Shown here: in pieces, positions 1 to 41,701 of the stretch | Layout: each line of letters opens with the position of its first letter | How positions within the stretch are numbered: position 1 is the first letter of the stretch | Assembly (NCBI GenBank): GCA_018820925.1 | Contig: JAHJNJ010000046.1 | Location: forward strand, 1 to 41,701 | Direction: 5' to 3' | DNA: 41,701 nt | Origin: Gammaproteobacteria bacterium | GTDB lineage: Bacteria > Pseudomonadota > Gammaproteobacteria > Burkholderiales > Gallionellaceae | Notes under the pieces: model-generated | The model's database searches: none | Seen by the model: only the letters and a program-made list of their open reading frames with translations | Told to the model about the DNA's origin: nothing | Made by a program: the position numbers and the translations under genes

Positions 1-538
1 GGTCTTCATAAGACCGCCGATATTCGCTCACAATCTTGTCATGCACCTTCTGGATCGACTTGTTGATATCTTCCAGCAGCTTGCGCGGCACATCCCCGCC
101 CGATTTGATTTGCGAAACGGATTCGATCGCATCCACCCATTCCGGCGGCGGCGGCGGCACCTCGCCGCATTTGCGGTAATCCTCCTCGATGCGCGTCACT
201 TCCTCCGTCAGCTTGCGTTGCAGTGCGGGAAATTCATGCATGTCTTTGCGGATGATATCGCCCACCCGCTCGAACTCCCGCTCGATCATGACTGCGGCGC
301 TATCCTGTCCATGCGCCAGCAATACGGATTGATTGCGCAGACGCATGTTTTCCGCAACCAGGAACAACCAGCGGGAAAGAAAACGGGTGGACTGCGTAAC
401 CAGATGGCATACCGAGTGAATGACGCCATGCATCGGTTTGCGTGCCGCATACAGGAATAACATTATCAGTACGCCCAGCGTCAGGACAGACAATGCCACG
501 TTATCAGGCCAAAACAACCACGAATGCCAGTCACTCAT
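1..538 (-). CDS. Membrane-anchored hypothetical protein with coiled coil, partial
   Basis: The frame opens with an ATG preceded by a GAAAGG ribosome site and runs off the left edge, so the C-terminus is missing. About 179 residues are visible. The N-terminus (about residues 14-31) is one hydrophobic segment. The rest is charged and largely helical, with many Glu, Arg and Lys residues consistent with a coiled coil, plus a run of five prolines near residue 130. I do not recognise a family. One N-terminal membrane anchor with a soluble, probably cytoplasmic, helical body is the most that can be said. It shares a strand with the NosL/ABC operon but is separated from it by about 330 bases, so it is probably its own unit. 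Confidence 0.7.
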   Translation of the reverse strand, partial: MSDWHSWLFWPDNVALSVLTLGVLIMLFLYAARKPMHGVIHSVCHLVTQSTRFLSRWLFLVAENMRLRNQSVLLAHGQDSAAVMIEREFERVGDIIRKDMHEFPALQRKLTEEVTRIEEDYRKCGEVPPPPPEWVDAIESVSQIKSGGDVPRKLLEDINKSIQKVHDKIVSEYRRSYED

Positions 539-867
539 TTGATAATCCTTTCGTTCATAGAAGTTTGCTGCTCATGCACCCAAATTCAGGCACATCGCGC
601 CGGGTCGGGTTAGCAAGTCCCTCCCACAACGTGACGCACTCTGCTTGTTTTATACATCCCGCCGCAATACCACTCGTCACCTGCCGCATGACCGTTCGTC
701 TTGATTAAATCTCGTGATTCGCCAGCCAGAAACCGGACAACGCCTTCAGGTTTCTGCAAGGTGCTCATTCTCGGCCTCAAATAGGGACATTACAAGTGAG
801 GAAATTTATTACCGATTGGAACTGCTATTGCCGATGGAATTGCTCCATCATTCATTCACACTGCTCA
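539..867. other. Intergenic stretch without a recognised gene
   Basis: About 330 bases lie between the end of the last NosL-like gene and the start of the partial membrane protein, both on the minus strand. Several short open frames cross it on the plus strand, but none has a ribosome site or a recognisable product. I see no strong hairpin terminator and no repeat. It presumably holds the promoter of the partial gene. Confidence 0.5.
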
Positions 868-1356
868 TCATTTCCCGTTATCGACCATCTCAATGATTTC
901 GGGAGTGATTTGTTCGAAGATCAATATCTGTTTGCCTTTGTGATCCTTCAAGAATTCTTCCGCATCGGCGCGCGTTTCCAGCGGTACAAATTCGTGTCCC
1001 ATCGGACCGAATACGTCGGAGCCGATGACGTAGTACGACTTGCGCGCATCCACTTTGCTCAAGCCGTAAAATTCGGTGACATGTATTCCCGCGATGTCTT
1101 CACTACGATGGCCGGGCGCGTATTTGGGCAAGTCATGCAGATACTTGAACATATCCTTGGCACCGTCGAAAAAGTGCGCGTGACCGTCGCGGTATCTCAC
1201 CACAGCGACCCAGTTTGGATATTTCGCTACCAGCATGCCGCACACCGGGCATAAATCCTTTGCCCCCGGTTTGGGCACGACAACACCCTCTTGGGCGGCG
1301 GCAAATGCCGCCCAGAGAGTGAGGAACGAGATGATGACAAGTCGTCTGAGCAGCAT
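868..1356 (-). CDS. nosL: NosL family copper-binding protein
   Basis: The protein has 162 residues. An N-terminal signal sequence (about residues 1-21, ending AAFAAA) is followed by the NosL hallmark CPVCGM at residues 36-41 and a GHAHFFDG stretch. NosL proteins bind Cu(I) and help deliver copper to nitrous oxide reductase, and homologues also occur outside nos operons. There is no lipobox cysteine at the end of the signal, unlike the classical NosL lipoprotein, so this copy looks soluble and periplasmic or anchored by its uncleaved signal. It is the last gene of a minus-strand operon and lies 4 bases after another NosL-like gene. Family assignment is firm; the copper client is unknown because no nosZ is present here. 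Confidence 0.9.
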   Translation of the reverse strand: MLLRRLVIISFLTLWAAFAAAQEGVVVPKPGAKDLCPVCGMLVAKYPNWVAVVRYRDGHAHFFDGAKDMFKYLHDLPKYAPGHRSEDIAGIHVTEFYGLSKVDARKSYYVIGSDVFGPMGHEFVPLETRADAEEFLKDHKGKQILIFEQITPEIIEMVDNGK

Positions 1357-1360
1357 GCGA

Positions 1361-1960
1361 TCAGCTCGGCTTCATCATCATCTTCTTGCGCCGCTCCGCA
1401 CGGTTCTTGCGGATCATCGACACGTCTTGCGCCATGTCGGTGTAAGCCGCCAGCAATGCCGCATCGAAATTGCCGGGCTCGCCGCCGTTGGCCGCCTGCG
1501 ATGCCTTGAGCGCTGCTGCATCGCTGTAGGCGACCTTGCTGCGTTTGGTCATCACGCCCTTGATCGAGCTGCCGATCAGGAAAGTGGCCTTGTCCACTTC
1601 GACCAGCGGCTTGATCTCGGCCGCGGATGCGTTATCGCCGACGTAGATCGCCTTCGGCTCGCGGTCGACGTTGAGCGACAGACTGATCGCCGCGCAATGG
1701 ATGGAGCAGGTGCCGTCGGCGAGGTCGTCGCTGTATTGCACCAGCATGCGCGAGTGGTGGTACTGCTTGCGGTCCATGCCGCAGTACGGGCACTTGGCAT
1801 ATTTCTCGATGTCATTCTCGAATGCCTTGGGATCGGCGGCTTTTTTCGGCACAAACTGGGCCGGGGTGCCGTCGCCGGAACAGGATTCGGCAGCATGCGC
1901 GGGAATGGCGGCGAGACCAACAGCGGCAACGGAAAATTTCAGCAGATCGCGACGATTCAT
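1361..1960 (-). CDS. NosL-type protein with twin-arginine-like signal
   Basis: I chose the ATG that follows AAGGAGAAACA; an earlier in-frame ATG lacks this site. The 199-residue protein begins MNRRDLLKF and then a hydrophobic run ending in AHA, which fits a twin-arginine (Tat) signal and suggests export in a folded, metal-loaded state. The motif CPYCGM is at residues 57-62, followed by a HH pair, a YSDDLADGTCSIHC stretch with two further cysteines, and a very basic, Met-rich C-terminal tail. This is the NosL family in a longer form. It is paired with the downstream nosL, so the operon carries two different putative copper chaperones, one possibly Tat-exported and the other Sec-exported. The target metalloprotein is not visible in the window. 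Confidence 0.85.
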   Translation of the reverse strand: MNRRDLLKFSVAAVGLAAIPAHAAESCSGDGTPAQFVPKKAADPKAFENDIEKYAKCPYCGMDRKQYHHSRMLVQYSDDLADGTCSIHCAAISLSLNVDREPKAIYVGDNASAAEIKPLVEVDKATFLIGSSIKGVMTKRSKVAYSDAAALKASQAANGGEPGNFDAALLAAYTDMAQDVSMIRKNRAERRKKMMMKPS

Positions 1961-2061
1961 TTGTTTCTCCTTATCAAGTTTAAGATGCAAAGCGATTTAT
2001 GTAATACAAGTACTCTCCCAACTATTTCCTCTTTTGTAGTTATCCGATTATTGGAACTGAC

Positions 2062-2751
2062 TCACCAGTTTGCCAGGTTGCGCATCACGCTGTAATAAGT
2101 CAGCCCCTGCCACAAAGTGGAAAGCCCGAGCGCGATAACGAACAGTGCCGCGCTGCGAATCAGCCAGCCGCGCGCCTTGATTCCCAACTTGCCGAACAGG
2201 AAACTGGCGGCAAACATCGACGGCAGCGTGCCCAGGCCAAAAGCCAGCAGCAGCAAACCGCCTTCAATCGGGCCGGGGGCGGTGGTGGCCTGCACCGCCA
2301 TCGCCATCGTCAGCGAACAGGGCATGAGTCCGTTAACCGCTCCGCCGAAAAACGCGCCGGCCACCGGACCTTTCTGTGTGGCGGTGGCGAATTGCTTGAA
2401 TATCCATTTCAACGGCGCGAAATGCAGCGTGTTGCTGATGGGCAGTACGCCCATGATGTCGAAGCCGAGCAGGATAACCACAAGGCCCGCGATGATCTGC
2501 AGTATCCCCTGCACCTTGCCGAACAGGCCGGTCTGCACCAGCACCGCCCCCAGGCTCGCCGCAATCAGACCGATCAGCACATACACCGAGACCCGCGCTG
2601 CATGGTAGGCCAGATAGGGCGCGATGCTCTTTGCGCCCTGGCGCATGAAGAAGCCGGACACCAGCCCGCCGCACATGCCGAGACAATGACCGGTGCCGAG
2701 GATGCCGGTCATGAAGGCGAGGCCGTAGGAAATCTCGTTAGCGTGTTGCAT
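2062..2751 (-). CDS. TauE/SafE or UreH_2-type membrane protein
   Basis: This polytopic protein of 229 residues has about six hydrophobic segments. Near the N-terminus it carries the GTGHCLGMCGG motif typical of the UreH_2/DsbD-like group (often annotated sulfite exporter TauE/SafE). A second conserved small-residue stretch with a cysteine, GLMPCSLTMA, lies in the middle. Members of this group move reducing equivalents or metals across the inner membrane and are frequent neighbours of copper-handling and cytochrome-oxidase assembly genes. Its start overlaps the end of the thioredoxin gene by 14 bases, which suggests coupled translation. Working next to a TlpA-like thioredoxin and two NosL proteins, it may supply electrons or copper to the periplasm. 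That role is inferred, not shown. Confidence 0.75.
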   Translation of the reverse strand: MQHANEISYGLAFMTGILGTGHCLGMCGGLVSGFFMRQGAKSIAPYLAYHAARVSVYVLIGLIAASLGAVLVQTGLFGKVQGILQIIAGLVVILLGFDIMGVLPISNTLHFAPLKWIFKQFATATQKGPVAGAFFGGAVNGLMPCSLTMAMAVQATTAPGPIEGGLLLLAFGLGTLPSMFAASFLFGKLGIKARGWLIRSAALFVIALGLSTLWQGLTYYSVMRNLANW

Positions 2752-3232
2752 TCATCAACTCTCCGGCAAGCTTTTCGAAAGTTTTTACATCGGCTTCGCC
2801 CACCACCTTGGCTTTGATGAGGCCGTCGGCACCGACGAAATAAGTGGTCGGCAGACCGATCACGCCGTAGGAGCGTGTGATGGACGATCCTTCGTCGAGC
2901 AGCGCCGGGTAGCTCGCGCCGATCTTCTGCATGAAGTCCGCGATGGTCTCCTTGTCCTGTCCGACATTCACCGCCAGGATATGCAGCCCTTGTTCTCGTC
3001 TGCGCTGGTACACCTGCTCGATGTCCTTCATCTCGCCTTCGCAAAAACGGCACCACTCGGCCCAGAAGCGGATCACCACCGGCATGCCGCGAAAATCCTC
3101 GGGAAAGCGCGCCGCCGTGCCATCCATATATATAGTGGTGAAAGCCGGCGCGACGCTGCCGGTATTCAGTTTGGGCGCGCTGTCGCAGGCGGCGAGCAGC
3201 AGGAAAGTCAGCAGGAACAGGGAGCGCAGCAT
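2738..3232 (-). CDS. TlpA-like thioredoxin-fold lipoprotein
   Basis: The protein has 164 residues. A lipoprotein signal (LLLAAC, Cys16) is followed by a thioredoxin fold of the AhpC-TSA/TlpA type. The active site is WCRFC, a CxxC redox pair, and the cis-proline region reads GLPTTYF. Such proteins are membrane-tethered in the periplasm and reduce disulfides, often in apo-cytochromes or copper-site proteins such as ScoI and CoxB. The gene lies between the NosL/TauE-like genes and a multi-TM protein, one base from the latter. It probably keeps cysteines of the copper carriers or of their client reduced. The redox role is well founded; the substrate is inferred from context. Confidence 0.88.
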   Translation of the reverse strand: MLRSLFLLTFLLLAACDSAPKLNTGSVAPAFTTIYMDGTAARFPEDFRGMPVVIRFWAEWCRFCEGEMKDIEQVYQRRREQGLHILAVNVGQDKETIADFMQKIGASYPALLDEGSSITRSYGVIGLPTTYFVGADGLIKAKVVGEADVKTFEKLAGELMNATR

Positions 3233-3233
3233 C

Positions 3234-4238
3234 TCAGTCCTTCAGCAGGATCAAATTGGAATTAACGACCATGAATGTCGCCACCACCGTGAAAAATGCG
3301 AAGCCAAGCGCAGCGATCCACGCCAGCCGTCGCGACATCTGCGGAACGACAGCAGCAAGACTGGGCACGCGCGCGAACGGCTGGATGGCCCCGACCCCCA
3401 GCCCGGCGGCAGTCGCGGCGAACAGCGGCAGATACAGCCAGTAGCCCTGATAGTCGTACTCGGGCTTGAGCAGACAGAACGGGCAATGGTGGTGCGGATG
3501 CTCGTACACATAGAGCGAGACGAACGACAGGATGCCGGTGAGCGCGGCGACGAAGGCGGCGGCGGAAGCGGCGGCGACGATATAGGCCGCGCGCAGCTTG
3601 CGCGCATGCAGCACGGCGACCGCGATGACCGTCAGCAGCGCTGAGTAGAACAGCCACAGCCCTTGTTGCGGCGGCAATGCCGAGGCATCAGAGACCAGCG
3701 TCTGCGCATCGCTTGAGAACAGGCTGCCGCAACAGGAGGTGATGATGTCGGCCTTGAGGTTGAGGAAATATAAGAGTTGCAGCACAAAGGCGAGCAGCAC
3801 GAAGGGCAGAATGCCCATCAGCAAGCGGTACTTCACGCGCACCAGCGGATAGTCGTAAGCGCGGCTGTCAGCATGGTTGAGCACCAGCCACACCGCCGCC
3901 ATGAAGAACACCGCGATCTGTGCGAGCAACGCGGGGAAACCGTAAGCGTTGGCGTTGAGCGTGCCCACCGCACACATCGCGCCGACGAACATCACCGCCA
4001 TCTTGTCGGCGTTGAACACGAACAGCAGCAGCGCCACCAGTTGTGTGGCGAAGACGAAGGTGAGCACGGTCGACATCAGGTAGGTGCGCCGTTCCAGAAC
4101 CAACTGCAGTTCCGAACCGCTGGCGATATCCCAGCGGCGCACCAGTTGCCAGGCGTAGGGCGTGGCCGCTGCAAGCATCAGCACGCTGACGGCGGACGCC
4201 AGCAACAACGCGATGATGGCCGGCTGGAACAGCATCAC
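3234..4238 (-). CDS. Multi-pass membrane protein with HPHHHCPFC motif
   Basis: This protein of 334 residues has about nine hydrophobic segments. Two clusters stand out: a CC pair at residues 169-170 within TSCCGSLF, and HPHHHCPFC at residues 247-255, each in a loop beside a membrane segment. Four histidines and a CxxC in one loop would suit binding of copper or haem, or exchange of thiol electrons with the thioredoxin encoded next. I do not recognise a named family. It overlaps the ABC ATPase gene by 4 bases and is therefore in the operon. It could be a third membrane component of the ABC system or an independent metal or thiol carrier. Confidence 0.8.
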   Translation of the reverse strand: MMLFQPAIIALLLASAVSVLMLAAATPYAWQLVRRWDIASGSELQLVLERRTYLMSTVLTFVFATQLVALLLFVFNADKMAVMFVGAMCAVGTLNANAYGFPALLAQIAVFFMAAVWLVLNHADSRAYDYPLVRVKYRLLMGILPFVLLAFVLQLLYFLNLKADIITSCCGSLFSSDAQTLVSDASALPPQQGLWLFYSALLTVIAVAVLHARKLRAAYIVAAASAAAFVAALTGILSFVSLYVYEHPHHHCPFCLLKPEYDYQGYWLYLPLFAATAAGLGVGAIQPFARVPSLAAVVPQMSRRLAWIAALGFAFFTVVATFMVVNSNLILLKD

Positions 4239-4915
4239 CTGCCCCCTTCCACCAGGTGGCCGTCGCGCAGATGCACCACGCGGTCGACCACGCTCGATTC
4301 GACCACCAGCGGATCATGGCTGGTCAGGATGATGGTCTTGCCCTGCTGCTTGAGGCTTTCCAGTATCGCCATGAATTCGCGCGACAGCGCGGTGTCGAGA
4401 TTGGCGGTCGGCTCGTCGGCGATCACCACTTGCGGGTCGTTGATCAAAGCGCGGGCGATGGCGACGCGCTGCTGCTCGCCGCCGGAAAGCCATTCGACGC
4501 GCGCATGGCGACGCTGGCCGAGCTTGAGCGAATCGAGCAACGCGTCGGCACGCTCGTGCAGCACACGCCAATCGCCGCCCAGCGGATAGGCGGGCAGCAT
4601 GACGTTGTCGCGCGCGCTCAGTCCCGCGATCAGGTTGAACTGCTGGAACACGAAGCCGAAGGTCTTGCGGCGAATGTCGGTGAGGAAACGTTCCGGCAAA
4701 CCGGAGATGTCGCGCTCGCCCAATTGCACGCGCCCGCTGGTGGGCCGCGCCATGCAGCCGATGAGGGTCAGCAGCGTGCTCTTGCCCGAACCGCTGGGGC
4801 CGCTCAGTGCGGTCACCTTGTTGGCTTCGATGGCGAGATCGATACCGTTGAGGGCCCACAACTCGTTGTGCTGGCCCTGGTGGTATGCCTTGCGGATGTC
4901 GGTCAGTTTGATCAT
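4235..4915 (-). CDS. ABC transporter ATP-binding protein, LolD/MacB type
   Basis: The 226-residue ATPase has all key motifs: Walker A GPSGSGKST (39-47), Q-loop in FVFQQFN (about 88-94), signature LSGGEQQR (143-150), Walker B VVIADEP (163-169) and the switch histidine (200). The compact length and the ADEPTANLD sequence place it with the LolD/MacB/FtsE group, which power FtsX-like permeases that act mechanically on envelope substrates instead of carrying small solutes. The permease is the adjacent upstream gene, with one base between them. In this operon it probably drives insertion, release or remodelling of a periplasmic or lipoprotein copper carrier. That last step is inference. Confidence 0.92.
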   Translation of the reverse strand: MIKLTDIRKAYHQGQHNELWALNGIDLAIEANKVTALSGPSGSGKSTLLTLIGCMARPTSGRVQLGERDISGLPERFLTDIRRKTFGFVFQQFNLIAGLSARDNVMLPAYPLGGDWRVLHERADALLDSLKLGQRRHARVEWLSGGEQQRVAIARALINDPQVVIADEPTANLDTALSREFMAILESLKQQGKTIILTSHDPLVVESSVVDRVVHLRDGHLVEGGR

Positions 4916-4916
4916 G

Positions 4917-6068
4917 TCAGCCCCGCATCACCGCATCCGGATCAGTGATGGCCGCGCGCCAGATCGGCACGATGGTCGCCACCGTGTAGGGGAAGACGGT
5001 GAAGAAGAACAACGTGGCGATCTGGAAGCCGTCCACCACCGGCACCAGTTCGAAACGCGGATACAGCACCGACCAGCCTTTCAGCACCGGTTCGAACAGC
5101 GCGGCCGAAAAATGGAACACGTGAAAATAGGCGACAACATAACCGAGCAGGAACGCGGTGAGCGAAACCAGCGCGCCTTCCCATAATTTCATCTTGAGCA
5201 CGTCGCCGGTCTCCCAGCCGATGGCCTTGAGGATGCCGATCTCGCGTTTCTCCTCCGCCGACAGGCCGGAGGCTTTTTCCCAGGCGAAGATGGTGAAGGC
5301 GAGGATGCTGCCGGACAGCAGCACCAGCACGATGCCCTCGCGCCAGTTGAAGATGGATTCGTAGGTGCGCAGCACTTCCTCGCGCAGGATGATGCGCGCA
5401 TCGGGCAGCGTTTCGGAGATCTTGCCCGCGATGTTGCGCACTTCCTGCGGATTGGCGACCGACAGCGCGATGTCGTTGTAGTACCCGGCGGATATCTCGA
5501 AGAAGGCGCGGAAATCGGCTTCGCTGAGCAGCAGCAGATCGGCACTCACCAGTTCGGCCTCATGCGGCAGCACCGCCGCCACCGTGAAGACGAACAGTTT
5601 GCCGGTGTAGGAACGGAAGGAGATAAGGTTGCCCGGCACCAAGCCGCGCTCGCGCGCCACGGCGGCACCGATGACGATCGTGCCGTCGGCGACCCGGCCG
5701 AAGCCGTGTTCTTCAGGAGACGGTGCCATGAGGGTGTAATTGGCGCTGACCACGTTGTCGTAGAAGTAGCCCCACAAGCGCCCTTCTTTATTCTGCACGC
5801 CGCGGATGCGGCCGAGCTTTTCCAGATAACCGGGCGGGATCAGGTCGTGCCGGCCGGCAACCATGCGTTGCACGATAACCTCGGGCGAGTTCTTCAGCAC
5901 CTGCGCCGCTTCGTGGCGCAGCGCGTGCGTGTACAGCATCACCGACGCGAGCAGGAACACGATGACGGTGTAGACCAGCAGCAGGCCGAGGTTCTTCAGC
6001 TTGCGCCGCGCCAGCGACGACAACGTGAAATCAATCAGCGCTTTTTGTCTTGCGATCCAGGTTTTCAT
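4917..6068 (-). CDS. FtsX-like ABC transporter permease
   Basis: I start at the ATG giving MKTWIARQKALIDF; a longer frame of 404 residues adds an unlikely Arg/Pro-rich extension. The resulting 383-residue protein has the MacB/FtsX layout: one N-terminal membrane helix, a periplasmic domain of about 200 residues, then three C-terminal helices with the EKREIGILKAIGW coupling helix typical of FtsX permeases. It partners with the ATPase encoded directly downstream. The start overlaps the end of the small upstream membrane protein gene by 38 bases, so the two are probably translationally coupled; the ribosome site is weak. Confidence 0.9.
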   Translation of the reverse strand: MKTWIARQKALIDFTLSSLARRKLKNLGLLLVYTVIVFLLASVMLYTHALRHEAAQVLKNSPEVIVQRMVAGRHDLIPPGYLEKLGRIRGVQNKEGRLWGYFYDNVVSANYTLMAPSPEEHGFGRVADGTIVIGAAVARERGLVPGNLISFRSYTGKLFVFTVAAVLPHEAELVSADLLLLSEADFRAFFEISAGYYNDIALSVANPQEVRNIAGKISETLPDARIILREEVLRTYESIFNWREGIVLVLLSGSILAFTIFAWEKASGLSAEEKREIGILKAIGWETGDVLKMKLWEGALVSLTAFLLGYVVAYFHVFHFSAALFEPVLKGWSVLYPRFELVPVVDGFQIATLFFFTVFPYTVATIVPIWRAAITDPDAVMRG

Positions 6069-6366
6069 AGGCGGCGGTAAGGTTACGCGGCGGCGGCAAT
6101 AACGAGCCGCTGGGGAAGTGTTCGAAGGCAAGAGGATGGTCCTGGAACGCGCTTTGCAGATCGGCCTGCGACGGATGGCGGGTGTAGCGCGCTTCGGTGA
6201 ACAGGCACAGGTCGGTCAAACCCAGTTGCGCCACAATTTGTTCGTTTTGCTGCAACGCTGCCGCACGTCCGGCGCGATACCTGCCGGCATCGGCAAAGGT
6301 CAGCAGGAAAAGCGCCAGTAACAGGGCAAGCAAGACAAACGCGCGGTGAGATTTTCTCGAGAGCAT
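6031..6366 (-). CDS. Small single-pass membrane protein, first gene of NosL/ABC operon
   Basis: From the ATG at 6366 the protein has 111 residues; a TTG 48 bases upstream would add 16. One hydrophobic segment (AFVLLALLLALFLLTFA) follows a basic start, so it is an anchored periplasmic protein or has an uncleaved signal. The remainder contains one cysteine (DLCLF) and a Pro-rich SLLPPPRNL stretch. I recognise no family. No convincing ribosome site precedes either start, which leaves the exact N-terminus open. Its 3' end overlaps the ABC permease gene, and the operon promoter must lie in the 400 bases upstream, where a RegR-type palindrome is found. Confidence 0.65.
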   Translation of the reverse strand: MLSRKSHRAFVLLALLLALFLLTFADAGRYRAGRAAALQQNEQIVAQLGLTDLCLFTEARYTRHPSQADLQSAFQDHPLAFEHFPSGSLLPPPRNLTAAYENLDRKTKSAD

Positions 6367-6470
6367 GTGAAACGCACCGAATCCGGACTGCGACTCGTGC
6401 AAAGATTTATCCAATTGGTCAGTATGGCTACACAGAGCCGGATTGTTCGGCTATTCAGGCAAAATTGGAA

Positions 6471-6487
6471 TGCGACATTTTGTCGCA
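6471..6487. promoter_or_regulatory. RegR/PrrA/RegA-type redox regulator binding site (putative)
   Basis: The sequence TGCGACATTTTGTCGCA is a perfect palindrome with 7-base arms and a 3-base centre. Its core, GCGACATTTTGTCGC, agrees at every fixed position with the RegR box as I recall it (GNGRCRTTNNGNCGC) for the RegSR/PrrBA/ActSR family of redox-responsive regulators. It lies about 105 bases upstream of the first gene of the NosL/ABC operon, a reasonable distance for activation. The match is seen directly; function is inferred. Confidence 0.6.
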
Positions 6488-6717
6488 CCCCTGGCGTTTG
6501 GGGCAGCAGCAGCATTGTCTCGGTATGCCAGCTTTGGAAACAACACTTATACGAATGGCAATGACCGGAATCGACCTTCGTAAACAAGGCAATACCAAAA
6601 CAATGGGGGTAGGTTCCGGCGCGGGGAGAAAGCGAGTGGTGCGCACGGGCGGATTCAACGATGTTGCATTCGTGCTACAAAATCCTGCACATCACCTTAA
6701 TCCTGGAAACCCGGTAC

Positions 6718-6796
6718 GTAGGGTGGGCACGCATTTGGTGCCCACGCTGTAGCGGCGTGTGTTTCCGCGTGGGCACACAATACGTGCCCACCCTAC
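6718..6796. repeat. MITE-like nested inverted repeat
   Basis: The element has perfect 14-base inverted ends, GTAGGGTGGGCACG and CGTGCCCACCCTAC, and an inner pair GTGCCCACGC / GCGTGGGCAC. It could fold into a cruciform or, in RNA, a large hairpin downstream of modD. It has no coding capacity. The TAGGGTGGGCACG end is reminiscent of short intergenic repeats found in many copies in related genomes, so it is probably a non-autonomous repeat that may also help stop transcription of the mod operon. Confidence 0.75.
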
Positions 6797-6820
6797 AAGA
6801 CCGGCGCGGCGGCGATGCTG

Positions 6821-7660
6821 TCAGTCCGCATGGAATATCACCTGAACATCCCTGGGCGGTGCGGAATAAGGCGCGGAAGTCACCAGCAGATCCGCGCCGG
6901 CGCACACATAAGCCGATGCGTTGTCCGCATGCACACCGCCTGCCGCAGCAAGCACAACCCGCAGTCCGGCGCTGCCCAGCGCATTGCGGCAGTCCGCCAC
7001 CTCCTCGGGCGTGAATTTCTCCAGTTGCAACACTTCGGTGCCTGCCCTGGCCCAGAGCAGCGCCTCTTCCATGCTTGCGACTTCCACGACCAGTTTCTTT
7101 TCCGGTTCGGCACGCTTGAATCTTGCGACCGTGTCTGCCGGCGTTTCATCCAGATACAGCCGGTGCTCGGCAAACAACAGCAACGATTCCGACAGACCCA
7201 GCCGGTGCATGGTCGCACCGCCCGCCCGCACGGCCTTGACCGACAGCGCCTTGGTGCCCGGCACATTCTTGCGCGTGCAGGCCACCGCCACCGGAGTAGC
7301 TGCTTTCACGATGGCTGCGGTGCTTGTGCTGATCCCGCTCGCCCATTCCACCAGCACCTGCGCCGTTTTCCATGCGCGGTGCAATTCCCGCGCACTGCCC
7401 CGCGCTTCCAGCAGTAGTTCATCTTTGCCGGCTTGTTGTCCGGAATGCGCATGCAAGTCGGCTTTCGCCCCGCACAGGGCAAACAGGCGTGCCGCTTCCT
7501 CGATAGCACACACCAGCATATCTTGCCGGGCACGAAACTCCAGACGCGCGGCGCGTTGCCCGATGCCGGATGTTTCAGTGGTGAGATCGCCGCACTGCAC
7601 GTCGTCGCTCAGCAGGCATGCAAGCTCGTCATCCGTTAGCGCCAAATAACTCATGTTCAT
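6821..7660 (-). CDS. modD: ModD, molybdenum-locus phosphoribosyltransferase-like protein
   Basis: This 279-residue protein has the fold of nicotinate-nucleotide pyrophosphorylase (quinolinate phosphoribosyltransferase). The GDLTTET start, TRKNVPGTKALSVKAV and the final GADLLVTSAPY are characteristic of ModD, which is encoded with molybdate transporters. Its biochemical role remains unclear in the literature; a part in molybdenum use or nucleotide modification has been proposed. It is the last gene of the modABCD group and starts 12 bases after the end of modC. Two ATGs at 7660 and 7654 are possible, and a GAGAA site suits the second slightly better. Confidence 0.9.
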   Translation of the reverse strand: MNMSYLALTDDELACLLSDDVQCGDLTTETSGIGQRAARLEFRARQDMLVCAIEEAARLFALCGAKADLHAHSGQQAGKDELLLEARGSARELHRAWKTAQVLVEWASGISTSTAAIVKAATPVAVACTRKNVPGTKALSVKAVRAGGATMHRLGLSESLLLFAEHRLYLDETPADTVARFKRAEPEKKLVVEVASMEEALLWARAGTEVLQLEKFTPEEVADCRNALGSAGLRVVLAAAGGVHADNASAYVCAGADLLVTSAPYSAPPRDVQVIFHAD

Positions 7661-7672
7661 TTTCTCAATTCA

Positions 7673-8758
7673 TCACGCCATCAAGGCCACACTCTTCACC
7701 TGCGCACAAACATACATCCCCGCAACCAAACCGAGATGGTCGCGCGAGCGGCGCGTGATGCGCGACAGCAACACCTGCGAATCGCCGACCTGCATGCGCA
7801 CGACCACCTTGTCCGGCCCTTCGTCGCGTATTTCCTCGATGCAGGCATTCAGGATGTTGTTGATGCTGGAACCCTGCGGTGCCTGCGTGGCGATGCTTAC
7901 GTCGCGCGCCAGCACGCGGGCGCGCACGCGCGTGCCGAACGGCTGCTCCACCTTGCCCACCCACAGGTGGCCGCCGGAGAAATCCAGCCGGCTCAAATGA
8001 TATTTTTCGTCGTGCTGCGCCACTGCCGCTTCGATCACCGCGCCCGCATCGTCGAAATGCGCAGTCGGCAGATCGAGCCGCGCAAGGGTTTCATGCAGTT
8101 CCCCGCTGGCGATGACTTTGCCTTGATCCAAAAGCACCAGATGATCGGCCAGCCGCGCCACTTCATCCATCGCGTGGCTGACGTAGAGCACAGGGATCTT
8201 CAATTCGCGGTGCAACCGTTCCAGGTACGGCAATATTTCCTGTTTGCTTTTGGTGTCAAGCGCGGAGAGCGGCTCGTCCATGAGCAGGATGCGCGGGCTG
8301 GTGAGCAGCGCGCGACCGATGGCGATGCGCTGGCGTTCACCGCCGGAAAGTTTTCCGGGATCGCCGCGCTCGATGAGATGAGTCAGCCCCAGCCATTCCA
8401 CCACCTGCTCCAGTTGCACTTTGCGCTCGGTCAAAGGCGTACGCCTCAATCCGTATTCCAGATTGGCGCGCACCGACAGATGCGCAAACAGACTGGCTTC
8501 CTGGAACACATAACCCAGCGGACGTTTGTGTGTCGGCATGAAGTCCGTGTCGTTCTGCCAGGTCTCGCCGTTTACATGCAGCGAACCGTTGGCGCGCTCA
8601 AGACCGGCAATGCAGCGTAGCAGCGTGGTCTTGCCGGAACCGGAGGGACCGAACAAGGCGGTGACACCGACAGCGGGCGCACTGAAAGTGGCATCCAGTA
8701 CAAAATCCTCGCGTTGCAGCACAAAGCGGCCCTGAATTTCTCCCGCGCTTCTGTTCAT
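7673..8758 (-). CDS. modC: Molybdate ABC transporter ATP-binding protein ModC
   Basis: The start is the ATG that overlaps the modB stop (ATGA); the open frame continues upstream, but that part lies inside modB. The 361-residue protein has Walker A GPSGSGKT (37-44), signature LSGGERQR (137-144), Walker B ILLMDEP (157-163) and a C-terminal TOBE/Mop domain (about 295-361) that binds oxyanion. These features and the length are those of ModC, which energises molybdate import through ModB. A GGHLW insertion precedes the TOBE domain. Molybdate versus tungstate preference cannot be read from the sequence. Confidence 0.95.
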
Positions 8759-9447
8759 TTGGTCACCTTCGACAATTGGCCACCCGCGAGATACAGGCCG
8801 AGCAGCACGCTGAACGAGAACAGCACCATGAGGCCCGCCAGCACATGCGCCGCGTTGTATTCCATCGCCTCGACATGGCTGTAGATGGCAACCGAAAGCA
8901 CGCGCGTCTCGCCCGGAATATTGCCGCCCAGCATCAGCACCACGCCGAATTCGCCGACGGTATGCGCAAAAGCGAGAATGGTCGCGGTAAGGAAACCGGG
9001 GCGCGCCAGCGGCAGCGCCACGCTGACGAACCGATCCCATGCGCTCGCGCGCAAGGTCGCAGCCACTTCCAGCGGACGCTTGCCCATGGACTCGAATGCG
9101 TTCTGGATCGGTTGCACGGCGAAAGGCAGCGAGAACAGCACGGAGCCGATCACCAGTCCGGCAAAAGTGAAGGGCAATCTGCCGAGATTCAAGGCATGGG
9201 TCAATTCACCCACCGGACCTTGCGGGCCCATCAGCAACAACAAGTAAAAGCCCAGCACGGTGGGCGGCAGCACCAGCGGCAATGCCACCACAGCCGAAGC
9301 CAGCCCCTTGTACCACTTGCGGCTGTGCGACAACCACCACGCGAGCGGTGTCGCGATGAGCAGGAGAAACACCGTGGTAACGCTCGCCAGTTTGAGCGTC
9401 AGCCATACGGATTGCAGGTCGGCGGGGTCCAGTGTCGGCATGGTCAT
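8755..9447 (-). CDS. modB: Molybdate ABC transporter permease ModB
   Basis: The 230-residue inner-membrane protein has about five or six membrane helices and the cytoplasmic EAA-type loop ([22 protein letters not shown]) that contacts Mod[21 protein letters not shown] and [16 protein letters not shown] are strongly conserved in ModB. The gene lies 6 bases after modA and overlaps modC by 4 bases, so the three are translated together. Start alternatives two codons apart (9447 or 9441) do not affect the call. Confidence 0.95.
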
Positions 9448-9453
9448 TCGGGA

Positions 9454-10209
9454 TCAGGGCATTTCATATCCGAAGCTGCGAATGATCGCCGCAGCTTTCT
9501 TGCCTTGCAGGAAAGCCAGGAAGGCTTTCGCCGCTGCCGGGTCTTGCGCTGCGGACAACTGCACGGCGCATTGCTTGATGGCGCTGTATTTGTCTGCGGG
9601 CACGATCCACCACGAACCTTCTGTCACCTTGCCGTCCTTGGTGATCTGCGACAAGGCGACAAAAGCCAGTTCGGCATTGCCGGTGGCGGCAAACTGATAG
9701 GTCTGGGTAATGCTTTCGCCCGTCACCATTTTGCTTTCCACCTTGCTCCACAAACCCATGGCATCCAGCGTTTCCTTTGCCGCCAGGCCGTAGGGGGCGA
9801 GTTTGGGATCGGCATAGGCCAGCTTGTTGAAGTCGCCCTTGCCCAGCACGGCACCCTTGTCGTCCACGAATCCCGGCGTGGCGCTCCACAGCACCAGCTT
9901 GCCCAGCGCGTACACGAAAAGCGAATCCTTGACCGCCAGTCCTTCCTGTTCCAGCAGCTTCGGGTTCTTCTCGTCAGCGGCGAGGAACACGTCGAACGGC
10001 GCACCATTCTTTATCTGGGAGGTGAACTTGCCGCTTGATCCGAAACTCAACTTCACTGTATTGCCGCTTTCCTTTTCAAACTGCGCAGCGATCTGCTGCA
10101 TCGGCGCGGTGAAATTCGCCGCCACCGCCGCATTCACCTCGCCCGCATTCGCCACCTGCACCATCGTTGTCAGCAATGCGCTCAACAAACCCAATTTGAT
10201 CGACTTCAT
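9454..10209 (-). CDS. modA: Molybdate-binding periplasmic protein ModA
   Basis: The 251-residue protein has a signal peptide (about residues 1-22, ending VANA). Ligand-binding stretches of ModA follow: AANFTAPMQQIA, FGSSGKFTSQI and GAPFDVFLAADE. The serines in the first two regions are expected to hold molybdate or tungstate. A GGAG-type ribosome site lies just before the ATG. It delivers the oxyanion to ModBC. A second modA-like gene, alone, occurs at 19952-20716, so two binding proteins may share one transporter. Confidence 0.95.
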   Translation of the reverse strand: MKSIKLGLLSALLTTMVQVANAGEVNAAVAANFTAPMQQIAAQFEKESGNTVKLSFGSSGKFTSQIKNGAPFDVFLAADEKNPKLLEQEGLAVKDSLFVYALGKLVLWSATPGFVDDKGAVLGKGDFNKLAYADPKLAPYGLAAKETLDAMGLWSKVESKMVTGESITQTYQFAATGNAELAFVALSQITKDGKVTEGSWWIVPADKYSAIKQCAVQLSAAQDPAAAKAFLAFLQGKKAAAIIRSFGYEMP

Positions 10210-10247
10210 TTCTTTCTCCTATTGATAGCAATATAAATTCAGGTTTT

Positions 10248-10312
10248 GTCATTCCGGCGCAGGCCGGAATCCAGTTATTTCAACAACTGGACACCGGCCT
10301 TCGCCGGTGTGA
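10248..10312. repeat. Double-hairpin intergenic repeat between modE and modA
   Basis: Two stem-loops stand side by side: ATTCCGGC-GCAG-GCCGGAAT and ACACCGGC-CTTC-GCCGGTGT, within ends GTCATTCCGG and GTGTGAC. This pattern is a frequent palindromic repeat in proteobacterial genomes. Placed between modE and modA on the same transcript, it could attenuate transcription or protect mRNA ends and so set the ratio of regulator to transporter. That effect is inferred. Confidence 0.65.
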
Positions 10313-10332
10313 CGAATTGTTTCTAGTGGCTC

Positions 10333-11154
10333 TTACGCATTCACCGCCAAAATCACATGCGATGCCTTGATCAGCGCCGCCGCTTTAACACCTTCCTTCA
10401 ATCCCAGCGACTTGATGCTGTCATTGGTCACGATGGCCGCCACGCTCTTGCCGCCGGACAACTCGATGATCACTTCGCCGTTGACCGCGCCTTCCTGGCA
10501 GCGCACCACCGTGCCGTGCAATTCGTTGCGCGCACTGGTCTTGAAACCGTCGGATGTGGTCACGATGACCCACGGTGCCTTGATCAGCGCATACGCTTCC
10601 GAACCGATCTTCAATCCCAGATGGTTCACGCTCTCGTTGGTGATCACCGCCGCCAGCATGTCGCCGCCGCCGATCTCCAGCACCACCTCGGCGTTGATCG
10701 CGCCCAGCTTGATGCTTTTCACCGTGCCCAGAAACTGGTTGCGTGCGCTCGTCTTCATGTCAAATCTCCTTATCAAATGGTAGTACTCGTCAAAATCGTC
10801 CATCACCGCCGCGAGCTTCTTCAGCACCTGTTCGCGCTCCTGCTCCAGGCGCCGGTATGCCCCGGCTACACGGCGGCCATAAACAGTGAGCGTCGTGCCG
10901 CCGCCTTTCGACCCGCCGGTCTTGCGTTCCACCAGCGGCTGCTCGGAAAGATTGTTGATCGCCTCGACTGCTTCCCAGGCCGCCTTGTAGCTCATGCCCA
11001 TGGCGCTCGCCGCCGCTGTGATCGAACCTGTCGCATCGATACGTTCCAGCAATTCCAGATGATCCCAGCGCCTGCCCTTGGCGATCTTCAACTTGGAGAC
11101 GACACCGGATTCCGTCTTCTTCACCGACTTCTTCTCTGCCACTGATTGAGCCAT
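10333..11154 (-). CDS. modE: Molybdate-responsive transcriptional regulator ModE
   Basis: I chose the ATG after GAGGACAAC; the longer open frame adds 25 residues with no ribosome site. The 273-residue protein has an N-terminal winged helix-turn-helix of the LysR-like ModE type (about residues 25-100, with SITAAASAMGMSYKAAWEAV) and two tandem Mop/TOBE domains (about 138-205 and 210-273). These begin with the repeated TSARN stretches at the start of the two domains. Full-length ModE dimers bind molybdate through the Mop pairs and then bind DNA to repress transporter genes. It heads the modEABCD gene run and is divergent from a TonB receptor with a ModE-like operator in its promoter region. Confidence 0.95.
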   Translation of the reverse strand: MAQSVAEKKSVKKTESGVVSKLKIAKGRRWDHLELLERIDATGSITAAASAMGMSYKAAWEAVEAINNLSEQPLVERKTGGSKGGGTTLTVYGRRVAGAYRRLEQEREQVLKKLAAVMDDFDEYYHLIRRFDMKTSARNQFLGTVKSIKLGAINAEVVLEIGGGDMLAAVITNESVNHLGLKIGSEAYALIKAPWVIVTTSDGFKTSARNELHGTVVRCQEGAVNGEVIIELSGGKSVAAIVTNDSIKSLGLKEGVKAAALIKASHVILAVNA

Positions 11155-11429
11155 GTTGTCCTCACTCGTTATTACCCTGCACTGCCTAACGCTGAGCAAA
11201 AGCGATGCCACCCCGGGCATTTCACCCACTCATCCCCGTCACTACGTTGATTCCCGCGAATTCGATGCACCTGCTGGTACAGCTCCGCAACGCCCTGTTT
11301 TGTAGGTTCCTGAACAAATTGGTGCGTTCGTTACAACCCGGAAGCTACAACGCTCCGGCCCGCAACAACTGAGATCCCGCGCTGTATGGCAATTCGCCGC
11401 GTGGCACGCCCCTTGCTAAAACGGCATTG

Positions 11430-11454
11430 CGTTATGTACCAGACTACATAACCG
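11430..11454. promoter_or_regulatory. ModE operator upstream of TonB receptor (putative)
   Basis: CGTTATGTA, six bases, then TACATAACCG: a perfect 8-base inverted repeat (GTTATGTA/TACATAAC) with the N6 spacing expected of ModE. The left half differs at one base from the E. coli-type half-site CGNTATATA as I remember it. It lies 26 bases before the ATG of the TonB receptor and about 275 bases from the divergent modE start, so it most likely controls the receptor operon. Binding has not been shown. Confidence 0.75.
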
Positions 11455-11480
11455 TTCACATTATTACATAGGAGCAGAAA

Positions 11481-13454
11481 ATGAACACAACCTGGACGGC
11501 AAAACCGCTGTGGCTGGCTTGCATGCTGGCTTTGGCGACATCAGCAGCAGCAGAAAACTTCAGCCTGGGCGAAATCACGGTTACCGCAAGCAATCCGCAG
11601 GTCGGCGAAATCAGCACGGATCAGGTGTCTTCCGTCGTCACCCGCGAGGACATGAAGCAATTCAATCGCGACAATGTCGGCGATGCCTTGAATCTGCTTT
11701 CCGGCGTCACGCTGACGAACAGCGGCATGCGCAATGAAAAAATGATCTACGTGCGCGGTTTCGACGCCCGCCAAGTGCCCTTGTTCATTGATGGCATCCC
11801 GGTGTATGTGCCATATGACGGTTACCTGGACCTGAACCGTTTCACCACCGCCGATCTTTCCTCCATCCAGGTATCCAAGGGTTTCAGTTCGGTGTCCTAC
11901 GGTCCGAATACGCTGGGCGGTGCGATCAACCTGATATCGCGCAAGCCAACACAACACTTCGAGGGGGACGCCAGCATCGGCTTCGCGTCCGGCAGCGAGC
12001 GGCAGGCGCAGACGAATATGGGAACCAACCAGGGGCTGTGGTATCTGCAGGCGGGCGCGTCATATTTGCAAAGCGACGGCTATCCACTTTCATCCAGTTT
12101 CACGCCCACCGCCACCGAGGATGGCGGCTTGCGCAATAACTCCTATCGCAAGGACGACAAGATTTCCGTGAAGCTCGGCCTGACGCCCAATGCCAGCGAC
12201 GAATACTCGCTCAGTTACTACAAACAAAACGGTGAAAAGGGACAGCCGCCTTCCACCGGTGCCGGTGCGCGTTACTGGAAATGGCCGTTCTGGAACAAGA
12301 AGAGTCTGTACTTTGTTTCAAGGACCGCGCTGAGCGATGCCGAAGATATTAAAGTCCGCCTCTACTGGGATAAATTCGATAACGGCCTGGATATCTACAC
12401 CGACGATACCTACTCAACCATTTCCAATCCGGTCGCCAACCGCAGTTCCTATGACGACAGCACGCGCGGCGGATCAGTCGAATTGACGACCAGACGTCTC
12501 CCCGGGCAGGAGATCAAGCTGGTTACCCACTACAAGGTGGACAAGCACATCGCCCGCGATGGCGCTTCGACCATCACCGAATCGTTCAAGGACACACTTT
12601 CTGCTTACGCTGCCGAAGACAATATCTGGATCAGCCCCGCACTGTTGCTGTCCCTGGGCATCACCCGGAGCACGCTAAGCCCGCAGGAAGTCTACAAGAC
12701 CGGCAGTCCGTTCACTTTGCCCGATGCAAAATCAGCTACCAACGGTCAGGCCGGGCTTTTCTACGACGCGAATGAAAGCACCCGCTTCTACGCGACCGTC
12801 GCCCAGAAGTCGCGCCTGCCCACGCTGAAGGATCGCTACTCGGCAAGATTCTCGACCTATATTGAAAACACCGCACTGCGCCCGGAAGAATCGGTCAATT
12901 ACGAGATCGGCTACCAGGGCACTCCCGCACAAGACATCCGGCTCGAAGCGGCGATTTTCTACAGCGATATCACCGACAAAATCCAGACGGTTTACCAGAC
13001 CGGCTCGACTTCCTGCACCACGACCAGCATGTGCCAGATGCAGAACGTCGGCAAGGTGCGCTCCACCGGCGTCGAGCTTGGCTTGCGCAGCCCGCTATCC
13101 GCGGCAATCGAAGTGGGCGGCAATTACACCCTGACCGCGCTCAAAAACGTCAGCGATCCGGCGACCAGACTGACCGGCATCCCGCGTCACAAGCTGACCG
13201 CGCATGCCTTGTATAAAGCGGGCGATGCATTGAACCTCATTACGTTCGCCGAATACAACAGCAGCCGCTGGGCTTCGAACACAGTCGAGCTATCCGGCTA
13301 TACGACGCTGAACCTGAAAGCGGTTTATCGCGCCACCACTGACATCTCGACCGAAGTGGGTGTCAACAACCTGACCGACAGGAATTATTCGCTGGCAGAC
13401 GGCTATCCGAATCCCGGTCGCAGCTATTTCGCCAACGCAACGTTGAAATTCTAG
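11481..13454 (+). CDS. TonB-dependent outer-membrane receptor, ModE-linked
   Basis: The 657-residue protein starts at an ATG with AGGAGCAG before it. A signal peptide (1-24, ending SAAA) is followed by a TonB-box-like GEITVTA (30-36), a plug domain (about 45-155, with VRGFDARQVPLFIDG and GPNTLGGAINLISRKP) and a 22-strand-type beta barrel ending in the aromatic motif SYFANATLKF. Such receptors import scarce ligands, usually siderophores or cobalamin, using TonB energy. The ModE-type operator just upstream and the adjacent mod locus suggest that the ligand is a molybdenum or tungsten species, perhaps a metallophore complex. That is an inference; the barrel itself does not reveal the ligand. Confidence 0.92.
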   Translation: MNTTWTAKPLWLACMLALATSAAAENFSLGEITVTASNPQVGEISTDQVSSVVTREDMKQFNRDNVGDALNLLSGVTLTNSGMRNEKMIYVRGFDARQVPLFIDGIPVYVPYDGYLDLNRFTTADLSSIQVSKGFSSVSYGPNTLGGAINLISRKPTQHFEGDASIGFASGSERQAQTNMGTNQGLWYLQAGASYLQSDGYPLSSSFTPTATEDGGLRNNSYRKDDKISVKLGLTPNASDEYSLSYYKQNGEKGQPPSTGAGARYWKWPFWNKKSLYFVSRTALSDAEDIKVRLYWDKFDNGLDIYTDDTYSTISNPVANRSSYDDSTRGGSVELTTRRLPGQEIKLVTHYKVDKHIARDGASTITESFKDTLSAYAAEDNIWISPALLLSLGITRSTLSPQEVYKTGSPFTLPDAKSATNGQAGLFYDANESTRFYATVAQKSRLPTLKDRYSARFSTYIENTALRPEESVNYEIGYQGTPAQDIRLEAAIFYSDITDKIQTVYQTGSTSCTTTSMCQMQNVGKVRSTGVELGLRSPLSAAIEVGGNYTLTALKNVSDPATRLTGIPRHKLTAHALYKAGDALNLITFAEYNSSRWASNTVELSGYTTLNLKAVYRATTDISTEVGVNNLTDRNYSLADGYPNPGRSYFANATLKF

Positions 13455-13464
13455 GAGTGCAATC

Positions 13465-14742
13465 ATGAGAGCAATTAAATGGATCATGGCCGCGTGTTTG
13501 TTGCTGCTGTCGCAACTGGCCAGTGCCACCGAAAAAGTGGTGGTGCTGTCCAGTTATCCGCAGGAGGTCATCACGCCGTTCGAGGCGGCTTTCGAGGCGG
13601 CCTATCCGCAATACCGCCTGGAAATCCTGTGGAGGCATGGGCGCGATGCGATGACTTACCTGCACCAGCCGCACAGCGCGGTGGATGTGTACTGGACACC
13701 GGCACAACGCAACTTTGCGGTGCTGGCAAAAGAAGGTGCGTTCCGCAAACTGGATATTGACTTGAGCGGCTTGCCGAAAAAAATCGGCGGCTTCCAGATC
13801 TCCGATCCGGACGGCTATTACGTCGCCAGCGAAACGGCAGGATACGGCATGGCCTACCATCCAGCCGAATTGAAACGCATGCAGTTGCCGATCCCGACCG
13901 ACTGGAAGTCGCTGATGTCGCCCGCGTTCAACGGCCATGTCGTGATGCCCGTCCCCTCCAAAGTCGGCTACGCGCCCATGCTGGTGGATACGCTGCTGCA
14001 AGGCTACGGCTGGCAGCAAGGCTGGGATGTGCTGAAGCAGATTGCGGCCAACGCCATCCTGGCCGACACCCCCTCAACATTTATCTCGGATGACGTCGGC
14101 AGCGGGCGCGAAGCAGTGGGCATGACCATGGACTTTTTCGCGCGCTCCGCAATCGCCAACGAAAATCCCCTGCGCTTCACCTATCCCGAAAAAGTCGGCT
14201 ACTCCCCGGCGCACGTGGCCATTTTCCGCGAGGCAAAGAATCTGGACGGCGCACGTGCCTTTGCCAGCTTTGTGCTGTCGGATCAGGGACAGAAGCTGTT
14301 GCTCCATCCCGACATCCGCAAGCTGCCGGTGCGCCCCGCTGTCTACGCGAGCAAGCCCAAAGGCTATTTCGATCCGTTTGCCTCCGCGCAACTGGCCTCG
14401 TATGACTACGATGCAGCGTCCGGCCTGATGCGCCAGGAGCTGATCAGCGCATTGTTCGATGCGCTGATCACGCGCCATCACTTGGAGTTGAAAACAATGT
14501 GGTCGGCAATTCATCAGGCCGAGCAAAAAACCCGCAACGATCCACGTTTGCAGGAAGCACGTACTCACGCCAACTGGCTGCCGCTGACTGCTGCTCAGAC
14601 CAACGATGCCGCGCTCCAGCAAACCTTCATCCAGCGCGACAGCCGTGCCGTAACACTCGAACAGCAGTGGGATACAGAAATCTCCAAACACTACGCGCAA
14701 GCCACACAACTCGCGCAGGCCATACTGGGAGCAAAACCATGA
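13465..14742 (+). CDS. Periplasmic solute-binding protein of ABC type
   Basis: An AGGAG site 7 bases before the ATG supports the start, 10 bases after the receptor gene. The 425-residue protein has a signal peptide (1-22, ending ASA) and a family-1-like solute-binding fold: VVVLSSYPQEVITPFEAAFEAAYP at the N-terminus, AVDVYWTPAQ and AGYGMAYHPAEL resemble iron(III)- or phosphonate-type binders. After about residue 310 it carries an extra helical region of about 100 residues that is not usual for the family. No permease or ATPase is encoded beside it. It may hand its ligand from the TonB receptor to a transporter encoded elsewhere, or to ModBC. The ligand is unknown. Confidence 0.8.
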   Translation: MRAIKWIMAACLLLLSQLASATEKVVVLSSYPQEVITPFEAAFEAAYPQYRLEILWRHGRDAMTYLHQPHSAVDVYWTPAQRNFAVLAKEGAFRKLDIDLSGLPKKIGGFQISDPDGYYVASETAGYGMAYHPAELKRMQLPIPTDWKSLMSPAFNGHVVMPVPSKVGYAPMLVDTLLQGYGWQQGWDVLKQIAANAILADTPSTFISDDVGSGREAVGMTMDFFARSAIANENPLRFTYPEKVGYSPAHVAIFREAKNLDGARAFASFVLSDQGQKLLLHPDIRKLPVRPAVYASKPKGYFDPFASAQLASYDYDAASGLMRQELISALFDALITRHHLELKTMWSAIHQAEQKTRNDPRLQEARTHANWLPLTAAQTNDAALQQTFIQRDSRAVTLEQQWDTEISKHYAQATQLAQAILGAKP

Positions 14743-16196
14743 AACAACAAAAATCAGGCATCTCAAATAGCGGGACTACCGATGTAGGTGCGAATTTATT
14801 CGCACAAAAGCCAAGCCATGTGCGAATGAATTCGCACCTACAAAAAACCCAATCGTGGCTCTTGGGCTTATTACTGATCGCCTTGTCTCTCTCGCAACCT
14901 GCATTCGCAAACGAATCCGACATCACCACGGATAAGGCCACACGCGAGGCCTACCTCCAGGCGATACCGGCGATGCCCGAATCGGATCGTCCGAAATTCA
15001 TCCATGGACGCAGTCTGGTGCGGCAAGTGTGGGTGATCGCGCCCAGCGAGAATCGCGAGATCGCCGGACTAGGCCCCCTGTACAACCGTCTCTCCTGTAT
15101 CGCCTGCCATATCGGCAACGGCCGCGGCTTCGCCCCTGCAACACCACAGGAACCGATGCGCACGATGCTGGTGCGCCTGAGCGTACCGGGCGACGACGGC
15201 CACGGCGGCCCCAAACCGCATGCGGCTTACGGCGGGCAGTTGAACGAGAACGGAGTGCCCGGTGTAACAGGCGAAGGCCGCGCGGAGGTGCGTTTTACCG
15301 AGCATGCAGTCAAGCTCAAAGACGGTACGCAAATCAAATTGCGCAAACCTGTCATCACCTTCGTCGATCTGGCCTATGGCGAATTTCCGCCCGAGATGAT
15401 GACTTCGCCGCGCATCACGCCGCCGCTATTCGGCCTCGGCTTGCTGCAAGCCGTGCCGGAAGCGGACATCGTGGCTTTGGTCGACGCCCCCAAACCCGAA
15501 GGCATCAAGGGCAGAGTTAACCGCGTCTGGGATGAGGAACAGCAAAAAAACGTGCTGGGTCGTTTCGGCTGGAAAGCCAACATGCCCAATTTGCGCCAGC
15601 AGATCGCCGGGGCCTACGTCGGCGACATGGGCATCACCTCGCCGCTGTTTCCGAAAGAGAACTGCACGGCAGCCCAGGGCGCCTGCCGACAATCGCCGTC
15701 TGCCGGAAGTCCGGAGTTGACCAAGGAGCAACTGGACGCTTCCGAGTTCTACCACTTCGCGCTGGCCGCACCGCGCCAGCGTAATGCCAACAACAAGCAA
15801 GTTCAACGCGGCGCGGCACTGTTCAGGCAAGCGCAATGCAGCGCCTGTCACGTGCCGCAATTGAAGACCGGCGATTTCGCACCGCTCCCGGCCCTGTCGC
15901 ACCAGATCATCCGCCCCTATACCGATCTGCTGTTGCATGACATGGGCGAAGCGCTCGCTGACCACAGGCCGGACTACCTGGCAACCGGCCGCGAATGGCG
16001 CACGCCGCCGTTATGGGGAATCGGACTTGCCCGGAAAGTCGATCCGCGCGCCGGATTTCTGCACGACGGACGCGCAAGAACTGTGCTGGAAGCGGTGTTG
16101 TGGCATGACGGGGAAGCTGCAAACGCGGCACAATCAGTCAAAGACATGTCTGCGTCCGACAGAAAGGCACTGACCAAATTTCTGGAATCTTTGTAA
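14739..16196 (+). CDS. Two-haem cytochrome, DHOR (di-haem oxidoreductase) family
   Basis: The ATG overlaps the stop of the solute-binding gene (ATGA), giving 485 residues. Haem sites are CIACH (120-124) and CSACH (367-371), and the sequence between and after them (GLGLLQAVPE, RFGWKANMPNLRQQ, TPPLWGIGLARKV, FLHDGRART) is typical of the DHOR family, often named putative thiol oxidoreductase. The protein is expected in the periplasm. The N-terminus is odd: 60 bases of a palindromic repeat encode residues about 15-34, before the hydrophobic signal (about 40-58, ending PAFA). A second ATG at 14826, inside the repeat, would give a normal signal peptide. Its redox partner and link to metal uptake are unknown. 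Confidence 0.88.
   Translation: MKQQKSGISNSGTTDVGANLFAQKPSHVRMNSHLQKTQSWLLGLLLIALSLSQPAFANESDITTDKATREAYLQAIPAMPESDRPKFIHGRSLVRQVWVIAPSENREIAGLGPLYNRLSCIACHIGNGRGFAPATPQEPMRTMLVRLSVPGDDGHGGPKPHAAYGGQLNENGVPGVTGEGRAEVRFTEHAVKLKDGTQIKLRKPVITFVDLAYGEFPPEMMTSPRITPPLFGLGLLQAVPEADIVALVDAPKPEGIKGRVNRVWDEEQQKNVLGRFGWKANMPNLRQQIAGAYVGDMGITSPLFPKENCTAAQGACRQSPSAGSPELTKEQLDASEFYHFALAAPRQRNANNKQVQRGAALFRQAQCSACHVPQLKTGDFAPLPALSHQIIRPYTDLLLHDMGEALADHRPDYLATGREWRTPPLWGIGLARKVDPRAGFLHDGRARTVLEAVLWHDGEAANAAQSVKDMSASDRKALTKFLESL
14783..14842. repeat. 60-bp palindromic repeat inside a coding frame
   Basis: The arms begin TGTAGGTGCGAATT and end AATTCGCACCTACA, around a short AAAAGCCAAGCCAT centre. The unit is exactly 60 bases, so it keeps the reading frame of the cytochrome gene. 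It resembles the GTAGGTGCGAATTCATTCGCAC repeats that are spread between genes in many proteobacteria. Here it sits in the 5' coding part, where a hairpin in the mRNA would cover a possible start codon. Confidence 0.85.
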
Positions 16197-16331
16197 CGCG
16201 CCTGAAAGAGTGATGAACCTGAAAAAAACAGTTGCCCGCAGATTTCACAGATTTCCATAGATTCAACAGCGAGCAACCTTGGCCTACCGGTTCACCATTT
16301 GGGTAACTCGGCAGCCATTCACAACCGTCTG

Positions 16332-16360
16332 ATAATCTGCGCTAATCTGCGTAATCTGAG
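16332..16360. repeat. Short tandem TAATCTGCG repeat
   Basis: Three near-identical units, TAATCTGCGC, TAATCTGCG and TAATCTGAGG, stand head to tail in the gap after the cytochrome gene. A related GCAGATTTCACAGATTTCC stretch lies at 16239-16257. They look like decayed intergenic repeats; I see no coding or regulatory role. Confidence 0.45.
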
Positions 16361-16413
16361 GGGTTGAATTGCGGTTTTCAGGATGAAGCGTGCGTCTGAT
16401 GATGATCGCCACA

Positions 16414-16447
16414 AAACGAAACGGGCTCCCGCGAGCCCGTTTCGTTT
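16414..16447 (-). terminator. Rho-independent terminator of the GGDEF-EAL gene
   Basis: A 15-base perfect stem (AAACGAAACGGGCTC / GAGCCCGTTTCGTTT) with a 4-base loop lies 43 bases past the stop of the minus-strand GGDEF-EAL gene. Read on the minus strand, it ends in TTTT. Since the stem is symmetric it could also stop transcripts from the cytochrome operon on the plus strand. Confidence 0.85.
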
Positions 16448-16489
16448 CCAACCGGAGAATTCCGGTAGTTGCCTGGCTGCGGACGCAGC

Positions 16490-18634
16490 CTACGCCAGCA
16501 GTTGCTCAAGCTCCTCGGCGGGAAGCGGCCTGGCAAACAGGAAACCCTGGGCATAATCGCAGCCCATGGCCAATAACAAATCGTGCTGCCGCATGGTTTC
16601 CACTCCCTCGGCGACGACTTTAAGTCCGAGTTTGTGCGCCATGACGATGATCGCTTCGCACAAAACCTGGTCGTCCGGGTCGTCCGTCATGTCGCGTACG
16701 AAAGCGCGGTCGATTTTGAGATAGTCGATATCGTATTTTTTCAGGTAAGACAGCGATGAATAGCCCGTGCCGAAATCATCGAGTGCCACCTGCACACCCG
16801 AATCGCGCATGGCGAGCAGCCGGTCGGTTACATCGCTATCCAGCAGCAGCCCTTCGGTAATCTCCACCGCAACGCTGCTCCCGGGCAAACCGAGTTGTTG
16901 CAGATACGCCAGCCACGCGCCGAAGCTGTCCCGGTCATAGTGGAACTGTACCGGCGATTTGTTGACGCTGATCTGGAAGGACGGATGACCATTCATGCGC
17001 ATACGCCTGGACTGTTGCGCGGCTTCCTGAAACACCCAATCGCCGATATCGTTGATCAAGCCGGTTTCTTCGGCGATATGGATAAATTCGTCGGGTTGCA
17101 CCAAACCGCGCGTCGGGTGCTGCCAGCGAATCAGCGCCTCGGCTTTGTGGACGTGCCCCGTCGCCAACTCGATGATGGGTTGATAATGGACCACAAACTG
17201 CTGCTCGCCCAATGCGCTGCGCAAATCCCGGGTGAGACGCATATGGTTTTCCGCTTCCTGCTGCAATGCGGGCGTGAAACAGTGGTAACGGTTGCGCCCC
17301 AGGGCTTTGGCTGCATACATGGCCTGGTCGGCGTATTTGAACAGATCGTCGATCGTCCCTGCATCGTTGGGGTAAAGCGTGATGCCGGTACTGACACTGA
17401 TAAAAACCAGCTCTTCTCCCAGTTGGAACGGTTCGGCCAGCGCGATGCTGATTTTTTCCGCGATACGTTCGACCACCGCCAAGTCGGTCAGGTTGGCAAG
17501 AAGAATGGTGAATTCATCCCCGCTCAGTCGCGCCACCGTATCGGTCTCGCGCACACAGCCGCTCAAACGCCACGCAGCTTCCTGCAACAGCAGATCGCCC
17601 ATATTGTGCCCCAGCGTGTCATTGACCTCCTTGAACAGGTCAAGATCGAGAAACAGCAAGGCCAAAGGCATCCCGGAGCGGCTGGATTCTTTCATCGCTT
17701 GTGCCAGGCGATCTGAAAACAGTCTGCGGTTGGGCAAACAGGTCAGGTCGTCGTAGTTGGCCTGGTGCTCGATCAATTTCTGGGCACGCTTGCGTTCCGT
17801 AACATCGTGGAACACCAATACCACGCCGCTGACATTTCCTTGCGTATCTTTCACGGGCGCTGCGGAATCTTCGACCGGCACTTTTCGTCCATCACGCGTA
17901 ATCAACACCGTGTGGTTCTTCAACTCCACAGTCTTGCCGTCACGCAACACCAGCTCGACCGGATTGGAAGCCGCCGCGCCCGTCTGCTCGTTGTATATCG
18001 TGAACACCTCGTTCAGGGGCTTGCCCCTGGCCTCTGCCTGCGGCCAGCCCAGTATCTTTTCCGCTACCGAATTAAGCTGTTCGACCCGCCCGCTGACATC
18101 GGTCACAATCACGGCATCACCGATCGATTCAAAGACGATACGTGCACGCTCGTTGTCGCGGCGCGCTTTTTCGGAGAATGCATGCTGCAGGCAGGCGAGG
18201 CTGGAATCGGCCAGACGTGCCAGTATCGGCTTGAGTACCTGCTGCAGATGCTGCGGCAAAGGCGTGGTTCGCTGCAACACCACAAAGCCGTTTTGACCGA
18301 GCGGCAGCAAATGGTAGAACAGGCCATTTTCTTCAGAGATGGCTTCGGTCGAGCGCTGTACCGCATCGCCCTGCCGAATCCGGATGGCCTGTCCGAGCGA
18401 CGGGGTATGCTGCACATCGGCAAATGCCAGACGCGGATAACTGAAGGCGGTGACATCCCCCGCCTCAGACAAGGCATCTTGCAGCCAGAGGTACCCGGCG
18501 CGACACCCCAGCAGTTTGAGCGCAGGCGGCAGGAACTGCCGCCACATCCCGAGCAGATCGAGCTCGCGCCCCACCAGCATGGACAGCGCATATTGCGTGG
18601 AGATCAGGTCGAATTTATCGAGGGGCTTTTCCAT
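16490..18634 (-). CDS. PAS-GGDEF-EAL cyclic-di-GMP signalling protein
   Basis: I use the ATG giving MEKPLDKFDL; the longer frame lies wholly within the upstream gene. The 714-residue protein has a GAF-like N-terminal sensory region (about 20-165), a PAS domain (about 175-290, ending VVLVFHDVTERKRAQ), a GGDEF domain with SGDEF at the active loop, and an EAL domain with EALIRWQHP, DDFGTGYSSL and the metal-binding DFGTG region. The EAL motif residues look intact, so phosphodiesterase activity is likely. SGDEF can still be active in cyclase domains. No membrane segment is seen, so it should be cytoplasmic. It overlaps the FIST gene by 20 bases; the pair probably forms one sensing unit. Confidence 0.93.
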   Translation of the reverse strand: MEKPLDKFDLISTQYALSMLVGRELDLLGMWRQFLPPALKLLGCRAGYLWLQDALSEAGDVTAFSYPRLAFADVQHTPSLGQAIRIRQGDAVQRSTEAISEENGLFYHLLPLGQNGFVVLQRTTPLPQHLQQVLKPILARLADSSLACLQHAFSEKARRDNERARIVFESIGDAVIVTDVSGRVEQLNSVAEKILGWPQAEARGKPLNEVFTIYNEQTGAAASNPVELVLRDGKTVELKNHTVLITRDGRKVPVEDSAAPVKDTQGNVSGVVLVFHDVTERKRAQKLIEHQANYDDLTCLPNRRLFSDRLAQAMKESSRSGMPLALLFLDLDLFKEVNDTLGHNMGDLLLQEAAWRLSGCVRETDTVARLSGDEFTILLANLTDLAVVERIAEKISIALAEPFQLGEELVFISVSTGITLYPNDAGTIDDLFKYADQAMYAAKALGRNRYHCFTPALQQEAENHMRLTRDLRSALGEQQFVVHYQPIIELATGHVHKAEALIRWQHPTRGLVQPDEFIHIAEETGLINDIGDWVFQEAAQQSRRMRMNGHPSFQISVNKSPVQFHYDRDSFGAWLAYLQQLGLPGSSVAVEITEGLLLDSDVTDRLLAMRDSGVQVALDDFGTGYSSLSYLKKYDIDYLKIDRAFVRDMTDDPDDQVLCEAIIVMAHKLGLKVVAEGVETMRQHDLLLAMGCDYAQGFLFARPLPAEELEQLLA

Positions 18635-19742
18635 CCGCCAACGCTCCCAGCACAATCGTCTTGTTGTAAAACTCCAGACACCCCTCGTCGCGGCCCGCAA
18701 TCTCGCCCACAGTCAGTGCGCCGAACAGCGGTATGTTTTCCGGGAGCGCATCCGTCATGGCGGCGATTTCCTCCGGATACCGGTCCCCCAGAAACAGCGA
18801 ACGTCCGATGCAGTCGAATGCCAGCACAACCCCCCCGTCGACCTGCAGTCTGCGCGCCACGTCGCCTACCGTCCGTATGAGTTCGTCTGCGTCGCCGGCC
18901 AGCACATAGAGCAGCGCGCCATCGGCCAGCTCTCCGGCGCAGACCAGGCTGTCCCCCTGTCGCACCATGGCCTCGCGCACAATGATGTCGCCTTCCCATT
19001 TCTTGTGGCCGAAGGGGTGGCGGTTGGCAATCTCGAAGAACGGGCGCTGTTCGAATCGCGCGCCGCTGATTTTCTCCACCTCTTCGCGGTAGACCTCGAA
19101 CGCGGGCCGGTAATCCAGCTCGTGTATCGTCGCCCCCTCGCTGCGTGTCACCAGGAAAGGGCCGGACAGCACCTGCCAACCGTGCCCCACTTCGACCCCA
19201 CTGCGCATCGGCATTCCGACCAGTTGTGCGGCATCCGCCAACACACCCGCATTGCTGAACAAACAGGGTTTCTGGATGAAATTCAGCGAACCCGCACCGC
19301 CACCCAGATAGTGGCGATTCATGCCCAACGCATCATAGATCGCATCCAGCACGGTAGTGATCCGCTTCGCAACACCGTCGACCAGCACCATGATCGTCGG
19401 CATCGCCTGCAACGCGGTATCGAACCCGGATATCTGCGCCGCAATATCGGTTTGCGGATCGCTGATACGCTCAACGTGATGCACCTCGACTGCCGCATCA
19501 AGCGCGCACACCAGCGTGCCGCGCACGACGTTGCGCCGGGCATGGATAATCTGGGGAAATATCCCGCCAAACACAGGCACCGGCAAACCGCCCAGTTTGC
19601 GATTGAGTTCACCGACAGGAAAGTGATTGGCCTCACAGGACAACAAGAACAGGCTGCGCGCGCCTGCGGCAACGGCGGCATCCATATTGCTGAAAAACCT
19701 GTCCAGCTCCCCCTCCGGTTCAAACCATATTTTTTTGTTCAC
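18615..19742 (-). CDS. FIST domain sensory protein
   Basis: The start is a GTG preceded by AAGGGG. The 375-residue protein fits the FIST-N plus FIST-C layout: LFLLSCEANHFPVGELNRKL and VFGGIFPQIIH in the N half, then DGALLYVLAGDADELI and VVLAFDCIGRSLFLGDRYPEE, which is the hallmark C-terminal segment, and PLFGALTVGEI. FIST proteins are predicted small-ligand sensors (amino acids have been proposed) encoded beside signalling enzymes. Here the next gene, overlapping by 20 bases, is a PAS-GGDEF-EAL protein, so the sensor likely modulates cyclic-di-GMP turnover. The ligand is unknown. Confidence 0.88.
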   Translation of the reverse strand: MNKKIWFEPEGELDRFFSNMDAAVAAGARSLFLLSCEANHFPVGELNRKLGGLPVPVFGGIFPQIIHARRNVVRGTLVCALDAAVEVHHVERISDPQTDIAAQISGFDTALQAMPTIMVLVDGVAKRITTVLDAIYDALGMNRHYLGGGAGSLNFIQKPCLFSNAGVLADAAQLVGMPMRSGVEVGHGWQVLSGPFLVTRSEGATIHELDYRPAFEVYREEVEKISGARFEQRPFFEIANRHPFGHKKWEGDIIVREAMVRQGDSLVCAGELADGALLYVLAGDADELIRTVGDVARRLQVDGGVVLAFDCIGRSLFLGDRYPEEIAAMTDALPENIPLFGALTVGEIAGRDEGCLEFYNKTIVLGALADGKAPR

Positions 19743-19951
19743 AACCGCCCCTTAGCGACATCTGCACAGACCTTCCCTCTGTCTGTTCCGGATGCTTGTT
19801 ACCACCTGACACCTGTTGCACATCTATTCCGGTTTCAATTTATCAGGAAACCATCGCCGTCACATGCACAAAGTTATTGGCTGACACCCCGCATACAAGC
19901 CCGAGCCACCGGAAAAAACGGCCGTCACCAGGATCAAGATGTACCTGAAAA

Positions 19952-20716
19952 TCACGGCACTTCATACCCGAACCCGCGCATCACCGCTTGTGCCTTGTCG
20001 CTCTTCAAAAAATCCAGGAACGCCTTCGCTGCCGTTGGATCTTTCGCGCCGGTCAACAGCACCGCGCTCTGGCGAACAGGTTGATGCATTCCGGGAGGGA
20101 TGATCCAGCTCGAACCCGAAATCACCTTGCCGTCGCGCATCACCTGCGACAGCGCAACAAGCGCCAGGTCGGCCTTCTCGGTCGCAGCAAGCTGGTAGGT
20201 CAGCGTGACGTTCTCGCCCTTGGTCAGTTTTCTCTGTATCGAATTCCACATCGTCAGTTTCGTCAGTGTCTCTTTCGCGGCCACACCGTATGGCGAAAAA
20301 ATGGGATTCGCGATGGCCAGCATGTTGAAATTGCCCTTGTTGAGTACCGCCCCCTTCTCGTCCACATACTCGGGCTGCACACTCCACAACACCAGCTTGC
20401 CGGTGGCATAGACGAAACGCGAGCCGCCGACCGCAAAACCATCCTGCATCAATTGCTTCGGCTTTTCCTCGTCCGCGCAAAGAAATACATCAAACTGCGC
20501 CCCGCCCCTGATTTGCGCATACAGCTTGCCGCTGGCGCCCGTGCTGACCTTCAGCGTGTGCCCGCCCTCTTTCCGGAACAACGGCGCCAGCCGCTCCAGC
20601 GGCGCGGCAAAATCCGAAGACACCGCCACGCTCACCTCGGCCGCCCGCAGCGGCGAGCTTGTCAGCCCGCACAGCAACAGGATAGTGAAGATAGCGCCGC
20701 GTAATGAAATATGCAT
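19952..20716 (-). CDS. modA: Second ModA-like molybdate-binding protein, orphan
   Basis: The ATG with AGGAGCTAACG before it was chosen over a longer frame. The 254-residue protein has a signal peptide (about 1-24, ending LRAAE) and ModA-like ligand regions VSSDFAAPLERLA, STGASGKLYAQI and GAQFDVFLCADEEKP. It resembles the first ModA of this window (9454-10209) through its whole length, including AKAFLDFLKSDKAQAVMRGFGYEVP against the other's AKAFLAFLQGKKAAAIIRSFGYEMP. No modB or modC accompanies it. It may feed the same ModBC with different affinity or select another oxyanion such as tungstate. No ModE-like inverted repeat was seen before it. Confidence 0.88.
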   Translation of the reverse strand: MHISLRGAIFTILLLCGLTSSPLRAAEVSVAVSSDFAAPLERLAPLFRKEGGHTLKVSTGASGKLYAQIRGGAQFDVFLCADEEKPKQLMQDGFAVGGSRFVYATGKLVLWSVQPEYVDEKGAVLNKGNFNMLAIANPIFSPYGVAAKETLTKLTMWNSIQRKLTKGENVTLTYQLAATEKADLALVALSQVMRDGKVISGSSWIIPPGMHQPVRQSAVLLTGAKDPTAAKAFLDFLKSDKAQAVMRGFGYEVP

Positions 20717-20900
20717 CGTTAGCTCCTGACTTTGATTGGTGCAATGATAACAAGCCGGATGAAGTCCGGCGCAAAGTAATAGGCCGTTTGCCATATTGAC
20801 CATGCACCGCTGAGCAGGTACGGTACGTGCGATCCGATACTGACAGGCTGCCGGGCCATATTTAAGGCATATTGAGCAACATCAACCAGGGGGGAAAGCC

Positions 20901-21257
20901 ATGAGCGAGCAAGCGGCCAAAGGAATTGATGAGAAGTATTGCAGCGAGTGCGGCGCAATAATCAAAGCCAAAGCGGAGATATGCCCCAAATGCGGGGTAA
21001 GGCAATTTGCGCCCCCGGCCACGATCAACCTCGGGCCGGTTGCAGCCAATGGCAAGAGCAGGATTGCTGCCGCACTTTTTGCTTTCTTTCTGGGTGGATT
21101 TGGCGCCCACAAATTCTATCTTGGCCAGATTGGACTAGGCATTCTGTACCTGGTCTTTTTCTGGACATTCATTCCCGCCATCGTGGCCTTCATCGAGTTC
21201 ATATTACTCCTTACGATGAGCGATGAAACGTTCAACCAGAAATATGGGCATGCTTGA
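20901..21257 (+). CDS. TM2 domain protein with zinc ribbon
   Basis: A strong GGGGGGAAA site precedes the ATG. The 118-residue protein has an N-terminal zinc ribbon with C14, C17, C28 and C31, a linker, and a TM2 domain: two membrane helices with the FLGGFGAHKFYLGQIGLGILYL motif. TM2 proteins are small inner-membrane proteins of unknown function. Its stop codon overlaps the start region of the next gene, so the two are probably cotranscribed. Confidence 0.9.
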   Translation: MSEQAAKGIDEKYCSECGAIIKAKAEICPKCGVRQFAPPATINLGPVAANGKSRIAAALFAFFLGGFGAHKFYLGQIGLGILYLVFFWTFIPAIVAFIEFILLLTMSDETFNQKYGHA

Positions 21258-21681
21258 AGTCACCGGAATCGACCACATCTACCTCAGCGTCTCCGACCTT
21301 GATCGCTCGGAAATTTTCTACGACAAGGTTTTGTTGAAGACGCTGGGATTCCGCAAGAACAAGTTCGCGCTGGACGGCGAACCGCATGTGCAGTATTTCA
21401 ACCGCCATTTCGGTTATGTCCTGCGTCCGTCGCGGACGCCCAGCACACACGACGCATACGCGCCCGGCCTGCATCACTTTTGTCTGCGGGTGGATTCCAT
21501 TGAAGACGTGGCCGCCGTGGCCGAACAATTGCGAAACGCAGGCATCAATGCTTCCGAAGCGAGGCATTACCCCGAGTACGCGCCGGACTACTGGGCGACC
21601 TATTTTTCCGATCCGGACGGCATCCGTCTTGAAGTGACCAACTATCGGCAGGAGCGGCGCGAGCGCCATGACAATTGGTGA
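21250..21681 (+). CDS. VOC family (glyoxalase/dioxygenase-like) protein
   Basis: From the ATG giving MLEVTGIDHIYLSVSDLDRS the protein has 143 residues; ATGs at 21244 and 21223 are also in frame and none has a clear ribosome site, so the start is uncertain and probably coupled to the overlapping TM2 gene. It holds one pair of VOC modules: H-bearing IDHIYLSVSDLDRSEIFYDKVL, GLHHFCLRVDSIEDV, and DYWATYFSDPDGIRLEVT. The two histidines and the last glutamate are the expected metal ligands. The substrate cannot be told; members range from glyoxalase to fosfomycin resistance and extradiol dioxygenases. Confidence 0.85.
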   Translation: MLEVTGIDHIYLSVSDLDRSEIFYDKVLLKTLGFRKNKFALDGEPHVQYFNRHFGYVLRPSRTPSTHDAYAPGLHHFCLRVDSIEDVAAVAEQLRNAGINASEARHYPEYAPDYWATYFSDPDGIRLEVTNYRQERRERHDNW

Positions 21682-21684
21682 TGT

Positions 21685-21906
21685 CTATTCCGACATGCCG
21701 TCCGACAAATCAAGCAGGCCGAGTTGCTTCAGCAATTGCATGACCACCAATCCCTGCACCTGGTCATGCGTGTCGCCCAGTTCCATGAGCATTTCGTTGG
21801 CATAGCCCATGTCTTTTGTCATGCGCTTCGAGTCGAATTCGACCCCGTTTTTTTCCGCCATTATTTTCAGCTTGTCGAGCAGTTCTTGTGTTACGGGATC
21901 GGCCAT
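21685..21906 (-). CDS. Small conserved-looking hypothetical protein
   Basis: The 73-residue protein starts MADPVTQELLDKLKIMAEKNG; an ATG six codons earlier is also possible. It is mainly helical, acidic and soluble, with no membrane segment. An AAGG stretch lies about 10 bases before the ATG. The open frame continues far upstream, but that part reads as shadow of the opposite strand. I do not recognise the family. It converges on the VOC gene with 3 bases between their stops. Confidence 0.55.
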   Translation of the reverse strand: MADPVTQELLDKLKIMAEKNGVEFDSKRMTKDMGYANEMLMELGDTHDQVQGLVVMQLLKQLGLLDLSDGMSE

Positions 21907-22102
21907 TTGCAAAACCTTTTTCATGTAATCGGGGCCGGACCATGTTGCCACGGCAGGAGAAATATTCAAAGCAACAGGAGCAAGAAGGCGACATGGGAAA
22001 CTGGATATTGAATTTCTCGCCGCTTCAACCAACAGCAACTTGGCGTTCCGGACCAATCCGCACATAATTGGCTTTGACAAAACAGATAGAGGAGTGACAT
22101 CC

Positions 22103-22420
22103 ATGCTGGACAAAATCAAGGGTATAGGAACCCAGGTGGCAACCACGGCAAACAGCGCCATTGAAGGCGTGAGCGCCACAGTCAAGGGAGGCGTCGAATC
22201 GCTGGCGCAGACGGCATCCAGCGTGAGCGATGCACTCAACGAAAAAGCCGTTCGCGCCTCGACCGCCCAGATGTGCAGCATCCTCGAAATTGCCCTGGAT
22301 GAGCTCAAGTCGCGACCGCTGTCGGAACGGCCGGTTTCGCTCAAGACAACCGTGAATATCGGCATCGCTGCACTTGAAATGGAAATCCAGGTGCAACCGA
22401 CTGCGAAAGTCAAAGAATGA
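22103..22420 (+). CDS. Hypothetical helical protein
   Basis: GGAGTGACATCC precedes the ATG, which fixes the start. The 105-residue product begins MLDKIKGIGTQVATTANSAIEG and continues as an Ala/Ser/Val-rich amphipathic helix, reminiscent of phasin-like or stress-type helical proteins, followed by a second half with two cysteine-free strands. No domain is recognised. Its stop overlaps the start of the downstream monooxygenase-like gene by 4 bases (ATGA), so the two form an operon. Confidence 0.65.
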   Translation: MLDKIKGIGTQVATTANSAIEGVSATVKGGVESLAQTASSVSDALNEKAVRASTAQMCSILEIALDELKSRPLSERPVSLKTTVNIGIAALEMEIQVQPTAKVKE

Positions 22421-22731
22421 GCGCTCCTGCCACCACCCCGCAGCCTCCTTACTACGCCGTCATCTTCACCTCCATCCGCACTGACGGCGACAACGGCTAT
22501 GGCGAAATCGCAAAGCACATGGTTGAGCTTGCAGCCGAACAGCCGGGCTTTCTCGGCATCGAGAGTGCGCGGCAGGAAATCGGCATCACGGTTTCGTATT
22601 GGTCGGATGTGGAGGCGATCAAGGCATGGAAGGAAAATCTCGATCACCGCCAGGCACAACGCCGCGCCAAAGACTGGTACGCGAAGTTTCGCGTTCGCGT
22701 CTGCCGCGTTGAGCGCGAGTACGGGTTTTAG
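22417..22731 (+). CDS. ABM domain protein (HmoA/YgiN-like)
   Basis: The 104-residue protein fits the antibiotic-biosynthesis monooxygenase (ABM) fold: YYAVIFTSIR, GYGEIAKHMVELAAEQPGFLGIES and VSYWSDVEAIKAWKENLDH. Homologues include quinol monooxygenases and haem-degrading enzymes, acting as dimers in the cytoplasm without bound cofactor. Which reaction this one performs cannot be stated. It is translationally coupled to the preceding helical protein. Confidence 0.8.
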   Translation: MSAPATTPQPPYYAVIFTSIRTDGDNGYGEIAKHMVELAAEQPGFLGIESARQEIGITVSYWSDVEAIKAWKENLDHRQAQRRAKDWYAKFRVRVCRVEREYGF

Positions 22732-22872
22732 TGCCCTGCCAGGCGTGGCGTGCTCATCCAAACCGAATTTTGTAGGATACAAATTACGCAAAAGTTGATA
22801 GCCTTGACCGGCTTGGGTTCGCAGTCATAAAGAAATCCACTCAACTATTCGTCAAATATAAGGAGTGTCTCA

Positions 22873-23022
22873 ATGAAAAGAAGCATCGGTGTGTTGCTGC
22901 TGGGTATCTGGCTCATCTTTACGGGTCTGGCACACCTTCTCCATCTGAGTTTTTCGGGCATGGGTACGATCATGGCTGTCATTGCCACTGTGGCAGGGGT
23001 ACTGCTTATCATGGGGCTGTAA
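22873..23022 (+). CDS. 49-residue membrane peptide
   Basis: An AAGGAG site 8 bases before the ATG and a clean stop define this short gene. The peptide is almost wholly hydrophobic: a basic start MKRS, one helix (about 5-24), a short LSFSGMG turn, and a second helix to the end. It would form a two-helix hairpin in the inner membrane. No family is recognised. The next gene begins 40 bases later with its own ribosome site. Confidence 0.7.
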   Translation: MKRSIGVLLLGIWLIFTGLAHLLHLSFSGMGTIMAVIATVAGVLLIMGL

Positions 23023-23062
23023 CTGCGCCGCTTTAACCGCTTGGCATTATTGGAGTTCAGTC

Positions 23063-24130
23063 TTGCAATCAAAGTATCTCTGTTTGGGAATTGTCCTGCT
23101 GCTCCTCGGGTGCGGGGAAGAACGTAACGATTGGCAGAAATCATCCGTTGTCCCCGTCAAGCCGGGTTCCACCGTGCAGATTCGCGTTGCTCAAGCCGTC
23201 AACCCGCGACTTCCGCGCATGTCTCCCGGCCAAATCCAGATCATGCTGGCTTCCGCCCAGTTGACCGTCCTGAAAAATTTCGGGGTCTATGTGGAATTTA
23301 CCGAAGCGCCGGAAATCGGGATCGATCAATTGTTTGCACTCATACCGCCATCCGTCAAAGAAGCGCGTCTCGAATCCATCTATGATTTCAAATCCGGCAG
23401 CGGCGACAAACAGAAACTTGCCGCAGGCATACTCACGACACTGACCGAGCGCGGCACAAAACTGAAGGATGCGCTGGCCTTCGCAGCGCCCTATCTGCCG
23501 ACGGGCGCAAATCCGCAAGACTTGAAGGCATTGTCCGATTTGCTGGCCAACACCATGCTGGAAAGGCTGGAGCAATGGCGTCATGTCAACGCGCCCGACG
23601 GCACTCCCGTGCTCGACGCGTCGCCGTATAACGAATGGGTATATTGGGACACACTGGGTTATGGCAAGCTGCCGTATGACGTGGTGATCACCAACCAGTT
23701 TGTTGCGAGTGCCGAATACTACGGCGTCGATATCCATTCCGCCATTCGCGGCGGCGTAACCGTGGGCACCACGTCATACAGCCGCACCGGCAAGTACGGC
23801 TCGTATGTCTTCTGGAGCACGTTCCCGTTTTCGGATAATTCCGAGGCCAGCATAAGCATGCGCGGCAACGATCAATATTCCGCTGCGGATGCCGCCGAGT
23901 TGTCGGGAGCCTATCTGGCGCACGAGATCGGCCATTTGCTGTTGCAACTGGGGCACCCGTTCGGCCAGAAGGCCTGCGTCATGAATCCCGTCAGCATGTT
24001 GAAGTTCCGGCAATGGTTCTTCCAGGTCTACGGTGCGGGCTGCCTGCTGGGCAGCCGGCCGGAAATGAAACCGGGCGCGATTCCTCCCGTTTACAATGCG
24101 GAATGGGTGCGCATGACCCAAGAACAGTAA
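23063..24130 (+). CDS. Lipoprotein with variant HExxH metallopeptidase site
   Basis: I start at a TTG with GGAG 8 bases before it, which gives a proper lipoprotein signal ending LLLGC (Cys17); no ATG start gives this. The 355-residue protein carries HEIGHLLLQLGHP at residues 287-299. H287, E288 and H291 form a zincin core, and H298 could be the third ligand. A CVMNPVS stretch (305-311) resembles the Met-turn of metzincins. In classical metzincins (HExxHxxGxxH) the third His is one residue closer, so this is a variant. The body has YDVVITNQFVAS and a long Ile/Val-rich region. Probably an envelope-anchored protease; substrate unknown. Confidence 0.75.
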   Translation: MQSKYLCLGIVLLLLGCGEERNDWQKSSVVPVKPGSTVQIRVAQAVNPRLPRMSPGQIQIMLASAQLTVLKNFGVYVEFTEAPEIGIDQLFALIPPSVKEARLESIYDFKSGSGDKQKLAAGILTTLTERGTKLKDALAFAAPYLPTGANPQDLKALSDLLANTMLERLEQWRHVNAPDGTPVLDASPYNEWVYWDTLGYGKLPYDVVITNQFVASAEYYGVDIHSAIRGGVTVGTTSYSRTGKYGSYVFWSTFPFSDNSEASISMRGNDQYSAADAAELSGAYLAHEIGHLLLQLGHPFGQKACVMNPVSMLKFRQWFFQVYGAGCLLGSRPEMKPGAIPPVYNAEWVRMTQEQ

Positions 24131-24392
24131 AGCAACAAACAACCGCAAAACGATCTTCCACTCAACACCCTATCCCACCGGTGGGCGCATGAATTGGTGT
24201 AGCCCGGCTGCAAACAGATGTAGAGGCTCAGCCTTACTCTGACAGCGCTGTCTGAATTGGACCATCAACGTTGACCAAGTGATTGTTGCGAATGGCGGCT
24301 ATCGGGCGGTGTAATATTAGTGCTGTATTTCGCATACCGGCCAATAGCGGACGGTAGCTAATTTGTGCGAAAAGACTCACCAAGGGGGCGAC
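24131..24392. other. Intergenic stretch before the A+T-rich cassette-like region
   Basis: It holds a 12-base perfect palindrome CCCACCGGTGGG (24174-24185) and no gene. Base composition changes from G+C-rich to A+T-rich towards its right end. I looked here for the left border of the cassette (a GTTRRRY core) and found no clean match. Confidence 0.5.
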
Positions 24393-24494
24393 ATGAGATG
24401 GATGACGGGAAGCATTGCAGCATTGGCAGGCACGTTGTGGGTGATGGCTGGTGCGATAGCGATGTCGAAAAACAATTCGAGCCAGACCCTTTAA
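24393..24494 (+). CDS. Possible 33-residue membrane peptide
   Basis: A strong AAGGGGGCG site lies just before the ATG. The peptide MRWMTGSIAALAGTLWVMAG... has one hydrophobic helix and a polar tail. It ends 4 bases before the ATG of the next gene, so it could be a leader or a cotranscribed small protein. Because of its length the call rests only on the ribosome site and the helix. Confidence 0.4.
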   Translation: MRWMTGSIAALAGTLWVMAGAIAMSKNNSSQTL

Positions 24495-24498
24495 CTCA

Positions 24499-24918
24499 AT
24501 GATTACAGACTATTTAAAGTACTCTGAGGACTTGTTAGATGGAGTGATTTCTCGCCATGCTCTTACCCCTGTCAAACACGATGGATCGGGAATGGGCGAA
24601 TGGTATGTATATTTTGAGAATCCCGAATTTGTATTAGGCATTTCGAAAGATCGTGGCGATTACATTGGCATTGATCTTGGCTCAAAAATCAGAAGAAAAC
24701 CTAGGGCTCAGATGAGAGGGCCGTGGTCAATGAGTCATCTAAGGGCTTATATTGAAGGGAAGAAGGAACATTTCAAGTTCAAAAACATTCAGGAAGAAGT
24801 ATCCTGGCTGGAGGAGCATGAAATGGAATTATTTGATACCTCGTTACTAAATTCAGATGAGCTAAACCAATGGGCTGTCAAAGTGTCTAGAAGGCTTTTT
24901 GGCAGGGATTCAAAATAA
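24499..24918 (+). CDS. Hypothetical protein, cassette-like A+T-rich gene
   Basis: The 139-residue soluble protein (MITDYLKYSEDLLDG...) has no recognised domain. It has a central beta-type stretch (GEWYVYFENPEFVLGIS, DYIGIDLGS) and a helical, acidic C-terminus. Size and style recall immunity-like or other cassette-borne proteins, but that is only resemblance. Codons are visibly richer in A and T than neighbouring genes, and the stop codon is directly followed by an attC-like site. Both signs point to horizontal gain as an integron gene cassette. Confidence 0.65.
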   Translation: MITDYLKYSEDLLDGVISRHALTPVKHDGSGMGEWYVYFENPEFVLGISKDRGDYIGIDLGSKIRRKPRAQMRGPWSMSHLRAYIEGKKEHFKFKNIQEEVSWLEEHEMELFDTSLLNSDELNQWAVKVSRRLFGRDSK

Positions 24919-24919
24919 T

Positions 24920-24982
24920 GCATAACAAACGCATGCAGTCGGAAGCCACCAAAGCTGGTGCCGCTGATGCGAGGTGTTGAGT
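24920..24982 (+). repeat. Integron attC-like recombination site
   Basis: The segment starts GCATAAC and ends GTTGAGT, which matches the GTTRRRY core. The arms AACA..CGCAT(G)CAG(T)CGG and CCG.CTG.ATGCG..TGTT pair with two unpaired bases (G and T) on one side only, the asymmetry that marks attC sites. It is 63 bases long, near the minimum for attC, and begins 1 base after the stop of the preceding gene, as in gene cassettes. No integrase or second attC was found. Confidence 0.6.
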
Positions 24983-25125
24983 TTCCGCAATCGGGAATCT
25001 TCTATGACTGCTATGGGTTAGTTTCTGCCAGTCGCAACCGTCCGCTTTCTGGCACCTCAATTCCAGATTACATAAAAGTAAGACAACCAAAAGCGTTGCT
25101 GCAGTCCGCCAGTTTGTATCAGCTC

Positions 25126-25479
25126 AAGATCGATTTCCGTTTCGGGAAAGCGACCCGCACGCTCGATGCCATCATCCAATCCGGCGCGGCGGGCAGTTTC
25201 GATTTTGTTTTCATCGACGCGGACAAAAAGAGCTACGACCAATACTATGAAAAATCACTTGCCTTGCTGCGTCCGGGCGGCGTGATGGCGATCGACAATG
25301 TGTTGCTGTTCGGCTCCGTGGTCGATGGCGGGGTTCTGGATGCCGACCTCGAGACCAGGATCACCGATGCCGACATCGGCGCCATGCGCAAGCTGAACGA
25401 GAAAATCGCGACCGATCCGCGCGTCGATGAAACGATGTTGCCTATTGCGGACGGGCTGACGCTTGTGAGAAAGTTGTAG
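25126..25479 (+). pseudogene. 5'-truncated SAM-dependent O-methyltransferase
   Basis: From KIDFRFGKATRTLDAI onward the frame matches the C-terminal half of the catechol/caffeoyl-CoA O-methyltransferase family: FDFVFIDADKKSYDQYY, LLRPGGVMAIDNVLLFGSV, MRKLNEKIATDPRVDETMLPIADGLTLVRK. The N-terminal half, with the SAM-binding glycine motif and the upstream helices (about 100-120 residues), is missing. The open frame does extend upstream (to 24958), but that part has no similarity to the family and crosses the attC-like end. The gene was probably cut by the arrival of the A+T-rich segment and is not expected to be active. Confidence 0.75.
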
Positions 25480-25522
25480 CTGCGGGCAGCCCCTAACTAG
25501 TGCTTTTTCCAGGGAGAACATC

Positions 25523-26131
25523 ATGGAACATGAGGATCCTGTTTTCCACGCGCTCTACACCTACACCAAGGCCCTGTCTGTAGCGCTGGGTTACCGTGAT
25601 CTGTTGACGCGTTTACATTCCGAGCGCGTGCTGGGTCTCTCCGCAGAAATAGGAAAGCATTGCGACCTGACAATAAAACAGTTGAATGCCCTGAAAATTG
25701 CCGCTTCATTCCACGATATTGGCAAAATCGGAATTCCCGATCATATATTGCTGAAGCCGGGCAAGTTTGACGATGCCGAATGGGAAGTCATGAAGAGCCA
25801 TTCCGAGATTGGTGAAAAGATCATGACAGCGACAGAGCTCGAAGGCTCGCAGTTGGCCGCCCGGGTGATCCGCCACCACCACGAACATTACGACGGCCAG
25901 GGCTATCCGGACAAACTGGCGGGAGAAGCCATTCCCATCTGTTCGCGCATTATCTCCATCGCGGACAGTTACGATGCGATGGCCGTGACCAGGTCTTACC
26001 ATCAGGCAAGAACGCACGGGGAAATCATGGCTATCCTGGAAAAAGAAAATGGAGAGAAGCACGACCCGAAACTCATGCACATTTTTCATGACATTATCGA
26101 AACCAGCAAATTCAAGTCGGCAAAAGTCTGA
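25523..26131 (+). CDS. HD-GYP domain protein, putative cyclic-di-GMP phosphodiesterase
   Basis: GGGAGAACATC precedes the ATG. The 202 residues are almost all HD-GYP domain: HD at 64-65 in ASFHDIGKIGIPD, HHEHYDGQGYP at 119-129 (GYP intact), and IISIADSYDAM around D148. The first metal-binding His is likely H32. There is no receiver or sensory domain, so this is a minimal stand-alone enzyme. It is cytoplasmic. Together with the PAS-GGDEF-EAL protein upstream it shows that cyclic-di-GMP is used here. Activity as a phosphodiesterase is expected from the family. Confidence 0.92.
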   Translation: MEHEDPVFHALYTYTKALSVALGYRDLLTRLHSERVLGLSAEIGKHCDLTIKQLNALKIAASFHDIGKIGIPDHILLKPGKFDDAEWEVMKSHSEIGEKIMTATELEGSQLAARVIRHHHEHYDGQGYPDKLAGEAIPICSRIISIADSYDAMAVTRSYHQARTHGEIMAILEKENGEKHDPKLMHIFHDIIETSKFKSAKV

Positions 26132-26190
26132 TTCATCGGCGAAGCAGAAAACGGCCTGATTTGGCGCACCATCATCAAAGGAGTTTCAAC

Positions 26191-26652
26191 ATGACGAAAT
26201 CTGATGAATTTGCAGCGAATGTTCGCAAGACCGCCGAAGACTCTTTCGCCTCCGGCCTGTATTGCGCCGAGAGCGTGGTGCTGGCGCTGGCCAAAGCCCA
26301 GGGCATCGAGTCCGAGCTCCTGCCCAAAGTTGCGACCGCATTTTGCGGCGGCATGTCCCACACTTGCGGCACCTGCGGTGCGGTCACCGGCGCGATCATG
26401 GGAATGGGGCTTGCGCTCGGGCGCTCCAAAGCCGGCGATTCCACCGAACCGGCATATGCCGCGACCCGGAACCTGATCAGGGAGTTCGAACATGAATTCG
26501 GCTCAAGTGAATGTCATGTCCTGCTGGGTTGCGACCTCAACACGCCGGAAGGCCAGGAAATGTTTGAGGAAGAAGGATTGAGCGCACAATGCGCCAAATT
26601 CACCGGCCGGGCAGCCGAAATTGCCGCGCGACTCATTTCCAAAAATGACTAA
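26191..26652 (+). CDS. C_GCAxxG_C_C family redox-type protein
   Basis: AAAGGAGTTTCAAC fixes the start. The 153-residue soluble protein carries the cysteine pattern that names the family: LYCAES, then FCGGMSHTCGTCGAVTGAIMGMGL, and further cysteines in ECHVLLGCDL and QCAKF. Members are thought to bind iron-sulfur clusters or metals and are linked to redox metabolism; their reaction is unknown. The gene ends in convergence with the ClpX-like gene, the two overlapping by 4 bases at their stops. Confidence 0.87.
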   Translation: MTKSDEFAANVRKTAEDSFASGLYCAESVVLALAKAQGIESELLPKVATAFCGGMSHTCGTCGAVTGAIMGMGLALGRSKAGDSTEPAYAATRNLIREFEHEFGSSECHVLLGCDLNTPEGQEMFEEEGLSAQCAKFTGRAAEIAARLISKND

Positions 26653-27680
26653 GCCGTTATCACACTCGGTTCTTCAAACAGCGACTTGATCACCACCTTG
26701 CGTGCATCCGGCAGGTCGGGAACCTGGTACAGCACGGGCATGAGCATTTCCTCAAAAATTCCGCGCAGGCTGCGCGCGCCCACTTTGTATTCGAACGCCA
26801 TCTCGGCGATCTGCCGGAAAACTTCCGGCTCGATCACCAGCTCGACCCCCTCGTCCTTGAGGATTTCGCGGAACTGGTTGTAGATCGAATTGCGCGGTTC
26901 GACCATGATTCTCGCCAGCAACTCTTTGGATAACTGCTGCAGATTGGCGATCACGGGCAGGCGTCCCGCAAATTCAGGAATCAATCCATACTTGAACAGG
27001 TCTGTGGGTTTTACGCGCGAGTTCAGCCTGTCCAGGATTTGCTGGTCGTCGCTGTCGCTCACGGAAATGAAACCGAAGGCGTGATTCGCGGCCGCGATAC
27101 TGTCCAGCCCGACAAATGCGCCCGCACAAACAAACAGGATATTGGTCGTATCGATGGTTTGCGCACTGCCCAGCCTGACCGGCGCACCTTCCATGATTTT
27201 CAGCAAAGCATGCTGAACCCGCTCGCCCGACGTGCCGCGCTGCTCGCCCTCGGTCGCTTTCAGCTTGTCGATCTCGTCGATGAAGACAATGCCGCGCTGC
27301 GCCCTGGCAATATCCCCTTCCGCCTTGTCCAGCAGGCGTTGCATCAATGCCTCGATTTCCTCGTTGACATATTTCGACTGCGCCAGCGAAGTGGCATTGG
27401 CGGTGACAAAAGGCACGCGCACGATTCGCGACAGCGTTTCGCACAACAGCGTCTTGCCCGTGCCGGTCGGACCGATCAGCAGGATATTGCTCTTGACGAT
27501 CTCGACGTCATTCTGGCGCGGCTTGCCCACCCTGCGGTAATGCGAATACAGGGCGACTGAAAGCGTCTTCTTGGCTTCATCCTGTCCGACGACATACTGA
27601 TCCAGATAATTGGTGATCGCGCTGGGGGTGAGCTTCTTTCCCTGCACCGGCTGGTTGCTGGAACTTTCCATGTCATTCAT
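26649..27680 (-). CDS. Divergent ClpX-like AAA+ ATPase lacking the zinc domain
   Basis: The 343-residue protein aligns with the AAA+ part of ClpX: Walker A GPTGTGKT (70-77), Walker B IVFIDEID (131-138), the LIPEFAGRLPV stretch (234-243) and sensor 2 GARSLR (301-306). Differences from classical ClpX are clear. The N-terminal zinc-binding domain is absent, the pore-1 loop GYVG is replaced by KYVN (103-106), and the ClpP-docking IGF loop reads AFGF (201-204). It is thus a paralogue, probably an unfoldase with other substrates, perhaps working without ClpP or with another partner. No clpP is nearby. ATP use is firm; its client is unknown. Confidence 0.88.
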   Translation of the reverse strand: MNDMESSSNQPVQGKKLTPSAITNYLDQYVVGQDEAKKTLSVALYSHYRRVGKPRQNDVEIVKSNILLIGPTGTGKTLLCETLSRIVRVPFVTANATSLAQSKYVNEEIEALMQRLLDKAEGDIARAQRGIVFIDEIDKLKATEGEQRGTSGERVQHALLKIMEGAPVRLGSAQTIDTTNILFVCAGAFVGLDSIAAANHAFGFISVSDSDDQQILDRLNSRVKPTDLFKYGLIPEFAGRLPVIANLQQLSKELLARIMVEPRNSIYNQFREILKDEGVELVIEPEVFRQIAEMAFEYKVGARSLRGIFEEMLMPVLYQVPDLPDARKVVIKSLFEEPSVITA

Positions 27681-27941
27681 CCTTGTTCAAGAATTATCTT
27701 ACGCCATCACACCACCCTTGCAGTCTACCTTGATGCCGGCCTTTGCGGCAAAGTGTCCCGCGCGAATCATTTTCCTTCAGCGACAAAGCTGTTGAATCAA
27801 GGCATGAAGCGCGATTGCGAAAAGACGAGTAATTTGGTTTTTTTAAACAGCTCGACTCGGGCACGTTAAATTGATAAATTCCCGCCTGTTCATCAGCGAC
27901 AATCATTCGGTCAACGTCAACCGATTACGGAAAGAATTTTT

Positions 27942-28598
27942 ATGGCAAGCGCGTTTTTCAGCAAACTCTTATCCAAAGTCACACCTCGCAGCGACAATTA
28001 TTTTACCCTCTTCAACGAATTGACAGCCTGCACAGTACGCGGTGCAAAAATCCTCGCCACCATGAGTTCCGTGCAAGACCCGGCAGCATTCAATCAACTG
28101 TTCGGCGAAATGGCAAAAACCGAAGGCCAGGCCGACGACGTCACCAAGACCATATTTCTTTCGCTGCACAAGACTTTCATCACGCCGTTCGACCGCTGGG
28201 AGATCAAGGATCTGGCCAAGGCGCTGGATGACATGATCGACTGCATGGAAGACATTCCGCAGCGAGCCCGGCTCTACGGCCCCGGCAGCTTCACCCCTGA
28301 AATGGCGGTACTGGGCCAGATATCACTGCGTGCCACAGAGAAGGTACAGGAAGCAGTTTCGCTCCTGTCGGACATGCGCAACGCCGAGCGCATCCTCAGC
28401 ATATGCCAGGAAATCGGCGTGATCGAAAGCGAGGCAGACCGCGTCATGCGTTCGGGAATGGAGCGTCTTTTTGCGGAAGTTTCGGATGCCAGGTCACTCA
28501 TTCGCTCCAAGGAGATTTACGAGCTTTTCGAGGAAGCCGTAGACCGCTGCGAGGACGCTGCCAATGTTATTCACGGTGTAGTGCTGGAAAGAATATGA
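27942..28598 (+). CDS. DUF47 (PhoU-like) family protein
   Basis: The 218-residue all-helical protein belongs to the DUF47/TIGR00153 family related to PhoU: YFTLFNELTACTVRGAKIL at the start, EGQADDVTKTIFLSLHKTFITPFDRWEIKDLAKALDDMIDCMED in the centre. These proteins are encoded with PiT phosphate transporters and are thought to regulate them. Here the stop overlaps the start of the PiT gene (ATGA), so the pair is translationally coupled. A GGAAAG site lies before the ATG. Confidence 0.93.
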   Translation: MASAFFSKLLSKVTPRSDNYFTLFNELTACTVRGAKILATMSSVQDPAAFNQLFGEMAKTEGQADDVTKTIFLSLHKTFITPFDRWEIKDLAKALDDMIDCMEDIPQRARLYGPGSFTPEMAVLGQISLRATEKVQEAVSLLSDMRNAERILSICQEIGVIESEADRVMRSGMERLFAEVSDARSLIRSKEIYELFEEAVDRCEDAANVIHGVVLERI

Positions 28599-29599
28599 AC
28601 GAACAAATGTTCCTGATCATGGCGGCTTTGGTCGTCGTGGCGTTGTTGTTCGATTTCATGAACGGTTTTCACGACTCTGCAAACTCGATTGCACTGATGG
28701 TCTCCACCAGGCTATTGACGCCGCAGGCAGCGGTTGTCTGGGCAGCTTTTTTCAATTTCATCGCCTTCCTTTTTTTCGGGCTGCATGTCGCCAATACCGT
28801 CGGCTCCGGCATCGTATCCCCGGCGGTGATCGACAACGCGGTGATCTTCGGCGCGCTGTGCGGCGCCATAGTCTGGAACATCATTACCTGGTGGTTCGGC
28901 ATTCCCTCATCCTCTTCGCACGGATTGATCGGCGGATTGGTCGGCGCTGCATTGGCCAAAGCCGGCTGGACTTCCATCATCGCGCAAGGCCTGCTCAAAA
29001 CATCGGCGGCCATCATCCTGTCGCCGCTGCTGGGACTGTTGCTGGCGATATCCATGTCGATTGCCCTGCTCTGGTTATTGGAGAAGTCGCTGCCGCACCA
29101 GGCCGAGCGCAAGTTCAACAAGCTGCAGTTCATTTCCTCATCGCTCTACAGTCTCGGACATGGCGGCAACGATGCCCAGAAAACCATGGGCATCATCGCC
29201 GTGTTGCTGTACGCCAACGGATACCTGCAGGGCGAGTTTCAAGTCCCGTTCTGGGTCGTACTGTCCTGTCAGATCGCCATGGCGCTGGGAACCCTGTTCG
29301 GCGGCTGGCGCATCGTAAAAACAATGGGCATGGGCATCACCCGGATCAGGCCCACCGGCGCCTTCTGCGCGCAAACCTCCGGTGCCGTGACCCTGCTGCT
29401 CGCGACATCCATGGGCATCCCCGTCTCGACCACACACACCATCACCGGCGCCATCGTCGGCGTCGGCCTGTCGCGCCGCCTTTCCGCGGTACGCTGGGGC
29501 GTTGCTGCACGCATCGTCTGGGCGTGGGTATTCACGATTCCCGCAGCAGGTTTGATGGCGGCATTTTTCTGGTATCTCGCAAGCGGCTTTATGCGCTAA
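28595..29599 (+). CDS. pit: PiT family inorganic phosphate transporter
   Basis: The 334-residue protein has about ten membrane helices with the PiT signatures: FDFMNGFHDSANSIA near the start and SLGHGGNDAQKTMGII in the second half, and two inverted halves each with a STTHT or SSSHG turn. It imports phosphate (as metal phosphate) with protons or sodium. The DUF47 gene before it is coupled and presumably controls it. A longer open frame upstream lies inside the DUF47 gene and was ignored. Confidence 0.94.
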   Translation: MNEQMFLIMAALVVVALLFDFMNGFHDSANSIALMVSTRLLTPQAAVVWAAFFNFIAFLFFGLHVANTVGSGIVSPAVIDNAVIFGALCGAIVWNIITWWFGIPSSSSHGLIGGLVGAALAKAGWTSIIAQGLLKTSAAIILSPLLGLLLAISMSIALLWLLEKSLPHQAERKFNKLQFISSSLYSLGHGGNDAQKTMGIIAVLLYANGYLQGEFQVPFWVVLSCQIAMALGTLFGGWRIVKTMGMGITRIRPTGAFCAQTSGAVTLLLATSMGIPVSTTHTITGAIVGVGLSRRLSAVRWGVAARIVWAWVFTIPAAGLMAAFFWYLASGFMR

Positions 29600-29908
29600 G
29601 CAACCTCTGCTCAAATCCGCTCGCCCTGAGCCTGTCCAAGGGTGAGCACTGCTCGCCGCTGATTTCCTGAATGCCCCGTTCATCGATCCCGAAGTGCAGC
29701 GCACGCCAACACCCGCAACACGCTTTATCTTCCGCAATACACAGATACGAACTGTCATGGTTGTGCCAAGTTAAGGGCGTGTAGAATGCCTCCGTCAACA
29801 CATACAAGTTAGCGTCGCCTGATTGTTATATGTTGTGACCTCTGGCGATTGTGAATAATCACCCGGACAAACCGTGATGCGCACAAAGTCGGCAAGGAAC
29901 CCAGCGCC
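29600..29908. other. Intergenic region between PiT and antiporter genes
   Basis: It contains a piece of a common repeat type (TCGCCCTGAGCCTGTCCAAGGG near 29622-29643), probably part of a scattered intergenic repeat. No open frame with a ribosome site was found; a minus-strand frame ending in SPLDRLRASGFE is the translation of the repeat. The antiporter promoter presumably lies in the right half. Confidence 0.5.
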
Positions 29909-32401
29909 ATGAACCAGACAACGCCCATCCCCGAGTTGGTCGCCGTCGTCGTCGGCCTGTTGCTGGTCGCAGCCGCCACCAAGGGCGTGGCCGACAGGTT
30001 CCGCCTGCCGTTCACGGTGCTGCTGGTGCTGGTGGGCATCACGCTCAAGGAACTGGGCGAACTCGGCCCCTCTTTCCTGCATTTTCTCGCCGACATCCGC
30101 GTCGCCCCCCAGGTCATCCTGTTCGTCTTCCTGCCCACGCTGATTTTCGAATCGGCGTACAACATGGACACGCGCCTGTTGCGGCGCAACCTTGTGCCCA
30201 TACTCACGCTGGCGGTTCCCGGGCTGGTTGTTTCCGCCGGGCTCATCGGCCTGCTGGTGAGCGCCGTCACACCACTCGATCTGCCCACCGCGTTGCTGCT
30301 GGGTGCGATCCTCAGTGCGACTGACCCGGTGGCCGTCATCTCGTTATTCAAGCAGATGGGGGCACCGAAGCGCCTCACCATCCTGGTCGAGGGCGAAAGC
30401 CTGTTCAACGACGCCACCGCGCTGGTGGCGGCAAAGATCGTGCTCGCCGTGGTGCTGGCGGGCTACTTCAGTTGGGAGACGGCGCTGTCGGGCATCGGCG
30501 AATTCTTCCGCGTGTTCATCGGCGGTGTTGTGGTCGGCGGGCTGGCGGCCCTCGCGGCGGGCTGGGTACTCGGCAAAATAAACAACGCGCCCGAAATCGA
30601 GATTTCGCTGACCACCATCCTCGCCTACCTGTCCTTTTACATCGCCGAACACGAACTGCACGTCAGCGGTGTGATGGCAGTGGTGATGGCCGGTGTGATA
30701 ATCGGCGGCGACTGGGGGCGCTCCAAGATTTCGCCGCCCGTGGAAGGTTATCTGGACCACTTCTGGGAATACACCGCGTTCGTCTGCAACGTGCTGATCT
30801 TCCTGCTGGTCGGTTTGTCGGTGGACGTGCCGGCGCTGTGGGGATCGTTCACCTACCTGCCCTGGGTCGTGCTGGCGATGCTGGTCTCGCGCGCAGCGCT
30901 GATCTACGGCCTGATGCCGTTGTTGGGAAGGCTGCCGGGATCACATCCGGTGAAACTTTCCTACCAGACCGTGATGTTCTGGGGCGGCCTGCGCGGCGCC
31001 ATCGCACTGGCCATCGTGCTCAGCCTGCCGGTATTTCCGCATTCCGAACTGTTCATCCCGCTGACCACCGGCGCAGTATTGTTCACGCTGCTGGCGCAGG
31101 GACTCAGTGTCGAAAAACTGATGCGCCGGCTAGGCCTCGACCGCCCGCCGCTGGCCGACCGTCTCGCGTTGCTGGAACGCGATCTCGCCGCCCAGGAACT
31201 GACGCTCGAACGCATTCCCGACCTGGTGCGCGGCGGCCTGTTTGCGCTCCCCATCGCCGCGCGTCTCGAGCAAAAATGCAAGCAGAATTCCGAGCGCATT
31301 CGCCAGGCCATTGCCGACCTGCGCCTGCAAGAGATGGGCCATCACGAGGAATTGATGCTGCTTTACCTGCGCGCGTTTTCCGCGGAACAGGCCTATTACC
31401 AGCGCCTCTTCCACAACGGGCACCTGAGCGAAGGCGCTTTCCGCGAACTGGAAGCGGTGCTGGTGTTGCAGATCGATGCCATCCGCTACCACGGACACTT
31501 CGAGCATGTACATTCGAACCGTTTCAACCGCCTGCTGGAGCAATGGCTGTATCGCCGCATCGACCGCTTCAACTGGACCTGGCTGGCAAATCTCGGCGAA
31601 GGCATGCGCGTGCGCCGCATCGCGCGCGATTACGAAGAAGTGCTGGCCCACTACCAGGGTAACGGCTGGGTGCTCGCGAGCATCGACCGCATGGCCGCAG
31701 AAGAAAACATTCCGCCGCAAGTGGCGCAAGAAGTGCGCGGGCACTACCTGCACTGGCACGATCTGGCGCGCGCCCAGCTGGACAGCGTCGGCGCCCAATT
31801 CCCGGACTTCGTCAGCGCCATGCAAAAACGCCTGAGCCAGCGCATCGCGCTGCTGGCGGAACAGGAAGCCACCGAAGCGCAAGTGGCGCACGGCCTGCTG
31901 CCGCCGGGCATCGGCGAAGCGCAGATCGATGAAGTATTCCGCCAGTTGAACGCGTTGCGCACACCGGAGCATATCCGGCTGCGATTCGGCCCCGCCGAAC
32001 TGCTGCGCAAAGTGCCGGTTTTCCAGCACCTGTCCCCTGACGATCTCGCCGAAATCACGCCGCTGCTGAAACCGCGCGAAGTGATGAAGAACGAAGACAT
32101 CGTCACCCTGGGTGAACGCGGCGACTCGCTCTACATGATCGCCAGCGGTGTCGTGCGCGTGCTGCACTCGAAGAATGATAATGGAGAAGGCGAAGAATAC
32201 GAACTCGGCACGCTGCTTGCGGGAGATTTTTTCGGAGAGCGCGTGCTGCTGCACGACGAACCGCGCAATGCGACCTGCCGTGCAGTTTCGCCCTGCTATT
32301 TGTACCAGCTGCAGCGCAAGGATTTCGATGGACTGCGCCAACGTCGGCCGTCCATAGACACGGCGCTGCAGGAAAGCGATCTCCTGCATCGCCAGAACTA
32401 A
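29909..32401 (+). CDS. CPA1 Na+/H+ antiporter with cyclic-nucleotide-binding domain
   Basis: AAGGAA nine bases before the ATG supports the start. The 830-residue protein has three parts: a CPA1 antiporter domain (about 1-410, 12 or so helices, with the ATDPVAVIS and ESLFNDATALV motifs that carry the ion-binding aspartates), a long helical cytoplasmic region (about 420-690), and a cyclic-nucleotide-binding domain (about 705-815; GERGDSLYMIASGVVRV and LAGDFFGERVLL). The same order is known from plant SOS1 and some bacterial homologues. The cytoplasmic part likely gates cation/proton exchange in response to a ligand or phosphorylation state. The conserved phosphate-binding Arg region (NATCRAVSP) resembles, but does not prove, nucleotide binding. 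Confidence 0.92.
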   Translation: MNQTTPIPELVAVVVGLLLVAAATKGVADRFRLPFTVLLVLVGITLKELGELGPSFLHFLADIRVAPQVILFVFLPTLIFESAYNMDTRLLRRNLVPILTLAVPGLVVSAGLIGLLVSAVTPLDLPTALLLGAILSATDPVAVISLFKQMGAPKRLTILVEGESLFNDATALVAAKIVLAVVLAGYFSWETALSGIGEFFRVFIGGVVVGGLAALAAGWVLGKINNAPEIEISLTTILAYLSFYIAEHELHVSGVMAVVMAGVIIGGDWGRSKISPPVEGYLDHFWEYTAFVCNVLIFLLVGLSVDVPALWGSFTYLPWVVLAMLVSRAALIYGLMPLLGRLPGSHPVKLSYQTVMFWGGLRGAIALAIVLSLPVFPHSELFIPLTTGAVLFTLLAQGLSVEKLMRRLGLDRPPLADRLALLERDLAAQELTLERIPDLVRGGLFALPIAARLEQKCKQNSERIRQAIADLRLQEMGHHEELMLLYLRAFSAEQAYYQRLFHNGHLSEGAFRELEAVLVLQIDAIRYHGHFEHVHSNRFNRLLEQWLYRRIDRFNWTWLANLGEGMRVRRIARDYEEVLAHYQGNGWVLASIDRMAAEENIPPQVAQEVRGHYLHWHDLARAQLDSVGAQFPDFVSAMQKRLSQRIALLAEQEATEAQVAHGLLPPGIGEAQIDEVFRQLNALRTPEHIRLRFGPAELLRKVPVFQHLSPDDLAEITPLLKPREVMKNEDIVTLGERGDSLYMIASGVVRVLHSKNDNGEGEEYELGTLLAGDFFGERVLLHDEPRNATCRAVSPCYLYQLQRKDFDGLRQRRPSIDTALQESDLLHRQN

Positions 32402-32524
32402 TTACTTCCCAATGTTGTCGAAGCGAACATTCGAGTCGAAAACATATCAAAGTACTGTCAAGCATCGAGGTTGTGTTTGATGGCACTGGAACATTTCCCC
32501 AACCTCGAATTTCAGGAGACGACT

Positions 32525-32938
32525 ATGCTTAACAAGACTTTGGCGATATCTGTATTAACCAGCACCATGCTGCTTGCCAGTGGCTTTGCTTTGGCAGCCG
32601 ACCAGGATCGGGATCAAACGCGTCTGCAGGATCAAACCCAGGATCAAATCAAGGACAAAACACAGGATCAGACCCGGGATCAAACCCAGGACCGGATTTA
32701 CGGCAGCCAGTTGATGACCAGGCAGGAGCGTGCGGAATACCGTAACAGAATGCGTTCCGCAAAAACTGCGCAGGAACGTGAGCAAATTCGGAACGAGCAT
32801 CATGAGCGCATGCAGGTGCGCGCCAAAGAACAAGGTGTAACCATTCCGGATGAACCTCCTGCAATGGGCGGCGGAATGGGAGCGGGCGGCGGCATGGGCG
32901 GTGGAATGGGTGGCGGCATGGGCGGAGGCAAGCGTTGA
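32525..32938 (+). CDS. Secreted Asp/Gln-repeat protein with Met/Gly-rich tail
   Basis: AGGAGACGACT precedes the ATG. The 137-residue protein has a signal peptide (1-25, ending ALA). A low-complexity stretch of DQT-type units follows (DQTRLQDQTQDQIKDKTQDQ), then a charged helical region with ARG/GLU-rich AEYRNRM and QEREQIRNEHHERMQVRA, and a tail of GGGMGGGM repeats ending KR. The tail offers many methionines and the middle has two His pairs, so metal binding (for instance copper) is conceivable but not shown. No domain is recognised. A terminator follows the stop. Confidence 0.75.
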   Translation: MLNKTLAISVLTSTMLLASGFALAADQDRDQTRLQDQTQDQIKDKTQDQTRDQTQDRIYGSQLMTRQERAEYRNRMRSAKTAQEREQIRNEHHERMQVRAKEQGVTIPDEPPAMGGGMGAGGGMGGGMGGGMGGGKR

Positions 32939-32989
32939 TTGAAAGTGCGCGCGGTTCGCACATGTGAAATTGCGGACTCGCACATAACC

Positions 32990-33016
32990 AGAAAGCCCGG
33001 CATTGCCGGGCTTTCT
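32990..33016 (+). terminator. Rho-independent terminator
   Basis: A 12-base stem AGAAAGCCCGGC / GCCGGGCTTTCT around an ATT loop, followed by GTTT, lies 51 bases after the stop of the secreted repeat protein. It should end that transcript. Confidence 0.85.
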
Positions 33017-33160
33017 GTTTAAATCAACCTCCCGACTTTGCAGCTTGAGTCACGCTTGCCGACCGCCTTGCATGGCACCTTTCGCGTAATGGACAAGCTT
33101 TACAAATGACACCGCCACGGCCAAGATACCAGGCGCGTATCAATTTATCGGGGAATATTC

Positions 33161-33571
33161 ATGACATTCATTTCATGGCTGGTATTTGGCATCATATTCA
33201 TGTTCGCCGAGTTCGCTACCGGCAATTTCTATATATTGGCAATCGGGCTGGCTTTCGCCTATCCCGCCCTTGCCGCCTATACCGGCGCCAGCATCGGCAT
33301 GCAGATGGCGGTGCTCGGTGCGGGAGCCCTCGTTCACGCGCTGGTCGTCTTTATCGTGCGCAAACTCGGCGCTTCCCGCAAGCCTGCGAATACCCCCTCG
33401 GATATCGGACAACGGGTTGAAGTGATCGAATGGCTGGATGAAAGCTCCGCCCGGGTCATGCATCGCGGCACCGAGTGGGATGCCGACAAAGCGCGCGCAG
33501 AAATGCCGGAAGCATCCCACGGCATCATCAAGTCCGTGCAAGGCAGCCGCCTCGTCATCACGACCGAATAA
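33161..33571 (+). CDS. NfeD family membrane protein, short form
   Basis: The 136-residue protein has two or three N-terminal membrane helices (about 4-66) and a C-terminal OB-fold domain with IGQRVEVIEWLDESSARVMHRGTEWDA, the NfeD signature. The short form lacks the serine protease domain found in long NfeD and usually pairs with a SPFH/stomatin gene; none is adjacent here. It is thought to support membrane protein quality control. GGGGAAT lies before the ATG. Confidence 0.88.
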   Translation: MTFISWLVFGIIFMFAEFATGNFYILAIGLAFAYPALAAYTGASIGMQMAVLGAGALVHALVVFIVRKLGASRKPANTPSDIGQRVEVIEWLDESSARVMHRGTEWDADKARAEMPEASHGIIKSVQGSRLVITTE

Positions 33572-33625
33572 CTCCCCGGAAGCGCGTGCCGTGCGATCAA
33601 GCGACAGCGATCCGGATACGCCGGA

Positions 33626-34279
33626 ATGAGCATTCCATTCGGCGCGCAGCCGGTTCGGCAATTACTCCTGCTGTTTGCAGCCATCCTCCTGACAGCCGCC
33701 TGCGGCAAAATCAAGGAAGAAGCCATTCCTCCCGGCAGCGTGGTGCTGGCGCTGGGCGACAGCCTGACCGAGGGCGCGGGTGTCACGCGCGAAGAAGCAT
33801 GGCCCAATCTGCTGGCAGGCAAGACGGGATGGGTTGTGATCAACGGCGGGGTGAGCGGCAACACCAGCGACGATGCTTTGCGGCGTCTGCCCGGTCTGCT
33901 TGAGGAACACGCGCCGGTCCTGGTGCTGGTGACACTGGGCGGCAACGACATGCTGCGCCACCTCCCACCGCAGGAAACGGTTTCAAATCTGGAAAAAATC
34001 ATTTCCATGATCAAGGCGCACGGCGCCAAACCGGTATTGCTCGCAACGCCAAACCCGAGCTTGATGGGTGCCGTCTTCCAGCAACTGTCGGCGGCTGATT
34101 TCTACCAGCAAGTGGCCGATGCGCAAAAAGTCCCGTTGATCAGGGACGCAATTGCCGATGTCCTCTCCGCGCCGCAACTGAAGGGCGACCCCCTTCACCC
34201 CAATGCCGGGGGGCATGTACTCCTGTCTGAAAAGATATTCGAAGAACTGAAGTCGATTGGATACGCCCGCCAGCTTTAA
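33626..34279 (+). CDS. SGNH/GDSL hydrolase lipoprotein
   Basis: The 217-residue protein has a lipobox at LTAAC26 and an SGNH hydrolase domain: block I GDSLTEG (44-50, nucleophile S46), block II INGGVSGNT, block III GGNDMLRHL, and block V DPLHPNAGGH with the catalytic Asp/His. It resembles TesA/arylesterase (lysophospholipase L1-like) enzymes but is membrane-tethered. The likely reaction is hydrolysis of acyl or aryl esters in the periplasm. The ribosome site is weak. Confidence 0.9.
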   Translation: MSIPFGAQPVRQLLLLFAAILLTAACGKIKEEAIPPGSVVLALGDSLTEGAGVTREEAWPNLLAGKTGWVVINGGVSGNTSDDALRRLPGLLEEHAPVLVLVTLGGNDMLRHLPPQETVSNLEKIISMIKAHGAKPVLLATPNPSLMGAVFQQLSAADFYQQVADAQKVPLIRDAIADVLSAPQLKGDPLHPNAGGHVLLSEKIFEELKSIGYARQL

Positions 34280-34377
34280 AACTAATCGCGATAACAGGAT
34301 AGTCAAAACCCTTCTACTCCGGTACATTTCACCTCGAAGTGTGGAATCCCAATTGAGGACGGAATCCGGAAAACACC

Positions 34378-35871
34378 ATGAGCGATACGCTAAGTCTGAC
34401 GCGCGCCGCAAAATTGATCGGCGTGACGCGCGCGGAATTGCAAAAGAAGATCCAGCACGGCGAGATGATCTCGTACGACGGGACAGTCACTGTCGAAAAT
34501 CTGCTGGCCTGTTATCCCGATGCGCAACTGGAAGACACTGCCGAAACCAGGCGGGTTGCGCAGATCAAGGAGCGCGCTTTCGGCAAACGCGTGTTCGAGC
34601 GGGCCCTGCCGGAACCGGAAGTGCTGGCAGCACGCATTACCGAACTCAGCAAAGCGCATGCAAACACCCAAAGGCAGATAAAGCAGTTCAATGTGTTGCT
34701 GGGCAACCTGTGGGAAAAACTGACGGGGATCGAATCCCAGCTCGATGCCCAAGCGCGCGAGAAACTGGAAGACCTGAAAATATGGGTCAAACACGAAGTG
34801 GAGGCGACCATGGAACCGGGGTTCATCAATCCATTGACGATCAAGGATGCCGTACTGAGCATCACCACCGCCCAGGTAACGGTCCTGCCCAGCAAGCACG
34901 ACTTTCTTGTCGAAGGGCACGACACATTGCTGGAAGCCGCGATGCGTTCCGGCATACCGCTCAATTACGGCTGCAGCGGCGGCAACTGCGGTTTGTGCAA
35001 GGCCAGGGTGGTGTCCGGCGAAGTCAAGAAAACGCGCCAGCATGATTTCGTCATTTCCGAAGCGGAAAAAAGCCAGGGCTATATTCTCCTGTGCAGCAAC
35101 ACCGCAGTCAGCGACCTGGTGATCGAAGCCGAAGTGGCGGACAGCGTGCAGGATATCCCGTATCAGCAGATCAACGCCCACGCCAAAGCCCTGGGACTGA
35201 TTTCCGACGACATGATCCTGCTGCACCTGCAAACCCCGCGCACCCAGCGTTTGCGTTTCCTGGCGGGACAAAGCGTGACGCTGCGTGTCGGGCAATCCTA
35301 TAGCGCGGAACTGCCTATCGCCAGTTGCCCCTGCGACGACCGCAATGTGCTGTTTCACATCAGCCGGCAAACCGGCAACCTGTTCTCCGATTACGTGTTC
35401 GACCACCTCCAGCCGAATGAGGCCGTGGAGATCGAAGGACCGCACGGCGAATTCATCCTGCACGACAAATCGCCGCGCCCCCTGTATTTCTTTGCCTTCG
35501 ACACCGGCTTTGCACCGATCAAGAGCCTGATCGAACACGCACTGTCGCTCGAAGTGGAAAACATCCACCTGCACTGGATCGGTTCCGGCCCGCACAGCAT
35601 CTACCTGCCGAATATCGCCCACGCGTGGGACGATGCGCTGGATAACTTCCACTACAAAGAATATGTGGCGGGATTCGACTTGCGCACAGTCAGCGGCAAA
35701 CGTGCACAGACACTGATCAAACAGCTGGGCCGGATCGTCTCCGCCGATGCCGACCTGCTGCAAGGCGACATCTATATCGCCGGCCCGGAAGACGCGGTGA
35801 ACATCGCCGAACAATATTTCCTGGGCAAGGGCCTGCCCAAGACGCGTGTTGCAGTGGCCAGCGTAAAATAA
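34378..35871 (+). CDS. HTH/coiled-coil/2Fe-2S/ferredoxin-reductase fusion protein
   Basis: The 497-residue protein combines parts rarely seen together. Residues 1-50 read like a MerR/excisionase-type helix-turn-helix (LTRAAKLIGVTRAELQKKIQHGEM). About 80-150 is a helical, probably coiled-coil region. A plant-type 2Fe-2S ferredoxin domain follows, with C199, C204, C207 and C239 as ligands. The C-terminal part (about 260-497) is a ferredoxin-NADP reductase-like flavin and nicotinamide domain (AGQSVTLRVG, FAFDTGFAPIKSLI, GDIYIAGPEDAV). The classical FAD-binding RxYS motif is replaced by ELPIASC. Cytoplasmic. It may be a redox-responsive DNA-binding oxidoreductase; alternatively the first part is only an oligomerisation domain. 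Confidence 0.82.
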   Translation: MSDTLSLTRAAKLIGVTRAELQKKIQHGEMISYDGTVTVENLLACYPDAQLEDTAETRRVAQIKERAFGKRVFERALPEPEVLAARITELSKAHANTQRQIKQFNVLLGNLWEKLTGIESQLDAQAREKLEDLKIWVKHEVEATMEPGFINPLTIKDAVLSITTAQVTVLPSKHDFLVEGHDTLLEAAMRSGIPLNYGCSGGNCGLCKARVVSGEVKKTRQHDFVISEAEKSQGYILLCSNTAVSDLVIEAEVADSVQDIPYQQINAHAKALGLISDDMILLHLQTPRTQRLRFLAGQSVTLRVGQSYSAELPIASCPCDDRNVLFHISRQTGNLFSDYVFDHLQPNEAVEIEGPHGEFILHDKSPRPLYFFAFDTGFAPIKSLIEHALSLEVENIHLHWIGSGPHSIYLPNIAHAWDDALDNFHYKEYVAGFDLRTVSGKRAQTLIKQLGRIVSADADLLQGDIYIAGPEDAVNIAEQYFLGKGLPKTRVAVASVK

Positions 35872-35898
35872 TTCATACAGCAAGGAACAATCCAAACC

Positions 35899-36816
35899 AT
35901 GAAAAACAGTACCCTCGCAATCCTCTTCCTCCTCCTCGTTACTTCTGCCTGCACAACAACCACTCCGCTTGGCGCGGATCGGCCTCCCGCGAAAATCGCC
36001 CTCGCCCTGGGCGGCGGCGCGGCGCGCGGCTTTGCGCATGTGGGCGTGATCAAGGCGCTGGAGGCGCAGGGCATCACGGCCGACATCGTCGTGGGCACCA
36101 GTGCCGGTTCCGTCGTCGGGGCACTCTATGCGGGCGGGCTCAACGGCTTCCAGATACAGGAACTGTCCATGGACATGGGCGTGGACCAGGTGCTCGACGG
36201 ATCGGGCATGTACCAGTGCATTGTCGAGACGATGGTCTCGGTCAAGCGCGGTTGCATCAAAGGGCAGGCACTGCAGGACTTCGTCAACAAGAACGTCAAC
36301 AACCGCCCGCTGGAAGCGCTCAACAAAACCTTTGCCGCAGTCGCCACCAACCTGAGCACGGGCGAGATGGTGGTGTTCCGCACGGGCAACACGGGCAAGG
36401 CCGTCCGCGCCTCCTCGTCCGTGCCGGTATTTTTCGAGCCGGTCAGCATCAACGGCCAGGATTATGTGGATGGCGGACTGGTCGCCCCCGTGCCTTCCAG
36501 CGTGGCCCGCTCCATGGGTGCGGATTTCGTCATCGCGGTCAATATCTCCGACCGGCCGCAAGACAGAAGCACGGCAGGCATCACGGATATCCTGTGGCAG
36601 ACTTTTTCCATCTTCGGACAGACCATCAATCGCCACGAACAATCCAGCGCCGACATCATCATCCGCCCCATCACATTGGGCCTGCCCTCGGCCGACGTGA
36701 GCGGCCGCAACAGGGCCGTGCTTGAGGGAGAGAAGGCGGTTGCGTTAATCCTGCCGGAACTCAAAGCCAAGCTGGCGAAACTGAATGAGACCCGGCATGT
36801 GGCCGGGATGCCCTGA
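35899..36816 (+). CDS. Patatin-like phospholipase lipoprotein, RssA type
   Basis: AAGGAA precedes the ATG. The 305-residue protein has a lipoprotein signal (VTSAC18) and a patatin domain with GGGAARGFAHVG (38-49, oxyanion hole), GTSAG (66-70, nucleophile S68) and DGG in YVDGGLVAPVPS, completing the Ser-Asp dyad. It resembles RssA/YchK-type hydrolases of lipid acyl chains, here anchored in the envelope. The catalytic residues all appear intact. It follows the ferredoxin-reductase fusion by 27 bases, so they may share a transcript. Confidence 0.92.
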   Translation: MKNSTLAILFLLLVTSACTTTTPLGADRPPAKIALALGGGAARGFAHVGVIKALEAQGITADIVVGTSAGSVVGALYAGGLNGFQIQELSMDMGVDQVLDGSGMYQCIVETMVSVKRGCIKGQALQDFVNKNVNNRPLEALNKTFAAVATNLSTGEMVVFRTGNTGKAVRASSSVPVFFEPVSINGQDYVDGGLVAPVPSSVARSMGADFVIAVNISDRPQDRSTAGITDILWQTFSIFGQTINRHEQSSADIIIRPITLGLPSADVSGRNRAVLEGEKAVALILPELKAKLAKLNETRHVAGMP

Positions 36817-36877
36817 GTGTGCAATTCGAACCGGTCCCATCAATCTTGATGTTTTCGTGAGCGCGAAGGAGTGAGCC

Positions 36878-37330
36878 ATGACTGAAGAATCGTCGATGCA
36901 GAATCTGCGGGTCGAGCAATACAAGGCCTACATGCAGGATCTGGCCAACATCGGCTCCCGGCACGAGACCGCACGGGCGTTCTATCTTTCGGTGCTGTCC
37001 GCGCTGCTGGCGTTCGTGGCGTTGGCGGGCAAGGACGGTCCGCTCAGCAGCATCGGCATTCACCTCTTTGAACTCATCAGCGTGGGCGCCATTGCCATCT
37101 GCGTTCTGTGGCTTGCGAACACGCTGTCCTTTGCCGCCGTGTACCACACCAAGCTCGCCCAGCTCACCAAAATGGAAGAAAAACTCCCGTACCAGAACTT
37201 CGCCGCCGAGTTCGTCGATCTGAAAAAAGACTGGCGCTACTTCCGCATCACAACTGTTGAGGAGTTTGTCGCTTTCGTATTTATCGCCCTCTTCATGGTT
37301 GCGCTCGTTTTGAATACATACACTAACTAA
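36878..37330 (+). CDS. Membrane protein with three or four helices, RipA-like
   Basis: AAGGAG lies 7 bases before the ATG. The 150-residue protein has a cytoplasmic helical start (EQYKAYMQDLANIGSRHETARAF) and then hydrophobic segments at about 44-60, 66-90 and 128-147. The spacing and the YK-Y-LA-I-RHETA start recall the small RipA-family membrane proteins, but I am not certain. It may form oligomers in the inner membrane. No enzymatic motif is seen. Confidence 0.65.
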   Translation: MTEESSMQNLRVEQYKAYMQDLANIGSRHETARAFYLSVLSALLAFVALAGKDGPLSSIGIHLFELISVGAIAICVLWLANTLSFAAVYHTKLAQLTKMEEKLPYQNFAAEFVDLKKDWRYFRITTVEEFVAFVFIALFMVALVLNTYTN

Positions 37331-37495
37331 TCGATTTCGCTGACTATGTTATTGATCAGCCAAGCCATTTTGATTTCTCAGGCCAGTCCCAGTGCTTGTA
37401 CTTTAGTACAGTAGTAATGCTCCACAAAACCATACAAGATGATAGTGCCATTCTATGGTGCATTGAAAAATGCCTATTCCTAAAGGGGGTTGGAT

Positions 37496-38167
37496 ATGAA
37501 TGTATGTTACGAATCAAAGATTTCAATGAATAAACTTGCTGGCATCGTCGCTATGGCCTCTTTGCTGCTGGTCAGTGTTACAGCTAACGCTGTCGTACTT
37601 AGTGCCGCCCCGGCAACAAACACCACGGTACTGACTTTTGATGACCTGCCGGGTCATTTAAGTTTGGTTCCGAATGGCTACGCTGGATTTCAATGGAATA
37701 ACTTCGGAAGCACAACCATCGACCAGGTTCCCGGCTCCGGCTACGAAACCGGCACTGTGTCGGGATCAAATACCATATTTAATCTGGGCGGAACACCTGC
37801 ATCATTCAGTAGTGCGTCCGCATTCAGCCTGATAGATGCTTTCTTTACAGGCGCTTGGAACGACGGGCTGCAGATTCATGTCGTTGCAACGGGCGGCTCC
37901 AATACGTATACAAAAGACTTCACGGTCGATACCAGTGGCCCCGTAGACATCTTCTTTAACTGGAGCGGCATCAACTCCGTTTCATTTTTCTCAAGCGGCG
38001 GCTCACCAAACTCCTCACTTGTGAACACAGGTTATGGCACACACTTTGTGATGGACAATCTGTCAGTTGTATCTTCAGTACCGGAACCGGCTACGTACGC
38101 GATGCTGCTGGTCGGCCTTGGTTTCATTGGCTTTATGGCGCGACGCAGGGAAAGCTTCTGCTATTAA
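37496..38167 (+). CDS. PEP-CTERM sorting domain protein
   Basis: AAAGGGGG six bases before the ATG at 37496 favours this start over the ATG at 37526. The 223-residue protein has a signal peptide (ending VTANA), a beta-rich secreted body (LTFDDLPGHLSLVPNGYAGFQWNNFG) and a C-terminal PEP-CTERM anchor: VPEPATYAMLLVGLGFIGFMARRR. Such proteins are processed by exosortase and are tied to exopolysaccharide-rich surfaces. No exosortase lies in the window, but an exopolysaccharide-type synthase follows at 39831. The function of the body is not known. Confidence 0.9.
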   Translation: MNVCYESKISMNKLAGIVAMASLLLVSVTANAVVLSAAPATNTTVLTFDDLPGHLSLVPNGYAGFQWNNFGSTTIDQVPGSGYETGTVSGSNTIFNLGGTPASFSSASAFSLIDAFFTGAWNDGLQIHVVATGGSNTYTKDFTVDTSGPVDIFFNWSGINSVSFFSSGGSPNSSLVNTGYGTHFVMDNLSVVSSVPEPATYAMLLVGLGFIGFMARRRESFCY

Positions 38168-38189
38168 TTTGATGATTTGATTGCAGTTC

Positions 38190-38215
38190 AAAACGGGGGC
38201 TCAGGCCCCCGTTTT
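38190..38215 (+). terminator. Rho-independent terminator
   Basis: AAAACGGGGGC, loop TCAG, GCCCCCGTTTT and a further T lie 23 bases after the stop of the PEP-CTERM gene. The long G+C stem with T run makes this a strong terminator. Confidence 0.92.
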
Positions 38216-38446
38216 TCATTGTAGGAAGAGCTAGCAGACTATATCAGTGGTCCGGCAGAATAATGTATTAACACCGTTCTTGCTGACTCAGACCTGATGT
38301 AGAGTCGAAGGGACAGGACGAACGGACTTAAAATATCGTCATGCCGCATCAATAATGCACAAAGACATATGTTTGGCTGCCATATACTGTCTCCAATATT
38401 CGCAACAGTGAATGGTGAAGTTGACCCCTAACCTGCAAAACAACCG

Positions 38447-39367
38447 ATGCCTCCCACCTCTTCCCGCGAACGCTGGTTATTGCCGCTCGGCCTTTTCATC
38501 CTCTCCTTCACCTGGGGCTACACCTGGGTCGTGGCCAAGCAGGCGCTGACTTACGCGCCGCCTTTCGCATTCGCAGCGGAACGTTGCGTCGGCGGTGCGC
38601 TGGCTTTGCTTATTGTGCTCAAACTCCTGGGCAAGCCGCTCAAGTTGGTCGCGCCCGGCGCCACATTCGCCATCGGCCTGGTGCAGATCACCGGCTTCAT
38701 GTCGTTCTCGACCTGGGCGCTGGTGGAAGGCGGCCCCGGCAAAACGGCGGTGCTGATCTTCACCATGCCCATCTGGACGCTGATACTCGGCTGGCCGATT
38801 CTCAAGGAGCGCATCCGCGGCCCGCAGTGGCTGGCCGCCGCCAGCACACTCGTCGGCCTGCTGCTGATCATCGAACCGTGGAACATGCACACCACGCTGT
38901 TCAGCAAATTCCTGGGCGTGACGGCGGCCCTGTGCTGGGCCATCGGCACCGTACTGGTCAAACGCCTGCGCTCGCGGCAGAAGGTAGACCTGCTTTCGCT
39001 CACCACCTGGCAGATGCTGATCGGCTCCGTGCCGCTGGTGCTGCTGGCCATCCTCGTCCCCGAGCGCGCCACCGACTGGTCCGCGATCTACATCGGCATT
39101 CTCGTCTTCATGTCCGTGATCGCCACGGCGATGTGCTGGTGGTTGTGGATCACCCTGCTCGACCGCGTGCCCGCCTGGGAAGCCAGTCTTTCCGTGCTTG
39201 GCACACCGGTGGTGGCGCTTGTTTCCTCGCGCATGGTACTGGGGGAGGGATTCACGTTCGGCGAAGTGGCGGGCATACTACTGATCGGCACAGGCCTGGC
39301 ACTCCTGTCCCTGATCGGCTGGGCGGCCAGCCGGCGCAACGCGATGAAGCAAAGCGGCTCGAATTGA
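38447..39367 (+). CDS. EamA/DMT superfamily transporter
   Basis: The 306-residue protein has ten membrane helices in two EamA repeats, with FTWGYTWVVAKQALTYAPP at the first and LDRVPAWEASLSVLGTPVVALVSS at the second. Members export amino acids, nucleosides or other small metabolites. The substrate cannot be told. No ribosome site stands out before the ATG. It is preceded by about 280 bases with no gene. Confidence 0.9.
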   Translation: MPPTSSRERWLLPLGLFILSFTWGYTWVVAKQALTYAPPFAFAAERCVGGALALLIVLKLLGKPLKLVAPGATFAIGLVQITGFMSFSTWALVEGGPGKTAVLIFTMPIWTLILGWPILKERIRGPQWLAAASTLVGLLLIIEPWNMHTTLFSKFLGVTAALCWAIGTVLVKRLRSRQKVDLLSLTTWQMLIGSVPLVLLAILVPERATDWSAIYIGILVFMSVIATAMCWWLWITLLDRVPAWEASLSVLGTPVVALVSSRMVLGEGFTFGEVAGILLIGTGLALLSLIGWAASRRNAMKQSGSN

Positions 39368-39460
39368 AGCGCAGGGACAAATCGGCCGGAACGATATACT
39401 CGCAGCGAAAAACATTTCGAACCCGATCATCTTTTTGAAATCCGTAACACACCAATCGCC

Positions 39461-39646
39461 ATGAACACAAAAAGAAACAAGCAGCGCATGAACTATGTGG
39501 TCGTCAAGGAAGACGGCGTTTACATCGCGAAGTGCTCCGACCTCGATCTGGAATGCCGCGGTGCGACCGAACAGGAAGCCATCGCGAACCTGCAGGAAGC
39601 ACTGGCGCTGTTCTATGAGGACTTGCCCGGTCCTGCCGACGGCTAG
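39461..39646 (+). CDS. HicB-like small protein, orphan
   Basis: The 61-residue protein reads YVVVKEDGVYIAKCSDLDLECRGATEQEAIANLQEALALFYED, which is the HicB-type fold of antitoxins. The usual DNA-binding tail is absent, so the protein is shortened. No hicA toxin gene lies next to it. It could be a lone HicB homologue of the short type, which are common, or a remnant. Starts at 39461 and 39488 are both possible; neither has a clear ribosome site. Confidence 0.7.
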   Translation: MNTKRNKQRMNYVVVKEDGVYIAKCSDLDLECRGATEQEAIANLQEALALFYEDLPGPADG

Positions 39647-39830
39647 CGACATTGGCGCTTGGTCTGGTCAAGCCTGGGGCGACTGACAGCCGAAGCTGTC
39701 GTCATGATTTCGGGCAGGAAGAACAGGATTGCGAACCCAAGCCCGGCAATTTGCGGTATGTTGTTCGAATAACAAACTGATGGCGTCTAATTCAATGTGC
39801 TTGCCAACCAACTAATGCACGAATAAGAAC

Positions 39831-41132
39831 ATGTACCTTTCCGTACCCGTCAAATTTGTGCTGGCCCTGATCGGCGCCTCGATGTGGACGCTGCTGTCGG
39901 TTTGGCTTGCAAACACATGGTTTCAGGATCTTGCACGCCATGTCGGTTTTCCCCTGGCAGTCTTCCTGATTGGCGGCATCGCCATCGTTCCCGGCTTCAT
40001 GAACTCCTTTCTCCTGTTCAGCCTCACGCTGGACAAACGCCCGGTACGCAAACCGTTGCAGGGCTATCCCCCGCTGACCATTCTGGTCGCCGCCTACAAC
40101 GAAGAAGAGTTCATCGCGGATACGCTCAAGAGCATTGATGAACAACACTACCCGGGCGAGTTACAGGTCATCGTCGTCAACGACGGCTCCACCGACCAAA
40201 CCGCCGCCACCGTGCGCGAAATCCAGCCAGGCTATCCCTGGCTGATGCTGCTGAATATCGAAAAGAACGGCGGCAAGGCCAATGCGCTCAACTGCGCGCT
40301 GAAAATTGCCCGGCACGATCTGGTGCTGACGGTGGACGCCGATTCCTACCTGTACCGCGATGCACTGCAGAGTATCGTCGAACGCTATTTCGAGGATCCC
40401 CACAATACGCGCGCCGTGGCCGGCACGGTGCTTGTGCGCAACTCGCGACAAAGCTGGATCGCGCAGGCGCAGGAATGGGACTACTTCCACGGCATCGCCG
40501 CCATCAAGCGCACGCAATCGCTATTCCAGGGCACACTGGTCGCGCAGGGCGCATTCTCGCTGTACGACCGGGCCACGATAGTCGCGCTCGGCGGCTGGCC
40601 TGTCTGCGTGGGCGAAGACATCGTGCTGACCTGGGCCATCCTCAAGGCAGGCTTCCGCATCGGACATTGCGAAGACGCCTGCCTGTTCACCAATGCGCCC
40701 ACCACGTTGAAGCAGTTCTTCCGGCAGCGGCAGCGTTGGGCGCGCGGCATGGTGGAAGCCTTCAAGCATCATCCGGGCGTATTGTTCAAACTGCAACTGC
40801 CGACCTTCTTCATCTATTGGAATCTCCTGTTCCCCTTGATGGATCTTGCTTTCACCGTGGGCTTCATTCCGGGTTTGATCCTGGCCCTGTTCGGCCATTA
40901 CTGGATCGTCGGCCCGATGACACTGGCGTTGATCCCGCTGGGACTGGCCATGAACCTGTTCATGTTCCAGGTGGAATTGAAGATGTTCCGCCATGAGCAT
41001 CTTAAAGTACGCAGGAATCCGCTCGGTTTCATGATCTATGTTTTCGCCTACGGCCTGCTGCTGCAACCGATTTGCCTGATGGGTTATCTTTCCGAGCTGT
41101 TCAACATCCGCAAGAACTGGGGAACCAAATAG
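39831..41132 (+). CDS. Family 2 glycosyltransferase, PgaC/exopolysaccharide synthase type
   Basis: The 433-residue protein has two N-terminal membrane helices, a GT-A domain and three or four C-terminal helices. Motifs of processive synthases are present: VAAYNEEEFI and NDGSTDQT, VDADSYLYRD (the DxD), GEDIVLTW (the ED general base) and QRQRWARG (Q/RxxRW). It probably polymerises a beta-linked polysaccharide such as poly-N-acetylglucosamine and exports it through the membrane. Sugar specificity is inferred from overall resemblance to PgaC. It is followed 8 bases later by an outer-membrane protein gene. Confidence 0.9.
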   Translation: MYLSVPVKFVLALIGASMWTLLSVWLANTWFQDLARHVGFPLAVFLIGGIAIVPGFMNSFLLFSLTLDKRPVRKPLQGYPPLTILVAAYNEEEFIADTLKSIDEQHYPGELQVIVVNDGSTDQTAATVREIQPGYPWLMLLNIEKNGGKANALNCALKIARHDLVLTVDADSYLYRDALQSIVERYFEDPHNTRAVAGTVLVRNSRQSWIAQAQEWDYFHGIAAIKRTQSLFQGTLVAQGAFSLYDRATIVALGGWPVCVGEDIVLTWAILKAGFRIGHCEDACLFTNAPTTLKQFFRQRQRWARGMVEAFKHHPGVLFKLQLPTFFIYWNLLFPLMDLAFTVGFIPGLILALFGHYWIVGPMTLALIPLGLAMNLFMFQVELKMFRHEHLKVRRNPLGFMIYVFAYGLLLQPICLMGYLSELFNIRKNWGTK

Positions 41133-41140
41133 ATTCGGCT

Positions 41141-41701
41141 ATGAATATGATCAAACTTTCGACATCGATCATTATCCCGCTGCTGGGCATCGCCCTGAGC
41201 CATCCCGCAGGCGCGGCCACAACCCAGGCCGGGCAAGCGCAGGGGATAGGCGAATATTATTTTGTCTCGCACGACAGCGAAGGCTTCAACACGAATGCGC
41301 TTGCCGTGGAATACCTGCCCGCGTTCCGGCATGGCAACGATCTCACTGGCGCAAGAGTCACCTTTCGCGACTACACGCAAAACGACTGGCGGCGCCAGGC
41401 GCAACAAGTCACGTTCATCAAACGCAACATCGACCCGGCCACCGCCAACGGCTGGCAACTGGATGCGGGGCTTTCCACCCAAGGAGGGCACGGCACGCTC
41501 ACCCTGGATGGCAGTTACCACCGCCCGCTGGCCGCAAAGATGGGCCTGGATCTGTTCATCAATCGCGATTGGGTCGAGACCCGGTCGGCGCTGGATCGGG
41601 GAATCGATTTCACCTTCTTTGGCGCAGCAATCGATCAGGGCATCGGCGAGCGCTGGACAGTGGTCGGCGTGGCGGGACTGCAATATTTCTCGGACGGCAA
41701 C
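41141..41701 (+). CDS. Outer-membrane beta-barrel-type protein, partial
   Basis: The frame starts 8 bases after the glycosyltransferase stop and is open to the right edge; 187 residues are visible. A signal peptide (about 1-25, ending GAA) is followed by alternating beta-type stretches (NALAVEYLPAF, TGARVTFRDYTQND, GWQLDAGLSTQGGHGTLTLDGSYHRPLAAKMGLDLFINRDWVE), as in outer-membrane barrels. Position after a PgaC-type synthase suggests an exopolysaccharide export or modification protein, analogous to PgaA's barrel, without the TPR region. The rest of the gene is missing. Confidence 0.7.
   Translation, partial: MNMIKLSTSIIIPLLGIALSHPAGAATTQAGQAQGIGEYYFVSHDSEGFNTNALAVEYLPAFRHGNDLTGARVTFRDYTQNDWRRQAQQVTFIKRNIDPATANGWQLDAGLSTQGGHGTLTLDGSYHRPLAAKMGLDLFINRDWVETRSALDRGIDFTFFGAAIDQGIGERWTVVGVAGLQYFSDGN

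Follow-up and report, generated by a model that had tools for sequence, protein, structure and literature searches.

A TonB receptor operon with a ModE-type operator and a NifA-type control region, predicted to scavenge molybdenum for nitrogenase

Several described systems bear comparison with the locus analysed here. Like it, a nif-linked region holds a TonB receptor together with an ABC transporter, modG, modE/G and modA1B1C1 (PMC4465626); unlike here, the accessible text of that paper treats the region in an annotation remark, and we found no operator or NifA analysis in it. The TonB receptors and modA2B2C2 of A. vinelandii are described, in the available parts of PMC9542535, as sigma-54-dependent metal uptake genes induced in the absence of both Mo and V. 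Their activator, in contrast to the operon here, is VnfA1, and modA2B2C2 is not apparently ModE-regulated. The Fe-Mo transport cluster of A. ferrooxidans likewise has outer-membrane receptors and a ModA-like protein near nif genes, whereas its figure draws a Fur box and a joint iron and molybdate system is proposed, as far as the accessible text of PMC2631029 goes. In P. aeruginosa, a secreted ModA and the outer-membrane protein IcmP similarly deliver molybdate at the outer membrane; according to the available text, that route differs in using a binding protein secreted via the H2-T6SS and not a TonB receptor (PMC11734730). Within the accessible text of the open-licence literature searched, we found no report of a ModE box ahead of a TonB receptor, of a TonB receptor under joint NifA and ModE control, or of a TonB receptor shown to carry molybdenum, the nearest to the last being the remark in PMC4465626 and the other route of PMC11734730.

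The window, that is, the whole analysed stretch of 41,701 nucleotides from a bacterium of the Gallionellaceae (GCA_018820925.1, contig JAHJNJ010000046.1), carries on its plus strand the operon that the original prediction had described as TonB receptor, solute-binding protein and two-haem cytochrome, lacking an ABC permease. Each gene was found where expected, and none in the operon encodes a permease. The receptor (657 aa, 11481..13454) has Plug and beta-barrel domains over cut-off (PF07715 and PF00593). Among the best 25 of 28 NCBIfam matches none that would give its substrate class reaches the cut-off; the top one is TIGR01783, a siderophore-receptor subfamily (166.6 bits, cut-off 223.5), and the best solved matches are the colicin I (CirA) and ferripyoverdine receptors. 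The binding protein (425 aa, 13465..14742) has SBP_bac_6 as its best Pfam match and also passes the cut-off for SBP_bac_11 (29.8 vs 25), which modA matches too. NCBIfam TIGR01256 did not identify it as ModA, and only TIGR03261 appeared, below cut-off; among solved structures it comes closest to a pyridoxal-phosphate-binding protein and to proteins that carry the name Fe3+ transport component. The structure model of this protein is poor overall (mean pLDDT 45), with a helical C-terminal part. The third gene encodes a di-haem cytochrome (DHOR, PF06537; 14739..16196) with two CxxCH motifs at residues 120 and 367, and its structure model is also poor (mean pLDDT 31). The listed start of the cytochrome crosses a repeated palindrome at 14785-14840; the true start may be 14826. 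Divergent from the operon, on the minus strand, are modE (10333..11154; HTH and two TOBE/Mop domains) and modA (9454..10209), modB (8755..9447), modC (7673..8758) and the quinolinate phosphoribosyltransferase-like modD (6821..7660).

Between the two gene groups lies the predicted ModE-type operator, CGTTATGTA-N6-TACATAACC (11430..11453 with flanks, core 11431-11452, no strand assigned). Its core reads GTTATGTA-CCAGAC-TACATAAC, and the perfect 8-base inverted repeat with N6 spacing that had been reported ahead of the receptor is confirmed in both arms, neither of which has a mismatch, and in its spacing. The element as quoted ends at 11454, which leaves 26 bases to the receptor ATG at 11481. 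Compared with the ModE consensus CGNTATATA-N6-TATATANCG, as printed in the accessible text of PMC545781, the site agrees at 13 of 16 positions.

The same intergenic region contains a pair of divergent sigma-54-type promoters. The predicted -24/-12 promoter of the receptor operon, TGGCACGCCCCTTGCT (11402..11417, plus strand), agrees with 11/11 consensus positions; that of modE, TGGCATCGCTTTTGCT (11195..11210, minus strand), agrees with 10/11 and stands 41 bp ahead of the modE start. About midway between them is a single motif match to a NifA-type upstream activator site, TGT-N10-ACA, namely TGTAGGTTCCTGAACA (11301..11316, no strand assigned), which lies 101 bp ahead of the receptor -24 element; the gap to the corresponding element of modE is 106 bp. 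The operator begins 14 bp past the receptor promoter's -12 GC and hence sits at about the transcription start; it covers the likely transcript start of the receptor operon only, not the modE side. A sigma-70 promoter was also sought in the intergenic region and the one match, overlapping the ATG, was disbelieved; an Rfam scan of the window gave no match over threshold.

Could a NifA-type site be used in this organism? This genome's own nifH promoter, our positive control, shows identical geometry. NifA itself is encoded (TIGR01817, 679.6 bits, cut-off 528.85), as are NifL, NifD, NifK, NifE and NifN, all above their cut-offs; a Mo-nitrogenase is encoded. Both sigma-54-type promoters and the central NifA-type site recur in 6/6 readable same-genus loci. 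This nitrogen-fixation control was absent from the original prediction and alters what the operon means.

The search for ModE boxes upstream of homologous receptors, suggested with that prediction, supports its core idea. A consensus match of at least 12/16 precedes the receptor in 26 of 38 homologues, whereas none was found ahead of 30 TonB receptors that served as controls and came from 18 receptor-bearing genomes (the strand of controls L079 and L080 was set by the longer frame). Counting operon starts, the figure is 30/38; at a threshold of 13/16 it is 19/38, or 23/38 including operon starts. None of the 15 nearest non-family receptors has a box, the frame of three of these extending to the locus edge. 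A single genus supplies six of the 38 loci, L027 (G018) was dropped because its upstream sequence is absent, L028-L031 were dropped as copies of L018-L021, and 9 of 23 plasmid records were taken in. Many homologues without modE and the box, which would have spoken against the idea, were for the most part not encountered; this holds with the exception of eight of the 38 that lack a 12/16 box (L024, L039, L049, L050, L096, L098, L101 and L102). The first-ATG rule may conceal boxes: the frame of L050 begins far upstream and, anchored by homology, this locus has a 12/16 box, though it is counted among the eight. The 12/16 boxes of L094 and L104 are weak (shuffle p about 0.05 and 0.12).

The family receptors, from proteobacteria of several classes, form one distinct clade (37/37 rows of the tree, from which R_L050 and C_L075 were removed for length). 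E-values in 15 genomes are at most 4.1e-89 for the family member and at least 6.9e-21 for the receptor that ranks next. Genes for mod functions lie within about 8 kb of 19/38 family loci vs 0/20 controls, which, like all controls, come from receptor-bearing genomes, and modE (TIGR00637, 1e-20 or better) is present in 10/11 receptor-bearing relatives vs 39/89 other relatives. A DHOR gene is near 13/38 family loci, a count whose overlap rule omits L018 although the gene is present there; elsewhere in the clade, a MolBCA-like transporter or modABC replaces the binding protein and cytochrome.

The joint sigma-54 and NifA-type arrangement occurs in 9/38 family loci vs 0/43 control receptors (the 30 box controls minus L079 and L080, plus the 15 nearest receptors) and arose by chance in 2/7600 shuffles. 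Two of the eight homologues counted as box-less bear it instead. Among 29 receptor genomes with a readable promoter, nine plasmid loci being excluded, it is found in 9/10 genomes with nifH vs 0/19 without; beyond the genus of the locus, the numbers are 3/4 and 0/19. In two genomes nifH was predicted from the promoter, and nifH was found in both. G260, contrary to prediction, is a nifH genome without the arrangement under the rule applied.

The clade reaches E. coli, where the prrA-modD-yc73-fepC cluster (L017, L154) includes a family receptor and has a 15/16 ModE box ahead of its first gene. Here a FecBCD-like transporter and a methyltransferase stand for the binding protein and cytochrome of our operon. 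The nearest solved relative of the partner permease is HI1471 of the H. influenzae system HI1470-1472 (MolBCA), a molybdate importer. The binding protein of the cluster matches 4pag better than HI_1472, and the top NCBIfam scores of the partner genes are B12 and iron families, below cut-off. The cluster is viewed in the available parts of PMC1890555 and PMC12928451 as possible iron uptake; the accessible main text of PMC7157518, on the uropathogen Fur regulon, has no match to modD or prrA. The prrA-modD receptor is covered to at least 80% in 2094/5426 complete genomes.

Might the operator be a chance inverted repeat ahead of an ordinary receptor? We consider this very improbable and rejected it. 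A match with up to three mismatches does turn up in 3 of 100 shuffled windows (mean 0.03 matches), but the operator is the sole such match in the window and, with two patterns, the sole match with fewer than three mismatches in the 3.44-Mb genome. All 6 same-genus loci that could be read keep it, two of them with one or two altered bases, despite a largely different flank, and boxes also stand ahead of most of the distant homologues. An iron-siderophore receptor operon under Mo-ModE repression, supplying iron to nitrogenase or for some other purpose, is a more serious contender, though still an unlikely one. The solved and subfamily matches of the receptor, the Fe3+ names among the relatives of the binding protein, the printed view of the E. 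coli cluster and the proximity of the cytochrome family to imelysins, which are linked to iron, all fit it. Against it, the clade keeps ModE boxes and mod genes even in genomes without nifH, the operons of E. coli, Proteus and G263 include modD, and the permease of the E. coli cluster has as its closest solved relative HI1471, a component of a molybdate importer. Slightly less probable again is that tungsten, or else an organic cofactor or the chelator as such, is taken up in place of molybdenum: ModE and ModA accept tungstate too, and a methyltransferase gene in 5/38 neighbourhoods, four of them also with modD, could act on an organic ligand, yet the diazotroph operons go with Mo-nitrogenase genes.

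We favour, with a probability of roughly 0.7, the reading that this locus scavenges molybdenum across the outer membrane on behalf of nitrogenase, with NifA as activator and Mo-ModE as repressor. The core of the original prediction, a ModE-controlled and molybdenum-linked outer-membrane uptake, is supported by the boxes, the mod neighbours, the single clade and the co-occurrence with modE; it is regulation and neighbouring genes that suggest the transport of molybdenum, and the substrate and the roles of binding protein and cytochrome are inferred. In a nitrogen-fixing cell, as established NifA action would have it, NifA would turn on both divergent operons, modE-modABCD and that of the receptor. 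Plentiful molybdate would let Mo-ModE block the receptor operon, as expected from established ModE action, so that the gate would be made only under nitrogen fixation combined with molybdenum shortage. Powered by TonB, the receptor would then move a complex of molybdenum (or tungsten) across the outer membrane, the cytochrome and binding protein may aid in freeing or carrying the metal in the periplasm, and ModABC would bring it into the cell. The readable promoter would link nitrogen fixation with molybdenum scavenging, and the entry of molybdenum on natural chelators into diazotrophs becomes directly testable.

More tentatively, and at somewhat less than even odds, the clade as a whole may import molybdenum complexed with organic chelators and couple to any of three exchangeable inner modules: modABC, a MolBCA-like transporter, or the pair of binding protein and di-haem cytochrome, releasing the metal in the periplasm. 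Diazotrophs would then follow the rule 'NifA and not Mo-ModE', with the E. coli cluster as the enteric branch, and nitrogenase would have a salvage route for molybdenum to itself. Since its sequence, operator and mod neighbours mark it out, the clade offers candidate receptors in many genera, and the E. coli prrA-modD cluster gains a testable role other than iron uptake. Two smaller observations concern neighbouring genes. The cytochrome family adjoins imelysin genes elsewhere. A second modA lies in the window at 19952..20725 on the minus strand with no permease gene beside it, and a second modA is also close to the family locus in L019, L020, L023 and L027.

In the window, a ModE-type box (GTTATGTA-CCAGAC-TACATAAC, 11431-11452) lies shortly upstream of the gene for a TonB-dependent receptor (657 aa; ATG at 11481). 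This is the first gene of an operon whose next two genes encode a solute-binding protein (425 aa, SBP_bac_6) and a cytochrome of the di-haem DHOR type; modE-modABCD runs in the opposite direction. The original prediction, a receptor operon of this make-up behind a box divergent from modE, is borne out. A genome-wide pattern scan identified the box as the sole strong ModE-type site of the 3.44-Mb genome; the remaining matches have three mismatches each and are not commoner than those of the reversed pattern (a total of 11 vs 24).

Absent from that prediction was a second switch. Alignment of six same-genus upstream regions revealed invariant TGGCAC and TTGC blocks, the sigma-54 signature. The receptor promoter (TGGCACGCCCCTTGCT, 11402-11417) scores 11/11, and 101 bp upstream of it lies a NifA-type TGT-N10-ACA site (11301-11316). 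A second sigma-54 site (11210-11195, 10/11) faces modE, 106 bp from the same element. All six readable same-genus loci (the window, L018-L021 and L023) have these promoter scores and a single central NifA-type site, at 100-112 bp on the receptor side and 104-106 bp on the modE side. In these six the box begins 14-16 bp past the -12 GC, on the receptor side only, which places it on the likely transcription start of that operon alone. Shuffling the window 100 times produced a single case of an 11/11 promoter accompanied by a NifA-type site (mean 0.01).

Is the box a property of the receptor family? Our set of 38 receptor loci comprises 10 found in 100 relatives (the window's own included; an eleventh, from genome G018, is truncated), nine of 23 plasmid records, seven new ones from 398 phylum genomes and a further 12 new ones from 399 order genomes. 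The 38 are not independent, six being from one genus. Positions -400 to +150 relative to the first ATG were scored against the ModE consensus published in PMC545781. At least 12 of 16 positions matched in 26/38, or 30/38 with operon first genes included, compared to 0/30 control TonB receptors from 18 receptor-bearing genomes, whose top score was 11 (Fisher 7e-10). At 13/16 the counts are 19/38, 23/38 and 0/30, and the 15 nearest non-family receptors score 10 or less. Eight loci lack such a box (L024, L039, L049, L050, L096, L098, L101 and L102), and some 12/16 boxes are weak (L094 and L104).

The family forms a clade of its own. In a tree of 66 rows, built by a quick method with SH-aLRT as its sole support measure, a branch with support 100 separates 37 family receptors from 29 controls, and in 15 genomes the family member matches at E 4.1e-89 or better, the next receptor at 6.9e-21 or worse. 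ModA, ModB, ModD or ModE is encoded within about 8 kb of 19/38 receptors vs 0/20 controls (p 6e-5), and of 13/31 when seven close relatives are left out (p 6e-4). ModE itself (TIGR00637, 1e-20 or better) occurs in 10 of the 11 receptor-bearing relatives vs 39/89 others (Fisher 0.0035); the one relative without a match is a genome 62% complete.

The second switch goes with nitrogen-fixation genes. A sigma-54 promoter of at least 10/11 with TGT-N10-ACA 60-180 bp upstream (the NifA arrangement) precedes 9/38 family receptors, two of the box-less ones (L024 and L098) among them, vs 0/43 controls and 2/7600 shuffles. nifH exceeds its cut-off in 8/11 receptor-bearing relatives vs 24/89 others. For 19 genomes we predicted from the promoters that G501 and G627 would carry nifH and the others would not; both proved to have it, as did G260, and the remaining 16 lacked it, which makes two hits against one miss. 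Across a set of 29 genomes, the arrangement is present in 9/10 with nifH vs 0/19 without (p 1e-6); outside the genus, in 3/4 vs 0/19 (p 0.0023). The window genome has nifH, with NifL, NifA, NifD, NifK, NifE and NifN over NCBIfam cut-offs, and its nifH promoter shares the geometry (10/11, site at 113 bp). In genomes G014, G020, G007 and G023, receptor and nifH share a contig, with 12-17 kb between their starts.

TGT-N10-ACA is the element through which NifA activates sigma-54 promoters, and boxes like the one here mediate repression by molybdate-bound ModE. From the sites, gene content and conservation observed here we infer control by both regulators: nitrogen fixation would turn on the receptor and modE operons together, and molybdate would turn off the receptor operon alone, so that the receptor would appear when nitrogenase has a Mo demand that ModABC alone does not cover. 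Its cargo would be a complex of Mo (or W), and the cytochrome, at a guess, might release the metal by a redox change.

Metal uptake by TonB receptors is known; the clade, operator and double switch look new within the literature searched. An annotation remark notes a Mo-associated TonB receptor and ABC transporter in A. chroococcum, absent from the A. vinelandii cluster (PMC4465626), and a joint iron and molybdate system was proposed for A. ferrooxidans (PMC2631029). TonB receptors and modA2B2C2 are reported to be VnfA1-activated only without Mo and V (PMC9542535), and nitrogen-fixing Azoarcus BH72 reportedly induces modE, modA1B1C1 and modD (PMC8467165). For P. aeruginosa, PMC11734730 mentions that secreted ModA and outer-membrane IcmP deliver molybdate. 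Neither a TonB receptor preceded by a ModE operator nor one jointly controlled by NifA and ModE was found in the excerpts searched.

An E. coli branch (L017, 1354-7827; L154, 1497-7971) combines the receptor and modD with a methyltransferase and FecB-, FecC- and FepC-like genes; a 15/16 box stands 5' of the first gene, type strain included. Among solved structures its permease comes closest to HI1471, and for its binding protein 4pag is the top match, followed by HI_1472; HI1470-1472 is a molybdate importer. In NCBIfam the nearest families to these partners are those for B12 and iron, below cut-off. This operon is the prrA-modD-yc73-fepC cluster, for which PMC1890555 and PMC12928451 give iron uptake as a proposed or possible role.

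Across the 38 neighbourhoods, in overlapping sets, SBP_bac_6 occurs in 14, DHOR in 13 (14 with L018), a FecB-like protein in 14 (vs 1/20 controls) and ModA with ModB in 10; receptor and operator thus stay constant while the inner parts change. In G023 (L023, 8001-10010) and the G018 fragment (L027, 34-774), the receptor shares only about 46-47% identity with that of the window, compared with 80-82% for the binding protein and cytochrome; the G023 box is perfect. Such receptor exchange at a fixed locus would fit a changed organic ligand, and phage pressure could also lie behind it. A Paracoccus relative of the binding protein (35% identical) has phosphatase genes and one pyridoxal-phosphate gene around it, a setting that weakly fits an oxyanion-type ligand. 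Cytochrome relatives adjoin imelysins in both non-Azospirillum loci examined.

On a P. aeruginosa plasmid (L014, 5820-8381; box with perfect arms, CGTTATGTA-N6-TACATAACG), the family receptor overlaps a small molybdopterin-binding oxidoreductase gene, with moaA and narIJH adjoining. Two Azospirillum plasmids carry a TonB protein gene after the receptor (L015, 9995-10843; L153, 13807-14694). A search for related loci gave four near homologues, in genomes named Sideroxydans (three) and Sideroxyarcus (one), so the window probably belongs to that group. A second modA (19952-20725), without an adjoining permease gene and also near the locus in four relatives, is possibly an extra periplasmic carrier. 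At 22982-24130 a 382-aa protein has a lipoprotein-like start and a HEIGH motif, without a Pfam match at 1e-5. A repeated palindrome in head-to-head orientation (TAGGTGCGAATTNATTCGCAC with its reverse complement, 14785-14840; 56 exact genome copies of the 21-mer) falls within the listed cytochrome start, whose true position may be 14826; at L019 the element seems to be translated at the starts of both binding protein and cytochrome.
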